Origin: a virus
Length of the DNA stretch: 40,483 nt
Strand: one strand, 5' to 3'
IMG/VR virus record: IMGVR_UViG_3300030687_000037
Span: 1 to 40,483 of that record
Part shown: piece after piece, positions 1-40,483 of the stretch
How the letters are laid out: every line of letters starts with the position of its first letter
Numbering within the stretch: the stretch's first letter is position 1
Made by a program: the position numbers and the translations under genes
The notes under the pieces: generated by a model
Databases searched by the model: none
Seen by the model: the letters and a program-made list of their open reading frames with translations, nothing else
What the model was told of the DNA's origin: nothing

Positions 1-519
1 CATCGACACCGGACTGTGGCCGGATCCCATCGAGTGGTGATTGACATAATCCCCGCACATGCAAGTCATCTTTGCTTCCATCTGCTCTAGCATTTTGGCT
101 ACCGGTTCGACGGCCTTCTTCGGGACGATGCCGACAGTGGCAATCATAGCTTGACCGAGTCCGTGCGGCCCCGGCCTTGAATCGAACTGGATCTGACCAG
201 AGTTCTTCATGGCATTGGCAAGGTTCATCACCAGATGATTCTGAATGCCTTCAACGTAACGAGGATCCTTGGCGTAGCTTATGTCCATTACGCTCTGATT
301 CCGCACGACCTCAAGCCGGCTGTGACATGGCCTGCACTCCGGACACGGGTATGAGCGGGATGATTCCCGCACCATCGACGGCACTACGAAGGTTGGACCG
401 AAGCCCAAGGTCATTCTATCGCCACGTTCATGCACCCTCACGGCAATTTCTCCGCGGCCCTCGCAGACTTCGCAGTAGAGTCGAGGACCTCTCGTCGCTG
501 CATCGTAATACATCGACAT
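1..519 (-). CDS. Cys-rich zinc-ribbon-like hypothetical protein (3' end missing)
   Basis: The reading frame is open from an ATG at 517-519 to the window edge (173 codons, no stop), so the C-terminus is missing. The N-terminal half has a CxxC pair at residues 16-19 and a CPEC pair at 59-62, the spacing of a zinc ribbon, with a further CMC near the cut end. No family is recognised. The start overlaps the stop of the upstream gene as TAATG, so the two are probably translationally coupled in the leftward operon. A second in-frame ATG two codons later is an alternative start. Nucleic-acid binding through zinc is an inference only. Confidence 0.8.
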   Translation of the reverse strand, partial: MSMYYDAATRGPRLYCEVCEGRGEIAVRVHERGDRMTLGFGPTFVVPSMVRESSRSYPCPECRPCHSRLEVVRNQSVMDISYAKDPRYVEGIQNHLVMNLANAMKNSGQIQFDSRPGPHGLGQAMIATVGIVPKKAVEPVAKMLEQMEAKMTCMCGDYVNHHSMGSGHSPVSM

Positions 520-749
520 TAGTATCCAAACGTTCCGGCGGTTAGACCGGAGATGTATTGATGATCGTCATCGATCTTATCCTTGAGCCTCTGGATCTCC
601 GCGCGGGCATCCTGCAGATCCTGAGCAAGCGTCAGAATCATCCCGTCGCCGGTGCAGTCTCGCCACTCCTCGCCGTACCGTAGCGCGCGCATGCCTCCGG
701 TCGAGTCCTGGATCACGGTGTACTTTCCGTCGTCCGTGGAGACTTTCAT
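519..749 (-). CDS. Small hypothetical protein with coiled-coil C-terminal half
   Basis: A 76-residue protein. The ATG at 747-749 overlaps the upstream stop as ATGA and was preferred over a GTG ten codons upstream, which would create a longer overlap. Residues about 40-65 are rich in charged and leucine residues (ILTLAQDLQDARAEIQRLKD), consistent with a short coiled coil. There is no signal peptide and no membrane segment. Function unknown. It is followed with TAATG overlap by the Cys-rich gene at the window edge. Confidence 0.7.
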   Translation of the reverse strand: MKVSTDDGKYTVIQDSTGGMRALRYGEEWRDCTGDGMILTLAQDLQDARAEIQRLKDKIDDDHQYISGLTAGTFGY

Positions 750-1108
750 GAGGGGTACATATCTCTGAGACAGATACACGCTGCCTCCAGCTCTTTGATG
801 CGGAGATTAAGCCGATCATTCTCCGCACGGACTGCAGCGAATTCCCTGATGCCGACAGTGTTCGCAACCTCAAGCACATGAACGTGTTGCTTGAGGTTCT
901 CGATCATTTCGTGCAGCATGTCGCACAACTCTGGGCTAGTCTGGAGCACTGTCACGGCGGCGCCGATGGCGACGACGATCTTGCCGGCCTCGACCAGGCG
1001 CTCACAGTCGACACGGAAGGCTGGACCATAATCGTGCCCGCCGGGATACGGATTTCCGATCCATGTCATGACCATGCCGTCGATGATGGCTTGTTGTTCG
1101 TTGGTCAT
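746..1108 (-). CDS. Hypothetical protein, coiled-coil C-terminus
   Basis: A 120-residue protein starting MTNEQQAI, the same opening style as the gene at 1818-2240 (MTNEPQAI), which hints at a related ribosome-binding or N-terminal context. Residues 65-110 contain a heptad-like helical stretch ending in a Cys-containing tail. No domain is recognised. It is separated by about 20 bases from the methyltransferase upstream and overlaps the next gene by ATGA. Confidence 0.75.
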   Translation of the reverse strand: MTNEQQAIIDGMVMTWIGNPYPGGHDYGPAFRVDCERLVEAGKIVVAIGAAVTVLQTSPELCDMLHEMIENLKQHVHVLEVANTVGIREFAAVRAENDRLNLRIKELEAACICLRDMYPS

Positions 1109-1128
1109 GATTCACATGCTTATCCGGT

Positions 1129-1818
1129 TCACGCACACACCCCTGCATCTTGTGTCTCCTTGATATGAGCCAAAGCCGCGCGACCAATGTATTCGGCATA
1201 GGCTGGCGGGATTGCCTCGCTCAATTCGCCGAGCGTCATCCAATCAATGCCCATAGCCTCGGAAGCCGCCGCCTTGTGGCCTCCGCGCCAAACGTCGCGC
1301 GTCCCCCGGCCGCCAGCGGACGCCGCTCTACGCCTCGCGTGGCCGCCGTAGACCCCAATTACGGGGTGCCGAGAATGAAGGTGCGCCAGTTGAGGGATGG
1401 GGAAATTGGACATAATCAGCCGGTGGCGTTGCAATTCGCAGTTTTGCGCGCCAAGGCCAAACATCGACCCGCAAAGCAGGATCGGATTTTCCATATCCCA
1501 TGCAGCCGCCTCGACATTTTCGATCGCCCACAGCGCGTCTTTCGGCATCCGGGCGCGGAATTGCTGGATTTGTTGCGGCTTACCCTTGGCCCCCGGCGCG
1601 TGCCTGAGAGCCGTGTAGCCCTGACAGTGAGGGCTGGCCCAAACGAAGTCGAAACCGTCCAGCGGATAGGTCAGTGCGTCGGCTTGATGGAACTCAAACG
1701 GGTAGCGCGGCTGCGGTTCGATATCGACGCCAATCACGTCGAAGCCCGCACGATGCAAGCCGACGGATACGCCGCCAGCCTTGCAACACAGGTCGAGAGC
1801 CCTTGGTTTTGTTCGCAT
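1129..1818 (-). CDS. C5-cytosine-specific DNA methyltransferase (phage type)
   Basis: A 229-residue enzyme expected to transfer a methyl group from S-adenosylmethionine to carbon 5 of cytosine in DNA. Motif I (LDLCCKAGGVSVGL) lies at residues 8-21 and motif II ends in GVDIEP near 30. Motif IV is SPHCQGYT at 62-69, with catalytic Cys65; the usual PPCQ is PHCQ here. Motif VI is ENV (100-102), a QRHR motif VIII-like site is at 130-133, and the IPPAYAEYIG C-terminal motif closes the fold. It is shorter than bacterial Dcm enzymes, so the target recognition domain is small. The start gives a TGATG junction with the upstream gene; an ATG two codons upstream (1824) is an alternative. Likely role: protecting phage DNA from host restriction. 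Confidence 0.9.
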   Translation of the reverse strand: MRTKPRALDLCCKAGGVSVGLHRAGFDVIGVDIEPQPRYPFEFHQADALTYPLDGFDFVWASPHCQGYTALRHAPGAKGKPQQIQQFRARMPKDALWAIENVEAAAWDMENPILLCGSMFGLGAQNCELQRHRLIMSNFPIPQLAHLHSRHPVIGVYGGHARRRAASAGGRGTRDVWRGGHKAAASEAMGIDWMTLGELSEAIPPAYAEYIGRAALAHIKETQDAGVCA

Positions 1819-2240
1819 CAACATCTAGTGGCTTTCGTCATTTGTGTGCGGCAACCGGATAAGCATGATGATTCATACTTCCTTTTCAGGGCAGCCAACT
1901 GCGCCATCTCTTGGTTACGCTGCTGCTGAATCGATCTTTGTCGGTTGGCGAGTTTAGCCTCTTCGTAGATACGCCGCTTCTCTGCCTGCCAAATCATCAG
2001 GTCGTCGTCCGACATGGACAACAGATCCGCCGGAAATGAGATGCTCTGCTCCTCGATAGAGGTGGAATCGTAATAGCCGCTGTGAACCTCCGGCCAGGAG
2101 AGAACAGCCTCTCCGCCATCGATCTTGAGCTGAGCGAAATCATCGTGAGCCGACGAGAAGTATGGAGCCGACCCGATTATCTTACGGGCACGGGCGAGCA
2201 GGGTTTCGTAGGCTTCGATGGCTTGTGGTTCGTTGGTCAT
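1818..2240 (-). CDS. Hypothetical protein
   Basis: A 140-residue protein with an acidic middle and a basic, glutamine-rich helical segment (residues about 85-125), ending in a Cys-containing tail. No known domain is visible. The start overlaps the upstream stop as ATGA and its stop overlaps the methyltransferase start as TGATG, so it belongs to the coupled leftward operon. Function unknown. Confidence 0.75.
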   Translation of the reverse strand: MTNEPQAIEAYETLLARARKIIGSAPYFSSAHDDFAQLKIDGGEAVLSWPEVHSGYYDSTSIEEQSISFPADLLSMSDDDLMIWQAEKRRIYEEAKLANRQRSIQQQRNQEMAQLAALKRKYESSCLSGCRTQMTKATRC

Positions 2241-2440
2241 ACCTTCGTCCTCTCCAACAGCTTCTCGATCTCAGTCCGCAGGAATATCTCTCCGCTGTCC
2301 ATCTGTTCGGCGCGGGCTATGGAATCTCGCGCGAGTTGACGGACTTCGGTCAGGACGATCTCGGCATCGACATCTCCCTCAAATGACTCCGGAGACATCT
2401 GGGAGAGCTGATAGAGGGTCGCGTACATGATGGGATTCAT
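2237..2440 (-). CDS. Small hypothetical protein
   Basis: A 67-residue, mostly helical acidic protein. It overlaps the genes on both sides by ATGA (2237-2240 and 2437-2440), strong evidence that it is translated as part of the operon. No family is recognised. Confidence 0.72.
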   Translation of the reverse strand: MNPIMYATLYQLSQMSPESFEGDVDAEIVLTEVRQLARDSIARAEQMDSGEIFLRTEIEKLLERTKV

Positions 2441-2742
2441 GATGCACTCCTGATCCGACGAGCCAGCGTCACGACAGACTGATCACTGCACGCATAGAAC
2501 TCGCTGTCGCAATCCGTGTTGACGAAACCGAGTTGCTCGGCCGCCTCCAGAACGAAGTGATCCTTCTCGGTGAAGTCTTCACGCTTGACGAGAATTTGGG
2601 ATGGCCATGGGACACCGGGACGCAGTGCCTTGATCGCCGCCTCCAATGTCTCGATGTCGCTCTTCCAAACGCACATGTGCGGATTGGACGTCTTCATGAT
2701 CCAAAGGATGTATTCCAGGCGCTCGATCAGAGATGCTCTCAT
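2437..2742 (-). CDS. Hypothetical protein
   Basis: A 101-residue protein with no recognisable domain, signal peptide or membrane segment. It is joined by ATGA overlaps to the upstream 196-residue gene and the downstream 67-residue gene. Alternating hydrophobic and charged residues suggest a small soluble alpha/beta protein. Function unknown. Confidence 0.72.
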   Translation of the reverse strand: MRASLIERLEYILWIMKTSNPHMCVWKSDIETLEAAIKALRPGVPWPSQILVKREDFTEKDHFVLEAAEQLGFVNTDCDSEFYACSDQSVVTLARRIRSAS

Positions 2743-3329
2743 TGTCCCATCACCAGATCCCAGGACGCTAACCCGTGCGTCAGGTAGTTGCGAAGGGCCG
2801 CGGCTCCCTGGGCTACAGTCGGATCGCCGGAGTAATCGTAGAAAAGATCTTCGAGGTCGGACGGGATGTCCGGTCCGCTGAACTTCACGTTACCGACCAG
2901 CTCGGCTGTCCCGCCGATGCAGGCTGCTGTTCCACAATCCTGCGTGGCGTTCCAGACGGCCATATTGAAGTGACCGGTGTAGGTTTCGCTTTCTCCGGTC
3001 ATATGGTTCAGATTTTCGCTATCGATATGAATGATCTTCCCGGCCTCCATCAGGTCGAGCGTCTTGACGAGGGCAGCGTGCCGCTCCTCGGTGATCCGCA
3101 GTTGCTCTGCAGTCTTGAATTCGATCATGCGTCCTCCAGTTGTTTGGTGCCGGGATCGCCAGACGAGCAACGCCAGCAACGGTGGCATGATGCCGAAGTG
3201 CGTTACGAAAGATCCGATGGATGGCGTAAAGCCGTAGCCCGCCGTTCCCCAGATGGCGAATGCGATATAGGTCGACCAATGCTTCAGGCGAAGTTGATCA
3301 AGCTTGTCGTGGATATCGTCTGAGAGCAT
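2739..3329 (-). CDS. Membrane-anchored CGTxAC-family hypothetical protein with possible internal start
   Basis: The full frame is 196 residues. Residues about 18-58 hold one or two hydrophobic segments (membrane anchor or hairpin). The C-terminal part contains a CGTAACIGG motif resembling CGTHACAMG in the gene at 5588-6022, so the two probably share a small domain. The outer ATG (3327-3329) has an AGAGG Shine-Dalgarno. An internal in-frame ATG at 3126-3128 is preceded by a perfect GGAGG five to nine bases upstream, so a 129-residue soluble form may also be made. Function unknown. Confidence 0.72.
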   Translation of the reverse strand: MLSDDIHDKLDQLRLKHWSTYIAFAIWGTAGYGFTPSIGSFVTHFGIMPPLLALLVWRSRHQTTGGRMIEFKTAEQLRITEERHAALVKTLDLMEAGKIIHIDSENLNHMTGESETYTGHFNMAVWNATQDCGTAACIGGTAELVGNVKFSGPDIPSDLEDLFYDYSGDPTVAQGAAALRNYLTHGLASWDLVMGQ

Positions 3330-3360
3330 GTGGTCCTCTGGAATTGGTTGGGAGGAATGC

Positions 3361-3402
3361 GGGGCGACTGGTCGCTCACCGAGCTGTAAGACCGGTCGCC
3401 CC
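3361..3402 (-). terminator. GC-rich hairpin between genes, possible terminator
   Basis: A 13-bp stem (GGGCGACYGGTC type arms at 3361-3373 and 3390-3402, one G-U pair) with a 16-base loop lies just downstream of the exported-protein gene on the minus strand. A second small CCCC/GGGG hairpin lies at about 3404-3417. No U tract follows, so it may attenuate or stabilise the message rather than end it. Confidence 0.35.
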
Positions 3403-3415
3403 CACCCCTCGGGGG

Positions 3416-3802
3416 TTACTTTACGTCGAACGTCAGTTTGGTCGACGCATCCCAGTTACCGGCGCCACGATCGAGGACACCGACAACATCACCGTCATCG
3501 GTGTGCGCGACAATCGATCCTGCAGTCTTGCAGTAGCCGTCGAACTTGTTGGCATCCATGATCGCGATCGACGGCCCCGCAGGTATCGTGAAGTCGTTCT
3601 GCTGCTTGTAAGAACCGATGCCGAGCATCGTCCAGGTGTCGCATGTGATCGACGTGATCTCGGATGGCGTGTAGTTGACGACAACGACCCATTGCGTACC
3701 GACCAAGTGGTCAAGGCGAGTCTTGATCTTGACGTGATCGGCGGCGGATGCGGGAAGAGCCATAGCGGCGAGAGTAGCTAGAGCGAAGAGCGTACGTTTC
3801 AT
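3416..3802 (-). CDS. Exported (signal-peptide) hypothetical protein
   Basis: A 128-residue protein with a classical Sec signal peptide: MKRT, a hydrophobic core, and an ASA-type cleavage site near residue 21. The mature part is a small beta-rich domain with two cysteines (CDTW and YCK), possibly a disulphide. An AGGAG Shine-Dalgarno lies about eight bases before the ATG. An exported protein among early genes is unusual; a cell-envelope role such as superinfection exclusion is only a guess. No family is recognised. Confidence 0.8.
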   Translation of the reverse strand: MKRTLFALATLAAMALPASAADHVKIKTRLDHLVGTQWVVVVNYTPSEITSITCDTWTMLGIGSYKQQNDFTIPAGPSIAIMDANKFDGYCKTAGSIVAHTDDGDVVGVLDRGAGNWDASTKLTFDVK

Positions 3803-3850
3803 TTTTAGACTCCTGTTTCAACCCGGTGACCGACCGGGACGGTTTTAGTT

Positions 3851-4039
3851 TCAGATCTCCACGTCACCGGAAGACGCATAGCCGGCGTTGTAGATAGCGT
3901 CTCCGAGCAGACGACGAAGGTTGTCTTCACCCCTAGCGTGGCTATCCTCAAATCCTGACCCATCACCGCCGCGAAGCACTTTGGGCATCGCTTCCAGCCA
4001 TCCGAGTTCAGATTCATTTTTCGTTGGTGGGTCGGGCAT
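3851..4039 (-). CDS. Small acidic hypothetical protein
   Basis: A 62-residue protein beginning MPDPPTKNE. Its ATG lies one base after the stop of the 25-codon membrane gene (TGA-A-ATG), a coupled arrangement. Third codon positions favour C/G/T, more coding-like than the overlapping alternative frame 3805-4104. That alternative encodes two CxxC-like pairs and cannot be fully excluded. Function unknown. Confidence 0.55.
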   Translation of the reverse strand: MPDPPTKNESELGWLEAMPKVLRGGDGSGFEDSHARGEDNLRRLLGDAIYNAGYASSGDVEI

Positions 4040-4040
4040 T

Positions 4041-4118
4041 TCAATGCAACACCAACTGCATCCAGACGACTCCCATCGCGAAGAAGAAGATGGGCCAGAA
4101 CCATTTAGAGTTGAGCAT
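4041..4118 (-). CDS. 25-residue single-span membrane peptide
   Basis: A tiny gene: MLNSKWFWPIFFFAMG then VVWMQLVLH. It is almost entirely hydrophobic with aromatic residues at the membrane edges, as in phage small membrane peptides. It starts inside the 3' end of the HTH gene and stops one base before the next ATG, so it is embedded in the operon. It has no strong Shine-Dalgarno and probably depends on translational coupling. Role unknown. Confidence 0.55.
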   Translation of the reverse strand: MLNSKWFWPIFFFAMGVVWMQLVLH

Positions 4119-4308
4119 TGTATTGAACCCTGTCCGTTCGCCCGGAATACTGTCGCCCAACCTTGATGCCTTCGCGTTGCAGCACCTTCTCAATGGTACG
4201 GTTATCGAAGTACCCGAACCGCTCGGAGATCACCGACACCTCGACGCCGGCTAGACGGAGCGTCACGACTTCCTTGATGTCTTCTGGATTTAGGTATCGC
4301 TTCTTCAA
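4105..4308 (-). CDS. Small helix-turn-helix protein, TTG start
   Basis: A 67-residue protein with a helix-turn-helix of the resolvase/transposase HTH type (EDIKEVVTLRLAG, then VSVISERFG, then NRTIEKVLQREG), likely a DNA-binding regulator. The start codon is TTG at 4306-4308, with GGAGAG six bases upstream. It is the first gene after the structured gap at 4310-4748 and is followed by an overlapping membrane peptide gene. No further family is assigned. Confidence 0.72.
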   Translation of the reverse strand: MKKRYLNPEDIKEVVTLRLAGVEVSVISERFGYFDNRTIEKVLQREGIKVGRQYSGRTDRVQYNAQL

Positions 4309-4452
4309 CTTCTCTCTCCAATAAAACAGATCATCAGGGTGGCGGCCTTCGCCCTCTTTATTTTAAAACCCCATGGCCACCACCCCTTAGACCTTCTTGC
4401 TGTAGGCAAGATAAGTATTGTTCAGCGAACGCATGTGAGCTGAACTATACTT

Positions 4453-4495
4453 AGCCGCTCCTGTGGGGTCGAAAGCACCAGGTTACGGCTATTCG
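4453..4495 (-). repeat. Hairpin repeat element, copy 1
   Basis: On the minus strand the element reads AGCCG, TAA, CCTGGTG, a loop, CACAGG, AG, CGGCT. The outer 5-bp stem (AGCCG/CGGCT) encloses an inner stem CCTG(G)TG/CACAGG with one bulged G. The loop is CTTTCGACCC. The partner copy is at 4600-4641. Confidence 0.6.
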
Positions 4496-4599
4496 TGAAT
4501 TAGACATCCGTCAGGGCGATGACCTTCGCTCTTACCCATGGTCATCGCCCCTCGGGATAGTTCGCATACCCATGCGAACTCGGCCGCATGGCCGTACGA

Positions 4600-4641
4600 A
4601 GCCGCTCCTGTGGGTCTTGAGCACCAGGTTACGGCTATTCG
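4600..4641 (-). repeat. Hairpin repeat element, copy 2
   Basis: Same two-stem structure as the copy at 4453-4495, and identical in both stems. The differences fall in the terminal loop (CTCAAGACC). Conservation of stems and drift of the loop is what a folded RNA or cruciform would show. A weaker CACAGGAG fragment near 4720 may be a decayed third copy. Confidence 0.6.
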
Positions 4642-4748
4642 ATACAGAGACGCGCGCTACATACCCCTGTGTCTGCGTCTGACACGATATCTTCGACTAC
4701 GCTTCGTCGAAGCCAGGGCTCCTGTGCTAGACCGCGCCTCCGTTCCTC

Positions 4749-5189
4749 TTACGCCGCAGGCGCCATTGCCATTGGAGAGGCCAACAGAACCTTGGCTTCC
4801 TCGGCGTCTGCAGTCATCGCCGCACGCAGTTCGCGACGCTTCTTGTTCTTCTCGATGTCCTGCATCTTGGCGATCATCTGGGCTTCCATCGCCAGGGTGT
4901 TCTCGTGGTCAGCCTTGTCGAACACACCGGCGACCCACTGGAGCTGCGTCGGAGAGTCGGTGTCGACGGCAACATCAATCTCGGTGACCTTGCAGATTGT
5001 AAAACCGAATCGAGTTTTGGTCGGAACGACGACCAAATCATCCTTCTTAATGGTGTGGTCGAGCGTCTTGAAGACGAATCCACCGTTAGCGTCGGGGCTT
5101 CCAGTAGGCGCGTTTTCCGGTTTCTCGTAAGCCGCTCGGATGGCCCGAACGTTGTCGTTGAGGACGAAAACTGCAGTAGAGTAGTTCAT
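4749..5189 (-). CDS. Hypothetical phage protein
   Basis: A 146-residue protein. The N-terminal 90 residues look like a small beta-rich fold (repeated short hydrophobic strands such as LVVVPTKTR and FTICKVTEIDV). Residues 95-135 form a charged helix, followed by an Ala/Met-rich tail. An AGGAG Shine-Dalgarno lies nine bases before the ATG. No known family is recognised. It is the last gene before the structured gap and has no obvious U-tract terminator. Confidence 0.75.
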   Translation of the reverse strand: MNYSTAVFVLNDNVRAIRAAYEKPENAPTGSPDANGGFVFKTLDHTIKKDDLVVVPTKTRFGFTICKVTEIDVAVDTDSPTQLQWVAGVFDKADHENTLAMEAQMIAKMQDIEKNKKRRELRAAMTADAEEAKVLLASPMAMAPAA

Positions 5190-5211
5190 GGTGGTGGTTA
5201 CTCCTGGTTGG

Positions 5212-5487
5212 TTAGATCGCTCGGATGAGCATGGTTGCGACGTAGTGCTTGGTGATCAAGCCGGCGCGTAACAGAGCGTCGGCAGTCTTGTTGTCGTGGA
5301 TCTCGACTTCGTATCCGTCAGGAGATCTGGCCTTGTTGAGCGCGTAGTCTGCTCCGCATTGTTCGAGAGCTTCACACCGACCTTTGCCCATGTGCGCGCA
5401 GCCATCTGACAGGATGCAGGGCATGTGGCCGTTGGGGGGAGCGAAGGACGTCTTGAGATCCCGGTTCAGGATGCCGGATTGATTCAT
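5212..5487 (-). CDS. Cys-containing hypothetical protein
   Basis: A 91-residue protein with four cysteines in its first half (CILSDGC, then GRCEALEQC), a possible metal site. The C-terminal helix is hydrophobic. The start codon overlaps the stop of the upstream 34-residue gene as ATGA and an AGGATG sequence precedes it. Function unknown. Confidence 0.75.
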   Translation of the reverse strand: MNQSGILNRDLKTSFAPPNGHMPCILSDGCAHMGKGRCEALEQCGADYALNKARSPDGYEVEIHDNKTADALLRAGLITKHYVATMLIRAI

Positions 5488-5588
5488 GGGTTCATCATCC
5501 TGAACTTTTCGTCATCCGTTCGATGAACCCACCCGCACCGGATTGTCCAAAGGATCCAGCCGCCATGGGGCCACTTCACCCAGTACAT
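5484..5588 (-). CDS. 34-residue tryptophan-rich micro-protein
   Basis: Sequence starts MYWVKWPHGGWILWTIRC; five of the 34 residues are tryptophan. It fills the whole gap between its neighbours. Its ATG overlaps the upstream stop as TGATG and its TGA overlaps the downstream start as ATGA, which argues strongly that it is translated. The amphipathic, tryptophan-rich first half suggests membrane-surface or protein-inhibitor behaviour (inference). Confidence 0.65.
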   Translation of the reverse strand: MYWVKWPHGGWILWTIRCGWVHRTDDEKFRMMNP

Positions 5589-6022
5589 CACCCCGCAACC
5601 TCCTCCGGCTGACGATCAGCAACGAACTCGCGGATCCTGGTTGCGACGTCCAGCTCCGCATCGGCACCTTTGGTGAGGTCGTACGAGTCCGGCGAGAAGA
5701 GGTGACAAGCCTCGCTGTGAAGAATTTCAAACAGCTTTCCTGCGGCTTGGTATCCGGTGACCATGAAGTCCTTTCCCATGATAGCCGGGATGATTAGACT
5801 CGTATCGTCACCGCTGCGCCCTCGATTAAACAACCCAAACTCGTCGAAGGCTCCGGACAGCACAGCCAGACCCATTGCGCATGCGTGAGTACCGCAAGAG
5901 AGGCTAACGGCAGAACCGGTCTCTGCCTCTCCCCAGACGCCGAGATCGAACTTGATCCCCTTCGGATTGATAGCGTCGGCTTCCAGCAGCTCGGCCAATT
6001 TTATGAGACGATCAGCGTGCAT
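5588..6022 (-). CDS. CGTxAC-family hypothetical protein
   Basis: A 144-residue protein opening with a helical MHADRLIKLAELLE segment, then a CGTHACAMG motif near residue 43 that matches the CGTAACIGG motif of the gene at 2739-3329. The two probably descend from one gene. The function of the family is not known to me. TGATG junction upstream, TGATG downstream. Confidence 0.75.
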   Translation of the reverse strand: MHADRLIKLAELLEADAINPKGIKFDLGVWGEAETGSAVSLSCGTHACAMGLAVLSGAFDEFGLFNRGRSGDDTSLIIPAIMGKDFMVTGYQAAGKLFEILHSEACHLFSPDSYDLTKGADAELDVATRIREFVADRQPEEVAG

Positions 6023-6387
6023 CAGAGTTTCTCCTCGATGTAGGTTGCGATTTCGGCGAAGGACTTGCCTTTATCGTTCATGGCCATGAGTTCGGCGCTC
6101 TCTCGCAGGATCCCCATCTCGATCGAGAAAGTGGCGCTCAAGCGACCGCTCAGTGTGCTCTCGTCCAGACCGCCATAACTCAGGTGAATGTCGCCAATCA
6201 TCGGGACCATCCGCCCATCGTATCCGTTACCCCCGGCCCAATGGACTCCGGGCTGGATGTCAGCGAGGACGCCGAGGCAGCAGTAGCCGCCGCCGTTCTT
6301 TGTGTGCAGATGGCTGGTGCACTGTTCGTACTTGCCGGAACGGAGCGCGGCGACCCATTCGGTTTTCTTCTGTGGATCCATGGCCAT
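6022..6387 (-). CDS. CCLGVL-family phage protein, copy 2
   Basis: A 121-residue protein of a type common in phage early regions. It has an N-terminal WVAALRSGKYEQ motif, a GGYCCLGVL motif near residues 33-41 and a C-terminal FAEIATYIEEKL. It is a tandem paralogue of the gene immediately upstream (6387-6749). They share these three motifs but differ in the middle. The family is uncharacterised; the adjacent cysteines could bind metal. TGATG junctions on both sides. Confidence 0.8.
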   Translation of the reverse strand: MAMDPQKKTEWVAALRSGKYEQCTSHLHTKNGGGYCCLGVLADIQPGVHWAGGNGYDGRMVPMIGDIHLSYGGLDESTLSGRLSATFSIEMGILRESAELMAMNDKGKSFAEIATYIEEKL

Positions 6388-6749
6388 CAGAGTTTCTCCT
6401 CGATGTAGTCGGCGATCTTGGCGAAGGAGTGCTTGTGGTGTTCACGCAAGCCGTCGTTTCGCGAATAAAGCTCGCTCACGGCATCAGAGCCGACCTCCCC
6501 TCCACCGAGAAGGTCTTCGATGGGCTTGTAGCCAACGACCACCCCGTCAACCACGACAGCATTGGAGGCGTCGTGGGTGACGCCATACGATTGTTTCTCC
6601 AGCTCGAGTCCAGCGACCTGGCACAGGACGCCGAGGCAACAGAAGCCTTTGCCTCTGCTGAGATCTCCTCGCGCCTGTTCGTATTCACCGGAGCGAAGGG
6701 CGGTGAGCCATTTGGATTTTAACTCTGGATTGAGTTTTCCGAAAAGCAT
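6387..6749 (-). CDS. CCLGVL-family phage protein, copy 1
   Basis: A 120-residue paralogue of the gene at 6022-6387. Shared features are WLTALRSGEYEQ, KGFCCLGVL and the C-terminal FAKIADYIEEKL. The start has AGGGG about six bases upstream. The pair looks like a tandem duplication with divergence of the central region, perhaps for different partners. Function unknown. Confidence 0.8.
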   Translation of the reverse strand: MLFGKLNPELKSKWLTALRSGEYEQARGDLSRGKGFCCLGVLCQVAGLELEKQSYGVTHDASNAVVVDGVVVGYKPIEDLLGGGEVGSDAVSELYSRNDGLREHHKHSFAKIADYIEEKL

Positions 6750-6759
6750 TGGTTTTCCC

Positions 6760-6828
6760 CTAGATTAAACAGGCGATGACGAAGGCACCGATGAACGCAA
6801 TGAGAAGAGAAAGAGTGAAGTCGCTCAT
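6760..6828 (-). CDS. 22-residue membrane micro-peptide
   Basis: MSDFTLSLLIAFIG then AFVIACLI: a single hydrophobic helix long enough to span a membrane. The ATG overlaps the upstream stop as ATGA (6825-6828) and the gene ends 11 bases before the CCLGVL gene start. It is one of at least three such membrane micro-peptides in this operon. Role unknown. Confidence 0.55.
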   Translation of the reverse strand: MSDFTLSLLIAFIGAFVIACLI

Positions 6829-7016
6829 GAGATGACTTCCATCTCATTTGCCTGCTTGATGGCGGATGCGATCTCACGCAGCCGGTTGAGGCGTTTCCCC
6901 GGACCGTTCCATGCGTTGGCCAGGATTAGATGAACGTCAGCGGCCAGGTTGTTGGGAACGGCGCCCGATATCAGCGCAGCGGTGATGGAGTCTTCGAGTT
7001 CAATGACTTCATCCAT
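6825..7016 (-). CDS. Small hypothetical protein
   Basis: A 63-residue helical protein starting MDEVIELEDS. The ATG at 7014-7016 gives an 8-base overlap with the ProQ gene. An ATG fifteen codons upstream (7061) would overlap by 52 bases and is less likely. Coupled to the ProQ-like gene and to the following micro-peptide. Function unknown. Confidence 0.65.
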   Translation of the reverse strand: MDEVIELEDSITAALISGAVPNNLAADVHLILANAWNGPGKRLNRLREIASAIKQANEMEVIS

Positions 7017-7407
7017 AGGATGCATCCAATCGAGCCAGACGAATGGCAGCGAACTTCGCATCGGATGCAGTCACCAGCCCGGCCGGGTCTCCGTGCAGAT
7101 CGACGCGAACGTTCCCTTCGATCATGGCGCGCAGATAGGTCCGCCCGCCGACGTAGTTGCCGATCGCGGCTCGGGTCCGCTGACGATTGAGATGCGGATG
7201 AGCCTTGATCACTTCCTCGTAGATCCCAACCATCAGAGGAAACTTGGCTTGACCGAAGCCGCGGAACGCCATCGGGAAAAGCCCGTTCAGCTTCATCCGC
7301 ATGTCCATGTTGGCGCGATGCAGAACCTTGCGACGCGCAACAGCGGAGTTGGGAGTAGGTGAGGGGACGAAGTCGTGCGGGAGGTTCGGATTGAATTGCA
7401 TGTTCAT
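7009..7407 (-). CDS. ProQ/FinO-family RNA chaperone
   Basis: A 132-residue protein. Residues 54-122 match the ProQ/FinO RNA-binding domain: KFPLMVGIYEEV, then RTRAAIGNYVGGRTYLRAM, then RVDLHGDPAGLVT. Residues 20-50 are a basic flexible region. Proteins of this family bind hairpins with 3' single-stranded tails and pair or protect small RNAs. The gene sits directly downstream of the hairpin array at 7427-7723, with an ATGA overlap to the gene carrying that array, so those hairpins are natural candidate ligands (inference). A phage copy is uncommon. Confidence 0.88.
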   Translation of the reverse strand: MNMQFNPNLPHDFVPSPTPNSAVARRKVLHRANMDMRMKLNGLFPMAFRGFGQAKFPLMVGIYEEVIKAHPHLNRQRTRAAIGNYVGGRTYLRAMIEGNVRVDLHGDPAGLVTASDAKFAAIRLARLDASYG

Positions 7408-8600
7408 GAGACAGTCTCCAATGGGTGGGGAAGCAACTGGCCAACGGCCTTGTGAGCATGGATGCTTTGGCCTCCCCTGGGCTTGCGCCCGTTCGTGTTT
7501 TTGGAGGTGGCATCCGTCATTTGGCCTTTCGGCAGTCGAGACGTGGCCACCTCCGCGACTTTCGCCGCATTCGTGTTTTTGGAGGTGGCAGAACCAGTCC
7601 GGCCTTTCGGCACAATGTGAATGGCCACCTCCGCGACTTTCGCCGCATCTGAATTTTTGGTGTCGGCACGTCTAATACGGCCTTTCGGCAAGCCGCGAAG
7701 GGCCGACACCGCGCCCGTAGGCGTATCGATGTAACGATGGGAGACGGGCAGCGGATACATAGCCAGTTCAGGCATGCCGGGGACGGCCCGTCTCCACGCT
7801 TGCCAAAGATGCTTCAGCAAACGTTTTTCCATGTATCTCTGCGAACGAAGATGAATCTGTCCGTCCGAGATAAATAGCTCTCGAGTCTTCGCGGGGATCT
7901 TCGCGGCCGGCGCCACGGTCAGACCGTTGGCAACGGCGCGTTCGCGCTCGTAGTCTTTCCGAGCCAGATAGGCCGTGCGATACGGACCCGTCTGGTTTCC
8001 CTTCATCAGCGTATCGCCGATATTCCACATCCGAGATCGACGGATCGGGCTGTAGCCGTGTTCGATCCAGAGATCCTTGCCTGACGTCTTCTTCAAGCCG
8101 CCCTGGCGCACGCCGTCCATCACAGCGAGGCCCATACGCTTCCACAACTTGGAATGCGACGAGTAGTGGTTGAGATCGCCAGCTTCACCGACGATGACAG
8201 CCAGGGACACGGCGCCGAACCCACGGATGGATTCACCAAAGGAAGACCAGACCGGAAGCAGTTTGGCCAAACGCTCCATTTCCTTATGCGCAATCTTCTC
8301 GAAATCATCCGTCAGTTTGCGCGCGTTGATGGCGACCAGGATGATAGGACCGTAGTTCTGGAATTCTTCGGTGTCGGACAGATCGTGCGGCTTGCCCTTG
8401 GCGAGTTTCTCACCGCAATCAATCAACTGATCAGCCTGGGTCGCTATCCGCTTACGATCCTCGTCCGGAAGATCCTTGCGCCAGCCGAGCCACGAACGGA
8501 GACTTGACCCGAGCGAGAGATCCGCACGCTTGCGGTTTTCCATGGCGAAGCAACGCTTGCGATGCCAGTCACGAATGCTGTCGATGATCTCAGAAGACAT
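7404..8600 (-). CDS. IS110/IS116-type transposase C-terminal-domain protein with hairpin-array tail
   Basis: A 398-residue protein. Residues about 119-170 match the helix-hairpin-helix Transposase_20 domain of IS110-type recombinases (IRGFGAVSLAVIVGEAGD, then SKLWKRMGLA). A helical arm follows, through about 270. The N-terminal DEDD nuclease domain of IS110 enzymes is not visible, so this is probably not an active transposase on its own. Residues about 297-391 are encoded by four copies of the hairpin element (repeating PKGR/SKNTN/AAKVAEVA units). The ATG at 8598-8600 overlaps the upstream stop by 11 bases; an ATG at 8627 is less likely. Confidence 0.75.
   Translation of the reverse strand: MSSEIIDSIRDWHRKRCFAMENRKRADLSLGSSLRSWLGWRKDLPDEDRKRIATQADQLIDCGEKLAKGKPHDLSDTEEFQNYGPIILVAINARKLTDDFEKIAHKEMERLAKLLPVWSSFGESIRGFGAVSLAVIVGEAGDLNHYSSHSKLWKRMGLAVMDGVRQGGLKKTSGKDLWIEHGYSPIRRSRMWNIGDTLMKGNQTGPYRTAYLARKDYERERAVANGLTVAPAAKIPAKTRELFISDGQIHLRSQRYMEKRLLKHLWQAWRRAVPGMPELAMYPLPVSHRYIDTPTGAVSALRGLPKGRIRRADTKNSDAAKVAEVAIHIVPKGRTGSATSKNTNAAKVAEVATSRLPKGQMTDATSKNTNGRKPRGGQSIHAHKAVGQLLPHPLETVS
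7427..7723 (-). repeat. Modular hairpin array, four units
   Basis: Units at 7427-7477, 7503-7554, 7581-7632 and 7659-7710; the last three are exactly 52 nt at a 78-nt period. Each reads (minus strand) stem, GGCC, ten variable bases, TGCC, GAAA, GGCC, ten variable bases, TGCC, stem. The outer stems differ but stay paired (GGAGGT/ACCTCC versus GGTGTC/GACACC). Each unit has a small tetraloop hairpin on its 5' side on the minus strand: GCAA, GAAA, GAAA and TACG loops at 7479-7490, 7555-7568, 7633-7646 and 7711-7723. The unit at 7427 is the most degenerate (TGCT, CACAA loop). Confidence 0.85.
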
Positions 8601-9156
8601 TGGTCTTCTCCATGGCGCGACGAACAATATTCTGCATGTCGGCCGGTTTGAGAGCGTGACGAAGTAGCGTGTTGCCTGGCAGGTTGGCGTATTTCAGCTT
8701 TGCCCTACGTGCTGCCCCGAGCAGCACGAGACCTTCGTGAGTCATATTCTTGCCGGCACGAAGGGCATTAGTGATCGTCCAGTCGCCAATAGACAGACCG
8801 TCGATTTTCATGGTGTCCATGACGGTGAGAGCGATCTTCTTCGCATTATCGGCGCCGATTGATCGTTGCTGTGCAGTCGGTTCGCGAGCGATGAAGGTGA
8901 CAAGACGGTGTGAAGGTGAGGAGGCACCTATCGATTGGCCTTGCGGCACCTTAAACTTGGCCTCCTCACCTTCATTTGTGTGTCGGGGTTGGGCAGATTC
9001 AACCTGGCCGCAGTCGGCATCGATGTCTTGGCCCTTCCCCGACATTTCTACGGCGCGATCAAACGCGCCAACCCATTGAGCGCGCTGACCGCCCGCTAAA
9101 ATGAAATTCGCTGCAACTGTGAGAAGTTGTTCGTTAGGTGAGATGATCCCGTGCAT
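8590..9156 (-). CDS. Hypothetical protein carrying two hairpin elements
   Basis: A 188-residue protein with no recognised domain. Residues about 38-82 are encoded by two hairpin units (8982-9043 and 8912-8973), in different reading frames relative to each other, so that segment is probably an inserted linker. The C-terminal 80 residues are a compact helical region (THEGLVLLGAARRAKLKYA). It overlaps the transposase-like gene downstream by 11 bases and the upstream 46-residue gene as TGATG. Function unknown. Confidence 0.7.
   Translation of the reverse strand: MHGIISPNEQLLTVAANFILAGGQRAQWVGAFDRAVEMSGKGQDIDADCGQVESAQPRHTNEGEEAKFKVPQGQSIGASSPSHRLVTFIAREPTAQQRSIGADNAKKIALTVMDTMKIDGLSIGDWTITNALRAGKNMTHEGLVLLGAARRAKLKYANLPGNTLLRHALKPADMQNIVRRAMEKTNVF
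8912..9043 (-). repeat. Modular hairpin pair, two units
   Basis: Unit 8912-8973 has a perfect 14-bp outer stem (arms 8912-8925 and 8960-8973). Unit 8982-9043 has 7 bp, a TT/TT mismatch, then 4 bp. Both keep the GGCC, ten bases, TGCC, loop, GGCC, ten bases, TGCC layout of the array at 7427-7710. The inner loops are GCAA and a 4-bp stem with ACTG. The two units are separated by only 8 bases. Confidence 0.85.
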
Positions 9157-9296
9157 CAGAAATTCTCCTCATTGGTGATCGTGCCGGGCACAATCCAGTA
9201 GGAGTAGGAAGGCCAAGAGGCGTGGCCGTAGAAGACCATCTTGCAGAAGTTGGCCCAGCAGTAGCCGGCGCCGTATTGAGGGTGAGACTGCTCCAT
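9156..9296 (-). CDS. 46-residue aromatic-rich small protein
   Basis: MEQSHPQYGAGYCWANFCK and onward; rich in Tyr, Trp and Phe, with two cysteines. The stop overlaps the next start as TGATG and a GAGGAG-like sequence lies near the 3' end as Shine-Dalgarno for the following gene. It fills the gap between 9303-9506 and 8590-9156. Function unknown. Confidence 0.6.
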   Translation of the reverse strand: MEQSHPQYGAGYCWANFCKMVFYGHASWPSYSYWIVPGTITNEENF

Positions 9297-9302
9297 CACC
9301 CA

Positions 9303-9506
9303 TCAACCCTTCAAAATCGAGCGGATGGTGGAGACGCGAGTCTGGCTCAAACCATCTCGCGGATTGCTCTCGAGATGCTTCTCGATTCCGGCGAGCTGCT
9401 TAGTCATTCGCCGCTGGAGCGAAGAGTTCGCACAGGTATTGATGATTGGTTGGACCGTCTTCCCGGCAACGACGCGCGGGTGAATGCTCTGTTGGTCTTT
9501 AGCCAT
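9303..9506 (-). CDS. Small basic hypothetical protein, first gene of the leftward operon
   Basis: A 67-residue basic helical protein (MAKDQQSIHP). It is the first gene downstream of the operator region at 9549-9598, so it opens the long leftward operon. An AGGGGAAA sequence precedes the ATG at a rather long distance (about 11 bases). Its promoter-proximal place resembles that of N-like or other early regulators in lambdoid phages, but no sequence similarity supports that. Confidence 0.65.
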   Translation of the reverse strand: MAKDQQSIHPRVVAGKTVQPIINTCANSSLQRRMTKQLAGIEKHLESNPRDGLSQTRVSTIRSILKG

Positions 9507-9548
9507 GTGATGCTGTTTCCCCTCGTCGAGTTCTTCCCGACGAAGAGA

Positions 9549-9598
9549 TACCTACCTACCTACTTTTGATTCGGCAACACCAAATAGGTAGGCAGGCA
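9549..9598 (-). promoter_or_regulatory. Left operator/promoter region
   Basis: Contains CCTACCTACCTAC (9551-9563) facing TAGGTAGGCAGGCA (9585-9598), an inverted pair of the same motif that clusters at the repressor promoters (10747-10840). A leftward promoter TTGCCG, 17 bases, TAGGTA can be drawn through it, with the -10 inside the operator. This places the leftward operon under repressor control. Confidence 0.6.
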
Positions 9599-9771
9599 AA
9601 AATAATTTGGGAAAGTTGGAATCACCGTAAAACTACGGTATGCGACGAACATGACTGTTGATCACGATCTTGTTTGCTTTAGGAATATTGCGCTGCGGAG
9701 GAAACCTTTAGACGGTTGAACCGTAGTTCGTGGCAGGACTGTGCCCGTAGCATGGTGCCGAAACGACGAAA
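9599..9771. other. Non-coding spacer
   Basis: No gene is supported. It contains a small ACCGTA/TACGGT hairpin near 9625-9640 and a possible 22-codon rightward frame at about 9651 (MTVDHDLVCF) without a clear Shine-Dalgarno. Confidence 0.4.
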
Positions 9772-9799
9772 CCCCCGGCCTGCGTGAACAGGTCGGGGG
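9772..9799 (-). terminator. Repressor-gene terminator
   Basis: A strong hairpin with arms CCCCCGGCCTG and CAGGTCGGGGG (one G-U pair) and a short loop lies downstream of the repressor stop. On the minus strand it is followed by TTTCGTCGTTT, a loose U tract. Confidence 0.65.
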
Positions 9800-9826
9800 C
9801 CCAGTCGAAAAAAATCCAACGGTTGT

Positions 9827-10696
9827 TTAGTATCTAGCCGGCTCAGACCCGGCCCAAACGTGGCACACGGGCCATTCCTCTCGCTTTAGTTCAATGACTT
9901 CGCTGTCTGGTAAGAACCGGCTGACAAACCACGTCTCTTCGCTGAAACGCTGAAGCTTGCGTATAACGGCGAGCGAGTCGCAGTCAACCCCACTGTGGAA
10001 GATACAAGTATCTCCGTCTGCTGGAGCTTTATCAGGATTGAAGTAGACCGTCTCCCCGTTTTCTATTCTCGGAGCAGAATCGTTCCCCCTAACAATTATT
10101 CCGTACCCATTGCGAGAATTCATTAAGTGCGGTGGTCTTTGTTCCGCTTTAACTGCAGCCTTATTCACGATCAGAGCGCCTCCACTGCGGTCCTGCTCGG
10201 TCCCGTAGACCGGCAAATCAGCCGCGCCGTAGATCTGGGCCGGTAGGTAGACATCGTCAAGTGAATTATGTCGAGGATCAGACGAAGGTTTGTTTTGAAT
10301 GAGGACTAAATTTTTTTGGGTTAATGATTTGCTGGTTTTCGATTTAATTTGAGTCAACTTCTTGACTGGATTGACAGGCTTAAACGTCCCCGTCGAAGAA
10401 TCGAATGTGTGAAGCTCTCGCCCTTTGTTGAATTTGGCTCTGTCACGCAGCTTGTTGCGATTCGGTGGATTAGTATCCGGACCGGACACTACCGACAGAG
10501 GTAGGCCAAGGATGTGGGACAGCGTCTTGCTGTCACGTTCGTCGAACCCCTCATGGCCACCGACGCCCTCCCTGAAGAACTTCTGTATGTAGTTGTGAGA
10601 CCTCGGGACACCGTTCTCGTCTTTGAGGGCCAGGGATAATGCCTTCCAAGACAGTCCCAGCTCATCACAACGATCAAAAATCTTGTCGCCGTTCAT
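9827..10696 (-). CDS. CI/LexA-like phage repressor (S24 peptidase-type C-terminus)
   Basis: A 289-residue regulator. The N-terminal helical region (1-65) is a helix-turn-helix domain. A long Lys/Ser/Asn-rich linker spans about 80-150. Residues about 160-289 resemble the S24/LexA dimerisation-autocleavage domain: GIIVRGNDSAPRIENGETVYF with candidate Ser207, PADGDTCIF, and AVIRKLQR with candidate Lys247. The usual GDSM box is GNDSAP here, so self-cleavage is plausible but not certain. It is divergent from the leader and recombinase genes, with operators between. It has an AAGGATG Shine-Dalgarno and its own terminator at 9772-9799. Expected to maintain lysogeny. Confidence 0.87.
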   Translation of the reverse strand: MNGDKIFDRCDELGLSWKALSLALKDENGVPRSHNYIQKFFREGVGGHEGFDERDSKTLSHILGLPLSVVSGPDTNPPNRNKLRDRAKFNKGRELHTFDSSTGTFKPVNPVKKLTQIKSKTSKSLTQKNLVLIQNKPSSDPRHNSLDDVYLPAQIYGAADLPVYGTEQDRSGGALIVNKAAVKAEQRPPHLMNSRNGYGIIVRGNDSAPRIENGETVYFNPDKAPADGDTCIFHSGVDCDSLAVIRKLQRFSEETWFVSRFLPDSEVIELKREEWPVCHVWAGSEPARY

Positions 10697-10740
10697 TGCG
10701 CAAACATCCTTTTTTAAAATATTCCTGCCTTACGGAAAAA

Positions 10741-10769
10741 TTTATAGCAGGCAGGTAGGTGGTAGTCAA
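10741..10769 (-). promoter_or_regulatory. Repressor promoter (leftward)
   Basis: On the minus strand: TTGACT, 17 bases, TATAAA, a near-consensus sigma-70 promoter about 45 bases before the repressor ATG. A GCAGGCAGGTAGGTGG operator fills the spacer, which suggests autoregulation. Confidence 0.7.
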
Positions 10770-10840
10770 ATAGGGTTTGACACTGCCTACCGATTCGCCT
10801 ACCTATTTGCCCACACGCCGAATCAGTAGGTAGGTAGGCA
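10747..10840. promoter_or_regulatory. Central operator cluster
   Basis: Three operator groups built from CCTACC/GGTAGG lie at 10747-10763, 10784-10805 (TGCCTACCGATTCGCCTACC) and 10827-10840 (GTAGGTAGGTAGGC). They overlap both divergent promoters, the layout of a lambda-type genetic switch. Confidence 0.7.
10777..10805 (+). promoter_or_regulatory. Rightward early promoter
   Basis: TTGACA (10777-10782), 17 bases, TACCTA (10800-10805). Spacer and -10 are covered by the operator, so repressor binding would block it. Drives the leader and recombinase genes. Confidence 0.65.
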
Positions 10841-10957
10841 ATGACAATCATCTACATCATCACAGGTTGGCTTCTCCTGAACGTCGCATTCGTCGCGATC
10901 CGTTGGAACGCAACCCGAGAGAAACCCCGGTCCCTCAATTTGAGGGCTTCATCATGA
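10841..10957 (+). CDS. 38-residue membrane leader protein
   Basis: MTIIYIITGWLLLNVAFVAI then a basic tail: one membrane helix with cytoplasmic positive charges. The GTAGGTAGG operator just upstream may double as its Shine-Dalgarno. The stop overlaps the recombinase start as ATGA (10954-10957), so the two are coupled. It is the first product of the rightward early promoter. Role unknown. Confidence 0.62.
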   Translation: MTIIYIITGWLLLNVAFVAIRWNATREKPRSLNLRASS

Positions 10958-11535
10958 AACGGGTCGCACTCTATCTCCGCGTATCGACGGGCGAGCAGAC
11001 GACCGACAACCAGATGCTCGCACTGACGGAGGTCTCCGCTCGCTCGGGATGGAAGATCGTCAAGATTTTCCAGGACGAAGGGATCTCAGGATCGAAGGGC
11101 AGGGACAAGCGCCCAGGTTTGGACGCGCTGTTGAAGGCCGTCAACTCGAAAGAGTTCGACATGGTGGCAACGTGGTCAGTCGATCGCCTGGGGAGATCGT
11201 TGGTCGACCTTCTCGGTATCCTTCAGGCATTGCATGACAAAGGTGTGGATCTTTTTCTGCATCAGCAGGGCCTGGATACCTCGACAGTCGCCGGTCGGAT
11301 GATGTTTCAGATGCTCGGCGTCATCGCTGAGTTCGAGCGCGGCATGATCCGCGAGCGGGTCATGGCCGGGCAGGCTAGGGCAAAAAAAGATGGCAAGCAT
11401 ATCGGTCGGAAGTTTTCCGACATGACGACCGACGCCGACATCAGGCGCTTACGGGCCGAGGGATACGGCAAGATCAAGATCGCCAAGACGCTCAAGGTGG
11501 GCGTCAGCACAGTTCAACGAGTTCTGGGGAAATAG
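10954..11535 (+). CDS. Serine recombinase (resolvase/invertase family)
   Basis: A 193-residue enzyme. The catalytic domain holds YLRVST with nucleophile Ser11, GISGSKGRDKRPGL near 48, WSVDRLGRSLVDL, and a long E helix. A C-terminal helix-turn-helix is at about 155-190 (DADIRRLRAEG, IAKTLKVGVSTVQRVL). It is the size of Tn3/Hin/Pin-type resolvases, not of large phage integrases. It is coupled to the membrane leader and under repressor control. It could resolve multimers of a plasmid-like prophage or invert a segment. The start at 10954 fits the family N-terminus. Confidence 0.92.
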   Translation: MKRVALYLRVSTGEQTTDNQMLALTEVSARSGWKIVKIFQDEGISGSKGRDKRPGLDALLKAVNSKEFDMVATWSVDRLGRSLVDLLGILQALHDKGVDLFLHQQGLDTSTVAGRMMFQMLGVIAEFERGMIRERVMAGQARAKKDGKHIGRKFSDMTTDADIRRLRAEGYGKIKIAKTLKVGVSTVQRVLGK

Positions 11536-11542
11536 GGGACAC

Positions 11543-11773
11543 ATGATCACTAACTGCAACACTTGCGGCAACTACACTGTGCGGATCGGAAAAGAGATTG
11601 CCGGCGCGCGGACCATGATCGCCAAGATTCGATTGGACAAGTCTGGCCACTCTCAGATCGCCTCCATCCGACAGCTCAAGCTAGAGGTGGATTTGCTCCT
11701 CGCGAGTCTTCGATCGGATGATACGATCCCGACTGCAGACAATAATCCTCGCGCATTAAGTGTGGTCGCCTAA
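11543..11773 (+). CDS. Small hypothetical protein with N-terminal CxxC
   Basis: A 76-residue protein beginning MITNCNTCGNYTV, a single CxxC knuckle, followed by a helical segment. A GGGG Shine-Dalgarno lies seven bases upstream. It ends one base before the GcrA-like gene. Function unknown. Confidence 0.7.
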   Translation: MITNCNTCGNYTVRIGKEIAGARTMIAKIRLDKSGHSQIASIRQLKLEVDLLLASLRSDDTIPTADNNPRALSVVA

Positions 11774-11774
11774 C

Positions 11775-12371
11775 ATGTCAGCCACACATCGTAATGCAAC
11801 CACATCGCCGTGGACGGAAGAAACTCGGGCCGAGGCTATTCGCCTGGTAGCCGCTGGCGCCACGTATGAGGAGGCCGGCAACGCTGTCGGCGCCACCCGG
11901 AGCGCCATCGGAGGATTAATCAAGCGAGCAGGCCTGGCCAAGAACCCGCGTGGATTTAGACCTGAGATTACGCCGGAGATCCTGGCACAGAGGGAAGAGG
12001 CCAAGCGGATTGCCAAGAGAGACTCCAAAAGACGAGTCCGAGCCGCGGCCGGAATCACCCCAAAGCAACATGGCGAGATTCCGAGTGCGCCATTCACACC
12101 TCGGAAAGCTGCAGTCCGAGTTCGCAGCACGCCATTCCACAAGATGAACTTCTTCCACGGCTGCGCCTATCCGGTCGGCGAAGACACGTCTTACATGGTC
12201 TATTGCGACAATCCGAAGCAAGAAGACAGCAGCTACTGCCCAGGGCATCACGCCTTGACGCATCGTAGAATCGGCAAGCCCCCTGTCGGGCCTATAGCTT
12301 GGGGGAGTGGAGACCGTAACCACTCGGCCTCCCGAGAAGCTATGGCCATCGTTGATGGTGTCTCTGTCTGA
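11775..12371 (+). CDS. GcrA-like cell-cycle regulator
   Basis: A 198-residue protein. An N-terminal helix-turn-helix (residues 12-55, WTEETRAEAIRLVAAGATY, then AIGGLIKRAGL) and a C-terminal cysteine module (GCAYPVG, then VYCDNP, then SYCPGHH; C130, C144, C155, H159) match the GcrA family. GcrA is an alphaproteobacterial sigma-70 co-activator that responds to methylated GANTC. The linker is basic. It is two genes upstream of a beta-class adenine/cytosine-N4 methyltransferase, which fits a methylation-linked control circuit. The codon start follows the previous stop by one base. Confidence 0.82.
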   Translation: MSATHRNATTSPWTEETRAEAIRLVAAGATYEEAGNAVGATRSAIGGLIKRAGLAKNPRGFRPEITPEILAQREEAKRIAKRDSKRRVRAAAGITPKQHGEIPSAPFTPRKAAVRVRSTPFHKMNFFHGCAYPVGEDTSYMVYCDNPKQEDSSYCPGHHALTHRRIGKPPVGPIAWGSGDRNHSASREAMAIVDGVSV

Positions 12372-12436
12372 CCAAGGCGGCAGGTTGCCTTAGCCTGAGG
12401 AAGGCTTCGGATCTACTCCGTCAACCCAACACCCGC

Positions 12437-12595
12437 ATGATGAAGATGATGACGCCGGAAGGCGCCTCATACTTCATCGTGCCTGGTGGCCGGCTATCGG
12501 ACTCGGACGCCAAGAAGATCCTCGCACGCATCGACCTGATTGCGTTCGAGGACGGTCTCTTTCCTGGGAATTCCCAGGGCTGGAGGCTTGGATGA
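12437..12595 (+). CDS. Small hypothetical protein coupled to methyltransferase
   Basis: A 52-residue protein (MMKMMTPEGASYFIVPGG). The stop overlaps the methyltransferase ATG as ATGA. Five ATG codons near the start leave the exact start open, and no clear Shine-Dalgarno is seen. Function unknown. Confidence 0.6.
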   Translation: MMKMMTPEGASYFIVPGGRLSDSDAKKILARIDLIAFEDGLFPGNSQGWRLG

Positions 12596-13299
12596 AGAAT
12601 CTCCTTCTCAATGGCGATTTCCTCGACGTCATCAAGGGCGTGAAGGACTCTAGCGTCGACCTGGTTCTCACGGATCCTCCGTTCAGGGTGATTGCGGGCG
12701 GATCGAATGAGTCACCCTTCAAGGGGAACGCCAGAGGCAGGCCTCGAGGAATCCTCACCAAAAACGACGGCAGGCTCTTCAAGCATAACGACATCACTCC
12801 GTCGGAATACATGCCTGAACTCTACCGCGTGCTGAAGCCTGGACGTGATGCCTACGTGATGACGAACAACCTGACGCTTGCCTCGCTTCTAGAAGCCGGC
12901 GACGCAGCGGGGTTCAAGCGCCACGGCCTGCTGTTCTGGATCAAAAACACGCGGACTCCGAGCCGCTGGTACATGAAGAACACCGAACTGGTGGTCTATC
13001 TCTATAAGCCGCCGGCGCGCGCCATCAATGATCCTCGAAGCAAACAAACGTTTGAGGCGACCAACCCTCGCAACAAATCTCATCCGACAGAAAAGCCTGT
13101 CGAGCTGATGGAGCACTACGTCCTCAACTCGACTGAGCCTGGCTGGCTCGTGCTGGATCCGTTCATGGGCAGCGGCACGACCGGAGTCGCATGCGCAAAC
13201 ACCGGGCGCGACTTCATCGGGATCGAGATCGACCAGAACTATTTCACTGTTGCAAAGGCGAGACTCGCCGAAGCGACATCACAGAGAGAGGCGGCGTAA
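12592..13299 (+). CDS. Beta-class DNA methyltransferase (N6-adenine or N4-cytosine)
   Basis: A 235-residue SAM-dependent enzyme. Motif order is IV first (DLVLTDPPF, DPPF at 28-31), then motif I at about 188-198 (LDPFMGSGTTG) followed by IGIEIDQNYF. This is the beta-class layout shared with CcrM and HinfI methyltransferases. The target sequence cannot be read from the protein. It lies downstream of the GcrA-like gene. No cognate restriction nuclease is seen nearby, so it is probably a solitary phage methyltransferase for protection or regulation. Confidence 0.92.
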   Translation: MKNLLLNGDFLDVIKGVKDSSVDLVLTDPPFRVIAGGSNESPFKGNARGRPRGILTKNDGRLFKHNDITPSEYMPELYRVLKPGRDAYVMTNNLTLASLLEAGDAAGFKRHGLLFWIKNTRTPSRWYMKNTELVVYLYKPPARAINDPRSKQTFEATNPRNKSHPTEKPVELMEHYVLNSTEPGWLVLDPFMGSGTTGVACANTGRDFIGIEIDQNYFTVAKARLAEATSQREAA

Positions 13300-13301
13300 C
13301 T

Positions 13302-13673
13302 ATGAAGAATATCTATCTGGCAGGACCGATGCGGGGGGTTCCTTACTTCAACTTCCCGGCGTTCCACAAGGCGCGCGAGAGTTTTCGCTCCGAAGGGCAT
13401 GCCGTGTTCTGCCCGGCGGAGAATGACATTCGTCGACACGGCAAGGATATCTCACTGAACAACCCGACCGGTAACGTGGACATGGCCGTGGCCGAACATC
13501 AGTTCGATCTCGCAGTGGCCATCTATCAGGATCTCAAGTTCATCGCGCTTGGCGACGAGAATGGTCGCTGCACCACGATCGCTTTTCTTCCTGGTTGGGA
13601 GTTCAGCAGCGGCGCCAGCGGTCCGGAGTTCGCCTTGGCGAAGTTTCTGAAGCGCGAGTTCATTTACCTATGA
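13302..13673 (+). CDS. DUF4406 / nucleoside 2-deoxyribosyltransferase-like protein
   Basis: A 123-residue protein with the YLAGPMRG motif at the N-terminus, then FNFPAFHKA and PAEND, typical of DUF4406. This family is related in fold to nucleoside 2-deoxyribosyltransferases. The role in phage is presumably base or nucleotide metabolism, not proven. Starts two bases after the methyltransferase stop and overlaps the next gene by ATGA. Confidence 0.82.
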   Translation: MKNIYLAGPMRGVPYFNFPAFHKARESFRSEGHAVFCPAENDIRRHGKDISLNNPTGNVDMAVAEHQFDLAVAIYQDLKFIALGDENGRCTTIAFLPGWEFSSGASGPEFALAKFLKREFIYL

Positions 13674-14239
13674 GCAGCGTGTTTGCCACATGCATTCATG
13701 ACGTTCCCATGAATGATGAATGCGCGAGTTGCCGGCAGGATTTCTGTGGTCAGCTCGATCCCACGCCACTGGCAGGAATCGAATATCTGCCATCAGCCAC
13801 TAAGCCTTCCAACCCCAAGGACGCTCTCGGCATCAAGAAGGTGCCGTTCAGTACCATCTCGGCGCCGGTCCTGGCAGAACTTGGCGTGGCGATGTTGGAA
13901 GGTGCCTTAAAGTACGGCCGGCATAACTACCGCGTCATCGGAGTAAGAGCGTCCGTCTACTACGACGCGGTGATGGCTCGCCACATGCCGTCATGGTGGG
14001 AAGGCGAAGACGACGACCCGGAGAGCGATATCTCTCACGTTACTAAGGCCATCGCCAGTCTGGTGGTTCTGCGTGACGCCATGATCAACGGCACATGGGT
14101 CGACGATCGGCCGCCACGTCCTCCGAAAGGCTGGCTCGAGAAATTGAATGAGAAGGTGGTGAAGCTCCTCCTCAAATATCCCAACCCCGTAAAACCATAC
14201 ACCGAGGCGGATGGGCCATGGGGAGAAGAGATACGATGA
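13670..14239 (+). CDS. dATP/dGTP diphosphohydrolase-like protein (DUF5664)
   Basis: A 189-residue protein. Residues about 40-140 (SNPKDALGIKKVPFS, then GALKYGRHNYR, then HVTKAIASLVVLRDA) match the phage dATP/dGTP diphosphohydrolase family (MazZ-like). In other phages this enzyme depletes standard purine dNTPs. No PurZ is seen in this window, so there is no evidence for base replacement here. The N-terminus has a small Cys cluster (ECASCRQDFC). ATGA overlap with the gene before and after. Confidence 0.8.
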   Translation: MSSVFATCIHDVPMNDECASCRQDFCGQLDPTPLAGIEYLPSATKPSNPKDALGIKKVPFSTISAPVLAELGVAMLEGALKYGRHNYRVIGVRASVYYDAVMARHMPSWWEGEDDDPESDISHVTKAIASLVVLRDAMINGTWVDDRPPRPPKGWLEKLNEKVVKLLLKYPNPVKPYTEADGPWGEEIR

Positions 14240-14442
14240 GCACTAAGGAAGAATCCGACGCCGTCGACCTCACCAACTACATCCTGCAGGGCCTTTACGG
14301 TCGGACTCGAGGGTCCTGCATGATCGCTCTGACGGCGATGCTCGCGCACAGTCTGAAGGAATGGCCAATTGATACACGCTCCGAGATGCTTTCTCGGGTC
14401 GTGCAGGATCTGAAGAGCGCGGTACTGAAACACAACGTTTAA
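14236..14442 (+). CDS. Small hypothetical protein
   Basis: A 68-residue helical protein starting MSTKEESDAV. ATGA overlap with the upstream hydrolase gene fixes the start. No domain is recognised. Confidence 0.7.
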   Translation: MSTKEESDAVDLTNYILQGLYGRTRGSCMIALTAMLAHSLKEWPIDTRSEMLSRVVQDLKSAVLKHNV

Positions 14443-14463
14443 ACACAGAACAGGAAGATCAAC

Positions 14464-14706
14464 ATGAATATGCACGTTCCCAATGCCTCGACCCAGACCT
14501 TCGAAGAATTCCAGAACGAGGTCGCATGTATCCAGGACGACATCTCGGATACTTGCGAAGGCTATGGCAACGCAGAGATCGTCTGCGGCGTCACCGAGTT
14601 CCTGGTTGAGGTTCTCAATACGATGCAGCCAGGCGTTGCCGTCTTCACGTATCTAGACGTGATCGCTCGCCTCACCAAGGCCGCGGCGGAGTTGGAGGGC
14701 TGGTGA
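14464..14706 (+). CDS. Small acidic hypothetical protein
   Basis: An 80-residue acidic helical protein. AGGAAG lies about seven bases before the ATG. It ends one base before the next gene. Its size and composition resemble the two neighbours (14236-14442 and 14708-14917), hinting at divergent paralogues, but the similarity is too weak to claim. Confidence 0.7.
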   Translation: MNMHVPNASTQTFEEFQNEVACIQDDISDTCEGYGNAEIVCGVTEFLVEVLNTMQPGVAVFTYLDVIARLTKAAAELEGW

Positions 14707-14707
14707 T

Positions 14708-14917
14708 ATGGCAACAGCAGAGGACACCAGGACGACCAAGCACCTCGTTCGCATTATCCGCAGCGCCTGCGATGACGTTGAGGGGGCGCTCGTATTTACG
14801 GCGCTCGCCATCTCTGTCGGTGACGTGTTGCTTCAACACGACGATCCCCCCAAAATATACGAGGGGTTTGGGGAGATGCTTCAAAAATACATGCTGTCAG
14901 GAGGGATGAAATCATGA
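14708..14917 (+). CDS. Small hypothetical protein
   Basis: A 69-residue helical protein, overlapping the ParA-like gene start by ATGA. It shares a short helical plan with the two preceding small proteins. No family is recognised. Confidence 0.68.
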   Translation: MATAEDTRTTKHLVRIIRSACDDVEGALVFTALAISVGDVLLQHDDPPKIYEGFGEMLQKYMLSGGMKS

Positions 14918-15672
14918 TCACACTATCCAAACCGGTCGTGATCGTCGTCGGTGCGGACAAGGGAGGCGTGGGTAAAACCACGACCTCTCGTGCCCTGCTA
15001 GACTACTTCAGAGCCAACGACGCCCCGACGAGGGCGTTCGATACCGAATCCCCCCGCGGCACGCTCAAACGCTTTCACTCCGACATCACCGAGATAGTGG
15101 ATCTCACTACGACGCCGGGTCAGATGCGGGTGTTCGATACCCTGAGTGCCGAGAACCCCTCGGTAACGCTCATCGACGTGCGAGCCGGCTTGCTCTCTCC
15201 GTCGCTGGCGTCGTTGAGGGACATCGGCTTTTTGGATATGGCCAAGTCTGGCCAGATCACTTTGGCCGTGTTTCATATCCTGGGAAGCTCGATTGCTTCG
15301 TTGGATGAGATCGCGCTCACGGCTTCCTTCATGGAAGGTGCCAAGTATTTCTTGGTCAAGAACCACGTCAACAACACCACCTTTTTCGAATGGGATGAGG
15401 CGACGTTCGCTTCCTACTTCAACAAGATCAAGGATTCCGTCGAACTCACCATCCCGAAACTCGACGAGATGGCGTTCGAAAAGGTCGAGGTCGAGTCGAT
15501 CCCGTTCCTGAAGTTCGTCGCCAACAAGAACGCAAAGGACGAACTGGCGAATTTTTCCTTCGTGTTACGCGGCCAGGTTCGTCACTGGCTGGCGAGCATT
15601 TGGGCCGAGTTCGATCGGGTCAAGCTGACCGAGTTGGTTGGGGTGGCTCAGAAGACGACGGTGAAGCCGTGA
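14914..15672 (+). CDS. ParA-like partition ATPase
   Basis: A 252-residue P-loop ATPase with the deviant Walker A motif KGGVGKTT at residues 16-23 and a Walker B-like TLIDVRAG near 87. ParA proteins move plasmids or prophages on the nucleoid with a ParB partner. The next gene is a small winged-helix protein that could be that partner or a regulator. Together with a resolvase and a large primase-helicase, it supports a plasmid-like prophage. Some phage ParA-like proteins serve other roles, so partition is likely but not certain. Confidence 0.85.
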   Translation: MITLSKPVVIVVGADKGGVGKTTTSRALLDYFRANDAPTRAFDTESPRGTLKRFHSDITEIVDLTTTPGQMRVFDTLSAENPSVTLIDVRAGLLSPSLASLRDIGFLDMAKSGQITLAVFHILGSSIASLDEIALTASFMEGAKYFLVKNHVNNTTFFEWDEATFASYFNKIKDSVELTIPKLDEMAFEKVEVESIPFLKFVANKNAKDELANFSFVLRGQVRHWLASIWAEFDRVKLTELVGVAQKTTVKP

Positions 15673-15932
15673 TGGAAAATTACCAGGAGACATCACGGGA
15701 TGCATACGAGTTCTTCGCAAAGCATTCTCCCACACTTGACGAGCTAATCGTGGCTTCACTCCGCGTCGCTCCAAAGACCTGCAACGATATCGAAAAAGAT
15801 ATCGGTAGATCGCATCAAGCGGTCTCCGGCAATCTTCGGCACCTTGTTGAAAAAGGTAAAGTCGAAAACAGTGGAGAGCAAGGCGTAACAGACAGCGGTC
15901 GTCCTGCGATCAAGTGGAGGATTCCATGTTGA
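15672..15932 (+). CDS. Winged-helix DNA-binding protein
   Basis: An 86-residue protein with a winged HTH: LDELIVASLRVAPKTCNDIE, then GRSHQAVSGNLRHLVEKGKV, then the wing GRPAIKWRI. It resembles MarR/ArsR-type folds. It starts with a TGATG junction to the ParA-like gene, so it may be the centromere-binding partner or a regulator of that gene. Overlaps the next gene by 7 bases. Confidence 0.78.
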   Translation: MENYQETSRDAYEFFAKHSPTLDELIVASLRVAPKTCNDIEKDIGRSHQAVSGNLRHLVEKGKVENSGEQGVTDSGRPAIKWRIPC

Positions 15933-16147
15933 ACCGCAACCAGATCACCCTACTGACCGAAGGCGACCTCTGCATGAAAATTGCAGAGGAATGTTCTGAG
16001 GTAATCAAGGCCGTACTGAAGCACGGTGCTCACGGTGCTCGTCCTGAATTTCAGGGCGTTCGCTACGATAACGTTCACGATGTCAACGAAGAATTTAGTC
16101 AGGTCGAAGATCTGATGGACGAATATCAGCGGAGATTCGGATCGTGA
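15926..16147 (+). CDS. MazG-like nucleotide pyrophosphohydrolase fragment-size protein
   Basis: A 73-residue protein with an EECSEVIKAVLKHG helix, then YDNVHDVNEEFSQVEDLMDEY, the acidic metal-binding pattern of MazG-like NTP pyrophosphohydrolases. It is shorter than full MazG domains, like other phage minimal forms. An alternative ATG four codons upstream (15914) lies inside the previous gene. Overlaps the next start as GTGA. Confidence 0.7.
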   Translation: MLNRNQITLLTEGDLCMKIAEECSEVIKAVLKHGAHGARPEFQGVRYDNVHDVNEEFSQVEDLMDEYQRRFGS

Positions 16148-16356
16148 AGGCAACATCCAAGGCTGTATCGTCAAGAATCAACGCACTCTATGCGTTGATG
16201 GCGACCGCGGCGGCTAGGCGTGCGATCAGCAAGATACAGACTGCTGACGATTATGGCGAAGCCGGCAACTGGGCCGCAAATGCCGAGGAGTGGCTGATCC
16301 GAGCCGGCGCTGCGGCGGCTGGATATTACTACCGCCATCCTGAGGTGACTCGATGA
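16144..16356 (+). CDS. Small Ala-rich hypothetical protein, GTG start
   Basis: A 70-residue Ala-rich helical protein. The start is GTG, overlapping the upstream stop as GTGA; the stop overlaps the nuclease start as ATGA. No domain is recognised. Confidence 0.68.
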   Translation: MKATSKAVSSRINALYALMATAAARRAISKIQTADDYGEAGNWAANAEEWLIRAGAAAAGYYYRHPEVTR

Positions 16357-16826
16357 AGTTGATCAAGAAACGGCGGACGGCCCCTAAAGAAAAGGGACCG
16401 TCCGAACACACCATACAAGTCAACCTGATGAACTATCTCGAATACGGTCTGCGGCCCGAGTTGGAATGTCGGGCGATTCCGAATGGTGGCCTGAGGAAGA
16501 AGAGCGTGGCCATCAAGCTGAAGGCGGAAGGCGTGAAGGCCGGCACTCCGGATCTGTTCGTTACACTCGATCATGGCCGCATCGGCTGGCTCGAGATGAA
16601 GAATGCGAAGGGGCGATTACTTCCGGAGCAGGAACGATTCCGCGACAAGGTTCTGGCTTTGGATCATTTCTGGGCGATGGCCAAAAGTGTCAAAGAGGCA
16701 CTGATCATCCTCACCGGATGGGATGCCTTGAGAGAAGAGTTCATGGTCCACGAAGGCCAGGAACTCGATGAGGAGAATGAGTATCGCGTGTATGCGAACA
16801 CTCATCCGGCTGGAGCGCATTTCTGA
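16353..16826 (+). CDS. VRR-NUC domain nuclease
   Basis: A 157-residue protein. The core GTPDLFVTLDHGRIGWLEMK (residues about 64-83) carries the PD-(D/E)xK catalytic pattern of the VRR-NUC family, with D, E and K present. Upstream RAIPNGGLRKKS is also typical. VRR-NUC phage proteins are structure-specific nucleases, for example Holliday-junction or flap resolution in replication and packaging. ATGA overlap upstream; the next gene probably starts within its stop region. Confidence 0.88.
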   Translation: MKLIKKRRTAPKEKGPSEHTIQVNLMNYLEYGLRPELECRAIPNGGLRKKSVAIKLKAEGVKAGTPDLFVTLDHGRIGWLEMKNAKGRLLPEQERFRDKVLALDHFWAMAKSVKEALIILTGWDALREEFMVHEGQELDEENEYRVYANTHPAGAHF

Positions 16827-17332
16827 GCCTGCCCACAGGCGACGTAGATCCTTACCTGGACTACGGACCATCGAAGGCTCAGATCGAATCGATTGAGAAG
16901 TCGGCTGCACGTCGTGAAGCCAGACTGATCGAGCGTTCCAAGACCGAGCACACCATTGATATCGGTACGCCTCAAGAGCGGGCCGAACGCGAGAAGCACC
17001 TCCAAATGAACCTCTATCAGAAGGGGCTCGTGTTGGAACGCAAGAAGCTGTTGGAGGGCCCGCACGCGGAGCACTTCCAGAAGCTGTGCAAGTTCCTCGA
17101 CCAGATGACACTGAACGATGCCGGCATCCTCATCGATGCCGTCAAGGATTCCGTGTGGCTGTCCGAGACCGATCAGCGAGCCAAGAACGACGCGCTGCGA
17201 TTGATTGACAACACCATCATCAAACTTCGGGAGGAGGCAGGTCTGGCTCCGTTCGACGACTCCCTGATGGGCGAACCACCTAATGCGTACCTGGTGATCA
17301 GGAAGATTTTAACAGGAGTTGGAAACCTATGA
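16823..17332 (+). CDS. Hypothetical protein, probable CTG start
   Basis: The first in-frame ATG is at 17006 (108 residues), but the frame is clearly coding for about 60 codons before it (for example SKAQIESIEKSAARREARL). No ATG, GTG or TTG is available there. A CTG at 16823 overlaps the upstream stop as CTGA, with GGAG eight bases upstream, giving 169 residues. The protein is charged and helical with no recognised domain; a terminal helix resembles small DNA-metabolism accessory proteins. ATGA overlap with the next gene. Confidence 0.65.
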   Translation: MSLPTGDVDPYLDYGPSKAQIESIEKSAARREARLIERSKTEHTIDIGTPQERAEREKHLQMNLYQKGLVLERKKLLEGPHAEHFQKLCKFLDQMTLNDAGILIDAVKDSVWLSETDQRAKNDALRLIDNTIIKLREEAGLAPFDDSLMGEPPNAYLVIRKILTGVGNL

Positions 17333-17535
17333 GCAAGAAAGACACACGCACACCAGAACAGCAGGACTTTGATGAACGAGTCAGGCGCGCAGCCGCGTAC
17401 GAAGAGCGGCTCGATGAGACTTTGACTCGTCGAGAGGTGATAGATGCACTGGAGTATGTGGCGGAAGACTACTCTGGACAGCATGGTTCTAACACACGGG
17501 ATCTCCTCGCAAGAATCACGAAGGCTTTGTCATGA
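17329..17535 (+). CDS. Small charged hypothetical protein
   Basis: A 68-residue highly charged helical protein (MSKKDTRTPEQQDFDERV). ATGA overlaps at both ends. Function unknown. Confidence 0.72.
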   Translation: MSKKDTRTPEQQDFDERVRRAAAYEERLDETLTRREVIDALEYVAEDYSGQHGSNTRDLLARITKALS

Positions 17536-18608
17536 GCGTCGTCAAGGATGCCATGAACGCCTACGCCGCTACTCTCGATCGCGAGTGGGCCCATGATCGC
17601 ACCCAGACCGTCGGGGCGTCCGAGGTCGGCGGCTGTATACGGAAGACCTATTACACCAAGAACGAGAACGACCCTCGTTTCGGTGTCGTACGTGATTCCG
17701 ACTACGTGGACGGTTGGGGCGCCAAACTGCGCGGCACCCTGATGGAGAATCACTTCTGGGCACCAGCGATGAAGGCCAAGTACGGCGACAAGCTGCTGCT
17801 GTCTGGCCCAGATCAGCAGTCGTTTGTGACCGGTTTCCTGAGTGCAACACCGGACGGCATGCTGATTGATTTGCCGCGGGACTTCCTCAAGGACAATGGA
17901 GTTGCCGACATCGAGGGCGACTGCATCATGGCAGAATCCAAGACGATCGACCCCAGGGCAAATTTAATTGAAGCAAAGCCAATAAACATCTTTCAGACTC
18001 ACGTTCAGATGGGCATAGTCCGCGAGCTGACTCCTTACAAACCAGGTTACTCGCTGCTGTCCTACACGGACGCAAGCTTCTGGGATCAGATTACCGAATT
18101 CCCCATCAAGTTCGATCCTGCGATTTACGCGGTTGCGAAAATTCGCGCCACCCAGGTCATGACGGCAACAAGTGCCAAGGATCTGGAGCCCGAGGGCTAT
18201 CTCTCTGGCGGCAAGGATTGTGAGTATTGCCCCTTCACCGGGGCGTGCGGCGTGGTTCGGATTTCTGTCCCGACGCACCCTGAGAAGGACGTCGATCCCC
18301 AGTTAGCTGCAGAGTTTGCCGATATGGCGCGAGAGATCGCGGCGTTAGAGGCGACCGTAGGTAAGGACGAAACCAAACTCCGCACGCTCAAGCAGGCCCT
18401 CAAGGATCGATTGAGGGAAAAGAACATCCGGAAAGTTCCTGGCGTGGTGTCGTGGTCGAGCGTCAAGGGCAAAAAAACATACAACAACAAAGCAATCCAA
18501 GCCGCGGCCAAGGCGGCTGGAATCGATATCGAACAATTTGTCGAAGTGGGAGATCAGACTGATCGCTTCACCGTATCCACAGCAAAAGGAGGTGCGAATG
18601 CCGATTGA
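17532..18608 (+). CDS. PD-(D/E)XK nuclease, Cas4/RecB-like
   Basis: A 358-residue protein. GASEVGGCIRKTYY near 28 and SATPDGMLID, then AESKTIDPR, carry the D and E-x-K catalytic residues of PD-(D/E)XK exonucleases. A CEYCPFTGAC cluster near 230 resembles the C-terminal Fe-S cysteines of Cas4-type nucleases, with the first cysteine possibly at GGC near 35. Residues 260-310 form a coiled-coil extension. It sits with a MazG-like and a putative ssDNA-binding gene, before the primase-helicase. A role in recombination or DNA-end processing is likely. Confidence 0.82.
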   Translation: MSVVKDAMNAYAATLDREWAHDRTQTVGASEVGGCIRKTYYTKNENDPRFGVVRDSDYVDGWGAKLRGTLMENHFWAPAMKAKYGDKLLLSGPDQQSFVTGFLSATPDGMLIDLPRDFLKDNGVADIEGDCIMAESKTIDPRANLIEAKPINIFQTHVQMGIVRELTPYKPGYSLLSYTDASFWDQITEFPIKFDPAIYAVAKIRATQVMTATSAKDLEPEGYLSGGKDCEYCPFTGACGVVRISVPTHPEKDVDPQLAAEFADMAREIAALEATVGKDETKLRTLKQALKDRLREKNIRKVPGVVSWSSVKGKKTYNNKAIQAAAKAAGIDIEQFVEVGDQTDRFTVSTAKGGANAD

Positions 18609-18975
18609 GAACGAGATGAATTCCATGCTGGTGGACTTCAGAGCCTTCGTCGACCATCTGTTTCAGGAAAAAAATTCAGGTCCCGACGGATTTCTTCATG
18701 CCGCCGTCGGTTTGGCTGGGGAAAGCGCCGAAGTGCTCGACCACATGAAGAAGCACTGGGTCTATGGCCGCGAGATCAACCGCGACGAAGTCATCGAGGA
18801 GATGGGCGATACGTTCCATTACTTTATGATGCTGATGATCATGATGAAGGTCGGCCTGGAAGACGTGATCGAGGCCAACGTCGTCAAGCTTCGCAAGCGA
18901 TATCCCAACGGTTTCACCCAGCACGACGCAATCGCACAGGATGGTATCTCGCGTTCTCGCAAGAACACTGCATGA
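18598..18975 (+). CDS. MazG-like nucleotide pyrophosphohydrolase
   Basis: A 125-residue all-helical protein. AVGLAGESAEVLDHMKK and EVIEEMGDTFHYFMML hold the ExxE and ExxD metal-binding pairs of the MazG/iMazG family, and RYPNGF is the usual end. These enzymes hydrolyse NTPs or dNTPs to monophosphates and can counter ppGpp-linked or abortive-infection responses. A strong AAGGAGG Shine-Dalgarno lies seven bases before the ATG, which overlaps the end of the nuclease gene by 11 bases. Confidence 0.87.
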   Translation: MPIENEMNSMLVDFRAFVDHLFQEKNSGPDGFLHAAVGLAGESAEVLDHMKKHWVYGREINRDEVIEEMGDTFHYFMMLMIMMKVGLEDVIEANVVKLRKRYPNGFTQHDAIAQDGISRSRKNTA

Positions 18976-19087
18976 CTGGCAGCAAAAGGTAGCCGCCATT
19001 ATGCAAAACTAATTCCAGCCATCCCGGCTGGGATACGCGCCGAACAGGCTTTTCTCTCGGCGAAAACAAAAGAAAGCAAATAGCAGA

Positions 19088-19822
19088 ATGAACGATATGA
19101 CCACTTCAGGTCACGGCGGAGCTGTGGCTACTCAGGACGACAACTACGATCCGTATTCGGCCTATGGGCGCGAGAACTCTTCCAACATCGTTGGCAAGAT
19201 GCTCAAGTTCTCTAAGGGCGACTACTCGGTCGGCGACAATGAGATCGAGGCGGGCGGCAAATACATTGCCAGCATGCCGAACATCTTGGTCGGCTGGATC
19301 CGCTGGGAAGATCAGAAGCCGGCCGAGACCATCATGGGACTCATTGTTGAGGGCCATCGTCCGCAGAAGCGCGACACGCTGGGTTTCGACGACAAGTCCG
19401 AATGGCCGACCGACAAGGACGGCAAGCCGATGGACGTCTGGCAGGAGACTCAATACCTCGTGCTGAAGGACACCACGGATGACGAACTCTACACGTTCGT
19501 CACCAACTCGGCCGGCGGTCGCGGTGCGATCACCAAGCTTGTCACTTCGTTCGGCCAGAAGCGTCGGATGAATCCCGGCAAGCTTCCGATCATCACGCTG
19601 GCGGTCGACAGCTACAAGCACAAGGATCCGGCCTACGGCAAGATCAAGGTGCCTGAGTTCAAGATCATTGGCTGGGTGGATCAAGCCGAGTTCGATGGTG
19701 TCGAGCCCAGCGAGTCCGCGGACACCACCAAGGAAGCGGCCCGCCAGATCCAAGGCATGGCCGATGCGAAGAATGGTGGAGGAGCCGAAGCTTCCTCCAC
19801 CACCGAGCGACCGCGCTTCTAA
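19088..19822 (+). CDS. Conserved phage replication-region protein (possibly ssDNA-binding)
   Basis: A 244-residue protein. The centre is beta-rich (PNILVGWIRWED, ETIMGLIVEGH, QETQYLVLKD, PIITLAVDSYKHKD) and the C-terminus is a low-complexity acidic/Ser/Gly tail, as in ssDNA-binding proteins. Its place between a recombination nuclease and the primase-helicase fits such a role, but I do not recognise a named family. It is preceded by a 110-base gap with a CCAGCC/GGCTGG hairpin and followed by a terminator. Confidence 0.72.
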   Translation: MNDMTTSGHGGAVATQDDNYDPYSAYGRENSSNIVGKMLKFSKGDYSVGDNEIEAGGKYIASMPNILVGWIRWEDQKPAETIMGLIVEGHRPQKRDTLGFDDKSEWPTDKDGKPMDVWQETQYLVLKDTTDDELYTFVTNSAGGRGAITKLVTSFGQKRRMNPGKLPIITLAVDSYKHKDPAYGKIKVPEFKIIGWVDQAEFDGVEPSESADTTKEAARQIQGMADAKNGGGAEASSTTERPRF

Positions 19823-19842
19823 GAACAGTCCTCTACCCTCCA

Positions 19843-19884
19843 GTTTCAACAGTCGAGATCTTTGCAGGAGCTAACTGTTGAAAC
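19843..19884. repeat. Perfect 11-bp inverted repeat
   Basis: GTTTCAACAGT (19843-19853) and ACTGTTGAAAC (19874-19884) separated by 20 bases, directly upstream of the terminator at 19892. It could be part of a bipartite terminator or a protein-binding site. Confidence 0.55.
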
Positions 19885-19891
19885 CAAACTA

Positions 19892-19927
19892 CCCGCCTGG
19901 GGCCATCACGCCCTGGGCGGGCCCTTT
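19892..19927 (+). terminator. Rho-independent-like terminator
   Basis: CCCGCC and GGCGGG arms with an inner GGGGCC/GCCC pairing, followed by CCCTTTCTG. It separates the putative ssDNA-binding gene from the primase-helicase. Confidence 0.6.
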
Positions 19928-19950
19928 CTGAATACACCCATCACACCCGG

Positions 19951-22767
19951 ATGCCCATGACAAAAATAGCAATCGACTTCATCAAGGCAGTATTCGGTCC
20001 GAGCACTTCCTCCCCTGTCCACTTCTGCAGTCTTGGTAACGAGCGCGATGGCGTCCATCCGTTCCGGAAGCTGGACACGCGCGAAGTAAAGGACATCGAG
20101 GCGTTCATTGCGAAATGGGACGGGCCCGACCGCGGCCTGTTTTATTCTGCCGGCACGCTGAAGCCAGGATCAAAGGCACGCAACAAGATCCAGGTCGACG
20201 AGATCGCGTTTCTATTCGCGGACATCGACCTGAAGGACATTGAGGATAGTCTTGAGGATGTAGAACGTAAGCTCAAGACGTTGAAGTATCCGCCGTCCAT
20301 CATGGTCAGGAGTGGCAACGGCGTTCACGGCATCTGGATGCTGACTGAGGTCATCACCAATCCGGCCGGTGCGCTCGGCGAGATGGACCGTATCGAAGCG
20401 GATCTCAAGCTATTGGCGGATCTCGTCGGCGGCGATCATTCGGTCTGTGAGATTGCAAGGCTGTTGAGGTTGCCGGGCACACACAACACGAAACGCGGTG
20501 AGAATAAGGAAGTTATAGTTTCCCACCCAGTAGATTTGTTCGATATCACCGGAAAAACTCAACTAAAACTCTACCACCTCGAGGATCTCGAGGAATGGTT
20601 AGCTGAAACTTCCCCGGTGATCTTGCGCAAGGAACGCGAGCGCGGCCGGACCGTGTCTGAGATGTCCGGCGAGAGCAATCCGTATCTGGACTATGCCATC
20701 GCGAACGGCGGCGGATGGAAGCCGTCGGTCGACGTCGAGAAGCGGCTCGATGCCATGGGCTACATGATGGGCGGCGACGCTGCAGTCCATACCACGCAAT
20801 TGGCTGTGACCGGCAGCATGCTCAATGCCGGGCGGACCATAGAGGAAACGGTCAGCCTGGTTTTGGCAGCTACCAAGGCGGCGGCCGGCGATTACGGCAA
20901 GCGATGGAACTGGCAGAAGGAAGAGAAGACGATCCGAGGCATGTGCGACACATGGCTCAAGAAGTACACGCCTATCGCGGAGACTCGAGCGAAAGAACAG
21001 GCTTCGGAGGTGCCGACGAAGAAGGCCACCGCGGCAGCGCCAGGTAGGGTAGAAACGGTCGAGCAAGCCAAAGCCGCAGCCAAGGGCGAACCGAAACCAA
21101 AGAAACCAAAGGACACAAACGGAGAGAAAACCCAGTTCGAGCGGATCGGCGATGCCATTCTTGGAGTCCTTCATGAGAGTGGTCGGAGACTACTGTTTCT
21201 TCCGAAGCAAAACTGGATGTACGCAGACGGCATCTGGACGATTGCGGAGGACATCGGCGCCTGGATAAATACGGAAGTCCAAGCCGCGGCCGATCAGTTT
21301 GGTATTTCAGCCAACCTGAAGCTGGTCAATGAAACGCGCAACTGGATCCTGCGTCAGAAGCATTTGCGTAGAGAGAGCGTTGACTGGGATAGCCATGGCC
21401 TCATCCCCACCCGCAACGGCCTGATCGATCCGCGCACCATGGAAGTGACGGAGATCGTTCCGGAGCACTATGTCACATGGCGGATCGAGACCAAATACGA
21501 CCCTGAAGCGAAGTGCCCATGGTGGCTGCAGATGCTGGAGGATTGCTTCTCGGATCGTCATCCGGATGAGCGAGCTCAGATCATTGGCGTTATCCAGGAG
21601 GTGCTCGGCGCCGGCTTGGTCGACAATAAGCCGCGGGAGTTGTCCAAGGCTCTGATCTTCCAGGGCGGCTCCAACTTCGGTAAATCCGGTCTGCTCGAGG
21701 TGCTCGGCGGGTTCTTTGGCAGTGAACAGAATGCCACGCCGATCGAGTCACTCGAAGGCCCGCACGGCATGATGGGATTCCTGAAGCGGCGGCCATGGGT
21801 TTTGCATGAAGCCTTCGACCAACGGAAGTGGCACTTTAGTTCGGCGGTCAAGGCCATCGTCACCGGTGAGCCGATCAGCGTCAACGTCAAGAACGGGCCC
21901 ATGCTGTCGGTCCGTATTACGTCGCCGATCTTCTGGGGCACCAATCATCCGCCGCAGTTCAAAGAAGCCACGAAGGCCATTGTCAATCGGCTGATCGTGA
22001 TCCTGTGCAAGCGGGAATTCTTTCCCGACGAGCTAGTCGGGACGGCGAAGGAGGCGGACCGTCTGGGCGTAGGCAAGCCGTCGTCGCTGGTTCTGGCGAA
22101 TGAGATGCCAGGGCTGCTCACATGGGCACTAGAAGGGGCTGCGCGCGCATTGAAAAGGGGATTCATTGCCATGACAGACGAGATGATCGAGGCCACTGAG
22201 GAGATCCGGAAGGATTCCAACCTGGTCGCCGGCTTCATGGAGGATTGCATCACCTATGACATGGATCGAAAGATCTCGAGCCCAGACTTCAGCTTGGCGT
22301 TCGCAGATTGGTGGCTGCAGAACAAAGGCGAGAATCGTGGCGTGCCTAGCAACGATTCGATCGGGAAGAGTCTGACCGCTATGGCGGACCCGATGATCGC
22401 TGTCAGCTCAACGGAACTGCGGGATGCACGGCGCCGCTACTACTGCGGGATCGTGCTGAACGAGACCGGATTGGCCCATCACAAGGCCGGCTATGAGAGC
22501 CGGATCCTCGAGGGCAAGACGGCAAATACAACCGATCCGAAGGGACAGGTGAACACCCAGATCTCGACGGAATGGCTCCAAAAAGGGGTCATCAAAGGCA
22601 TGCAACATCGGCAGTTGCGGGGGGTCTCGGAGGCCGTGCGCACCGCTGCGGACCGTCGCGCACCGCGCATGACACTACCCCCCCAAATGACACTTACAAA
22701 ACAAGTGTCATCGGAAGGTGTCATCGTCAGTCAAGTCGTTGAAGACCTTAGCATTCCTGTCTTCTGA
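19951..22767 (+). CDS. Bifunctional primase-polymerase / D5-type superfamily 3 helicase
   Basis: A 938-residue replication protein. The N-terminal archaeo-eukaryotic primase-like module shows FADIDLKD (D91, D93), SGNGVHGIW (121-129) and D162 with LRLPGTHNTK (172-181). A charged linker at about 350-395 leads to a D5_N-like region. The helicase shows Walker A QGGSNFGKSG (about 570-579), an acidic LHEAFDQ, and ITSPIFWGTNHPP. Such proteins open the origin, prime and unwind. ATG codons at 19951 and 19957 are both possible. It follows a terminator, so it needs its own promoter or read-through. Confidence 0.92.
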   Translation: MPMTKIAIDFIKAVFGPSTSSPVHFCSLGNERDGVHPFRKLDTREVKDIEAFIAKWDGPDRGLFYSAGTLKPGSKARNKIQVDEIAFLFADIDLKDIEDSLEDVERKLKTLKYPPSIMVRSGNGVHGIWMLTEVITNPAGALGEMDRIEADLKLLADLVGGDHSVCEIARLLRLPGTHNTKRGENKEVIVSHPVDLFDITGKTQLKLYHLEDLEEWLAETSPVILRKERERGRTVSEMSGESNPYLDYAIANGGGWKPSVDVEKRLDAMGYMMGGDAAVHTTQLAVTGSMLNAGRTIEETVSLVLAATKAAAGDYGKRWNWQKEEKTIRGMCDTWLKKYTPIAETRAKEQASEVPTKKATAAAPGRVETVEQAKAAAKGEPKPKKPKDTNGEKTQFERIGDAILGVLHESGRRLLFLPKQNWMYADGIWTIAEDIGAWINTEVQAAADQFGISANLKLVNETRNWILRQKHLRRESVDWDSHGLIPTRNGLIDPRTMEVTEIVPEHYVTWRIETKYDPEAKCPWWLQMLEDCFSDRHPDERAQIIGVIQEVLGAGLVDNKPRELSKALIFQGGSNFGKSGLLEVLGGFFGSEQNATPIESLEGPHGMMGFLKRRPWVLHEAFDQRKWHFSSAVKAIVTGEPISVNVKNGPMLSVRITSPIFWGTNHPPQFKEATKAIVNRLIVILCKREFFPDELVGTAKEADRLGVGKPSSLVLANEMPGLLTWALEGAARALKRGFIAMTDEMIEATEEIRKDSNLVAGFMEDCITYDMDRKISSPDFSLAFADWWLQNKGENRGVPSNDSIGKSLTAMADPMIAVSSTELRDARRRYYCGIVLNETGLAHHKAGYESRILEGKTANTTDPKGQVNTQISTEWLQKGVIKGMQHRQLRGVSEAVRTAADRRAPRMTLPPQMTLTKQVSSEGVIVSQVVEDLSIPVF

Positions 22768-22952
22768 TGACTGTCATGACACTTGAATCCTTATTTAGCC
22801 GTAGAATCCCTAAAGAGAGAGAAGAAGGTAAAATGGTAAGAGAAAGTGGTCTTTATAGAGAGAGTAATAGCGTAATAGGGCGCGCACTGTCATCGCGCGC
22901 ACAGGTGGGGCATCAGCACCACTGCGTCGGCGAACACGGAACCCTGTCATGA
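22767..22952 (+). CDS. Small basic hypothetical protein
   Basis: A 61-residue basic protein (MTVMTLESLFSRRIPK) with a His/Cys tail (HQHHC). Its start overlaps the primase stop as TGATG and its stop overlaps the next gene as ATGA, supporting translation. Composition is unusual and AT content is locally higher. Function unknown. Confidence 0.5.
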   Translation: MTVMTLESLFSRRIPKEREEGKMVRESGLYRESNSVIGRALSSRAQVGHQHHCVGEHGTLS

Positions 22953-23464
22953 GGGGCCCGCAAAAGGATGCAACCACAGAGTTAAACAGGTGGACTGCGG
23001 TTGTGGCCGATGCGGCCCTAACGTTCGAACGGCGATGGACGGATCTGGCGTTGAGAAGGGTGGACCCGGCCTTGGCTCGGATGCTCCACGAACAGGTCGA
23101 GATCTTCGACCGGGCATGCATCAAGGGGACCGTCGAGGACATCGCCACCCAGGGCGCCGGCTTGTGCCGCGGATATGCGGCTGCCGTCAGGGTCATGGAT
23201 ACCGGCGGGGATAACCAACCCGTTCCGGACGATGCCTACCAGTTAGGTTCGGACCCGGTCACCGGATGCAAGGTAGCGATCGGCCACCACAAGGGGATAG
23301 TCGGTAGGGTTCAGGAGCTGCACGGCGAGGACGTCATCTGCATGACGCCGGACGAGGTGGCGGTGATGGTCGGTAGCGTCGAAGCCATCAAGGGAATCGG
23401 CGAGATCAAGAAGCTCTTCCCAGGTGCAGAGATAATCAGGAAATACGAAGGGGAATCGACCTAA
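22949..23464 (+). CDS. Hypothetical protein
   Basis: A 171-residue protein. The helical N-terminal half contains two cysteines. The C-terminal half (CKVAIGHHKGIVGRVQEL, then ICMTPDEVAVMVGSVEAIKGI) looks like a small alpha/beta domain. No family is recognised. ATGA and TAATG junctions. Confidence 0.75.
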   Translation: MRGPQKDATTELNRWTAVVADAALTFERRWTDLALRRVDPALARMLHEQVEIFDRACIKGTVEDIATQGAGLCRGYAAAVRVMDTGGDNQPVPDDAYQLGSDPVTGCKVAIGHHKGIVGRVQELHGEDVICMTPDEVAVMVGSVEAIKGIGEIKKLFPGAEIIRKYEGEST

Positions 23465-24027
23465 TGGCTAAGGCAAACAAGAAACTTCGAAAACCGTTCA
23501 ACCCTGCAACTGATATGGCACCAGCGACTCACGATCGCAGGGCAACCGAGCTGCCCAAGGATGCCATCGTGGATACGTTCGAGATAGACGACCCGATGCC
23601 GGTCAATCCCGGCGACAAGGTGTGGGTAGTCCGCAGCCTTCGGTCGGACCCATTGGCGCAGCAGCACGCGCGGAAATACATCGACGACGCGCAATACGAG
23701 GGCGGCCGGGCCTATCAGCGGGATTGGGAGAAGGCAGAGCGTGGTCCGAAGGCAATCGACCCGGCAAAGGAATACGTTTCCGGAGGGTTGGCGCCAGAAG
23801 GCATCACAGACGCCCAGGCGAAGGCGGTAGGTAGGCTAACGAAGGCAGACCGTAGGATGGGTGAGGAGGGAGCCAGGATCGCCCAGGACGTCCTCGTAGG
23901 CGGTTTTAGCATGGCACAGGTGGCAGGCAGGCGTGGACTGAAGGGCGAAAGCTGGGAATTGTATTTCGGTCGCCGGTTCCGGGAGTGCCTGGAGACGTTG
24001 GCCAAGGTGTATGGTTTGGCCATGTAG
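23464..24027 (+). CDS. Hypothetical protein, possible DUF6456-like DNA-binding
   Basis: A 187-residue basic protein. Residues about 75-187 (YEGGRAYQRDWEKAERG, then MGEEGARIAQDVLVGGFSMAQVAGRRGL, then GRRFRECLETLAKVYGL) resemble the helical DUF6456 domain with a helix-turn-helix-like segment, found in alphaproteobacteria and their phages. It is the last gene before the operator and promoter at 24024-24078, a position shared by late-gene regulators such as Q. That role is a guess from position. Confidence 0.6.
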   Translation: MAKANKKLRKPFNPATDMAPATHDRRATELPKDAIVDTFEIDDPMPVNPGDKVWVVRSLRSDPLAQQHARKYIDDAQYEGGRAYQRDWEKAERGPKAIDPAKEYVSGGLAPEGITDAQAKAVGRLTKADRRMGEEGARIAQDVLVGGFSMAQVAGRRGLKGESWELYFGRRFRECLETLAKVYGLAM

Positions 24028-24049
24028 GTAAGGGTTACCTACCTACCTA
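24024..24049. promoter_or_regulatory. Repressor-type operator
   Basis: TAGGTAAGGGTTACCTA is a 7-bp palindrome with a 3-base centre, followed by CCTACCTA copies. The motif matches the operators at 10747-10840 and abuts the promoter at 24050. Confidence 0.6.
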
Positions 24050-24078
24050 TTGACACGAAGGATGGAAGGTGAGATTAT
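24050..24078 (+). promoter_or_regulatory. Strong sigma-70-like promoter
   Basis: TTGACA (24050-24055), 17 bases, GATTAT (24073-24078). The operator overlaps its upstream edge, so it should be silent in the lysogen. Confidence 0.7.
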
Positions 24079-24084
24079 CCGTGA

Positions 24085-24172
24085 GATGAGGAGTGCGTCA
24101 GAAAACAAGACGCACCAGCGATTCTTCACCCAATTCGAACCCGCCCCGGACAAATCCGCGGCGGGTTTTTTC
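24085..24172 (+). ncRNA. Candidate phage small RNA or antitermination leader
   Basis: The predicted start is about seven bases after the -10 at 24073-24078. The transcript would be about 88 nt with a perfect hairpin GTGCGTC/GACGCAC (24093-24099 and 24109-24115), then the strong terminator at 24138. This is the size and plan of a stand-alone small RNA. It is also the plan of a late-leader such as the lambda pR-prime transcript, which ends unless an antiterminator acts. Confidence 0.55.
24138..24172 (+). terminator. Strong rho-independent terminator
   Basis: AACCCGCC and GGCGGGTT arms around a 14-base loop, followed by TTTTTTC. It lies only about 60 bases downstream of the promoter at 24050-24078. 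Confidence 0.85.
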
Positions 24173-24197
24173 ATGTCCCACAGTACAGGTCCACCCA

Positions 24198-24497
24198 ATG
24201 CAGCCCACCATCACCAAGGCCGAAATGCGCGCCGAGTTGAGTATCCTTACTGGCTCTTACCTGGCAAAGGGTGGCAAGATCACGCGAAAGATCTCAAGAG
24301 AGATGGCGCGCAAGCGGAAGGCGCAAGGGTTAGCGACTCCGGAAGAGTATGAGGCTAATGCGCGCGCTCAATTCGCTGCGGACGATAAGGCTTATTACGA
24401 TATGGCCGATCGCAAAGAATTCACTCCAGTGCTAGATGCGGATGGTACGGCGCAAATTGGCTCGCGCCAGCGCAGAGTGATACGTCCGATCTATTAG
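24198..24497 (+). CDS. Basic hypothetical protein
   Basis: A 99-residue protein starting [14 protein letters not shown]. The middle is basic and helical ([18 protein letters not shown]). The Shine-Dalgarno is weak and an ATG nine codons in (24225) is an alternative. It lies just past the terminator at 24138-24172, so its expression may depend on read-through. It ends directly at the start of the 9-bp minisatellite. Function unknown. Confidence 0.62.
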
Positions 24498-24500
24498 GGG

Positions 24501-24617
24501 AGTGCAGGGAGTGCAGGGAGTGCAGGGAGTGCAGGGAGTGCAGGGAGTGCAGGGAGTGCAGGGAGTGCAGGGAGTGCAGGGAGTGCAGGGAGTGCAGGGA
24601 GTGCAGGGAGTGCAGGG
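24501..24617. repeat. Minisatellite: 13 copies of AGTGCAGGG
   Basis: Thirteen perfect tandem copies of the 9-mer AGTGCAGGG fill 24501-24617, abutting the stop of the gene at 24198-24497. The perfect identity suggests recent slippage. Related 8-bp arrays lie at 25181-25220 and 25357-25396. Both strands can be read as Pro-Cys-Thr type repeats, but there is no good reason to call a gene. Confidence 0.95.
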
Positions 24618-24641
24618 CATGAATAGCACAGGAGTGCAGTC

Positions 24642-24812
24642 GTGAATTTCTTGGCTCAAGCCCTACTCATGATCTTTCTGCATGTAGCGCCGAACGCGGC
24701 AGGCGCCGCATATTCCATCCATCAACAGCACGGCATCCACATTGAACGGCAGGATCACTCCCACCCGTCCGCACTCATCCCGTGCTCAACCATGTATTCG
24801 AGGCACCACTGA
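24642..24812 (+). CDS. Possible small exported peptide, GTG start
   Basis: A 56-residue frame starting at GTG 24642 with AGGAG eight bases upstream. The first 22 residues look like a signal peptide ([19 protein letters not shown]). The 3' end overlaps the opposite-strand HTH gene by 58 bases, which weakens the case. Weakly supported. Confidence 0.28.
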
Positions 24813-25009
24813 ACCGGGAACGGAATAGGCGTCGCGCCTAGGGCCCAGTTCTGACCGGTACGTATGGCGGCACCAAAGAAGATTCCGGCCCGCTGTTGAG
24901 ACAATCCGACTGCAGCGATCGCTGCCTTGAATTGCTCACCGGTCATCGGTTTGGATTTGCCGCGGAGTGCAGTCAGGGTGCAGCGCAGTTGGTCTTTTGA
25001 TTTGATCAT
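24755..25009 (-). CDS. Small XRE-like helix-turn-helix protein
   Basis: An 84-residue protein. Residues about 22-75 (MTGEQFKAAIAAVGLSQQRAGIFFG, then [18 protein letters not shown]) follow the plan of XRE-type helix-turn-helix domains. Last gene of the leftward accessory operon. The start at 25007-25009 overlaps the upstream stop as ATGA. It is a candidate for binding the TACGCAA palindromes, purely by being the regulator in the operon. Confidence 0.68.
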   Translation of the reverse strand: MIKSKDQLRCTLTALRGKSKPMTGEQFKAAIAAVGLSQQRAGIFFGAAIRTGQNWALGATPIPFPVQWCLEYMVEHGMSADGWE

Positions 25010-25167
25010 GATGCCAAGGCCTCTTCGCATTGGTCGCGATAGATAGGGCGCCAGCCGGTTTCGGCTTTCGGGTCAGTGTTGCCTACCACGTTGCCGTCAT
25101 CGTCCTGTTCAACGAACAGGTTGAAATGGCGCGCGATGATTTCGAGTTGTTCAGTGGTGTACTTCAT
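25006..25167 (-). CDS. Small acidic hypothetical protein
   Basis: A 53-residue protein (MKYTTEQLEIIARHFNLF) with a helical N-terminus. The ATG at 25165-25167 has AGGA nine bases upstream. An upstream extension through the minisatellite would encode only repeat-derived residues and was rejected. ATGA overlap with the HTH gene. Confidence 0.65.
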   Translation of the reverse strand: MKYTTEQLEIIARHFNLFVEQDDDGNVVGNTDPKAETGWRPIYRDQCEEALAS

Positions 25168-25180
25168 GGTGTATTCCTCA

Positions 25181-25220
25181 GGAGTGCAGGAGTGCAGGAG
25201 TGCAGGAGTGCAGGAGTGCA
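25181..25220. repeat. Minisatellite: 5 copies of GGAGTGCA
   Basis: Five perfect copies of the 8-mer GGAGTGCA, between two small leftward genes. Same core as the 9-mer array at 24501-24617. Confidence 0.95.
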
Positions 25221-25226
25221 GGGGCT

Positions 25227-25340
25227 TTAGAGGCAAAGCTGCCACGGTTTATCGGGAGCGGTGCGAAACCACCATTTGCCCGCATACAAGCGGCGCTCAT
25301 ATTCGAGGTAGGCGGCGGGCGGTGACGGGGTTTGTGTCAT
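25227..25340 (-). CDS. 37-residue small protein
   Basis: MTQTPSPPAAYLEYERR followed by an aromatic, basic region (KWWFRTAP). It lies exactly between two GGAGTGCA arrays. A GAGAG sequence lies about eleven bases upstream of the ATG. Function unknown. Confidence 0.5.
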   Translation of the reverse strand: MTQTPSPPAAYLEYERRLYAGKWWFRTAPDKPWQLCL

Positions 25341-25356
25341 CTGGCTGTATCTCTCA

Positions 25357-25396
25357 GGAGTGCAGGAGTGCAGGAGTGCAGGAGTGCAGGAGTGCA
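25357..25396. repeat. Minisatellite: 5 copies of GGAGTGCA
   Basis: Five perfect copies, ending one base before the stop codon of the DUF2958 gene at 25398. Same unit as at 25181-25220. Confidence 0.95.
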
Positions 25397-25397
25397 G

Positions 25398-25757
25398 TCA
25401 GGCCATAAGCCGGCCGGAATTGCGCGCGTCGTTAGCATAAGCGGAAAGAGTCTGCTTCGGAGTGAAGTGCATATCGCGCTCTAGTCCCAAGCCGAACCGA
25501 ACGCGGATCGATTCCAACTCAGCGCGACTCACATAGCCTAACTCAGGCTCGCCCATGCCGAGATCGCACAAACCGAAAAGCATGTCGGGCTGATCCGCCA
25601 CGATTTCGGATATCAGCCACGTCGCGGCGCCTGTCGGATTGAAGATCTTGAGCGGCGGCATATGGTCCGGCTCATTCTTGCCAGATGATTGCGCCGCTGC
25701 GGTCGCGATACCGTTGGCGATAAGTTTGCGTTCGATTGCTGCAGTGAAAAGTTTCAT
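25398..25757 (-). CDS. DUF2958 protein
   Basis: A 119-residue protein matching DUF2958: KIFNPTGAATWLISEI, LFGLCDLGMGEPELGYVS, ELESIR, and DMHFTPKQTLSAYA. The family is common on plasmids and integrative elements and its function is unknown. It has AAGGA-type sequence upstream of the ATG. Its presence in this leftward accessory block fits plasmid-derived cargo. Confidence 0.85.
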   Translation of the reverse strand: MKLFTAAIERKLIANGIATAAAQSSGKNEPDHMPPLKIFNPTGAATWLISEIVADQPDMLFGLCDLGMGEPELGYVSRAELESIRVRFGLGLERDMHFTPKQTLSAYANDARNSGRLMA

Positions 25758-25793
25758 GACTCGAGTCCTTGGGTTGTGGATTAGGGGAACAGA

Positions 25794-25985
25794 TTATTTC
25801 GCGACATGCTTTCGCGCTGCTGTTACGAGCCAACGGAACATGTCGGAGCTAGGCCGGACGGTTGAATAGATAGCGTTCCCGGATTGGCAATTTACGATCA
25901 CACGATCCGTGCCGCCGTGGTAAATGTCAGATGCTTCGATATCGCCATTGGGCATTGTCGCGCATCTGATGTGAGTCGGTTTCAT
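25794..25985 (-). CDS. Small hypothetical protein
   Basis: A 63-residue protein starting MKPTHIRCATM, with two cysteines and a basic C-terminal helix. It lies four bases downstream of the gene at 25990-26253. No family is recognised. Confidence 0.65.
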   Translation of the reverse strand: MKPTHIRCATMPNGDIEASDIYHGGTDRVIVNCQSGNAIYSTVRPSSDMFRWLVTAARKHVAK

Positions 25986-25989
25986 AGTC

Positions 25990-26253
25990 CTATCGTCCCT
26001 TCATTAGCGCGTGGATCATGCTGGCTTCACGGTTGCCAATCTTGCGACCGTGACGGTTTGACGACGCAATGGCGTTGTCGACTGCAGCGGCGTTGTAACC
26101 GTGGCGATTGATAACGACTCGGATGACATGCCAGCGCCCGTCGACGGTTCGCTTGCAGCCAAACGACTCGCCGCTCTGTCGGGTATCGTTGAGCCTATCC
26201 GCATGTTCTTTTGCTTCGCGATTTGAGCCATATGTGGCGACGATGGTTTCCAT
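25990..26253 (-). CDS. Small basic hypothetical protein
   Basis: An 87-residue basic protein, METIVATYGSNREAKEHADRL, with a beta-alpha start and a basic helical C-terminus. Three bases downstream of the preceding gene's stop. Function unknown. Confidence 0.68.
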   Translation of the reverse strand: METIVATYGSNREAKEHADRLNDTRQSGESFGCKRTVDGRWHVIRVVINRHGYNAAAVDNAIASSNRHGRKIGNREASMIHALMKGR

Positions 26254-26256
26254 GGC

Positions 26257-26502
26257 TCAATCTTCCTTCATTGAGTCGTTGATAGCTTTCAACGATGGTT
26301 TCTTCCAATTGAGAATCTGCCCGGTGGCGAGATCGATATCTAGCTGCACATAATCGCCATAGTGCTCCTCAGGAAAGAACGCGGGGACATATCCGTTATA
26401 GTCCGCAACAGGCGTACCGTCCTGGAGGAACGTCGACGAAAACATGTCGGAACACTTCGCGGAAATGCTGATAGTGGTTGGCATGGATTTTAGTTTGGTC
26501 AT
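26257..26502 (-). CDS. Small hypothetical protein
   Basis: An 81-residue protein with an aromatic, acidic middle (FFPEEHYGDYVQLDID, then ILNWKKPSL). AAGGAG lies seven bases before the ATG. The same AAGGAG-TC leader recurs before other genes of this operon, for example at 27434. Function unknown. Confidence 0.7.
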   Translation of the reverse strand: MTKLKSMPTTISISAKCSDMFSSTFLQDGTPVADYNGYVPAFFPEEHYGDYVQLDIDLATGQILNWKKPSLKAINDSMKED

Positions 26503-26571
26503 AGTCGACTCCTTGGTTTGAGATTAGATGTTCGATCATGGCCGGCATTGCTGCGGGCCATGTTCGAAAAG

Positions 26572-26781
26572 CTAAGCAGCCAATTCGACGGGTTGATATG
26601 CAGTGAGCCAATGTTGGCCGATCACATATCCCGTGTGAACGGTGCGACCGTCTTTTTTGTCATTGTACATTTTGGAAACGCGAGCGCCGCCCATACCAAC
26701 CTTGGCGCGCAATTCTTTCACGGTATGCGCTGCAAACTTGTTTCCGTATTGATCAATATAGAGAGTGAATTTTCCGTTCAT
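26572..26781 (-). CDS. Small basic hypothetical protein
   Basis: A 69-residue protein (MNGKFTLYIDQYGNKF) with a possible helix-turn-helix-like VKELRAKVGMGGARVSKM segment. The ATG at 26779-26781 is chosen for its AAGGG Shine-Dalgarno. It is the first gene after two TACGCAA palindromes, so it is likely regulated by them. Confidence 0.68.
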   Translation of the reverse strand: MNGKFTLYIDQYGNKFAAHTVKELRAKVGMGGARVSKMYNDKKDGRTVHTGYVIGQHWLTAYQPVELAA

Positions 26782-26813
26782 GGTGTTTGCCCTTCGTTTC
26801 GATAAAATGACAA

Positions 26814-26830
26814 TACGCAACCTTTGCGTA
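26814..26830. promoter_or_regulatory. Palindromic operator, site 1
   Basis: TACGCAA-CCT-TTGCGTA, a perfect 7-bp palindrome with a 3-base centre, 33 bases upstream of the gene at 26572-26781. Confidence 0.7.
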
Positions 26831-26831
26831 A

Positions 26832-26848
26832 TACGCAAGTGTTGCGTA
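26832..26848. promoter_or_regulatory. Palindromic operator, site 2
   Basis: TACGCAA-GTG-TTGCGTA, one base away from site 1. The pair is spaced 18 bases centre to centre, about 1.7 helical turns. A third copy is at 28428-28444. Confidence 0.7.
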
Positions 26849-26866
26849 GTCACGGTTTCGTGAGGT

Positions 26867-27112
26867 TCACTTAACTGCTATCACCAAACCGTCTTTAACC
26901 GTCGCTTGCGCGTACCAGCGATGGGGTTCGGGATAGTGCGGCCCCTCGAAATATACCGTGCCGTTCATTGGCTCATTACCGCCAAACGGGCCGGGCTGAT
27001 GATACGCAATGCCGGTATGGCAACGTTGTCCATCAATCGGCGAAAGCGTGTGATACAGCGCAACCGCTTCTTTGAGCGCCTTTTTCGTTTTGAAATTTTT
27101 GTTAGTGTACAT
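26867..27112 (-). CDS. Small hypothetical protein
   Basis: An 81-residue protein. A basic helical N-terminus (MYTNKNFKTKKALKEAV) leads into a Gly/Pro/His-rich region (YFEGPHYPEPHRWYAQ). AAGGA lies eight bases before the ATG. Function unknown. Confidence 0.7.
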   Translation of the reverse strand: MYTNKNFKTKKALKEAVALYHTLSPIDGQRCHTGIAYHQPGPFGGNEPMNGTVYFEGPHYPEPHRWYAQATVKDGLVIAVK

Positions 27113-27126
27113 TGTTCGATTCCTTT

Positions 27127-27204
27127 TCAGAGATTGAACAGAGAGCAGAACGCAAGGGCTATGAGCAGGTAGGCAAACTTGATTGCGCGTTTGATCTTTT
27201 TCAT
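27127..27204 (-). CDS. 25-residue membrane micro-peptide
   Basis: MKKIKRAIKFAYLLIAL then AFCSLFNL: a basic start and one hydrophobic helix. A clear AAAGGA lies seven bases before the ATG. It fills the gap between neighbours. Role unknown. Confidence 0.6.
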   Translation of the reverse strand: MKKIKRAIKFAYLLIALAFCSLFNL

Positions 27205-27230
27205 TTTGTGTTCCTTTGGCTTGAGTTTAG

Positions 27231-27434
27231 TTAGATGCCGAGAGCAGCAACCTTGCGTGCTAATTGCTCAATCTCATTGCTCGCCTTATCCCAGGGTTTG
27301 GCTGTGATACGATCCTGCCAATTGGCGCGAATGTGCTCCGCCTTTTCAGCGCAAACGAGCGATAGCCCAGTGAGCACATGAGTAAGTCCGTGCGCGTCAA
27401 TCATTGCCTCTAATTCTGCTGTTACGTTTTGCAT
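27231..27434 (-). CDS. Small helical hypothetical protein
   Basis: A 67-residue helical protein (MQNVTAELEAMIDAHGL). A strong AAAGGAG lies about nine bases before the ATG. No family is recognised. Confidence 0.7.
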   Translation of the reverse strand: MQNVTAELEAMIDAHGLTHVLTGLSLVCAEKAEHIRANWQDRITAKPWDKASNEIEQLARKVAALGI

Positions 27435-27468
27435 GGTGTGGACTCCTTTGGGGTTGAGTTGAGTTTAG

Positions 27469-28191
27469 TTAGAGAGCAGCCACGATCGCGGCCGCTTTTT
27501 TCTTCGCTGCACCATGGGCAGGAAAACCGACGATGGTTTTTCGGGTTGCTATCTGACAAAGACCGCACGACTTGCACGTAACATCGTCACGGTAGGTTGC
27601 GGGGCAAACGACAACACGGTGGCCGGACGGCGTGTGAAGCTTTGAGTTTCCGCTAATCGAGTCCGAAAGCACCACGACAACAGGACCGATGTTGAGCGCG
27701 GCCAATTCGTCGGCCTCCGACATGTTGTCGGCAGATAGATTGATCGTGAAACCGTTTGCATTGGCCTTAGCGACTGCAGCGGCGTTCGCGGCATTGTCCA
27801 TCGGCTTATGCGTGTAGGTAAAGCCGCGCTTGCCTTTGTTGGCCTTGACCAGCTCGCCTAATGCCGTTGCATCGATGGTGTTATCATCGCCCGGCAAATC
27901 GCCGGCTTGATTGTGACGCCATATAGCGTTGGCATCTAGCTTGTGAACCATCTTGAGAAATGCTTGCCAGCCAAACGTCAAAACGTTTCCGTTGCCGTTT
28001 TTGAAAGTGCTATCGGGACCGGCCGCAGATAGGCCTTTCCACATGCCGCCAAGCGGACCGTATGCGGCATAACAACCGGCATCATAGAACGGGCAAGCTG
28101 TCGGGCAGGTTTTGCGGTCCGATGTTGAAACCGGCATCGGTCCGGTTTTTTTGTTTGATGACTGCAGCGTGAACGTCAAGTGCGGTTTCAT
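27469..28191 (-). CDS. Cys-rich phage protein (DUF7227-like)
   Basis: A 240-residue protein. It opens with KTGPMPVSTSDRKTCPTAC and PFYDAGCYA, and ends with TCKSCGLCQIA. These cysteine clusters suggest a bound Fe-S or zinc site. The middle is an alpha/beta domain (NIGPVVVVLSDS). It resembles the uncharacterised DUF7227-type phage and plasmid proteins. Largest gene of the leftward accessory operon. The start follows the upstream stop by one base. Confidence 0.72.
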   Translation of the reverse strand: MKPHLTFTLQSSNKKTGPMPVSTSDRKTCPTACPFYDAGCYAAYGPLGGMWKGLSAAGPDSTFKNGNGNVLTFGWQAFLKMVHKLDANAIWRHNQAGDLPGDDNTIDATALGELVKANKGKRGFTYTHKPMDNAANAAAVAKANANGFTINLSADNMSEADELAALNIGPVVVVLSDSISGNSKLHTPSGHRVVVCPATYRDDVTCKSCGLCQIATRKTIVGFPAHGAAKKKAAAIVAAL

Positions 28192-28192
28192 C

Positions 28193-28369
28193 TCAAACCG
28201 CCTTGTAAGTTTTGGTGACGCAATACGACACGCAGAAGCGGCCGATCTTTACGAAACGAAGTCCGCCTACTTTTTTGGTGGACGCATTAAAGATTGGCTG
28301 GCGGGTTGTCGGCGCGGCGAAATAGCTCGCGACGCTTCGACCGCAAATGATGTTAGTGAGGGTTCGCAT
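28193..28369 (-). CDS. 58-residue small basic protein
   Basis: MRTLTNIICGRSVASYF and a basic, Cys-containing C-terminus (RFCVSYCVTKTY). It is the first gene of the leftward accessory operon, directly after the operators at 28374-28444. The stop (28193-28195) is one base before the next ATG, which supports coupling. Function unknown. Confidence 0.62.
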   Translation of the reverse strand: MRTLTNIICGRSVASYFAAPTTRQPIFNASTKKVGGLRFVKIGRFCVSYCVTKTYKAV

Positions 28370-28373
28370 GGTT

Positions 28374-28426
28374 GCCTACCTACTGGCTCGGTTTCGATAG
28401 TAGGTAGGTAGGCTGACTCGGTAGGC
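28374..28426 (-). promoter_or_regulatory. Repressor-type operators upstream of the accessory operon
   Basis: GCCTACCTACT faces AGTAGGTAGGTAGGC. A following GACTCGGTAGGC block matches, in reverse complement, the TGCCTACCGATTCGCCTACC operator at 10784. This puts the accessory operon under the lysogeny repressor. Confidence 0.62.
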
Positions 28427-28427
28427 A

Positions 28428-28444
28428 TACGCAAGAGTTGCGTA
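28428..28444. promoter_or_regulatory. Palindromic operator, site 3
   Basis: TACGCAA-GAG-TTGCGTA, the third copy of the operator at 26814-26848. It lies immediately next to the repressor-type sites, so two regulators probably compete or cooperate here. Confidence 0.7.
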
Positions 28445-29139
28445 ATGGATTATCGATCACAAATCCGTGATCAGACCGTGTTTTATATTTGTGCGGATCG
28501 GTATGAAATTGAAGCGTCTATTCGATTGCATGAATTTTCAATGAGAATTCACGCAAATAGGCCATCAAATCGGTCCTAATTCGGACTCGAGGGTTCGGAT
28601 TCTTGGTCCAATTTTCTCGCTCGCCTCGTTACGCGAGTCGGACTGCAGTCAATGGTGCATAGAATGATCGTTGCCGGCATTACCGCGCTGCTCAATGCGT
28701 TAGCTGCGGATTGGCGCCGCGCCGCTGCACCGTCGGCAAGGCGCGCTGATAGGGCGCTCTGTGACATCTGCTCTTCAATCGAATGGAATGACGCTTTGGC
28801 ACGGTCCACCTATACCGTAAGTCATCCGAATTATTCGCATTCACTGCATTGATATCATTGGGTTATTACGGCCTATTACGCTATTCGGTAAGGAATACCT
28901 TACGGTATAGGCGTGTCGGTCGATTAGATCACGCTTCTATGTGTGCGGTATCTCGCGCCATATCTAACGTATCTCATTGATATCGTTGTATATCTCACCT
29001 TCCGTTCAGCATTCGTTCCTGTCTAATAGAGCGTGAACCCAAATTCACTTCTACGCGCGGGGGTATGGTCCACCTCTCGGGCCACAGAAAAATTCCAAAA
29101 AAAATTCCAAAAAATTTCAAAAACAGAACAGGCGAAACC
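28445..29139. other. AT-rich, repeat-bearing intergenic region (origin-like or regulatory)
   Basis: No well-supported gene. A 44-codon rightward frame starts at 28445 (MDYRSQIRDQ, to 28579), and frames on both strands at 28576-28852 lack clear signals. Features: GATCAC/GTGATC hairpin near 28450-28470; a perfect 13-bp inverted repeat CCTATACCGTAAG (28809-28821) and its complement (28899-28911); GTAAGG/CCTTAC hairpin (28888-28903). About five TATCT/TATCG repeats lie at 28950-29000 and an A-rich run at 29090-29130. Iteron-like repeats in AT-rich DNA fit a replication origin or attachment region, unproven. Confidence 0.45.
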
Positions 29140-29370
29140 ATGTGCCGCTGCGGACTAGATGAGACCACGCCGTTCTGCGGCGAGGACGGATGCGACTGGC
29201 CGGAAGACACCGACGATTCCAACCTGGCGATCACGGAGTTCCTGACTGGCGCGCGGATCCTGGCCCAGCTCGGGCTGATGAGCTTCCGCCAGTACCTGGA
29301 TCTCTGTGTCGAATTCGATCCTGCCAATCCGGACGAGGAAGAGTTCTACGACGACGAAGACGCGGAGTAG
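29140..29370 (+). CDS. Small acidic hypothetical protein with Cys-containing N-terminus
   Basis: A 76-residue acidic protein. It starts MCRCGLDETTPFCGEDGC, with four cysteines in the first 18 residues. A helical core follows, then an Asp/Glu tail. The ATG at 29140 is preferred because the upstream extension (from 29065) is A-rich low-complexity sequence. Function unknown. Confidence 0.65.
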   Translation: MCRCGLDETTPFCGEDGCDWPEDTDDSNLAITEFLTGARILAQLGLMSFRQYLDLCVEFDPANPDEEEFYDDEDAE

Positions 29371-29376
29371 GTAGGC

Positions 29377-29595
29377 ATGCCGATGGACCACCCCCCAACT
29401 TCGATGAACTGGGATCTCAATCCGAACCCGCCGCTCTACACGCTGCCGGGGACTCCGATGCTGCCGGCTCTACCTCCGCCTCCGCTTCCGGCTCCAACCT
29501 TCAACTACGGATGCATATGCCCGCCCACTGCCGAGCAGACGTGCCGCGGCGATCGCTGTCCCCGGCAGCCGGCCATGCTACCGGCCACCGCATGA
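29377..29595 (+). CDS. Proline-rich small hypothetical protein
   Basis: A 72-residue protein with a Pro-rich middle (LPALPPPPLPAPTF) and a Cys-containing tail (GCICPP, CRGDRC). A GTAGGTAGGC sequence directly precedes the ATG and may serve as Shine-Dalgarno. Overlaps the next start as ATGA. Function unknown. Confidence 0.6.
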   Translation: MPMDHPPTSMNWDLNPNPPLYTLPGTPMLPALPPPPLPAPTFNYGCICPPTAEQTCRGDRCPRQPAMLPATA

Positions 29596-29840
29596 CCGAT
29601 CCAAAGAAATTACTTACTGACTCCCAGATCGGAAATCTTCTCGGCGAGACATCTCCTCCTGCCAAGGTCAGGACCATCCTTCAGAAGCTGCACGATCTGC
29701 TCGAGCAGGCGACCACCGAGAAGAGTCACTACTACGTCGCCTCTGTCTGTCGGGATGCCATCAACGAGATCACGCGACTCCAGCTCCTCGTTGACAAGAA
29801 TTCGGAATACGCCTGGCGCTATGAGGATCTCCGCAAATGA
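29592..29840 (+). CDS. Small helical hypothetical protein
   Basis: An 82-residue helical protein starting MTDPKKLLTDSQIG. ATGA overlaps at both ends fix the start. A much longer upstream frame is a shadow of the two preceding genes. Function unknown. Confidence 0.72.
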   Translation: MTDPKKLLTDSQIGNLLGETSPPAKVRTILQKLHDLLEQATTEKSHYYVASVCRDAINEITRLQLLVDKNSEYAWRYEDLRK

Positions 29841-29977
29841 CCCGCAACTTTGGCTTGAATAAGAAACCGTCCGATCTCGCGTGGGTCTGGCAGAGCATGG
29901 TCGTCGTCGGGTGTGCCATCGTCTTCGTCGGCATCATGGCTCTCTACGAGATCTCGACGATCCACTTCTATCCGTAA
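29837..29977 (+). CDS. 46-residue single-span membrane protein
   Basis: MTRNFGLNKKPSDLAWVW then a hydrophobic helix (MVVVGCAIVFVGIMALY) and a short tail. It overlaps the upstream stop as ATGA. Small membrane proteins at this place in phage genomes include holin-like or spanin-like proteins, but no lysis enzyme is nearby, so the role is open. Confidence 0.68.
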   Translation: MTRNFGLNKKPSDLAWVWQSMVVVGCAIVFVGIMALYEISTIHFYP

Positions 29978-29999
29978 CAGACAGACAGACAGGTCGACC

Positions 30000-30203
30000 A
30001 TGATGGAATATCCGGAATATCGCGGACTATCCTACGAACGGGCTTCACGCGAGGCCAGTGCAGTCATCGAACGGTACGGTTGGTATCAGGGATTTAAGCG
30101 ACTGACCATTCTGCATCAGATCATGGCTACGCACCTATGGGGCGGTCCCGAAGGTCATTCGAAGGATTGTCTGGCTCCAGCTCCACTGCTGTCTGTTCGC
30201 TGA
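30000..30203 (+). CDS. Small hypothetical protein
   Basis: A 67-residue protein starting MMEYPEYRGLSYE, with a helical middle. It is preceded by a run of CAGA repeats (29978-29992). The stop overlaps the next start as TGATG. No family is recognised. Confidence 0.65.
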   Translation: MMEYPEYRGLSYERASREASAVIERYGWYQGFKRLTILHQIMATHLWGGPEGHSKDCLAPAPLLSVR

Positions 30204-30397
30204 TGTATCCGATGAACATGCCCAGGGTGCCACAGACAGCCCCACTGACGCGCAAACAATTCCGAGCCATCCAAGCCGCGATGAAGCGAGCCTACGCTCC
30301 AGGCAGGGCGGAGCGCATCCAGGCGGCCATCGAGAAACGTTCTCGGAAGAACGCCAAACGTTTATCCAACCAACCCCTCACAGGAGAATCAAAATGA
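30203..30397 (+). CDS. Small basic hypothetical protein
   Basis: A 64-residue, strongly basic, helical protein (LTRKQFRAIQAAMKRAY, then RAERIQAAIEKRSRKN). TGATG upstream and ATGA downstream. Possible nucleic-acid binding by charge only. Confidence 0.68.
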   Translation: MYPMNMPRVPQTAPLTRKQFRAIQAAMKRAYAPGRAERIQAAIEKRSRKNAKRLSNQPLTGESK

Positions 30398-30552
30398 CCG
30401 ATCCTAAAGACCCCTCGACCTTCGGCGGCGACACCGACCCGAGCGAAATGAATCCCGTCGAGCCGACCCAGGCTGAGCTTGACGCCGACATGGCTGCCAA
30501 TCCGGATACGTCCGCCCAGGTAAGCGACACCGACACCGGTGGTGGCGGTTAG
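30394..30552 (+). CDS. Small acidic disordered protein
   Basis: A 52-residue acidic, Asp/Thr/Gly-rich protein (MTDPKDPSTFGGDTDPSE). CAGGAG lies eight bases before the ATG and the start overlaps the previous stop as ATGA. It ends just before the tRNA. Function unknown. Confidence 0.62.
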   Translation: MTDPKDPSTFGGDTDPSEMNPVEPTQAELDADMAANPDTSAQVSDTDTGGGG

Positions 30553-30562
30553 TACAAAATAT

Positions 30563-30640
30563 TGCGGGGTGGAGCAGCCCGGTAGCTCGTCTGGCTCATA
30601 ACCAGAAGGTCGTCGGTTCAAATCCGACCCGCCGCAACCA
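30563..30640 (+). tRNA. tRNA-Met (CAT), initiator-like
   Basis: A full cloverleaf with encoded CCA. The D arm (GGAGCAGCCCGGTAGCTC), the anticodon loop CTCATAA closed by TCTGG/CCAGA, the variable AGGTC and the T arm GTCGG-TTCAAAT-CCGAC match alphaproteobacterial initiator tRNA-Met. Two oddities: the 3' acceptor strand is CCGCCGCA, one base longer than the usual CCCCGCA, so one G is bulged. Position 1 is T, pairing with A72, where initiators have an unpaired C1. It may be a functional elongator-like or modified initiator, or a decaying copy. Confidence 0.85.
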
Positions 30641-31027
30641 ACTAAACTGATCCAGCGCGGAACGTAGGATGAAGGCAGACCATCTCTGGATGGAACAATC
30701 TGTTGGACTACACGGGGACCGGCGGCAACGCTTCTCACCGAACGATAGCTGATAGTCGCGACTATCAGAAAGCTCACCGTGTGTGGGTCGCTGGCAGTTC
30801 TCTTCTACCATCCACATTGAAGATGTCGCTGGACGAATAGTTACCCAGGAATCTTCAACCCATTCGACGCAGAGCCTAGCCCGGCCCAAAGACCCGGCCC
30901 CGAATTGCAGCGGGATAACCCCTTCGTGAAGTTGGGGCCAAAGGCTTGCGTCCTTTCCGTTCCTTCGCGTGAGTTATAGGCCAAGTGTCTATCACTCACT
31001 GCGAGGTTGATTTTAAGGACCAACTCA
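30641..31027 (+). other. Non-coding spacer between tRNA and cold-shock gene
   Basis: About 390 bases without a supported gene; the best small frame is 27 codons at about 30668. It contains a perfect 20-bp palindrome (30749-30768), CCCCTTC/GAAG-GGGG hairpins (30920-30945), and the structured leader of the cold-shock gene (GTGAGT/ACTCAC with ATAG/CTAT, 30970-31000). Lying upstream of the terminase genes, it could also hold the packaging site. Confidence 0.5.
30749..30768. repeat. Perfect 20-bp palindrome
   Basis: CTGATAGTCG followed by CGACTATCAG, with no central spacer. It could be a recombinase, regulator or packaging-protein site. It is too short-looped to be a terminator. Confidence 0.75.
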
Positions 31028-31237
31028 GTGGCTACAGGAAAAGTTAAATTCTTCTCGGACGCAAAGGGCTTCGGCTTCATCGCTCCGGATGATGGCGGCG
31101 ACGAAGTGTTCGTCCATAGGACCGCACTGGTTCGGTCCCTCAACGTTCTGCTCCCCGACCAGGCCGTCCGGTACGAACTCGTATCTGCCGAGAAGGGCAA
31201 CGGCTTCAAAGCTGCAGACGTATCCTTGGTGGCCTGA
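31028..31237 (+). CDS. Cold-shock domain protein (CspA family)
   Basis: A 69-residue CSD protein. VATGKVKFFSDAKGFGFIAPDDGGDEVFVH contains RNP1 (KGFGFI) and RNP2 (VFVH), split here as VKFFSDAKGFGFI and DEVFVHRTAL. It binds single-stranded RNA and DNA and acts as an RNA chaperone. The start is GTG at 31028, with AAGGA eight bases upstream, matching the usual family length. The leader is highly structured. Its stop overlaps the terminase small-subunit start as TGATG, so it may be co-expressed with packaging genes, which is unusual. Confidence 0.93.
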   Translation: MATGKVKFFSDAKGFGFIAPDDGGDEVFVHRTALVRSLNVLLPDQAVRYELVSAEKGNGFKAADVSLVA

Positions 31238-31851
31238 TGGTCGCCAAACTAACCACCGCGGAGAAGAACCGTCGGAGACGCTCGGTCGCCAAGGTCGGCC
31301 CGAAGAAAGTCGGTCGGCCCAAAAAAGAAGTGAAGCTTCCATCCCTCGAGCGCATGGCGATGATGCAATGCACGAACCAGGAGATGGCCGCAATCCTGGG
31401 CATGTCGGCGCGCACCTTCGGTCTGAAGATCAAGGAAGATCCGGTCTTCGCCGAAACGATCGAGCGTGGCCGAGAGATCGGCAAGGTCAACCTTCGGATG
31501 CTGCAGCAGCGGCACGCGGAAGGTGAGGGCGGCCCCGCTGTCAATATGACAATGCACCTGTCGAAGCACGTCCTCGGTCAATTCGACAAGCCGGTCGACA
31601 CTCATTCAACCGTGGACGTGAAAATTGAACTCATCAGTGCAGGCGAACGAATCTCCGCCAAGTTCGACGAAATCGAACGACGACTCGCTGGGCCCGTTGC
31701 TGGGGAAGAAGGACTCCCCGTCATCGACGGGACCTTCTCCGTCGTCGACCCCGGCGCCGCCTTCGCTGAAATCAAAGCTGACAGCCAACTCGTCGAAGGG
31801 CGAGATAATGGCGACCTGGCCGAAGGAAGTCCGGGAGGACTACCTAGCTAA
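31237..31851 (+). CDS. Terminase small subunit-like protein
   Basis: A 204-residue protein. A basic N-terminus is followed by a helix-turn-helix (residues about 36-75, PSLERMAMMQCTNQEMAAILGM, then SARTFGLKIKEDPVFAE), typical of phage terminase small subunits that bind the packaging site. Its 3' end overlaps the large subunit gene by 44 bases. The C-terminal part is acidic and flexible. The family assignment rests on HTH plus position. Confidence 0.78.
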   Translation: MVAKLTTAEKNRRRRSVAKVGPKKVGRPKKEVKLPSLERMAMMQCTNQEMAAILGMSARTFGLKIKEDPVFAETIERGREIGKVNLRMLQQRHAEGEGGPAVNMTMHLSKHVLGQFDKPVDTHSTVDVKIELISAGERISAKFDEIERRLAGPVAGEEGLPVIDGTFSVVDPGAAFAEIKADSQLVEGRDNGDLAEGSPGGLPS

Positions 31852-33145
31852 GCTGTCGGACGAAGAACGTCTCGACTTTGCCTACGCCTGGGAAATGTGG
31901 GGTCGGCAGAATCAGTTCGCCCCAAAGACGCTGCCTAATGGCATGGACTGGAATACGTGGTTAGTTCTCGCCGGCCGCGGTTTCGGTAAGACGCGCACCG
32001 GCGCTGAGTGGGTGAGATCCCTAGCATGCGGCTCGACGCCACTGTCTGGTGGAAAGCATTCGCACATCGCGATCATCGCCGAAACCGCCAAAGACGCGCG
32101 CGACGTTATGATCGGCGACGGGAAGTTGTCGACCGAAGGTTCGGGCCTATTGCAGGTCCACCCCAAAGATTTCATGCCGTTATACGAGCCTTCCAAGCGA
32201 AGGCTCACCTGGCCGAATGGATGTGTTGCCTCGATCTACAACGGCTCAGAGCCGGACCAGCTCCGCGGTCCTCAACATTCCGCGGCATGGTGCGATGAGC
32301 TGGCGAAATGGCAGTACGCGCAGGATAGCTGGGATCAATTGCAGTTTGGTCTTCGTCTCGGATCCAATCCACAGGTGTTGGTGTCAACGACGCCGAGACC
32401 TATTGGTTTGTTGAAAGACATCATCAAGGATCCGTTCACGGTCATCACGCGTGGATCCACTTTGGAGAACGCAAACAATCTCGCGAAGCAATTCATCGAG
32501 ACCATCAAACGCAAATACGAAGGCACTCGTCTCGGTAAGCAAGAGATTTACGCCGAGATGCTCGACGACGTCCCCGGAGCCATGTGGACACGAGAGAAGC
32601 TGGATGAATTGCGTATCCACGCTAATCAAGTGCCTCCACTCCGGAGGATCGTAATCGCGATCGATCCCGCTATGACGTCCGGCGAAGACGCCGACGAAAC
32701 CGGAATCATCGCGGCCGGTCTCGGATATGATGGACACGGATACGTCCTCCAGGACACGTCCGGAGTTCTTCAGCCGAACGAATGGGCCACCCTAGCATGC
32801 CGGATGTACGCAGCTCTGGGTGGTGACCGGATCATCGGCGAGACCAACAACGGCGGCGATATGATCGAGAACACGATCCGCGCCGTCAATTCTAACGTCG
32901 CATACAAAGGCGTTCACGCCTCGCGCGGCAAGGCCATTCGGGCCGAACCAATCAGCGCACTCTATGAACAGGGCCGCGTCCATCACGTTGGGGGGTTCTC
33001 TCAGCTCGAAGATCAGATGTGCGCCTTCACTCAGGATTTTGACCGCTCGACGGCAGGCTACTCGCCTGACCGATTGGACGCGATGGTCTGGGCGCTCACT
33101 GAGCTGATGCTCAGCGATTCCGCCTCAACATTCTTTTTCGCATGA
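31808..33145 (+). CDS. Terminase large subunit
   Basis: A 445-residue packaging motor. The ATPase shows Walker A AGRGFGKTRTG (K61), Walker B AAWCDE (161-164) and an AETAKDARD region. The RuvC-like nuclease shows IAIDPAMTSG (D about 284), GETNNGGDM and PDRLDAMVWALTEL. It cuts concatemers and pumps DNA into the prohead. The ATG at 31808 has GAAGGG upstream; a longer frame from 31625 is Ser/Pro-rich and inside the small subunit gene, so rejected. Confidence 0.95.
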   Translation: MATWPKEVREDYLAKLSDEERLDFAYAWEMWGRQNQFAPKTLPNGMDWNTWLVLAGRGFGKTRTGAEWVRSLACGSTPLSGGKHSHIAIIAETAKDARDVMIGDGKLSTEGSGLLQVHPKDFMPLYEPSKRRLTWPNGCVASIYNGSEPDQLRGPQHSAAWCDELAKWQYAQDSWDQLQFGLRLGSNPQVLVSTTPRPIGLLKDIIKDPFTVITRGSTLENANNLAKQFIETIKRKYEGTRLGKQEIYAEMLDDVPGAMWTREKLDELRIHANQVPPLRRIVIAIDPAMTSGEDADETGIIAAGLGYDGHGYVLQDTSGVLQPNEWATLACRMYAALGGDRIIGETNNGGDMIENTIRAVNSNVAYKGVHASRGKAIRAEPISALYEQGRVHHVGGFSQLEDQMCAFTQDFDRSTAGYSPDRLDAMVWALTELMLSDSASTFFFA

Positions 33146-33151
33146 GGCACC

Positions 33152-34507
33152 ATGGCGCTGCTCGATATCTTCAAGGGCGGTCGCCCAGGGCGGCGTAAGC
33201 AGGAGCCGCACCGCGACACCATAGCGTTCCCGAATCTAATTCCACAGAACAACATCGGAAGCGCCAAGAAGCTTGCCTACAAACCGACGCCGCGGAATCT
33301 TCGGTGGTTCTCTCTCAATCCGTACGCGCGTCGCGCCATCAATTCGATCAAGAACCCGATCGCGATGCTGGAATGGGAGATCGTACCGTCGGATGGTCTG
33401 CATCCCAACAGTGAACTGCAGCGTCAGATCGAAGTCGCTTCATACTGCATCGATCATCCGAACGGTGATGATAGTGCGCGAACGCTATTCGAACAGGTAG
33501 CCGAAGACATTCTCCTCGGCGCCGGCGCAATCGAGATGCAGGACAGCGGAAACCCTCTGCGTCCGCTCTGGATGTGGCCGGTCGACGGCCTCACTATTCA
33601 AATCTATCCCGGTTGGTCCGGAGGGCTAAACGAAGCCCGTTACGTCCAAGTCGTCGGCTACGGATCCTTCACGGGGTCCAACTCAGAAATGATCCCGCTG
33701 CGCAACGACGAGCTGATGTACATCCGGCCGAACCCGTCGACCGCGACGCCGTTCGGTCATGGCCCGCTCGAGATCGCGTTCAATACGATTTCGAGGATCC
33801 TGGGCGTCGGCGAGTTCGCCGGCAACGTCGCCACCAACTCTCGACCGTCTATCCTGCTCGATCTCGGCGAGGGCGCTACGGCCGAAACGCTTGGGGCGTT
33901 CCGCAGCTACTGGCGCAACGAGGTCGAAGGCCAGGGTGTTATGCCGATCACAGGCATGGCCGGCGCCGAGAAGGCCCGCGGCCCGTCGGTGATGAAGCTG
34001 TTCCCCGAAGGCGACGACGGGCTCTATCTCCAGTACCAGGAATTCCTGATCCGCGAGCTGGCAACGGCTTTCGATATCAGTCCGCAGAACCTCGGCCTCG
34101 AGCGCGACGTCAATCGCAACACTTCCGAGACGTCCGAGGATCGCGATCGTCGGCAGGCTATTAAGCCCGTCGCGCATTTGATGGCTTCGCACATCACTCG
34201 CGAAGCTCTTCACGCCAAGCTCGGCTTCTCTCAGCTTGAGTTTCGCTTCAAGGGCATCGAGTCCGACGACGAGCTAAACCTCGCTGAAGTGTTCGGCATA
34301 GAATACGAGAACAACGCTATCACACCGAACCAGTACCGAGAGAAGCGCGGCCAGCCGCCGAGCACCAATCCATTCTCGGACATGCTCAAGGCCGATGTCG
34401 ACATCGCAATACAGGCTGCGCGCGGCGCCGCACAGGTCGACGACAAGAATCTGTCTAGTGGCAGCAAGACCACTAAGACCAAACCCAAAACATCCAAGAA
34501 GGATTAA
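33152..34507 (+). CDS. Portal protein
   Basis: A 451-residue protein. The SLNPYARRAINSIKNPIA start, WDVD-like MWPVDGLTIQIYPGW middle, and IRELATAFDISPQNLGLERDVN region match siphovirus portal proteins. It forms the dodecameric vertex for DNA entry and tail attachment. It begins six bases after the terminase stop. The C-terminal 30 residues are Lys/Thr-rich and probably disordered. Confidence 0.9.
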   Translation: MALLDIFKGGRPGRRKQEPHRDTIAFPNLIPQNNIGSAKKLAYKPTPRNLRWFSLNPYARRAINSIKNPIAMLEWEIVPSDGLHPNSELQRQIEVASYCIDHPNGDDSARTLFEQVAEDILLGAGAIEMQDSGNPLRPLWMWPVDGLTIQIYPGWSGGLNEARYVQVVGYGSFTGSNSEMIPLRNDELMYIRPNPSTATPFGHGPLEIAFNTISRILGVGEFAGNVATNSRPSILLDLGEGATAETLGAFRSYWRNEVEGQGVMPITGMAGAEKARGPSVMKLFPEGDDGLYLQYQEFLIRELATAFDISPQNLGLERDVNRNTSETSEDRDRRQAIKPVAHLMASHITREALHAKLGFSQLEFRFKGIESDDELNLAEVFGIEYENNAITPNQYREKRGQPPSTNPFSDMLKADVDIAIQAARGAAQVDDKNLSSGSKTTKTKPKTSKKD

Positions 34508-34512
34508 GCCAC

Positions 34513-34827
34513 ATGGCTATCAATAAGCGGGTCACTGCTGTTATCGACGGTTCCAGCACCCCGGACTTTACCGATCGAATGGTCTTCGGCCAGCAGCTCG
34601 CAGTTGCAAACCTGATTGGCGGCGGCGCCGGCCAGACGGTCTCGACTGTCGTGACCTTCGCCGAAGCGCTACCGCCCACGTTCCAAGTCATCGTGACGAA
34701 CTATCAGGCGTGCATCGCCTGGATCTCCGCGAAGACGACCTTCGGCTTCACGGTCAACCTGGCGCCGCTGCTCGCCGCGACCACGCTGCCCGCCGGCACC
34801 TTCGACGTTCTCGTCGTCGCCGCGTAA
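34513..34827 (+). CDS. Small beta-rich structural-type hypothetical protein
   Basis: A 104-residue protein rich in Thr, Val and Ala, with alternating beta strands (TVSTVVTFAEALPPTFQVIV). Located right after the portal. Similar in composition to the proteins at 38052 and 39394, so head decoration or packaging-accessory roles are possible. No family is recognised. Confidence 0.68.
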   Translation: MAINKRVTAVIDGSSTPDFTDRMVFGQQLAVANLIGGGAGQTVSTVVTFAEALPPTFQVIVTNYQACIAWISAKTTFGFTVNLAPLLAATTLPAGTFDVLVVAA

Positions 34828-34838
34828 GGAATCACAAT

Positions 34839-35060
34839 ATGACTGTAATGACGGACCTCAACGCGATCGTAACGACCGCGTCGTCCAAGACCGCGATGTC
34901 GGCACTGGCAATCGATGTCAACGCGCTGGTGTCTCTGGCAAAGCAGCACGTCGCCGAACTCAAGGTAGTTATGTCTCAGATCATCTCTGTGTACCCGTCG
35001 AGCGGTGGTGACTCAGCTAATCATGCTGCTCTCGTCTCCGTGCTTGCGGAGCTTGCATAA
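34839..35060 (+). CDS. Small helical hypothetical protein
   Basis: A 73-residue Ala/Ser/Val-rich helical protein (MTVMTDLNAIVTTASSKT). The ATG at 34839 follows AAGGA. The stop overlaps the next start as TAATG. Function unknown. Confidence 0.65.
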   Translation: MTVMTDLNAIVTTASSKTAMSALAIDVNALVSLAKQHVAELKVVMSQIISVYPSSGGDSANHAALVSVLAELA

Positions 35061-35377
35061 TGGCCGATCAGACAGAAGAGGAATTGATGGCCGAGCTGGA
35101 AGCCGAAGAGCTTCGCAAGGAAGCTGACGCAGAGAACGTCAGTCGGGATGCTGAGAAGCTGGCGGTCCCAGAGTCCCTTGAGAACCCATTCGTCTACGAG
35201 GATGAGCCCGAGCGCAAAGCATGGGCAGGCGCACTTGTTGAACTCGATGGCTTCACTGACGAACGTCACGCGATCCATCAGCGCCTGGCTGAGATCAAGC
35301 CGTTCCTTAAAGTCGCGATCGATAAGTCAAACGGCGACACCAAGGAATTCCTGATCGGTCTTTCCTACCACCTCTAA
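35060..35377 (+). CDS. Acidic hypothetical protein
   Basis: A 105-residue, Glu-rich, helical protein (EELMAELEAEELRKEADAE). TAATG junction upstream. Placed between portal and protease. Scaffold-like composition, but function unknown. Confidence 0.7.
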   Translation: MADQTEEELMAELEAEELRKEADAENVSRDAEKLAVPESLENPFVYEDEPERKAWAGALVELDGFTDERHAIHQRLAEIKPFLKVAIDKSNGDTKEFLIGLSYHL

Positions 35378-35392
35378 GGGGCTTCGCCCACC

Positions 35393-36628
35393 ATGAACGT
35401 AAAACTAGACAAGAAGGGCATCGCAGCCCTCGCAGACGATCAGTTCGCAGTTCCTGGCAAGCGCAAGCTTCGTATCAACGACGCTCACAATACCAAGCTC
35501 TCTTGGTACAACGTCGAGAACACGCAAGGGCTTTCAATCGACGAGAAGCGCGAAGCTCGTCACCTAATCATCGCTCGTGCTGTCGAACTAGATGTCGACA
35601 CCAGCGACTGGCATAAGTTGAAAGCCATCAGCCTTGAGGCAATGGCGCTCAACATCTCCAATTCAGATCACCCGAACAAGATGCCGTTCTCTGGCATCCT
35701 GACGCGACTTGATCAGCCGTCCGACGGCGCCCCTGGTGGCGCGCACGGGCGTCGGATCATCGTCACTGCCGGAGCAGCGGAGAGGGCACTTTCCTCTCTG
35801 ATGGGTATGGCGGTCAACTTCACTCCTTCGTTCGACGGTCACGATGCCCAGGAAAAGATTGGCATCATCACGTCAGCCAACATCGTTGGCAACGCGATCG
35901 CGATCGAGGGCTTCATCTACGCAGCCGATTTTCCAGAGACGGCGGCACTCATCAAAGATCTCAAGAAAGTCCTGGGCTTCAGCTTTGAAGCGCAACGTCT
36001 GACGATCGAAGACCCGAGCGCCGACATTCTCACGATCACCGATCTGTCTTTCACCGGCGCAGCGATTCTCCGCAAGGACAAGGCTGCCTACACAACCACA
36101 TCGCTTGCGGCATCCGCCGAAGCAGGAGAAATAAAAATGACCCCCGAAGAACTGAAGGTAATCCTGGACGGCGCGCTCAAGCCTTTCGGCGATCGCCTCA
36201 CCAAGATCGAAGCCGGTGCAGCCACTGTCGTTGCGCCCGCCGTGGTCGACGTCAAGGCTGCCGTCAAGGAAGCACTCGATCAGGCCGCTGAAGTGCAGCG
36301 CATCGCTGCCGCGCAGACCCTTGCGATCGAGACAGCCGTCAAGACTGCCGTCGAAGCCGCCACCAAGCCGCTCGTCGATCAGCTCGCCGCTGCGGAGACG
36401 AAGGCCAAGGATGCTGAAGCGAAGGCTATCGCCGCTGCCGCCGCTCCCGATCGCAAAACCGTCAGCCCGATGATCACCAGCTTGCTTGCCAGGGCGTCTA
36501 TCACGCTGCCCGAGGGCGACGCGAAGCTCAAGGTCTCCGAACTCGACGTCTCACTCAAGGCGGCTGGTCTCAACATGGATCAACGCATGACGCTCAAGCA
36601 AGAGCTGTCGCGTTTGGGCGCTCTGTAA
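35393..36628 (+). CDS. Prohead protease with C-terminal scaffold domain
   Basis: A 411-residue protein. The N-terminal 70 residues (FAVPGKRKLRINDAHNTKLSW) match the prohead-protease N-terminal region seen in siphoviruses. Residues about 95-235 (SGILTRLDQPSDG, FDGHDAQEKIG, IEGFIYAADFP, LGFSFEAQ) are the serine-protease-like core. Residues 249-411 are an Ala/Lys/Glu-rich coiled coil of scaffold type. The protease processes capsid proteins during maturation. An internal start at 36137 probably makes the scaffold alone. Confidence 0.82.
   Translation: MNVKLDKKGIAALADDQFAVPGKRKLRINDAHNTKLSWYNVENTQGLSIDEKREARHLIIARAVELDVDTSDWHKLKAISLEAMALNISNSDHPNKMPFSGILTRLDQPSDGAPGGAHGRRIIVTAGAAERALSSLMGMAVNFTPSFDGHDAQEKIGIITSANIVGNAIAIEGFIYAADFPETAALIKDLKKVLGFSFEAQRLTIEDPSADILTITDLSFTGAAILRKDKAAYTTTSLAASAEAGEIKMTPEELKVILDGALKPFGDRLTKIEAGAATVVAPAVVDVKAAVKEALDQAAEVQRIAAAQTLAIETAVKTAVEAATKPLVDQLAAAETKAKDAEAKAIAAAAAPDRKTVSPMITSLLARASITLPEGDAKLKVSELDVSLKAAGLNMDQRMTLKQELSRLGAL
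36137..36628 (+). CDS. Nested scaffold protein (internal in-frame start)
   Basis: An in-frame ATG at 36137 is preceded by GCAGGAG at eight bases, as good as any start in the block, and gives a 163-residue coiled-coil protein identical to the protease C-terminus (MTPEELKVILDGALKPF). This is the arrangement of lambda C and Nu3. Confidence 0.6.
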   Translation: MTPEELKVILDGALKPFGDRLTKIEAGAATVVAPAVVDVKAAVKEALDQAAEVQRIAAAQTLAIETAVKTAVEAATKPLVDQLAAAETKAKDAEAKAIAAAAAPDRKTVSPMITSLLARASITLPEGDAKLKVSELDVSLKAAGLNMDQRMTLKQELSRLGAL

Positions 36629-36653
36629 GAAGCGCGAAAAAGGAATAAGAACA

Positions 36654-37664
36654 ATGTCTTTCATTCAGCCCGCCAAGTTCGTTGACCAGATCACTGCCGC
36701 CGCCGATTTCCTCGGCAACGGCGCCATCGAAATCAACAAGTACGAATCCGAGATCTACGACATCATTCGTCGGAACTCGATCTTCCTTCAGCGCGTCAGC
36801 CGCAAGCTTGCGACGGGTCATCCCCATCGTTACTTCGAGCAGACCGCGATTGCGACCGCAGCGTTCACCGATCCGCGCAACATCACCCCGACCGCAACTG
36901 GTCCGGCGCGTGTTGAGCGTTCGGCCTACGTTAAGGCGATCGTCAACCAGACGAACCTGTCGCTGTTCGACGTCGAAGTTACCCGTCAGCAGGGCCAGTT
37001 CGCTGCAGTCGAAGCCAAGGACATTCAGGACATCCTGAACTCCGTCATCGTGGCGTCGGCTTCCGGCGTTTGGACCGGCACCGATACGTCGCTGACGATC
37101 CCCACCACGACCCAGTACGTCTCGGCTCTGACCCAGATCACCACCACGGGTCAGGTCGTGAACGGCGCCTCCATCATCGACGGCATCAAGAGCCAGGTCG
37201 CCCAGATGGTTGCGAATACCACCTACGTAATCCGACCGACCGCGATCTACATCGATCCGATCCTCGGTGACTATCTCGATCGTGAAGCCAAGGCGTCGCA
37301 GATCACCTTCGACAAGGTCGAAGTGACTGCCGGCGTGATGGTTCGCGCGATCCAGACGCAGGCCGGCCCGATCCCCTTGGTTGTGGATCCGTTCCTGTCC
37401 GCGGCGATCTCTGCGGCGGGCGTCTCGGCGTATGGCTTCTCGGCGGTCCCGACCGCGCTGAAGGGCTACTACGCTGTCATCGTGACAGAGGCCGACATCG
37501 AGATGGCCGTCATCTCTGGCGGAGACGGCAATATGAGCCCGCGTCTGTTCCAGCTCGGTCTGCTGTCCGGGTTGCAGGGCCAGTACGTCGGCATCGTGTT
37601 CGACAACCTGATCGTGAAGGGCGCGACTTACGCGCACCGCCTGGTCCAGGTTCTGCGTCCGTAA
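36654..37664 (+). CDS. Major capsid protein
   Basis: A 336-residue protein with the HK97-like pattern: an N-terminal helical arm, the ERSAYVKAIVNQTNLSLFDVEVTRQ spine, TTYVIRPTAIYIDPIL, and a Gly-rich end (LGLLSGLQGQYVGIVFDN). It follows the protease/scaffold gene and precedes a strong terminator, as expected for the most highly expressed gene of the block. The start codon has AAGGA upstream. Confidence 0.88.
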   Translation: MSFIQPAKFVDQITAAADFLGNGAIEINKYESEIYDIIRRNSIFLQRVSRKLATGHPHRYFEQTAIATAAFTDPRNITPTATGPARVERSAYVKAIVNQTNLSLFDVEVTRQQGQFAAVEAKDIQDILNSVIVASASGVWTGTDTSLTIPTTTQYVSALTQITTTGQVVNGASIIDGIKSQVAQMVANTTYVIRPTAIYIDPILGDYLDREAKASQITFDKVEVTAGVMVRAIQTQAGPIPLVVDPFLSAAISAAGVSAYGFSAVPTALKGYYAVIVTEADIEMAVISGGDGNMSPRLFQLGLLSGLQGQYVGIVFDNLIVKGATYAHRLVQVLRP

Positions 37665-37729
37665 TAACTCGGGAAGAGTTGTCGCTTCGGGGACATTAGC
37701 CTCACAAGCCTCTTCCAGAGTCTAAACAC

Positions 37730-37760
37730 ACCCTCGGTGAGAAATCACCGGGGGTTTTTT
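37730..37760 (+). terminator. Strong terminator after the capsid gene
   Basis: CCCTCGGTGA and TCACCGGGGG arms around a GAAA tetraloop, then a T run (37755-37760). Nearby 37670-37720 holds a further GGAAGAG/CTCTTCC inverted pair. Confidence 0.88.
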
Positions 37761-37787
37761 ATTACCCGTCTTTAAACAGGAGTTTCC

Positions 37788-38042
37788 ATGCACGTCTACG
37801 CCACCGGCGCCAAAGCCGTGAAGCAAAAATCATTCATCATGAGCATCTGTCCGGCCAAGCACCTCGAGGGCCAGGGTGAGATGCCATCCGATTGGGTGGA
37901 CGATAAGAACGCGCCCCTGGAATTCAACGTCGAGTTCGTCTTCGGCAAAGCGGATGTCCCCGACTCCATCGGGAAGTATCTCGTGAAACATCAGTTGGCG
38001 AAGAAGTCCCGGCTGATCTTGCCCGAGCTTCTGACCGCATAA
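37788..38042 (+). CDS. Small hypothetical head protein
   Basis: An 84-residue protein starting MHVYATGAKAVKQKS. Compact alpha/beta composition with one cysteine. CAGGAG lies seven bases before the ATG. Follows the capsid terminator. Function unknown; a head completion role is possible by position. Confidence 0.7.
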   Translation: MHVYATGAKAVKQKSFIMSICPAKHLEGQGEMPSDWVDDKNAPLEFNVEFVFGKADVPDSIGKYLVKHQLAKKSRLILPELLTA

Positions 38043-38051
38043 GGAATCCAC

Positions 38052-38456
38052 ATGCCTCAGGTCTCATCCGAAATAAATGATCAATACTGGGAGCCGGTCG
38101 CCACAGGCCCGGTAGCGCAGTGCGATCTGAGTGTCTCGGCAACTACTCCGCCGCCCACGACGATCGCTGCTGCCGGTAGCTACGTGTCGAACGTTATCGC
38201 GAGTGACGGCTTCAAGGCACTCTCTTGTGCTGTTCTGTCATCGCAGGCCGGTGCAGTTTCGATCCAGCGTTACGTCGATAAGGTTGGTACGCTTCCCCAG
38301 GGCGCGCCCATCTCTTCCACGCTCGTCGCCGCCACCGCGAACGTTGTGAACTCAAACGATGGACTCCCGTTCCAGTCGTTCAAGGTCACCATCACCAACA
38401 CCGGCGGGTCCACTGCAACCATCTCTGGATTTGCGCTTCTTCTGAACGCGGCGTGA
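38052..38456 (+). CDS. Beta-rich structural hypothetical protein
   Basis: A 134-residue Thr/Ser/Val-rich protein with beta-sandwich character (ISSTLVAATANVVN, FKVTITNTGGSTATISGF). Typical of head decoration or minor tail proteins. AAGGA upstream of the ATG. Exact role unknown. Confidence 0.72.
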   Translation: MPQVSSEINDQYWEPVATGPVAQCDLSVSATTPPPTTIAAAGSYVSNVIASDGFKALSCAVLSSQAGAVSIQRYVDKVGTLPQGAPISSTLVAATANVVNSNDGLPFQSFKVTITNTGGSTATISGFALLLNAA

Positions 38457-38457
38457 T

Positions 38458-39363
38458 ATGGGATCGAATTATCTACAGGGTGTCAACGACGGCTTCGGCC
38501 TTCCTGCCACTCTGCCGGCCGGAGTCGCTCAACTCGCATCGACCCTAATCGATGCCGAGATCAAGCGACCGGAAGGTCTGATCTATACCAAGGACGGCAA
38601 CGGCAATCCTTGCGCCATGGCATCCATGACGCCGAGCTTCACATACAAGCTTGGATCAGCCATCACACCTGGCACCAATGTCGTCGTGACAGTGACTCCG
38701 GCAAATATCAGAGCCGACAGCATCGGTGAAGTCCTTGTCCTCGACTTCGCTAACCCGGCCGCCGTAGAAGCTTGCGTCATCGTAGCTGTCAACGGAACCA
38801 ATCAGATCACGCTCGGCAATGTTCAGTTCAGCCACGCCAGTGGCGCCCTGGCCGACGTCGGTCGTGTCATCAGCGAAGATCGCACCACGCCAAGTAAGCG
38901 TTCAATCGTTCGCGTGGCCAAGTTTCCGCTCGTAAGCGTCGTCTCGATGCTTGGCCGGTACTCCTACGGGCGCCGGTCTGATCAGGTCGGCGGTCTCTAT
39001 CAGGACATGAACCTGTTGGCGTCGATCCAGTCCTTCGGCGGTCCGCCGCCGTGGATACCGATCGCGATCCCGCCGTCATCCTGGTCGGATGCGACCGGTG
39101 AGATCTGGGTGCCGGCTGGTGAACTGCTCTCCTATTACTCCGACGTTCGCATCAAGTACGTCGCAGGATATCCGACCGTACCTGATCCGGTGGCACGCGC
39201 AGCCGCACAGATAGCATCAGGTCTAATCCAGACATCAAATCTAAGCGGCGGTCTTCAGAGGATCACAGCCGGCGACACCACGATGATGCGGTTCGCGGCA
39301 ACGACTCTCGACAACGACGTCAAGAAGTTGCTGGACCCGTTCCGCGCGCGGACCACATTCTAA
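38458..39363 (+). CDS. Head-tail connector-like protein
   Basis: A 301-residue protein. The C-terminal region (KYVAGYPTVPDPVARAAAQIASGLI) matches the pattern of phage head-tail connector proteins (gp6-like, with a conserved GYP-x-x-P). The N-terminal part is beta-rich. It starts one base after the previous stop. It probably joins the portal to the tail. Confidence 0.68.
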   Translation: MGSNYLQGVNDGFGLPATLPAGVAQLASTLIDAEIKRPEGLIYTKDGNGNPCAMASMTPSFTYKLGSAITPGTNVVVTVTPANIRADSIGEVLVLDFANPAAVEACVIVAVNGTNQITLGNVQFSHASGALADVGRVISEDRTTPSKRSIVRVAKFPLVSVVSMLGRYSYGRRSDQVGGLYQDMNLLASIQSFGGPPPWIPIAIPPSSWSDATGEIWVPAGELLSYYSDVRIKYVAGYPTVPDPVARAAAQIASGLIQTSNLSGGLQRITAGDTTMMRFAATTLDNDVKKLLDPFRARTTF

Positions 39364-39393
39364 TCCAATCCCCAACATCAAGGAATTTCTCTC

Positions 39394-39618
39394 ATGGGCG
39401 TCAAGGCAAACCTCACTGCTATCACCTTCACGACTGGCGGCAAGAACCAGGCTGAAATCGCTGCGTGCGATCTCCCTGGCATCATGCTCGAGGTCGAACT
39501 CGCGATTGCTGAGTGCATCACCAAGCTCACCTATCTTGTCAACGATGTGCTGACGCCGTCGGGCACCGAGTCTTCGAACATCACCACGGTCAACACCGCC
39601 ATCTCCGCGCTGTCGTAA
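39394..39618 (+). CDS. Small hypothetical protein
   Basis: A 74-residue protein starting MGVKANLTAITFTTG. Beta-strand start, then two helical segments with Cys residues. AAGGA lies eleven bases upstream. Placed between connector and tail genes. Function unknown. Confidence 0.65.
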   Translation: MGVKANLTAITFTTGGKNQAEIAACDLPGIMLEVELAIAECITKLTYLVNDVLTPSGTESSNITTVNTAISALS

Positions 39619-39627
39619 GGAATCGAA

Positions 39628-40483
39628 ATGACCGGCCTCACGAACTATTCGGCAGACAATCTGCTGAACAACATCACGGGACAGATTGCGCAGCCGGTCA
39701 CGCCGTCTGTGTTCATGGCGCTGTTCACGGCGGTCGGTACTGACGCCGGCACCGGCTTCACCGAAGTCTCGACGTCCGGTACCGCGTATGCTCGTACGCA
39801 GGTTGCCGGCTCCGTTGCGGCTACTGCGTCGTTCACGACCGGCTCGGCGAACGTCACCATGACGACCAACCCTGGCTGGGTTGTGCCTGGCATGACCGTC
39901 TACGATACGACCAACTCGCAGGCGATCGGCACTGTCTCGACGTACGTCGGAACCGCGCTGGTCCTCACGGCCAACGCTCTGCATGCGTCTTCCGGCTCGA
40001 CCGACAGCTTGACGTTCTCGGCGTTCCCGAATGCCAGCGGCACTGCACCGTCGTCCACGACCAATGGCGCTGCTGTAGCGTACGCGGCTGCCACGGGCGC
40101 CGGCTTCGGTACGGTCATCGCTTGGGGTCTCTACGACGCTCTGACCGCGGGCGATCTTCTGGCTTGGGATTTCCTGGGCAACTTCCCCTGGTTGCCGTTC
40201 GAGGTTCCGACCGCGAGCAACCTAGTGTCCGTCAAGGCCAACGGGTTTGCCAGCAACGATCCGATCGTGTTCACAGCGGAGTACGGCGGGACTCTTCCGA
40301 CGCTCTCCACGGGCACCTGGACGGGCTACACCGTGAACTTCGTTGCCACGCCCGCGACCGACGCCATCAACGTCGACACCACTACGGGCCCGGCGACCGC
40401 TTGCGTCACAACCAGCTCCGGCTCTGGCATGCTGCGAAAGATCGTGCAGCAGTCGATCCCGGCTGGCGTAACGCCGTCGTTCG
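39628..40483 (+). CDS. Tail protein, N-terminal part (runs off window)
   Basis: At least 285 codons. The MTGLTNYSADNLLNNI start followed by SVFMALFTAVGTDAGTGFTEV matches the N-terminal module of phage tail/fibre proteins that begin with this LTNY-A-LL helix and a beta sandwich. The rest is Thr/Ser/Gly-rich beta sequence. The 3' end is outside the window. AAGGAATCGAA lies upstream of the ATG. Confidence 0.8.
   Translation, partial: MTGLTNYSADNLLNNITGQIAQPVTPSVFMALFTAVGTDAGTGFTEVSTSGTAYARTQVAGSVAATASFTTGSANVTMTTNPGWVVPGMTVYDTTNSQAIGTVSTYVGTALVLTANALHASSGSTDSLTFSAFPNASGTAPSSTTNGAAVAYAAATGAGFGTVIAWGLYDALTAGDLLAWDFLGNFPWLPFEVPTASNLVSVKANGFASNDPIVFTAEYGGTLPTLSTGTWTGYTVNFVATPATDAINVDTTTGPATACVTTSSGSGMLRKIVQQSIPAGVTPSF

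What the first reader, a model, noticed from the sequence alone, without database searches (positions are those of the whole stretch)
7427..9043. Six modular hairpins, each with two exactly 10-nt variable segments
Seen directly: units at 7427, 7503, 7581, 7659, 8912 and 8982. Read on the minus strand, all six follow: variable outer stem, GGCC, N10, TGCC (TGCT in one), a 4-6-nt loop (GAAA x3, GCAA, CACAA, GACTGC), GGCC, N10, TGCC (TGCT in one), outer-stem complement. All twelve N10 segments are exactly 10 nt and all differ (5' ones: CTTCGCGGCT, ATTCACATTG, ACGTCTCGAC, AAAGCATCCA, AAGACATCGA, AAGTTTAAGG). Outer stems change in sequence but stay paired, true compensatory change. The units occur in two genes and in different frames, so the nucleic-acid structure rather than the protein seems to be kept. 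The folding gives an outer stem, a symmetric 10x10 internal loop and a capped inner stem, the topology of a guide-bearing loop (compare IS110 bridge RNA). Against a simple bridge RNA: no shared core dinucleotide is evident between paired N10 segments. Alternatives are a selfish palindromic element or a protein-loaded hairpin.
Basis: partly seen in the sequence, partly recalled or inferred. Interest (0 to 1): 0.92.

Follow-up and report, generated by a model that had tools for sequence, protein, structure and literature searches.

The report
Phage guide-RNA array with TasA protein
The hairpins are a string of small guide RNAs (a 'TIGR' array, a system first described in 2025) lying next to and partly inside the gene for their partner protein in a phage; relatives show that the guide letters are swapped while everything around them stays the same, and one relative's guide exactly matches the integrase gene of a rival phage.

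Summary
In detail: seven hairpins (one was missed, 7740-7795), each with two N10 segments, read on the minus strand. They are a stem-loop TIGR array (TIGR-Tas, Faure et al. 2025, PMC12045711), not a bridge RNA. The surrounding 7404-8600(-) gene is a Tas protein without nuclease (TasA): profile hits to solved TasR (E 1.5e-23) and TasH, and a predicted fold whose best matches are TasR and TasH. N10 is box C's A plus a 9-nt spacer, followed by box D UG.

The same grammar, CCA-N9-[U/C]G, occurs beside tas in 50 or more phage loci, mostly alphaproteobacterial, on the sense strand only, with covarying outer stems.

Beyond the published description:
(1) In the window's clade the arrays lie in frame inside the tas ORF and an upstream ORF; the array-encoded Tas tail is predicted disordered.
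(2) Between related phages, flanks and stems average 87% identity (up to 100%) while spacers differ at the random level.
(3) The predicted 18-bp target of one Brucella prophage guide occurs exactly at the start of the integrase gene of another, Tas-bearing prophage in the same genus.

No target was found for the window's own guides. The kind is known; guide turnover and the candidate target are new leads.

The parts
7404..8600 (-). tasA gene (398 aa from ATG 8600; a TTG-started reading frame runs from 8627). Residues 1-279 are the Nop/coiled-coil Tas domain; residues 280-398 are encoded by the array and predicted disordered. No nuclease domain.
   Evidence: PHROG 4285 'transposase' E 1.7e-19; Pfam PF02371 sub-threshold; profile vs PDB 9mty TasR E 1.5e-23, TasH 2.6e-9; AF2 pLDDT mostly above 90 in the core, about 40 from residue 280; Foldseek top hits TasR and TasH
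8590..9156 (-). upstream ORF (188 aa, no known family) that contains two guide units in frame and overlaps the tas start by 11 nt; homologues in L133 and L130
7009..7407 (-). ProQ/FinO-family RNA-chaperone gene; its ATG overlaps the tas stop (ATGA)
   Evidence: PF04352 E 8.4e-17; coordinates
8982..9043 (-). guide unit 1; spacer A AGACATCGA, spacer B GGTTGAATC
   Evidence: z -4.1
8911..8974 (-). guide unit 2; spacer A AGTTTAAGG, spacer B ATCGATAGG; 15-bp perfect outer stem
   Evidence: z -6.0
   Evidence: z -4.8
7659..7710 (-). guide unit 4; spacer A TTCGCGGCT, spacer B TATTAGACG
   Evidence: z -3.9
7581..7632 (-). guide unit 5; spacer A TTCACATTG, spacer B GACTGGTTC
   Evidence: z -3.1
7503..7554 (-). 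guide unit 6; spacer A CGTCTCGAC, spacer B AATGACGGA
   Evidence: z -5.1
7427..7477 (-). guide unit 7 (box D followed by CT instead of CC); spacer A AAGCATCCA, spacer B TTGGCCAGT
   Evidence: z -2.3

Best explanation
This is a TIGR-TasA system with a stem-loop-type array, carried by a phage probably of Alphaproteobacteria. The minus-strand transcript of the small operon (188-aa ORF, tasA, proQ) contains seven hairpins. Each is cut out as one tigRNA: palindromic outer stem, box C (CCA), 9-nt spacer A, box D (UG), capped inner stem, CCA, 9-nt spacer B, UG, outer stem. A TasA dimer holds the two box C/D pairs. Spacer A pairs with one strand of an 18-bp DNA site and spacer B with the other, adjacent half on the opposite strand. 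TasA has no nuclease, so it most likely acts by opening and bending the DNA and blocking transcription of the bound gene. The spacers are swapped quickly while the scaffold is kept, and one relative's guide matches the first codons of another phage's integrase gene; the best guess is a weapon between rival phages and other mobile elements. Shown here: anatomy, protein family, sense-strand confinement, covariation, spacer turnover, and the exact target match in a relative. Inferred: transcription, processing, DNA binding, repression, and the benefit to the phage. Targets of the window's own guides are unknown. The confidence given is for the identity (TIGR-TasA with stem-loop array); the rival-repression role alone is put at about 0.5.
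For: Protein. Array grammar and controls. Sense strand only: 222 (9,9) units on the tas strand, against 21 hits in all on the antisense strand and 30 in reversed sequence, where (9,9) is not among the commonest lengths. [quoted passage not shown] Spacer turnover: 42 of 57 matched unit pairs have flanks averaging 87% identical but spacers 26% identical; in a group of four phages some units have flanks 97-100% identical and different spacers. Target: exact, ungapped 18-bp match in 1 of 299 genomes, at codons 9-15 of an integrase gene, inside a 37-kb prophage with 46-bp att repeats that itself carries tas; the same site is kept in a second, 89% identical integrase.
Against: No transcription or processing data. 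Of about ten spacer pairs whose predicted targets were searched, only one gave a convincing match, and two window guides had no hit in viral contigs. No enrichment of targets over controls in 2-2.8 Mb of related loci. The target rule was established for TasR/TasH with dual-repeat arrays, not for TasA with stem-loops. Window units 3 and 7 have degenerate boxes and may be decaying.
Confidence: 0.93

Rival explanations
1. The hairpins are target loops of IS110-type bridge RNAs, remnants of an insertion element.
For: The protein has weak similarity to the IS110 C-terminal domain, and IS621/ISCro4 are the next fold matches after TasR and TasH.
Against: No DEDD/RuvC domain: the protein starts directly with the coiled coil. 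TasR and TasH score better by sequence and fold. There are many single-loop units per locus instead of one two-loop RNA. The operon is intact.
Confidence: 0.03
2. The array is protein-coding repeat sequence (a repetitive tail of the 407-aa and 188-aa proteins) whose palindromes are a by-product.
For: In the window's class 19 of 22 distances between neighbouring units are multiples of 3 and nearly all units lie in long ORFs.
Against: In the whole collection, mostly other classes, spacing is not frame-preserving (24 of 65). The encoded tail is predicted unstructured. Stems covary with all four base pairs. Spacers are close to random in every position while boxes are fixed. Units lie in two different ORFs.
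Confidence: 0.03
3. TIGR-TasA whose guides act on the phage's own genome or on host genes (regulation or help to its own integrase) rather than on rivals.
For: TasA lacks a nuclease; the TIGR authors suggest regulation or aid to integrases (PMC12045711). The only convincing target found is in an integrase gene.
Against: No own-contig match of 17 or more of 18 under the tandem rule, and no excess over controls. Guides change completely between close relatives, which fits moving targets better than fixed own genes. The integrase target lies in a different phage, and the best match in the guide-bearing phage of B. daejeonensis is 14 of 18.
Confidence: 0.25
4. The integrase match is a coincidence.
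For: Only one of about ten tested spacer pairs matched; a second exact viral hit (L205) is evidently chance.
Against: Chance expectation in 299 genomes is about 0.04 for an ungapped match and 0.12 with gaps of 0-2; the hit is ungapped, in the array's own host genus, in a temperate phage, in its integrase gene near the start codon, and the site is conserved in a second such integrase.
Confidence: 0.12

Closest known systems
TIGR-Tas, stem-loop array type with TasA (Faure et al. 2025, PMC12045711)
   Same: Solo Nop-domain protein; array of hairpins with variable palindromic ends; two spacers per unit between CCA and UG; phage setting; array beside tas on the same strand.
   Different: In the window's clade the units lie in frame inside the tas ORF and an upstream ORF; the loop carries its own capped stem; a ProQ/FinO gene follows; the paper's main text does not report spacer replacement between relatives or natural targets.
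TIGR-TasR / TasH with dual-repeat arrays
   Same: Homologous Nop domain; 9-nt spacers; CCA and UG boxes.
   Different: No RuvC or HNH nuclease here; hairpin stems replace edge repeats.
IS110/IS621 transposase and bridge RNA
   Same: Related RNA-binding domain; internal loop with two guides that pair with both target strands.
   Different: No DEDD domain, no donor loop, no transposon, many guides.
Box C/D snoRNP (Nop5)
   Same: Box C/D anchored spacers and Nop domain, by the published comparison.
   Different: No fibrillarin, L7Ae or K-turn partner seen; DNA target presumed.
CRISPR arrays
   Same: Array of variable guides between constant elements; guides change quickly.
   Different: No cas genes, split 9+9 guide, hairpin units, in-place spacer replacement instead of leader-end addition.

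Membership tests
TIGR-Tas (stem-loop array, TasA) | Nop-domain (IS110-RBD-like) Tas protein encoded at the locus | tested here: met
   profile vs 9mty TasR E 1.5e-23 and TasH 2.6e-9; Foldseek top ten are TasR/TasH
TIGR-Tas (stem-loop array, TasA) | no nuclease domain (TasA) | tested here: met
   the model starts with the coiled coil and ends after the Nop core, the rest is disordered; no RuvC/HNH Pfam hit
TIGR-Tas (stem-loop array, TasA) | repeated units with two 8-12-nt spacers between box C (CCA) and box D (UG) | tested here: met
TIGR-Tas (stem-loop array, TasA) | variable but palindromic flanks in place of edge repeats | tested here: met
TIGR-Tas (stem-loop array, TasA) | array expressed and processed into single-unit RNAs bound by Tas | not testable with these tools
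   needs RNA pull-down and sequencing
TIGR-Tas (stem-loop array, TasA) | tandem-spacer targeting of both DNA strands | tested here: inconclusive
   one exact, ungapped 18-bp target in a related system; none found for the window
IS110 element with bridge RNA | DEDD/RuvC transposase domain | tested here: not met
   absent
IS110 element with bridge RNA | one bridge RNA with target and donor loops per element | tested here: not met
   seven single-loop units in the window; 1-19 units by the scan at other tas loci where units were detected
CRISPR-Cas | cas genes and direct repeats | tested here: not met
   no Cas family matches among the array-adjacent ORFs scanned; one distant ORF (17532-18608) has only a weak hit to a 'CRISPR/Cas system associated' PHROG (E 0.0027) beside a far stronger RecE-like one; repeats are covarying hairpins

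The most novel reading that the evidence does not exclude
Temperate phages carry guide arrays in which the two 9-nt spacers of a unit are exchanged by an undescribed, precisely bounded process, while stems, boxes, loops and even the reading frame are kept. They use them with a nuclease-free Tas protein to shut off key genes, such as the integrase, of rival phages that carry Tas systems of their own.
Probability: 0.45. Interest if true: 0.88.

Novelty: new member of a known kind. Interest (0 to 1): 0.65.

Why it matters
TIGR-Tas was described in 2025 with natural targets, spacer origin and the role of TasA all left open. The relatives gathered here give cultured hosts (Brucella formerly placed in Ochrobactrum, Rhodoplanes, Shinella, Rhizobium), a concrete candidate target (a rival prophage's integrase start), and a clean natural record of spacer replacement. 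These questions can therefore be tested directly.

Tried and rejected
Rfam scan: no family at the hairpins, only a tRNA elsewhere. Self-targeting in own contigs: no excess over control rules. Cross-targeting among about 2-2.8 Mb of tas loci and prophages: no excess; a 17/18 hit near a Rhizobium integrase lies in an accA-like gene, taken as chance. Start-codon or Shine-Dalgarno enrichment in predicted targets: none clear. Further spacer pairs searched without a convincing hit: TGCGCTCGG/TTGGATTTA (only gapped viral hits), GGACTACAC/CGAGCTGGG (76, 77), CCTGACTGT/AGTGTAGAG (80), CCCCAATTT/TCAATATGG (81), GCTTCTTGT/GTGGTGGGA (82), TTGGTCATG/GCAGTCGGT (83; two one-mismatch hits in unrelated, apparently chromosomal sequence), GAGATCCTT/CTAAGCTGA (102), CGATGTACT/GATGCTGCA (103), and two window pairs in viral contigs (78, 79). 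Frame preservation is not general: only in the window's class. A first comparison suggested that spacer pairs are always both kept or both replaced; the one-to-one comparison has two borderline exceptions of 57, so strict pairing is not claimed. Promoter/terminator scan of the operon: nothing above chance.

Full report
OBSERVATION. The strict pattern occurs five times in the window and never in 100 shuffles. The half-site GGCA-N10-GGCC occurs 14 times against 1.7 expected. A seventh unit at 7740-7795 was missed. Read on the minus strand, the strand of the genes, each unit is outer stem, CC(A), 9 nt, TG, inner stem and loop, CC(A), 9 nt, TG, outer stem. The first N10 base is A in 42 of 53 and 31 of 53 units of this class, so the natural segmentation is CCA-N9-TG. 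RNA folds are more stable than shuffles.

THE PARTNER PROTEIN. The hairpins lie in and beside gene 7404-8600(-), weakly similar to IS110-type transposases. Homologues stand next to hairpin arrays in most multi-unit viral contigs examined. A profile of 11 homologues finds solved TasR (9mty, E 1.5e-23) and TasH (21kl, E 2.6e-9) in the PDB and nothing else. AlphaFold2 gives a confident all-helical core (residues 1-279, pLDDT mostly above 90) and a disordered tail (residues 280-398), which is the part encoded by the array. Foldseek ranks TasR and TasH first, IS621 and ISCro4 next. There is no nuclease domain, so it is a TasA.

FAMILY. Faure et al. [quoted passage not shown] The window fits each sequence-level feature. 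An unbiased test needs no stem: the box grammar CCA-N9-YG-N4-12-CCA-N9-YG on the tas sense strand within 2.5 kb of tas gives 272 matches, 189 of them with at least 6 of 8 complementary flanking bases; matches farther away (36) or on the antisense strand (53) never reach 6 of 8. All four Watson-Crick pairs are used at stem positions 3-8. Box D is UG or CG, and both copies in a unit usually agree (241 of 348 unique spacer pairs have matching UG/UG or CG/CG, 54 mixed; the scan scored UG and CG favourably). Spacer positions are close to evenly composed. The family was found in 64 viral loci, 13 genome loci including Rhodoplanes elegans, Ochrobactrum/Brucella, Shinella, Rhizobium and a Pseudoxanthomonas MAG, and two phage records: Rhizobium phage RHph_X2_25, with an array, and Microcystis phage Mvi-JY20, where no array was recognised.

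READING FRAMES. The window operon is compact. The 188-aa ORF (8590-9156) contains two units and overlaps the tas start. The tas ORF runs through five units to its stop at 7404 and overlaps the proQ start (ATGA). In 12 loci of this class 19 of 22 neighbour distances are multiples of three and nearly all units sit in open reading frames, mostly of more than 100 codons. In the whole collection, mostly of the short-loop class, 24 of 65 are. Distances within one array are not independent, but different loci keep different multiples of three. So this clade embeds its guides in translated sequence. Cutting a guide out would cut the tas messenger, which would allow self-limitation; this last step is inference.

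SPACER TURNOVER. Matching units one-to-one between related phages by their flanks (at least 75% identity over 61 nt) gives 57 pairs: 13 with both spacers the same, 42 with both different, 2 borderline. In the 42, flanks average 87% identity and spacers 26%, the random level. In the L179-L182 group some units have flanks 97-100% identical while the spacers differ, with sharp edges at the boxes; L158/L167 and L193/L196 show the same. Pairs share phages and are not independent, but the pattern recurs in several groups. Drift cannot produce this; the spacers are replaced. How is unknown. Replacement of larger array blocks by recombination is possible, but the near-identical linkers in L179-L182 argue for replacement at spacer scale.

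A CANDIDATE NATURAL TARGET. For TasR the 8-nt 3' overhangs imply a target of the form spacer A + reverse complement of spacer B, with gaps of 0-2 allowed (the form is my derivation). The unit GGTGAAAGC/GTCATAATT, shared by four Brucella/Ochrobactrum-type prophage records (L150, L161, L193, L196; L161 and L196 are probably the same prophage), predicts GGTGAAAGCAATTATGAC. In 299 genomes of the family (about 1.4 Gb) this occurs once, ungapped, where about 0.04 is expected. It lies at codons 9-15 of a tyrosine-recombinase integrase gene in Brucella pseudintermedia. That gene belongs to a 37-kb prophage bounded by 46-bp repeats that carries its own tas. In viral contigs the site recurs in a second integrase, 89% identical over 1283 nt; one further hit is unrelated. 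Brucella daejeonensis holds both prophage kinds, and its second prophage lacks the site. About ten other spacer pairs gave nothing convincing, so this is one good case, not a demonstrated rule. The contexts of the five gapped viral hits of another pair were not examined.

MECHANISM. Most likely: co-transcription with tas, excision of hairpins, TasA dimer on the two box C/D pairs, strand-opening at an 18-bp site, block of transcription. TIGR membership is well supported; the rival-repression role rests on turnover plus one target and is put at roughly one half. LIMITS. The window's host and targets are unknown; expression is untested; the paper's supplementary figures could not be read, so whether ORF-embedded arrays were seen there is unknown.

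Noticed in passing
7009-7407 (-): A ProQ/FinO-family RNA chaperone gene overlaps the tas stop in the window phage. A homologue was found in only one other tas locus (L184, about 4-5 kb away and on the other strand), so it is not a fixed partner; it could help guide handling.
   Followed up: partly
L191 and L192 (Rhodoplanes elegans DSM 11907 scaffold0074, 103953-124786 and 40847-61680): Two tas loci with identical array units about 63 kb apart on one scaffold: a duplicated prophage or an assembly repeat.
   Followed up: no
L199 8928 and 9576; L157 9154: Type II Brucella prophages carry one or two units, some with mixed boxes (UG in the first, CG in the second) on a 13-14-bp stem; the first unit is identical between L197 and L199.
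   Followed up: partly
L127 (Microcystis phage Mvi-JY20): A Tas homologue in a cyanophage with no array recognised by the grammar used here; it may have a dual-repeat or divergent array.
   Followed up: no
window 27469-28191 (-): Protein with a very strong match to DUF7227 (E 2.6e-85) and a weak one to GP88; function unknown.
   Followed up: no
window 30564-30636 (+): A tRNA gene (Rfam RF00005), the only Rfam hit in the window.
   Followed up: no
L115 and L129 (IMGVR_UViG_3300030524_000067, IMGVR_UViG_3300030737_000014): Copies of the window phage (L115 identical over its 11.4 kb; L129 with an identical tas); L129 belongs to a 67-kb contig, so the 40-kb window may be incomplete.
   Followed up: partly
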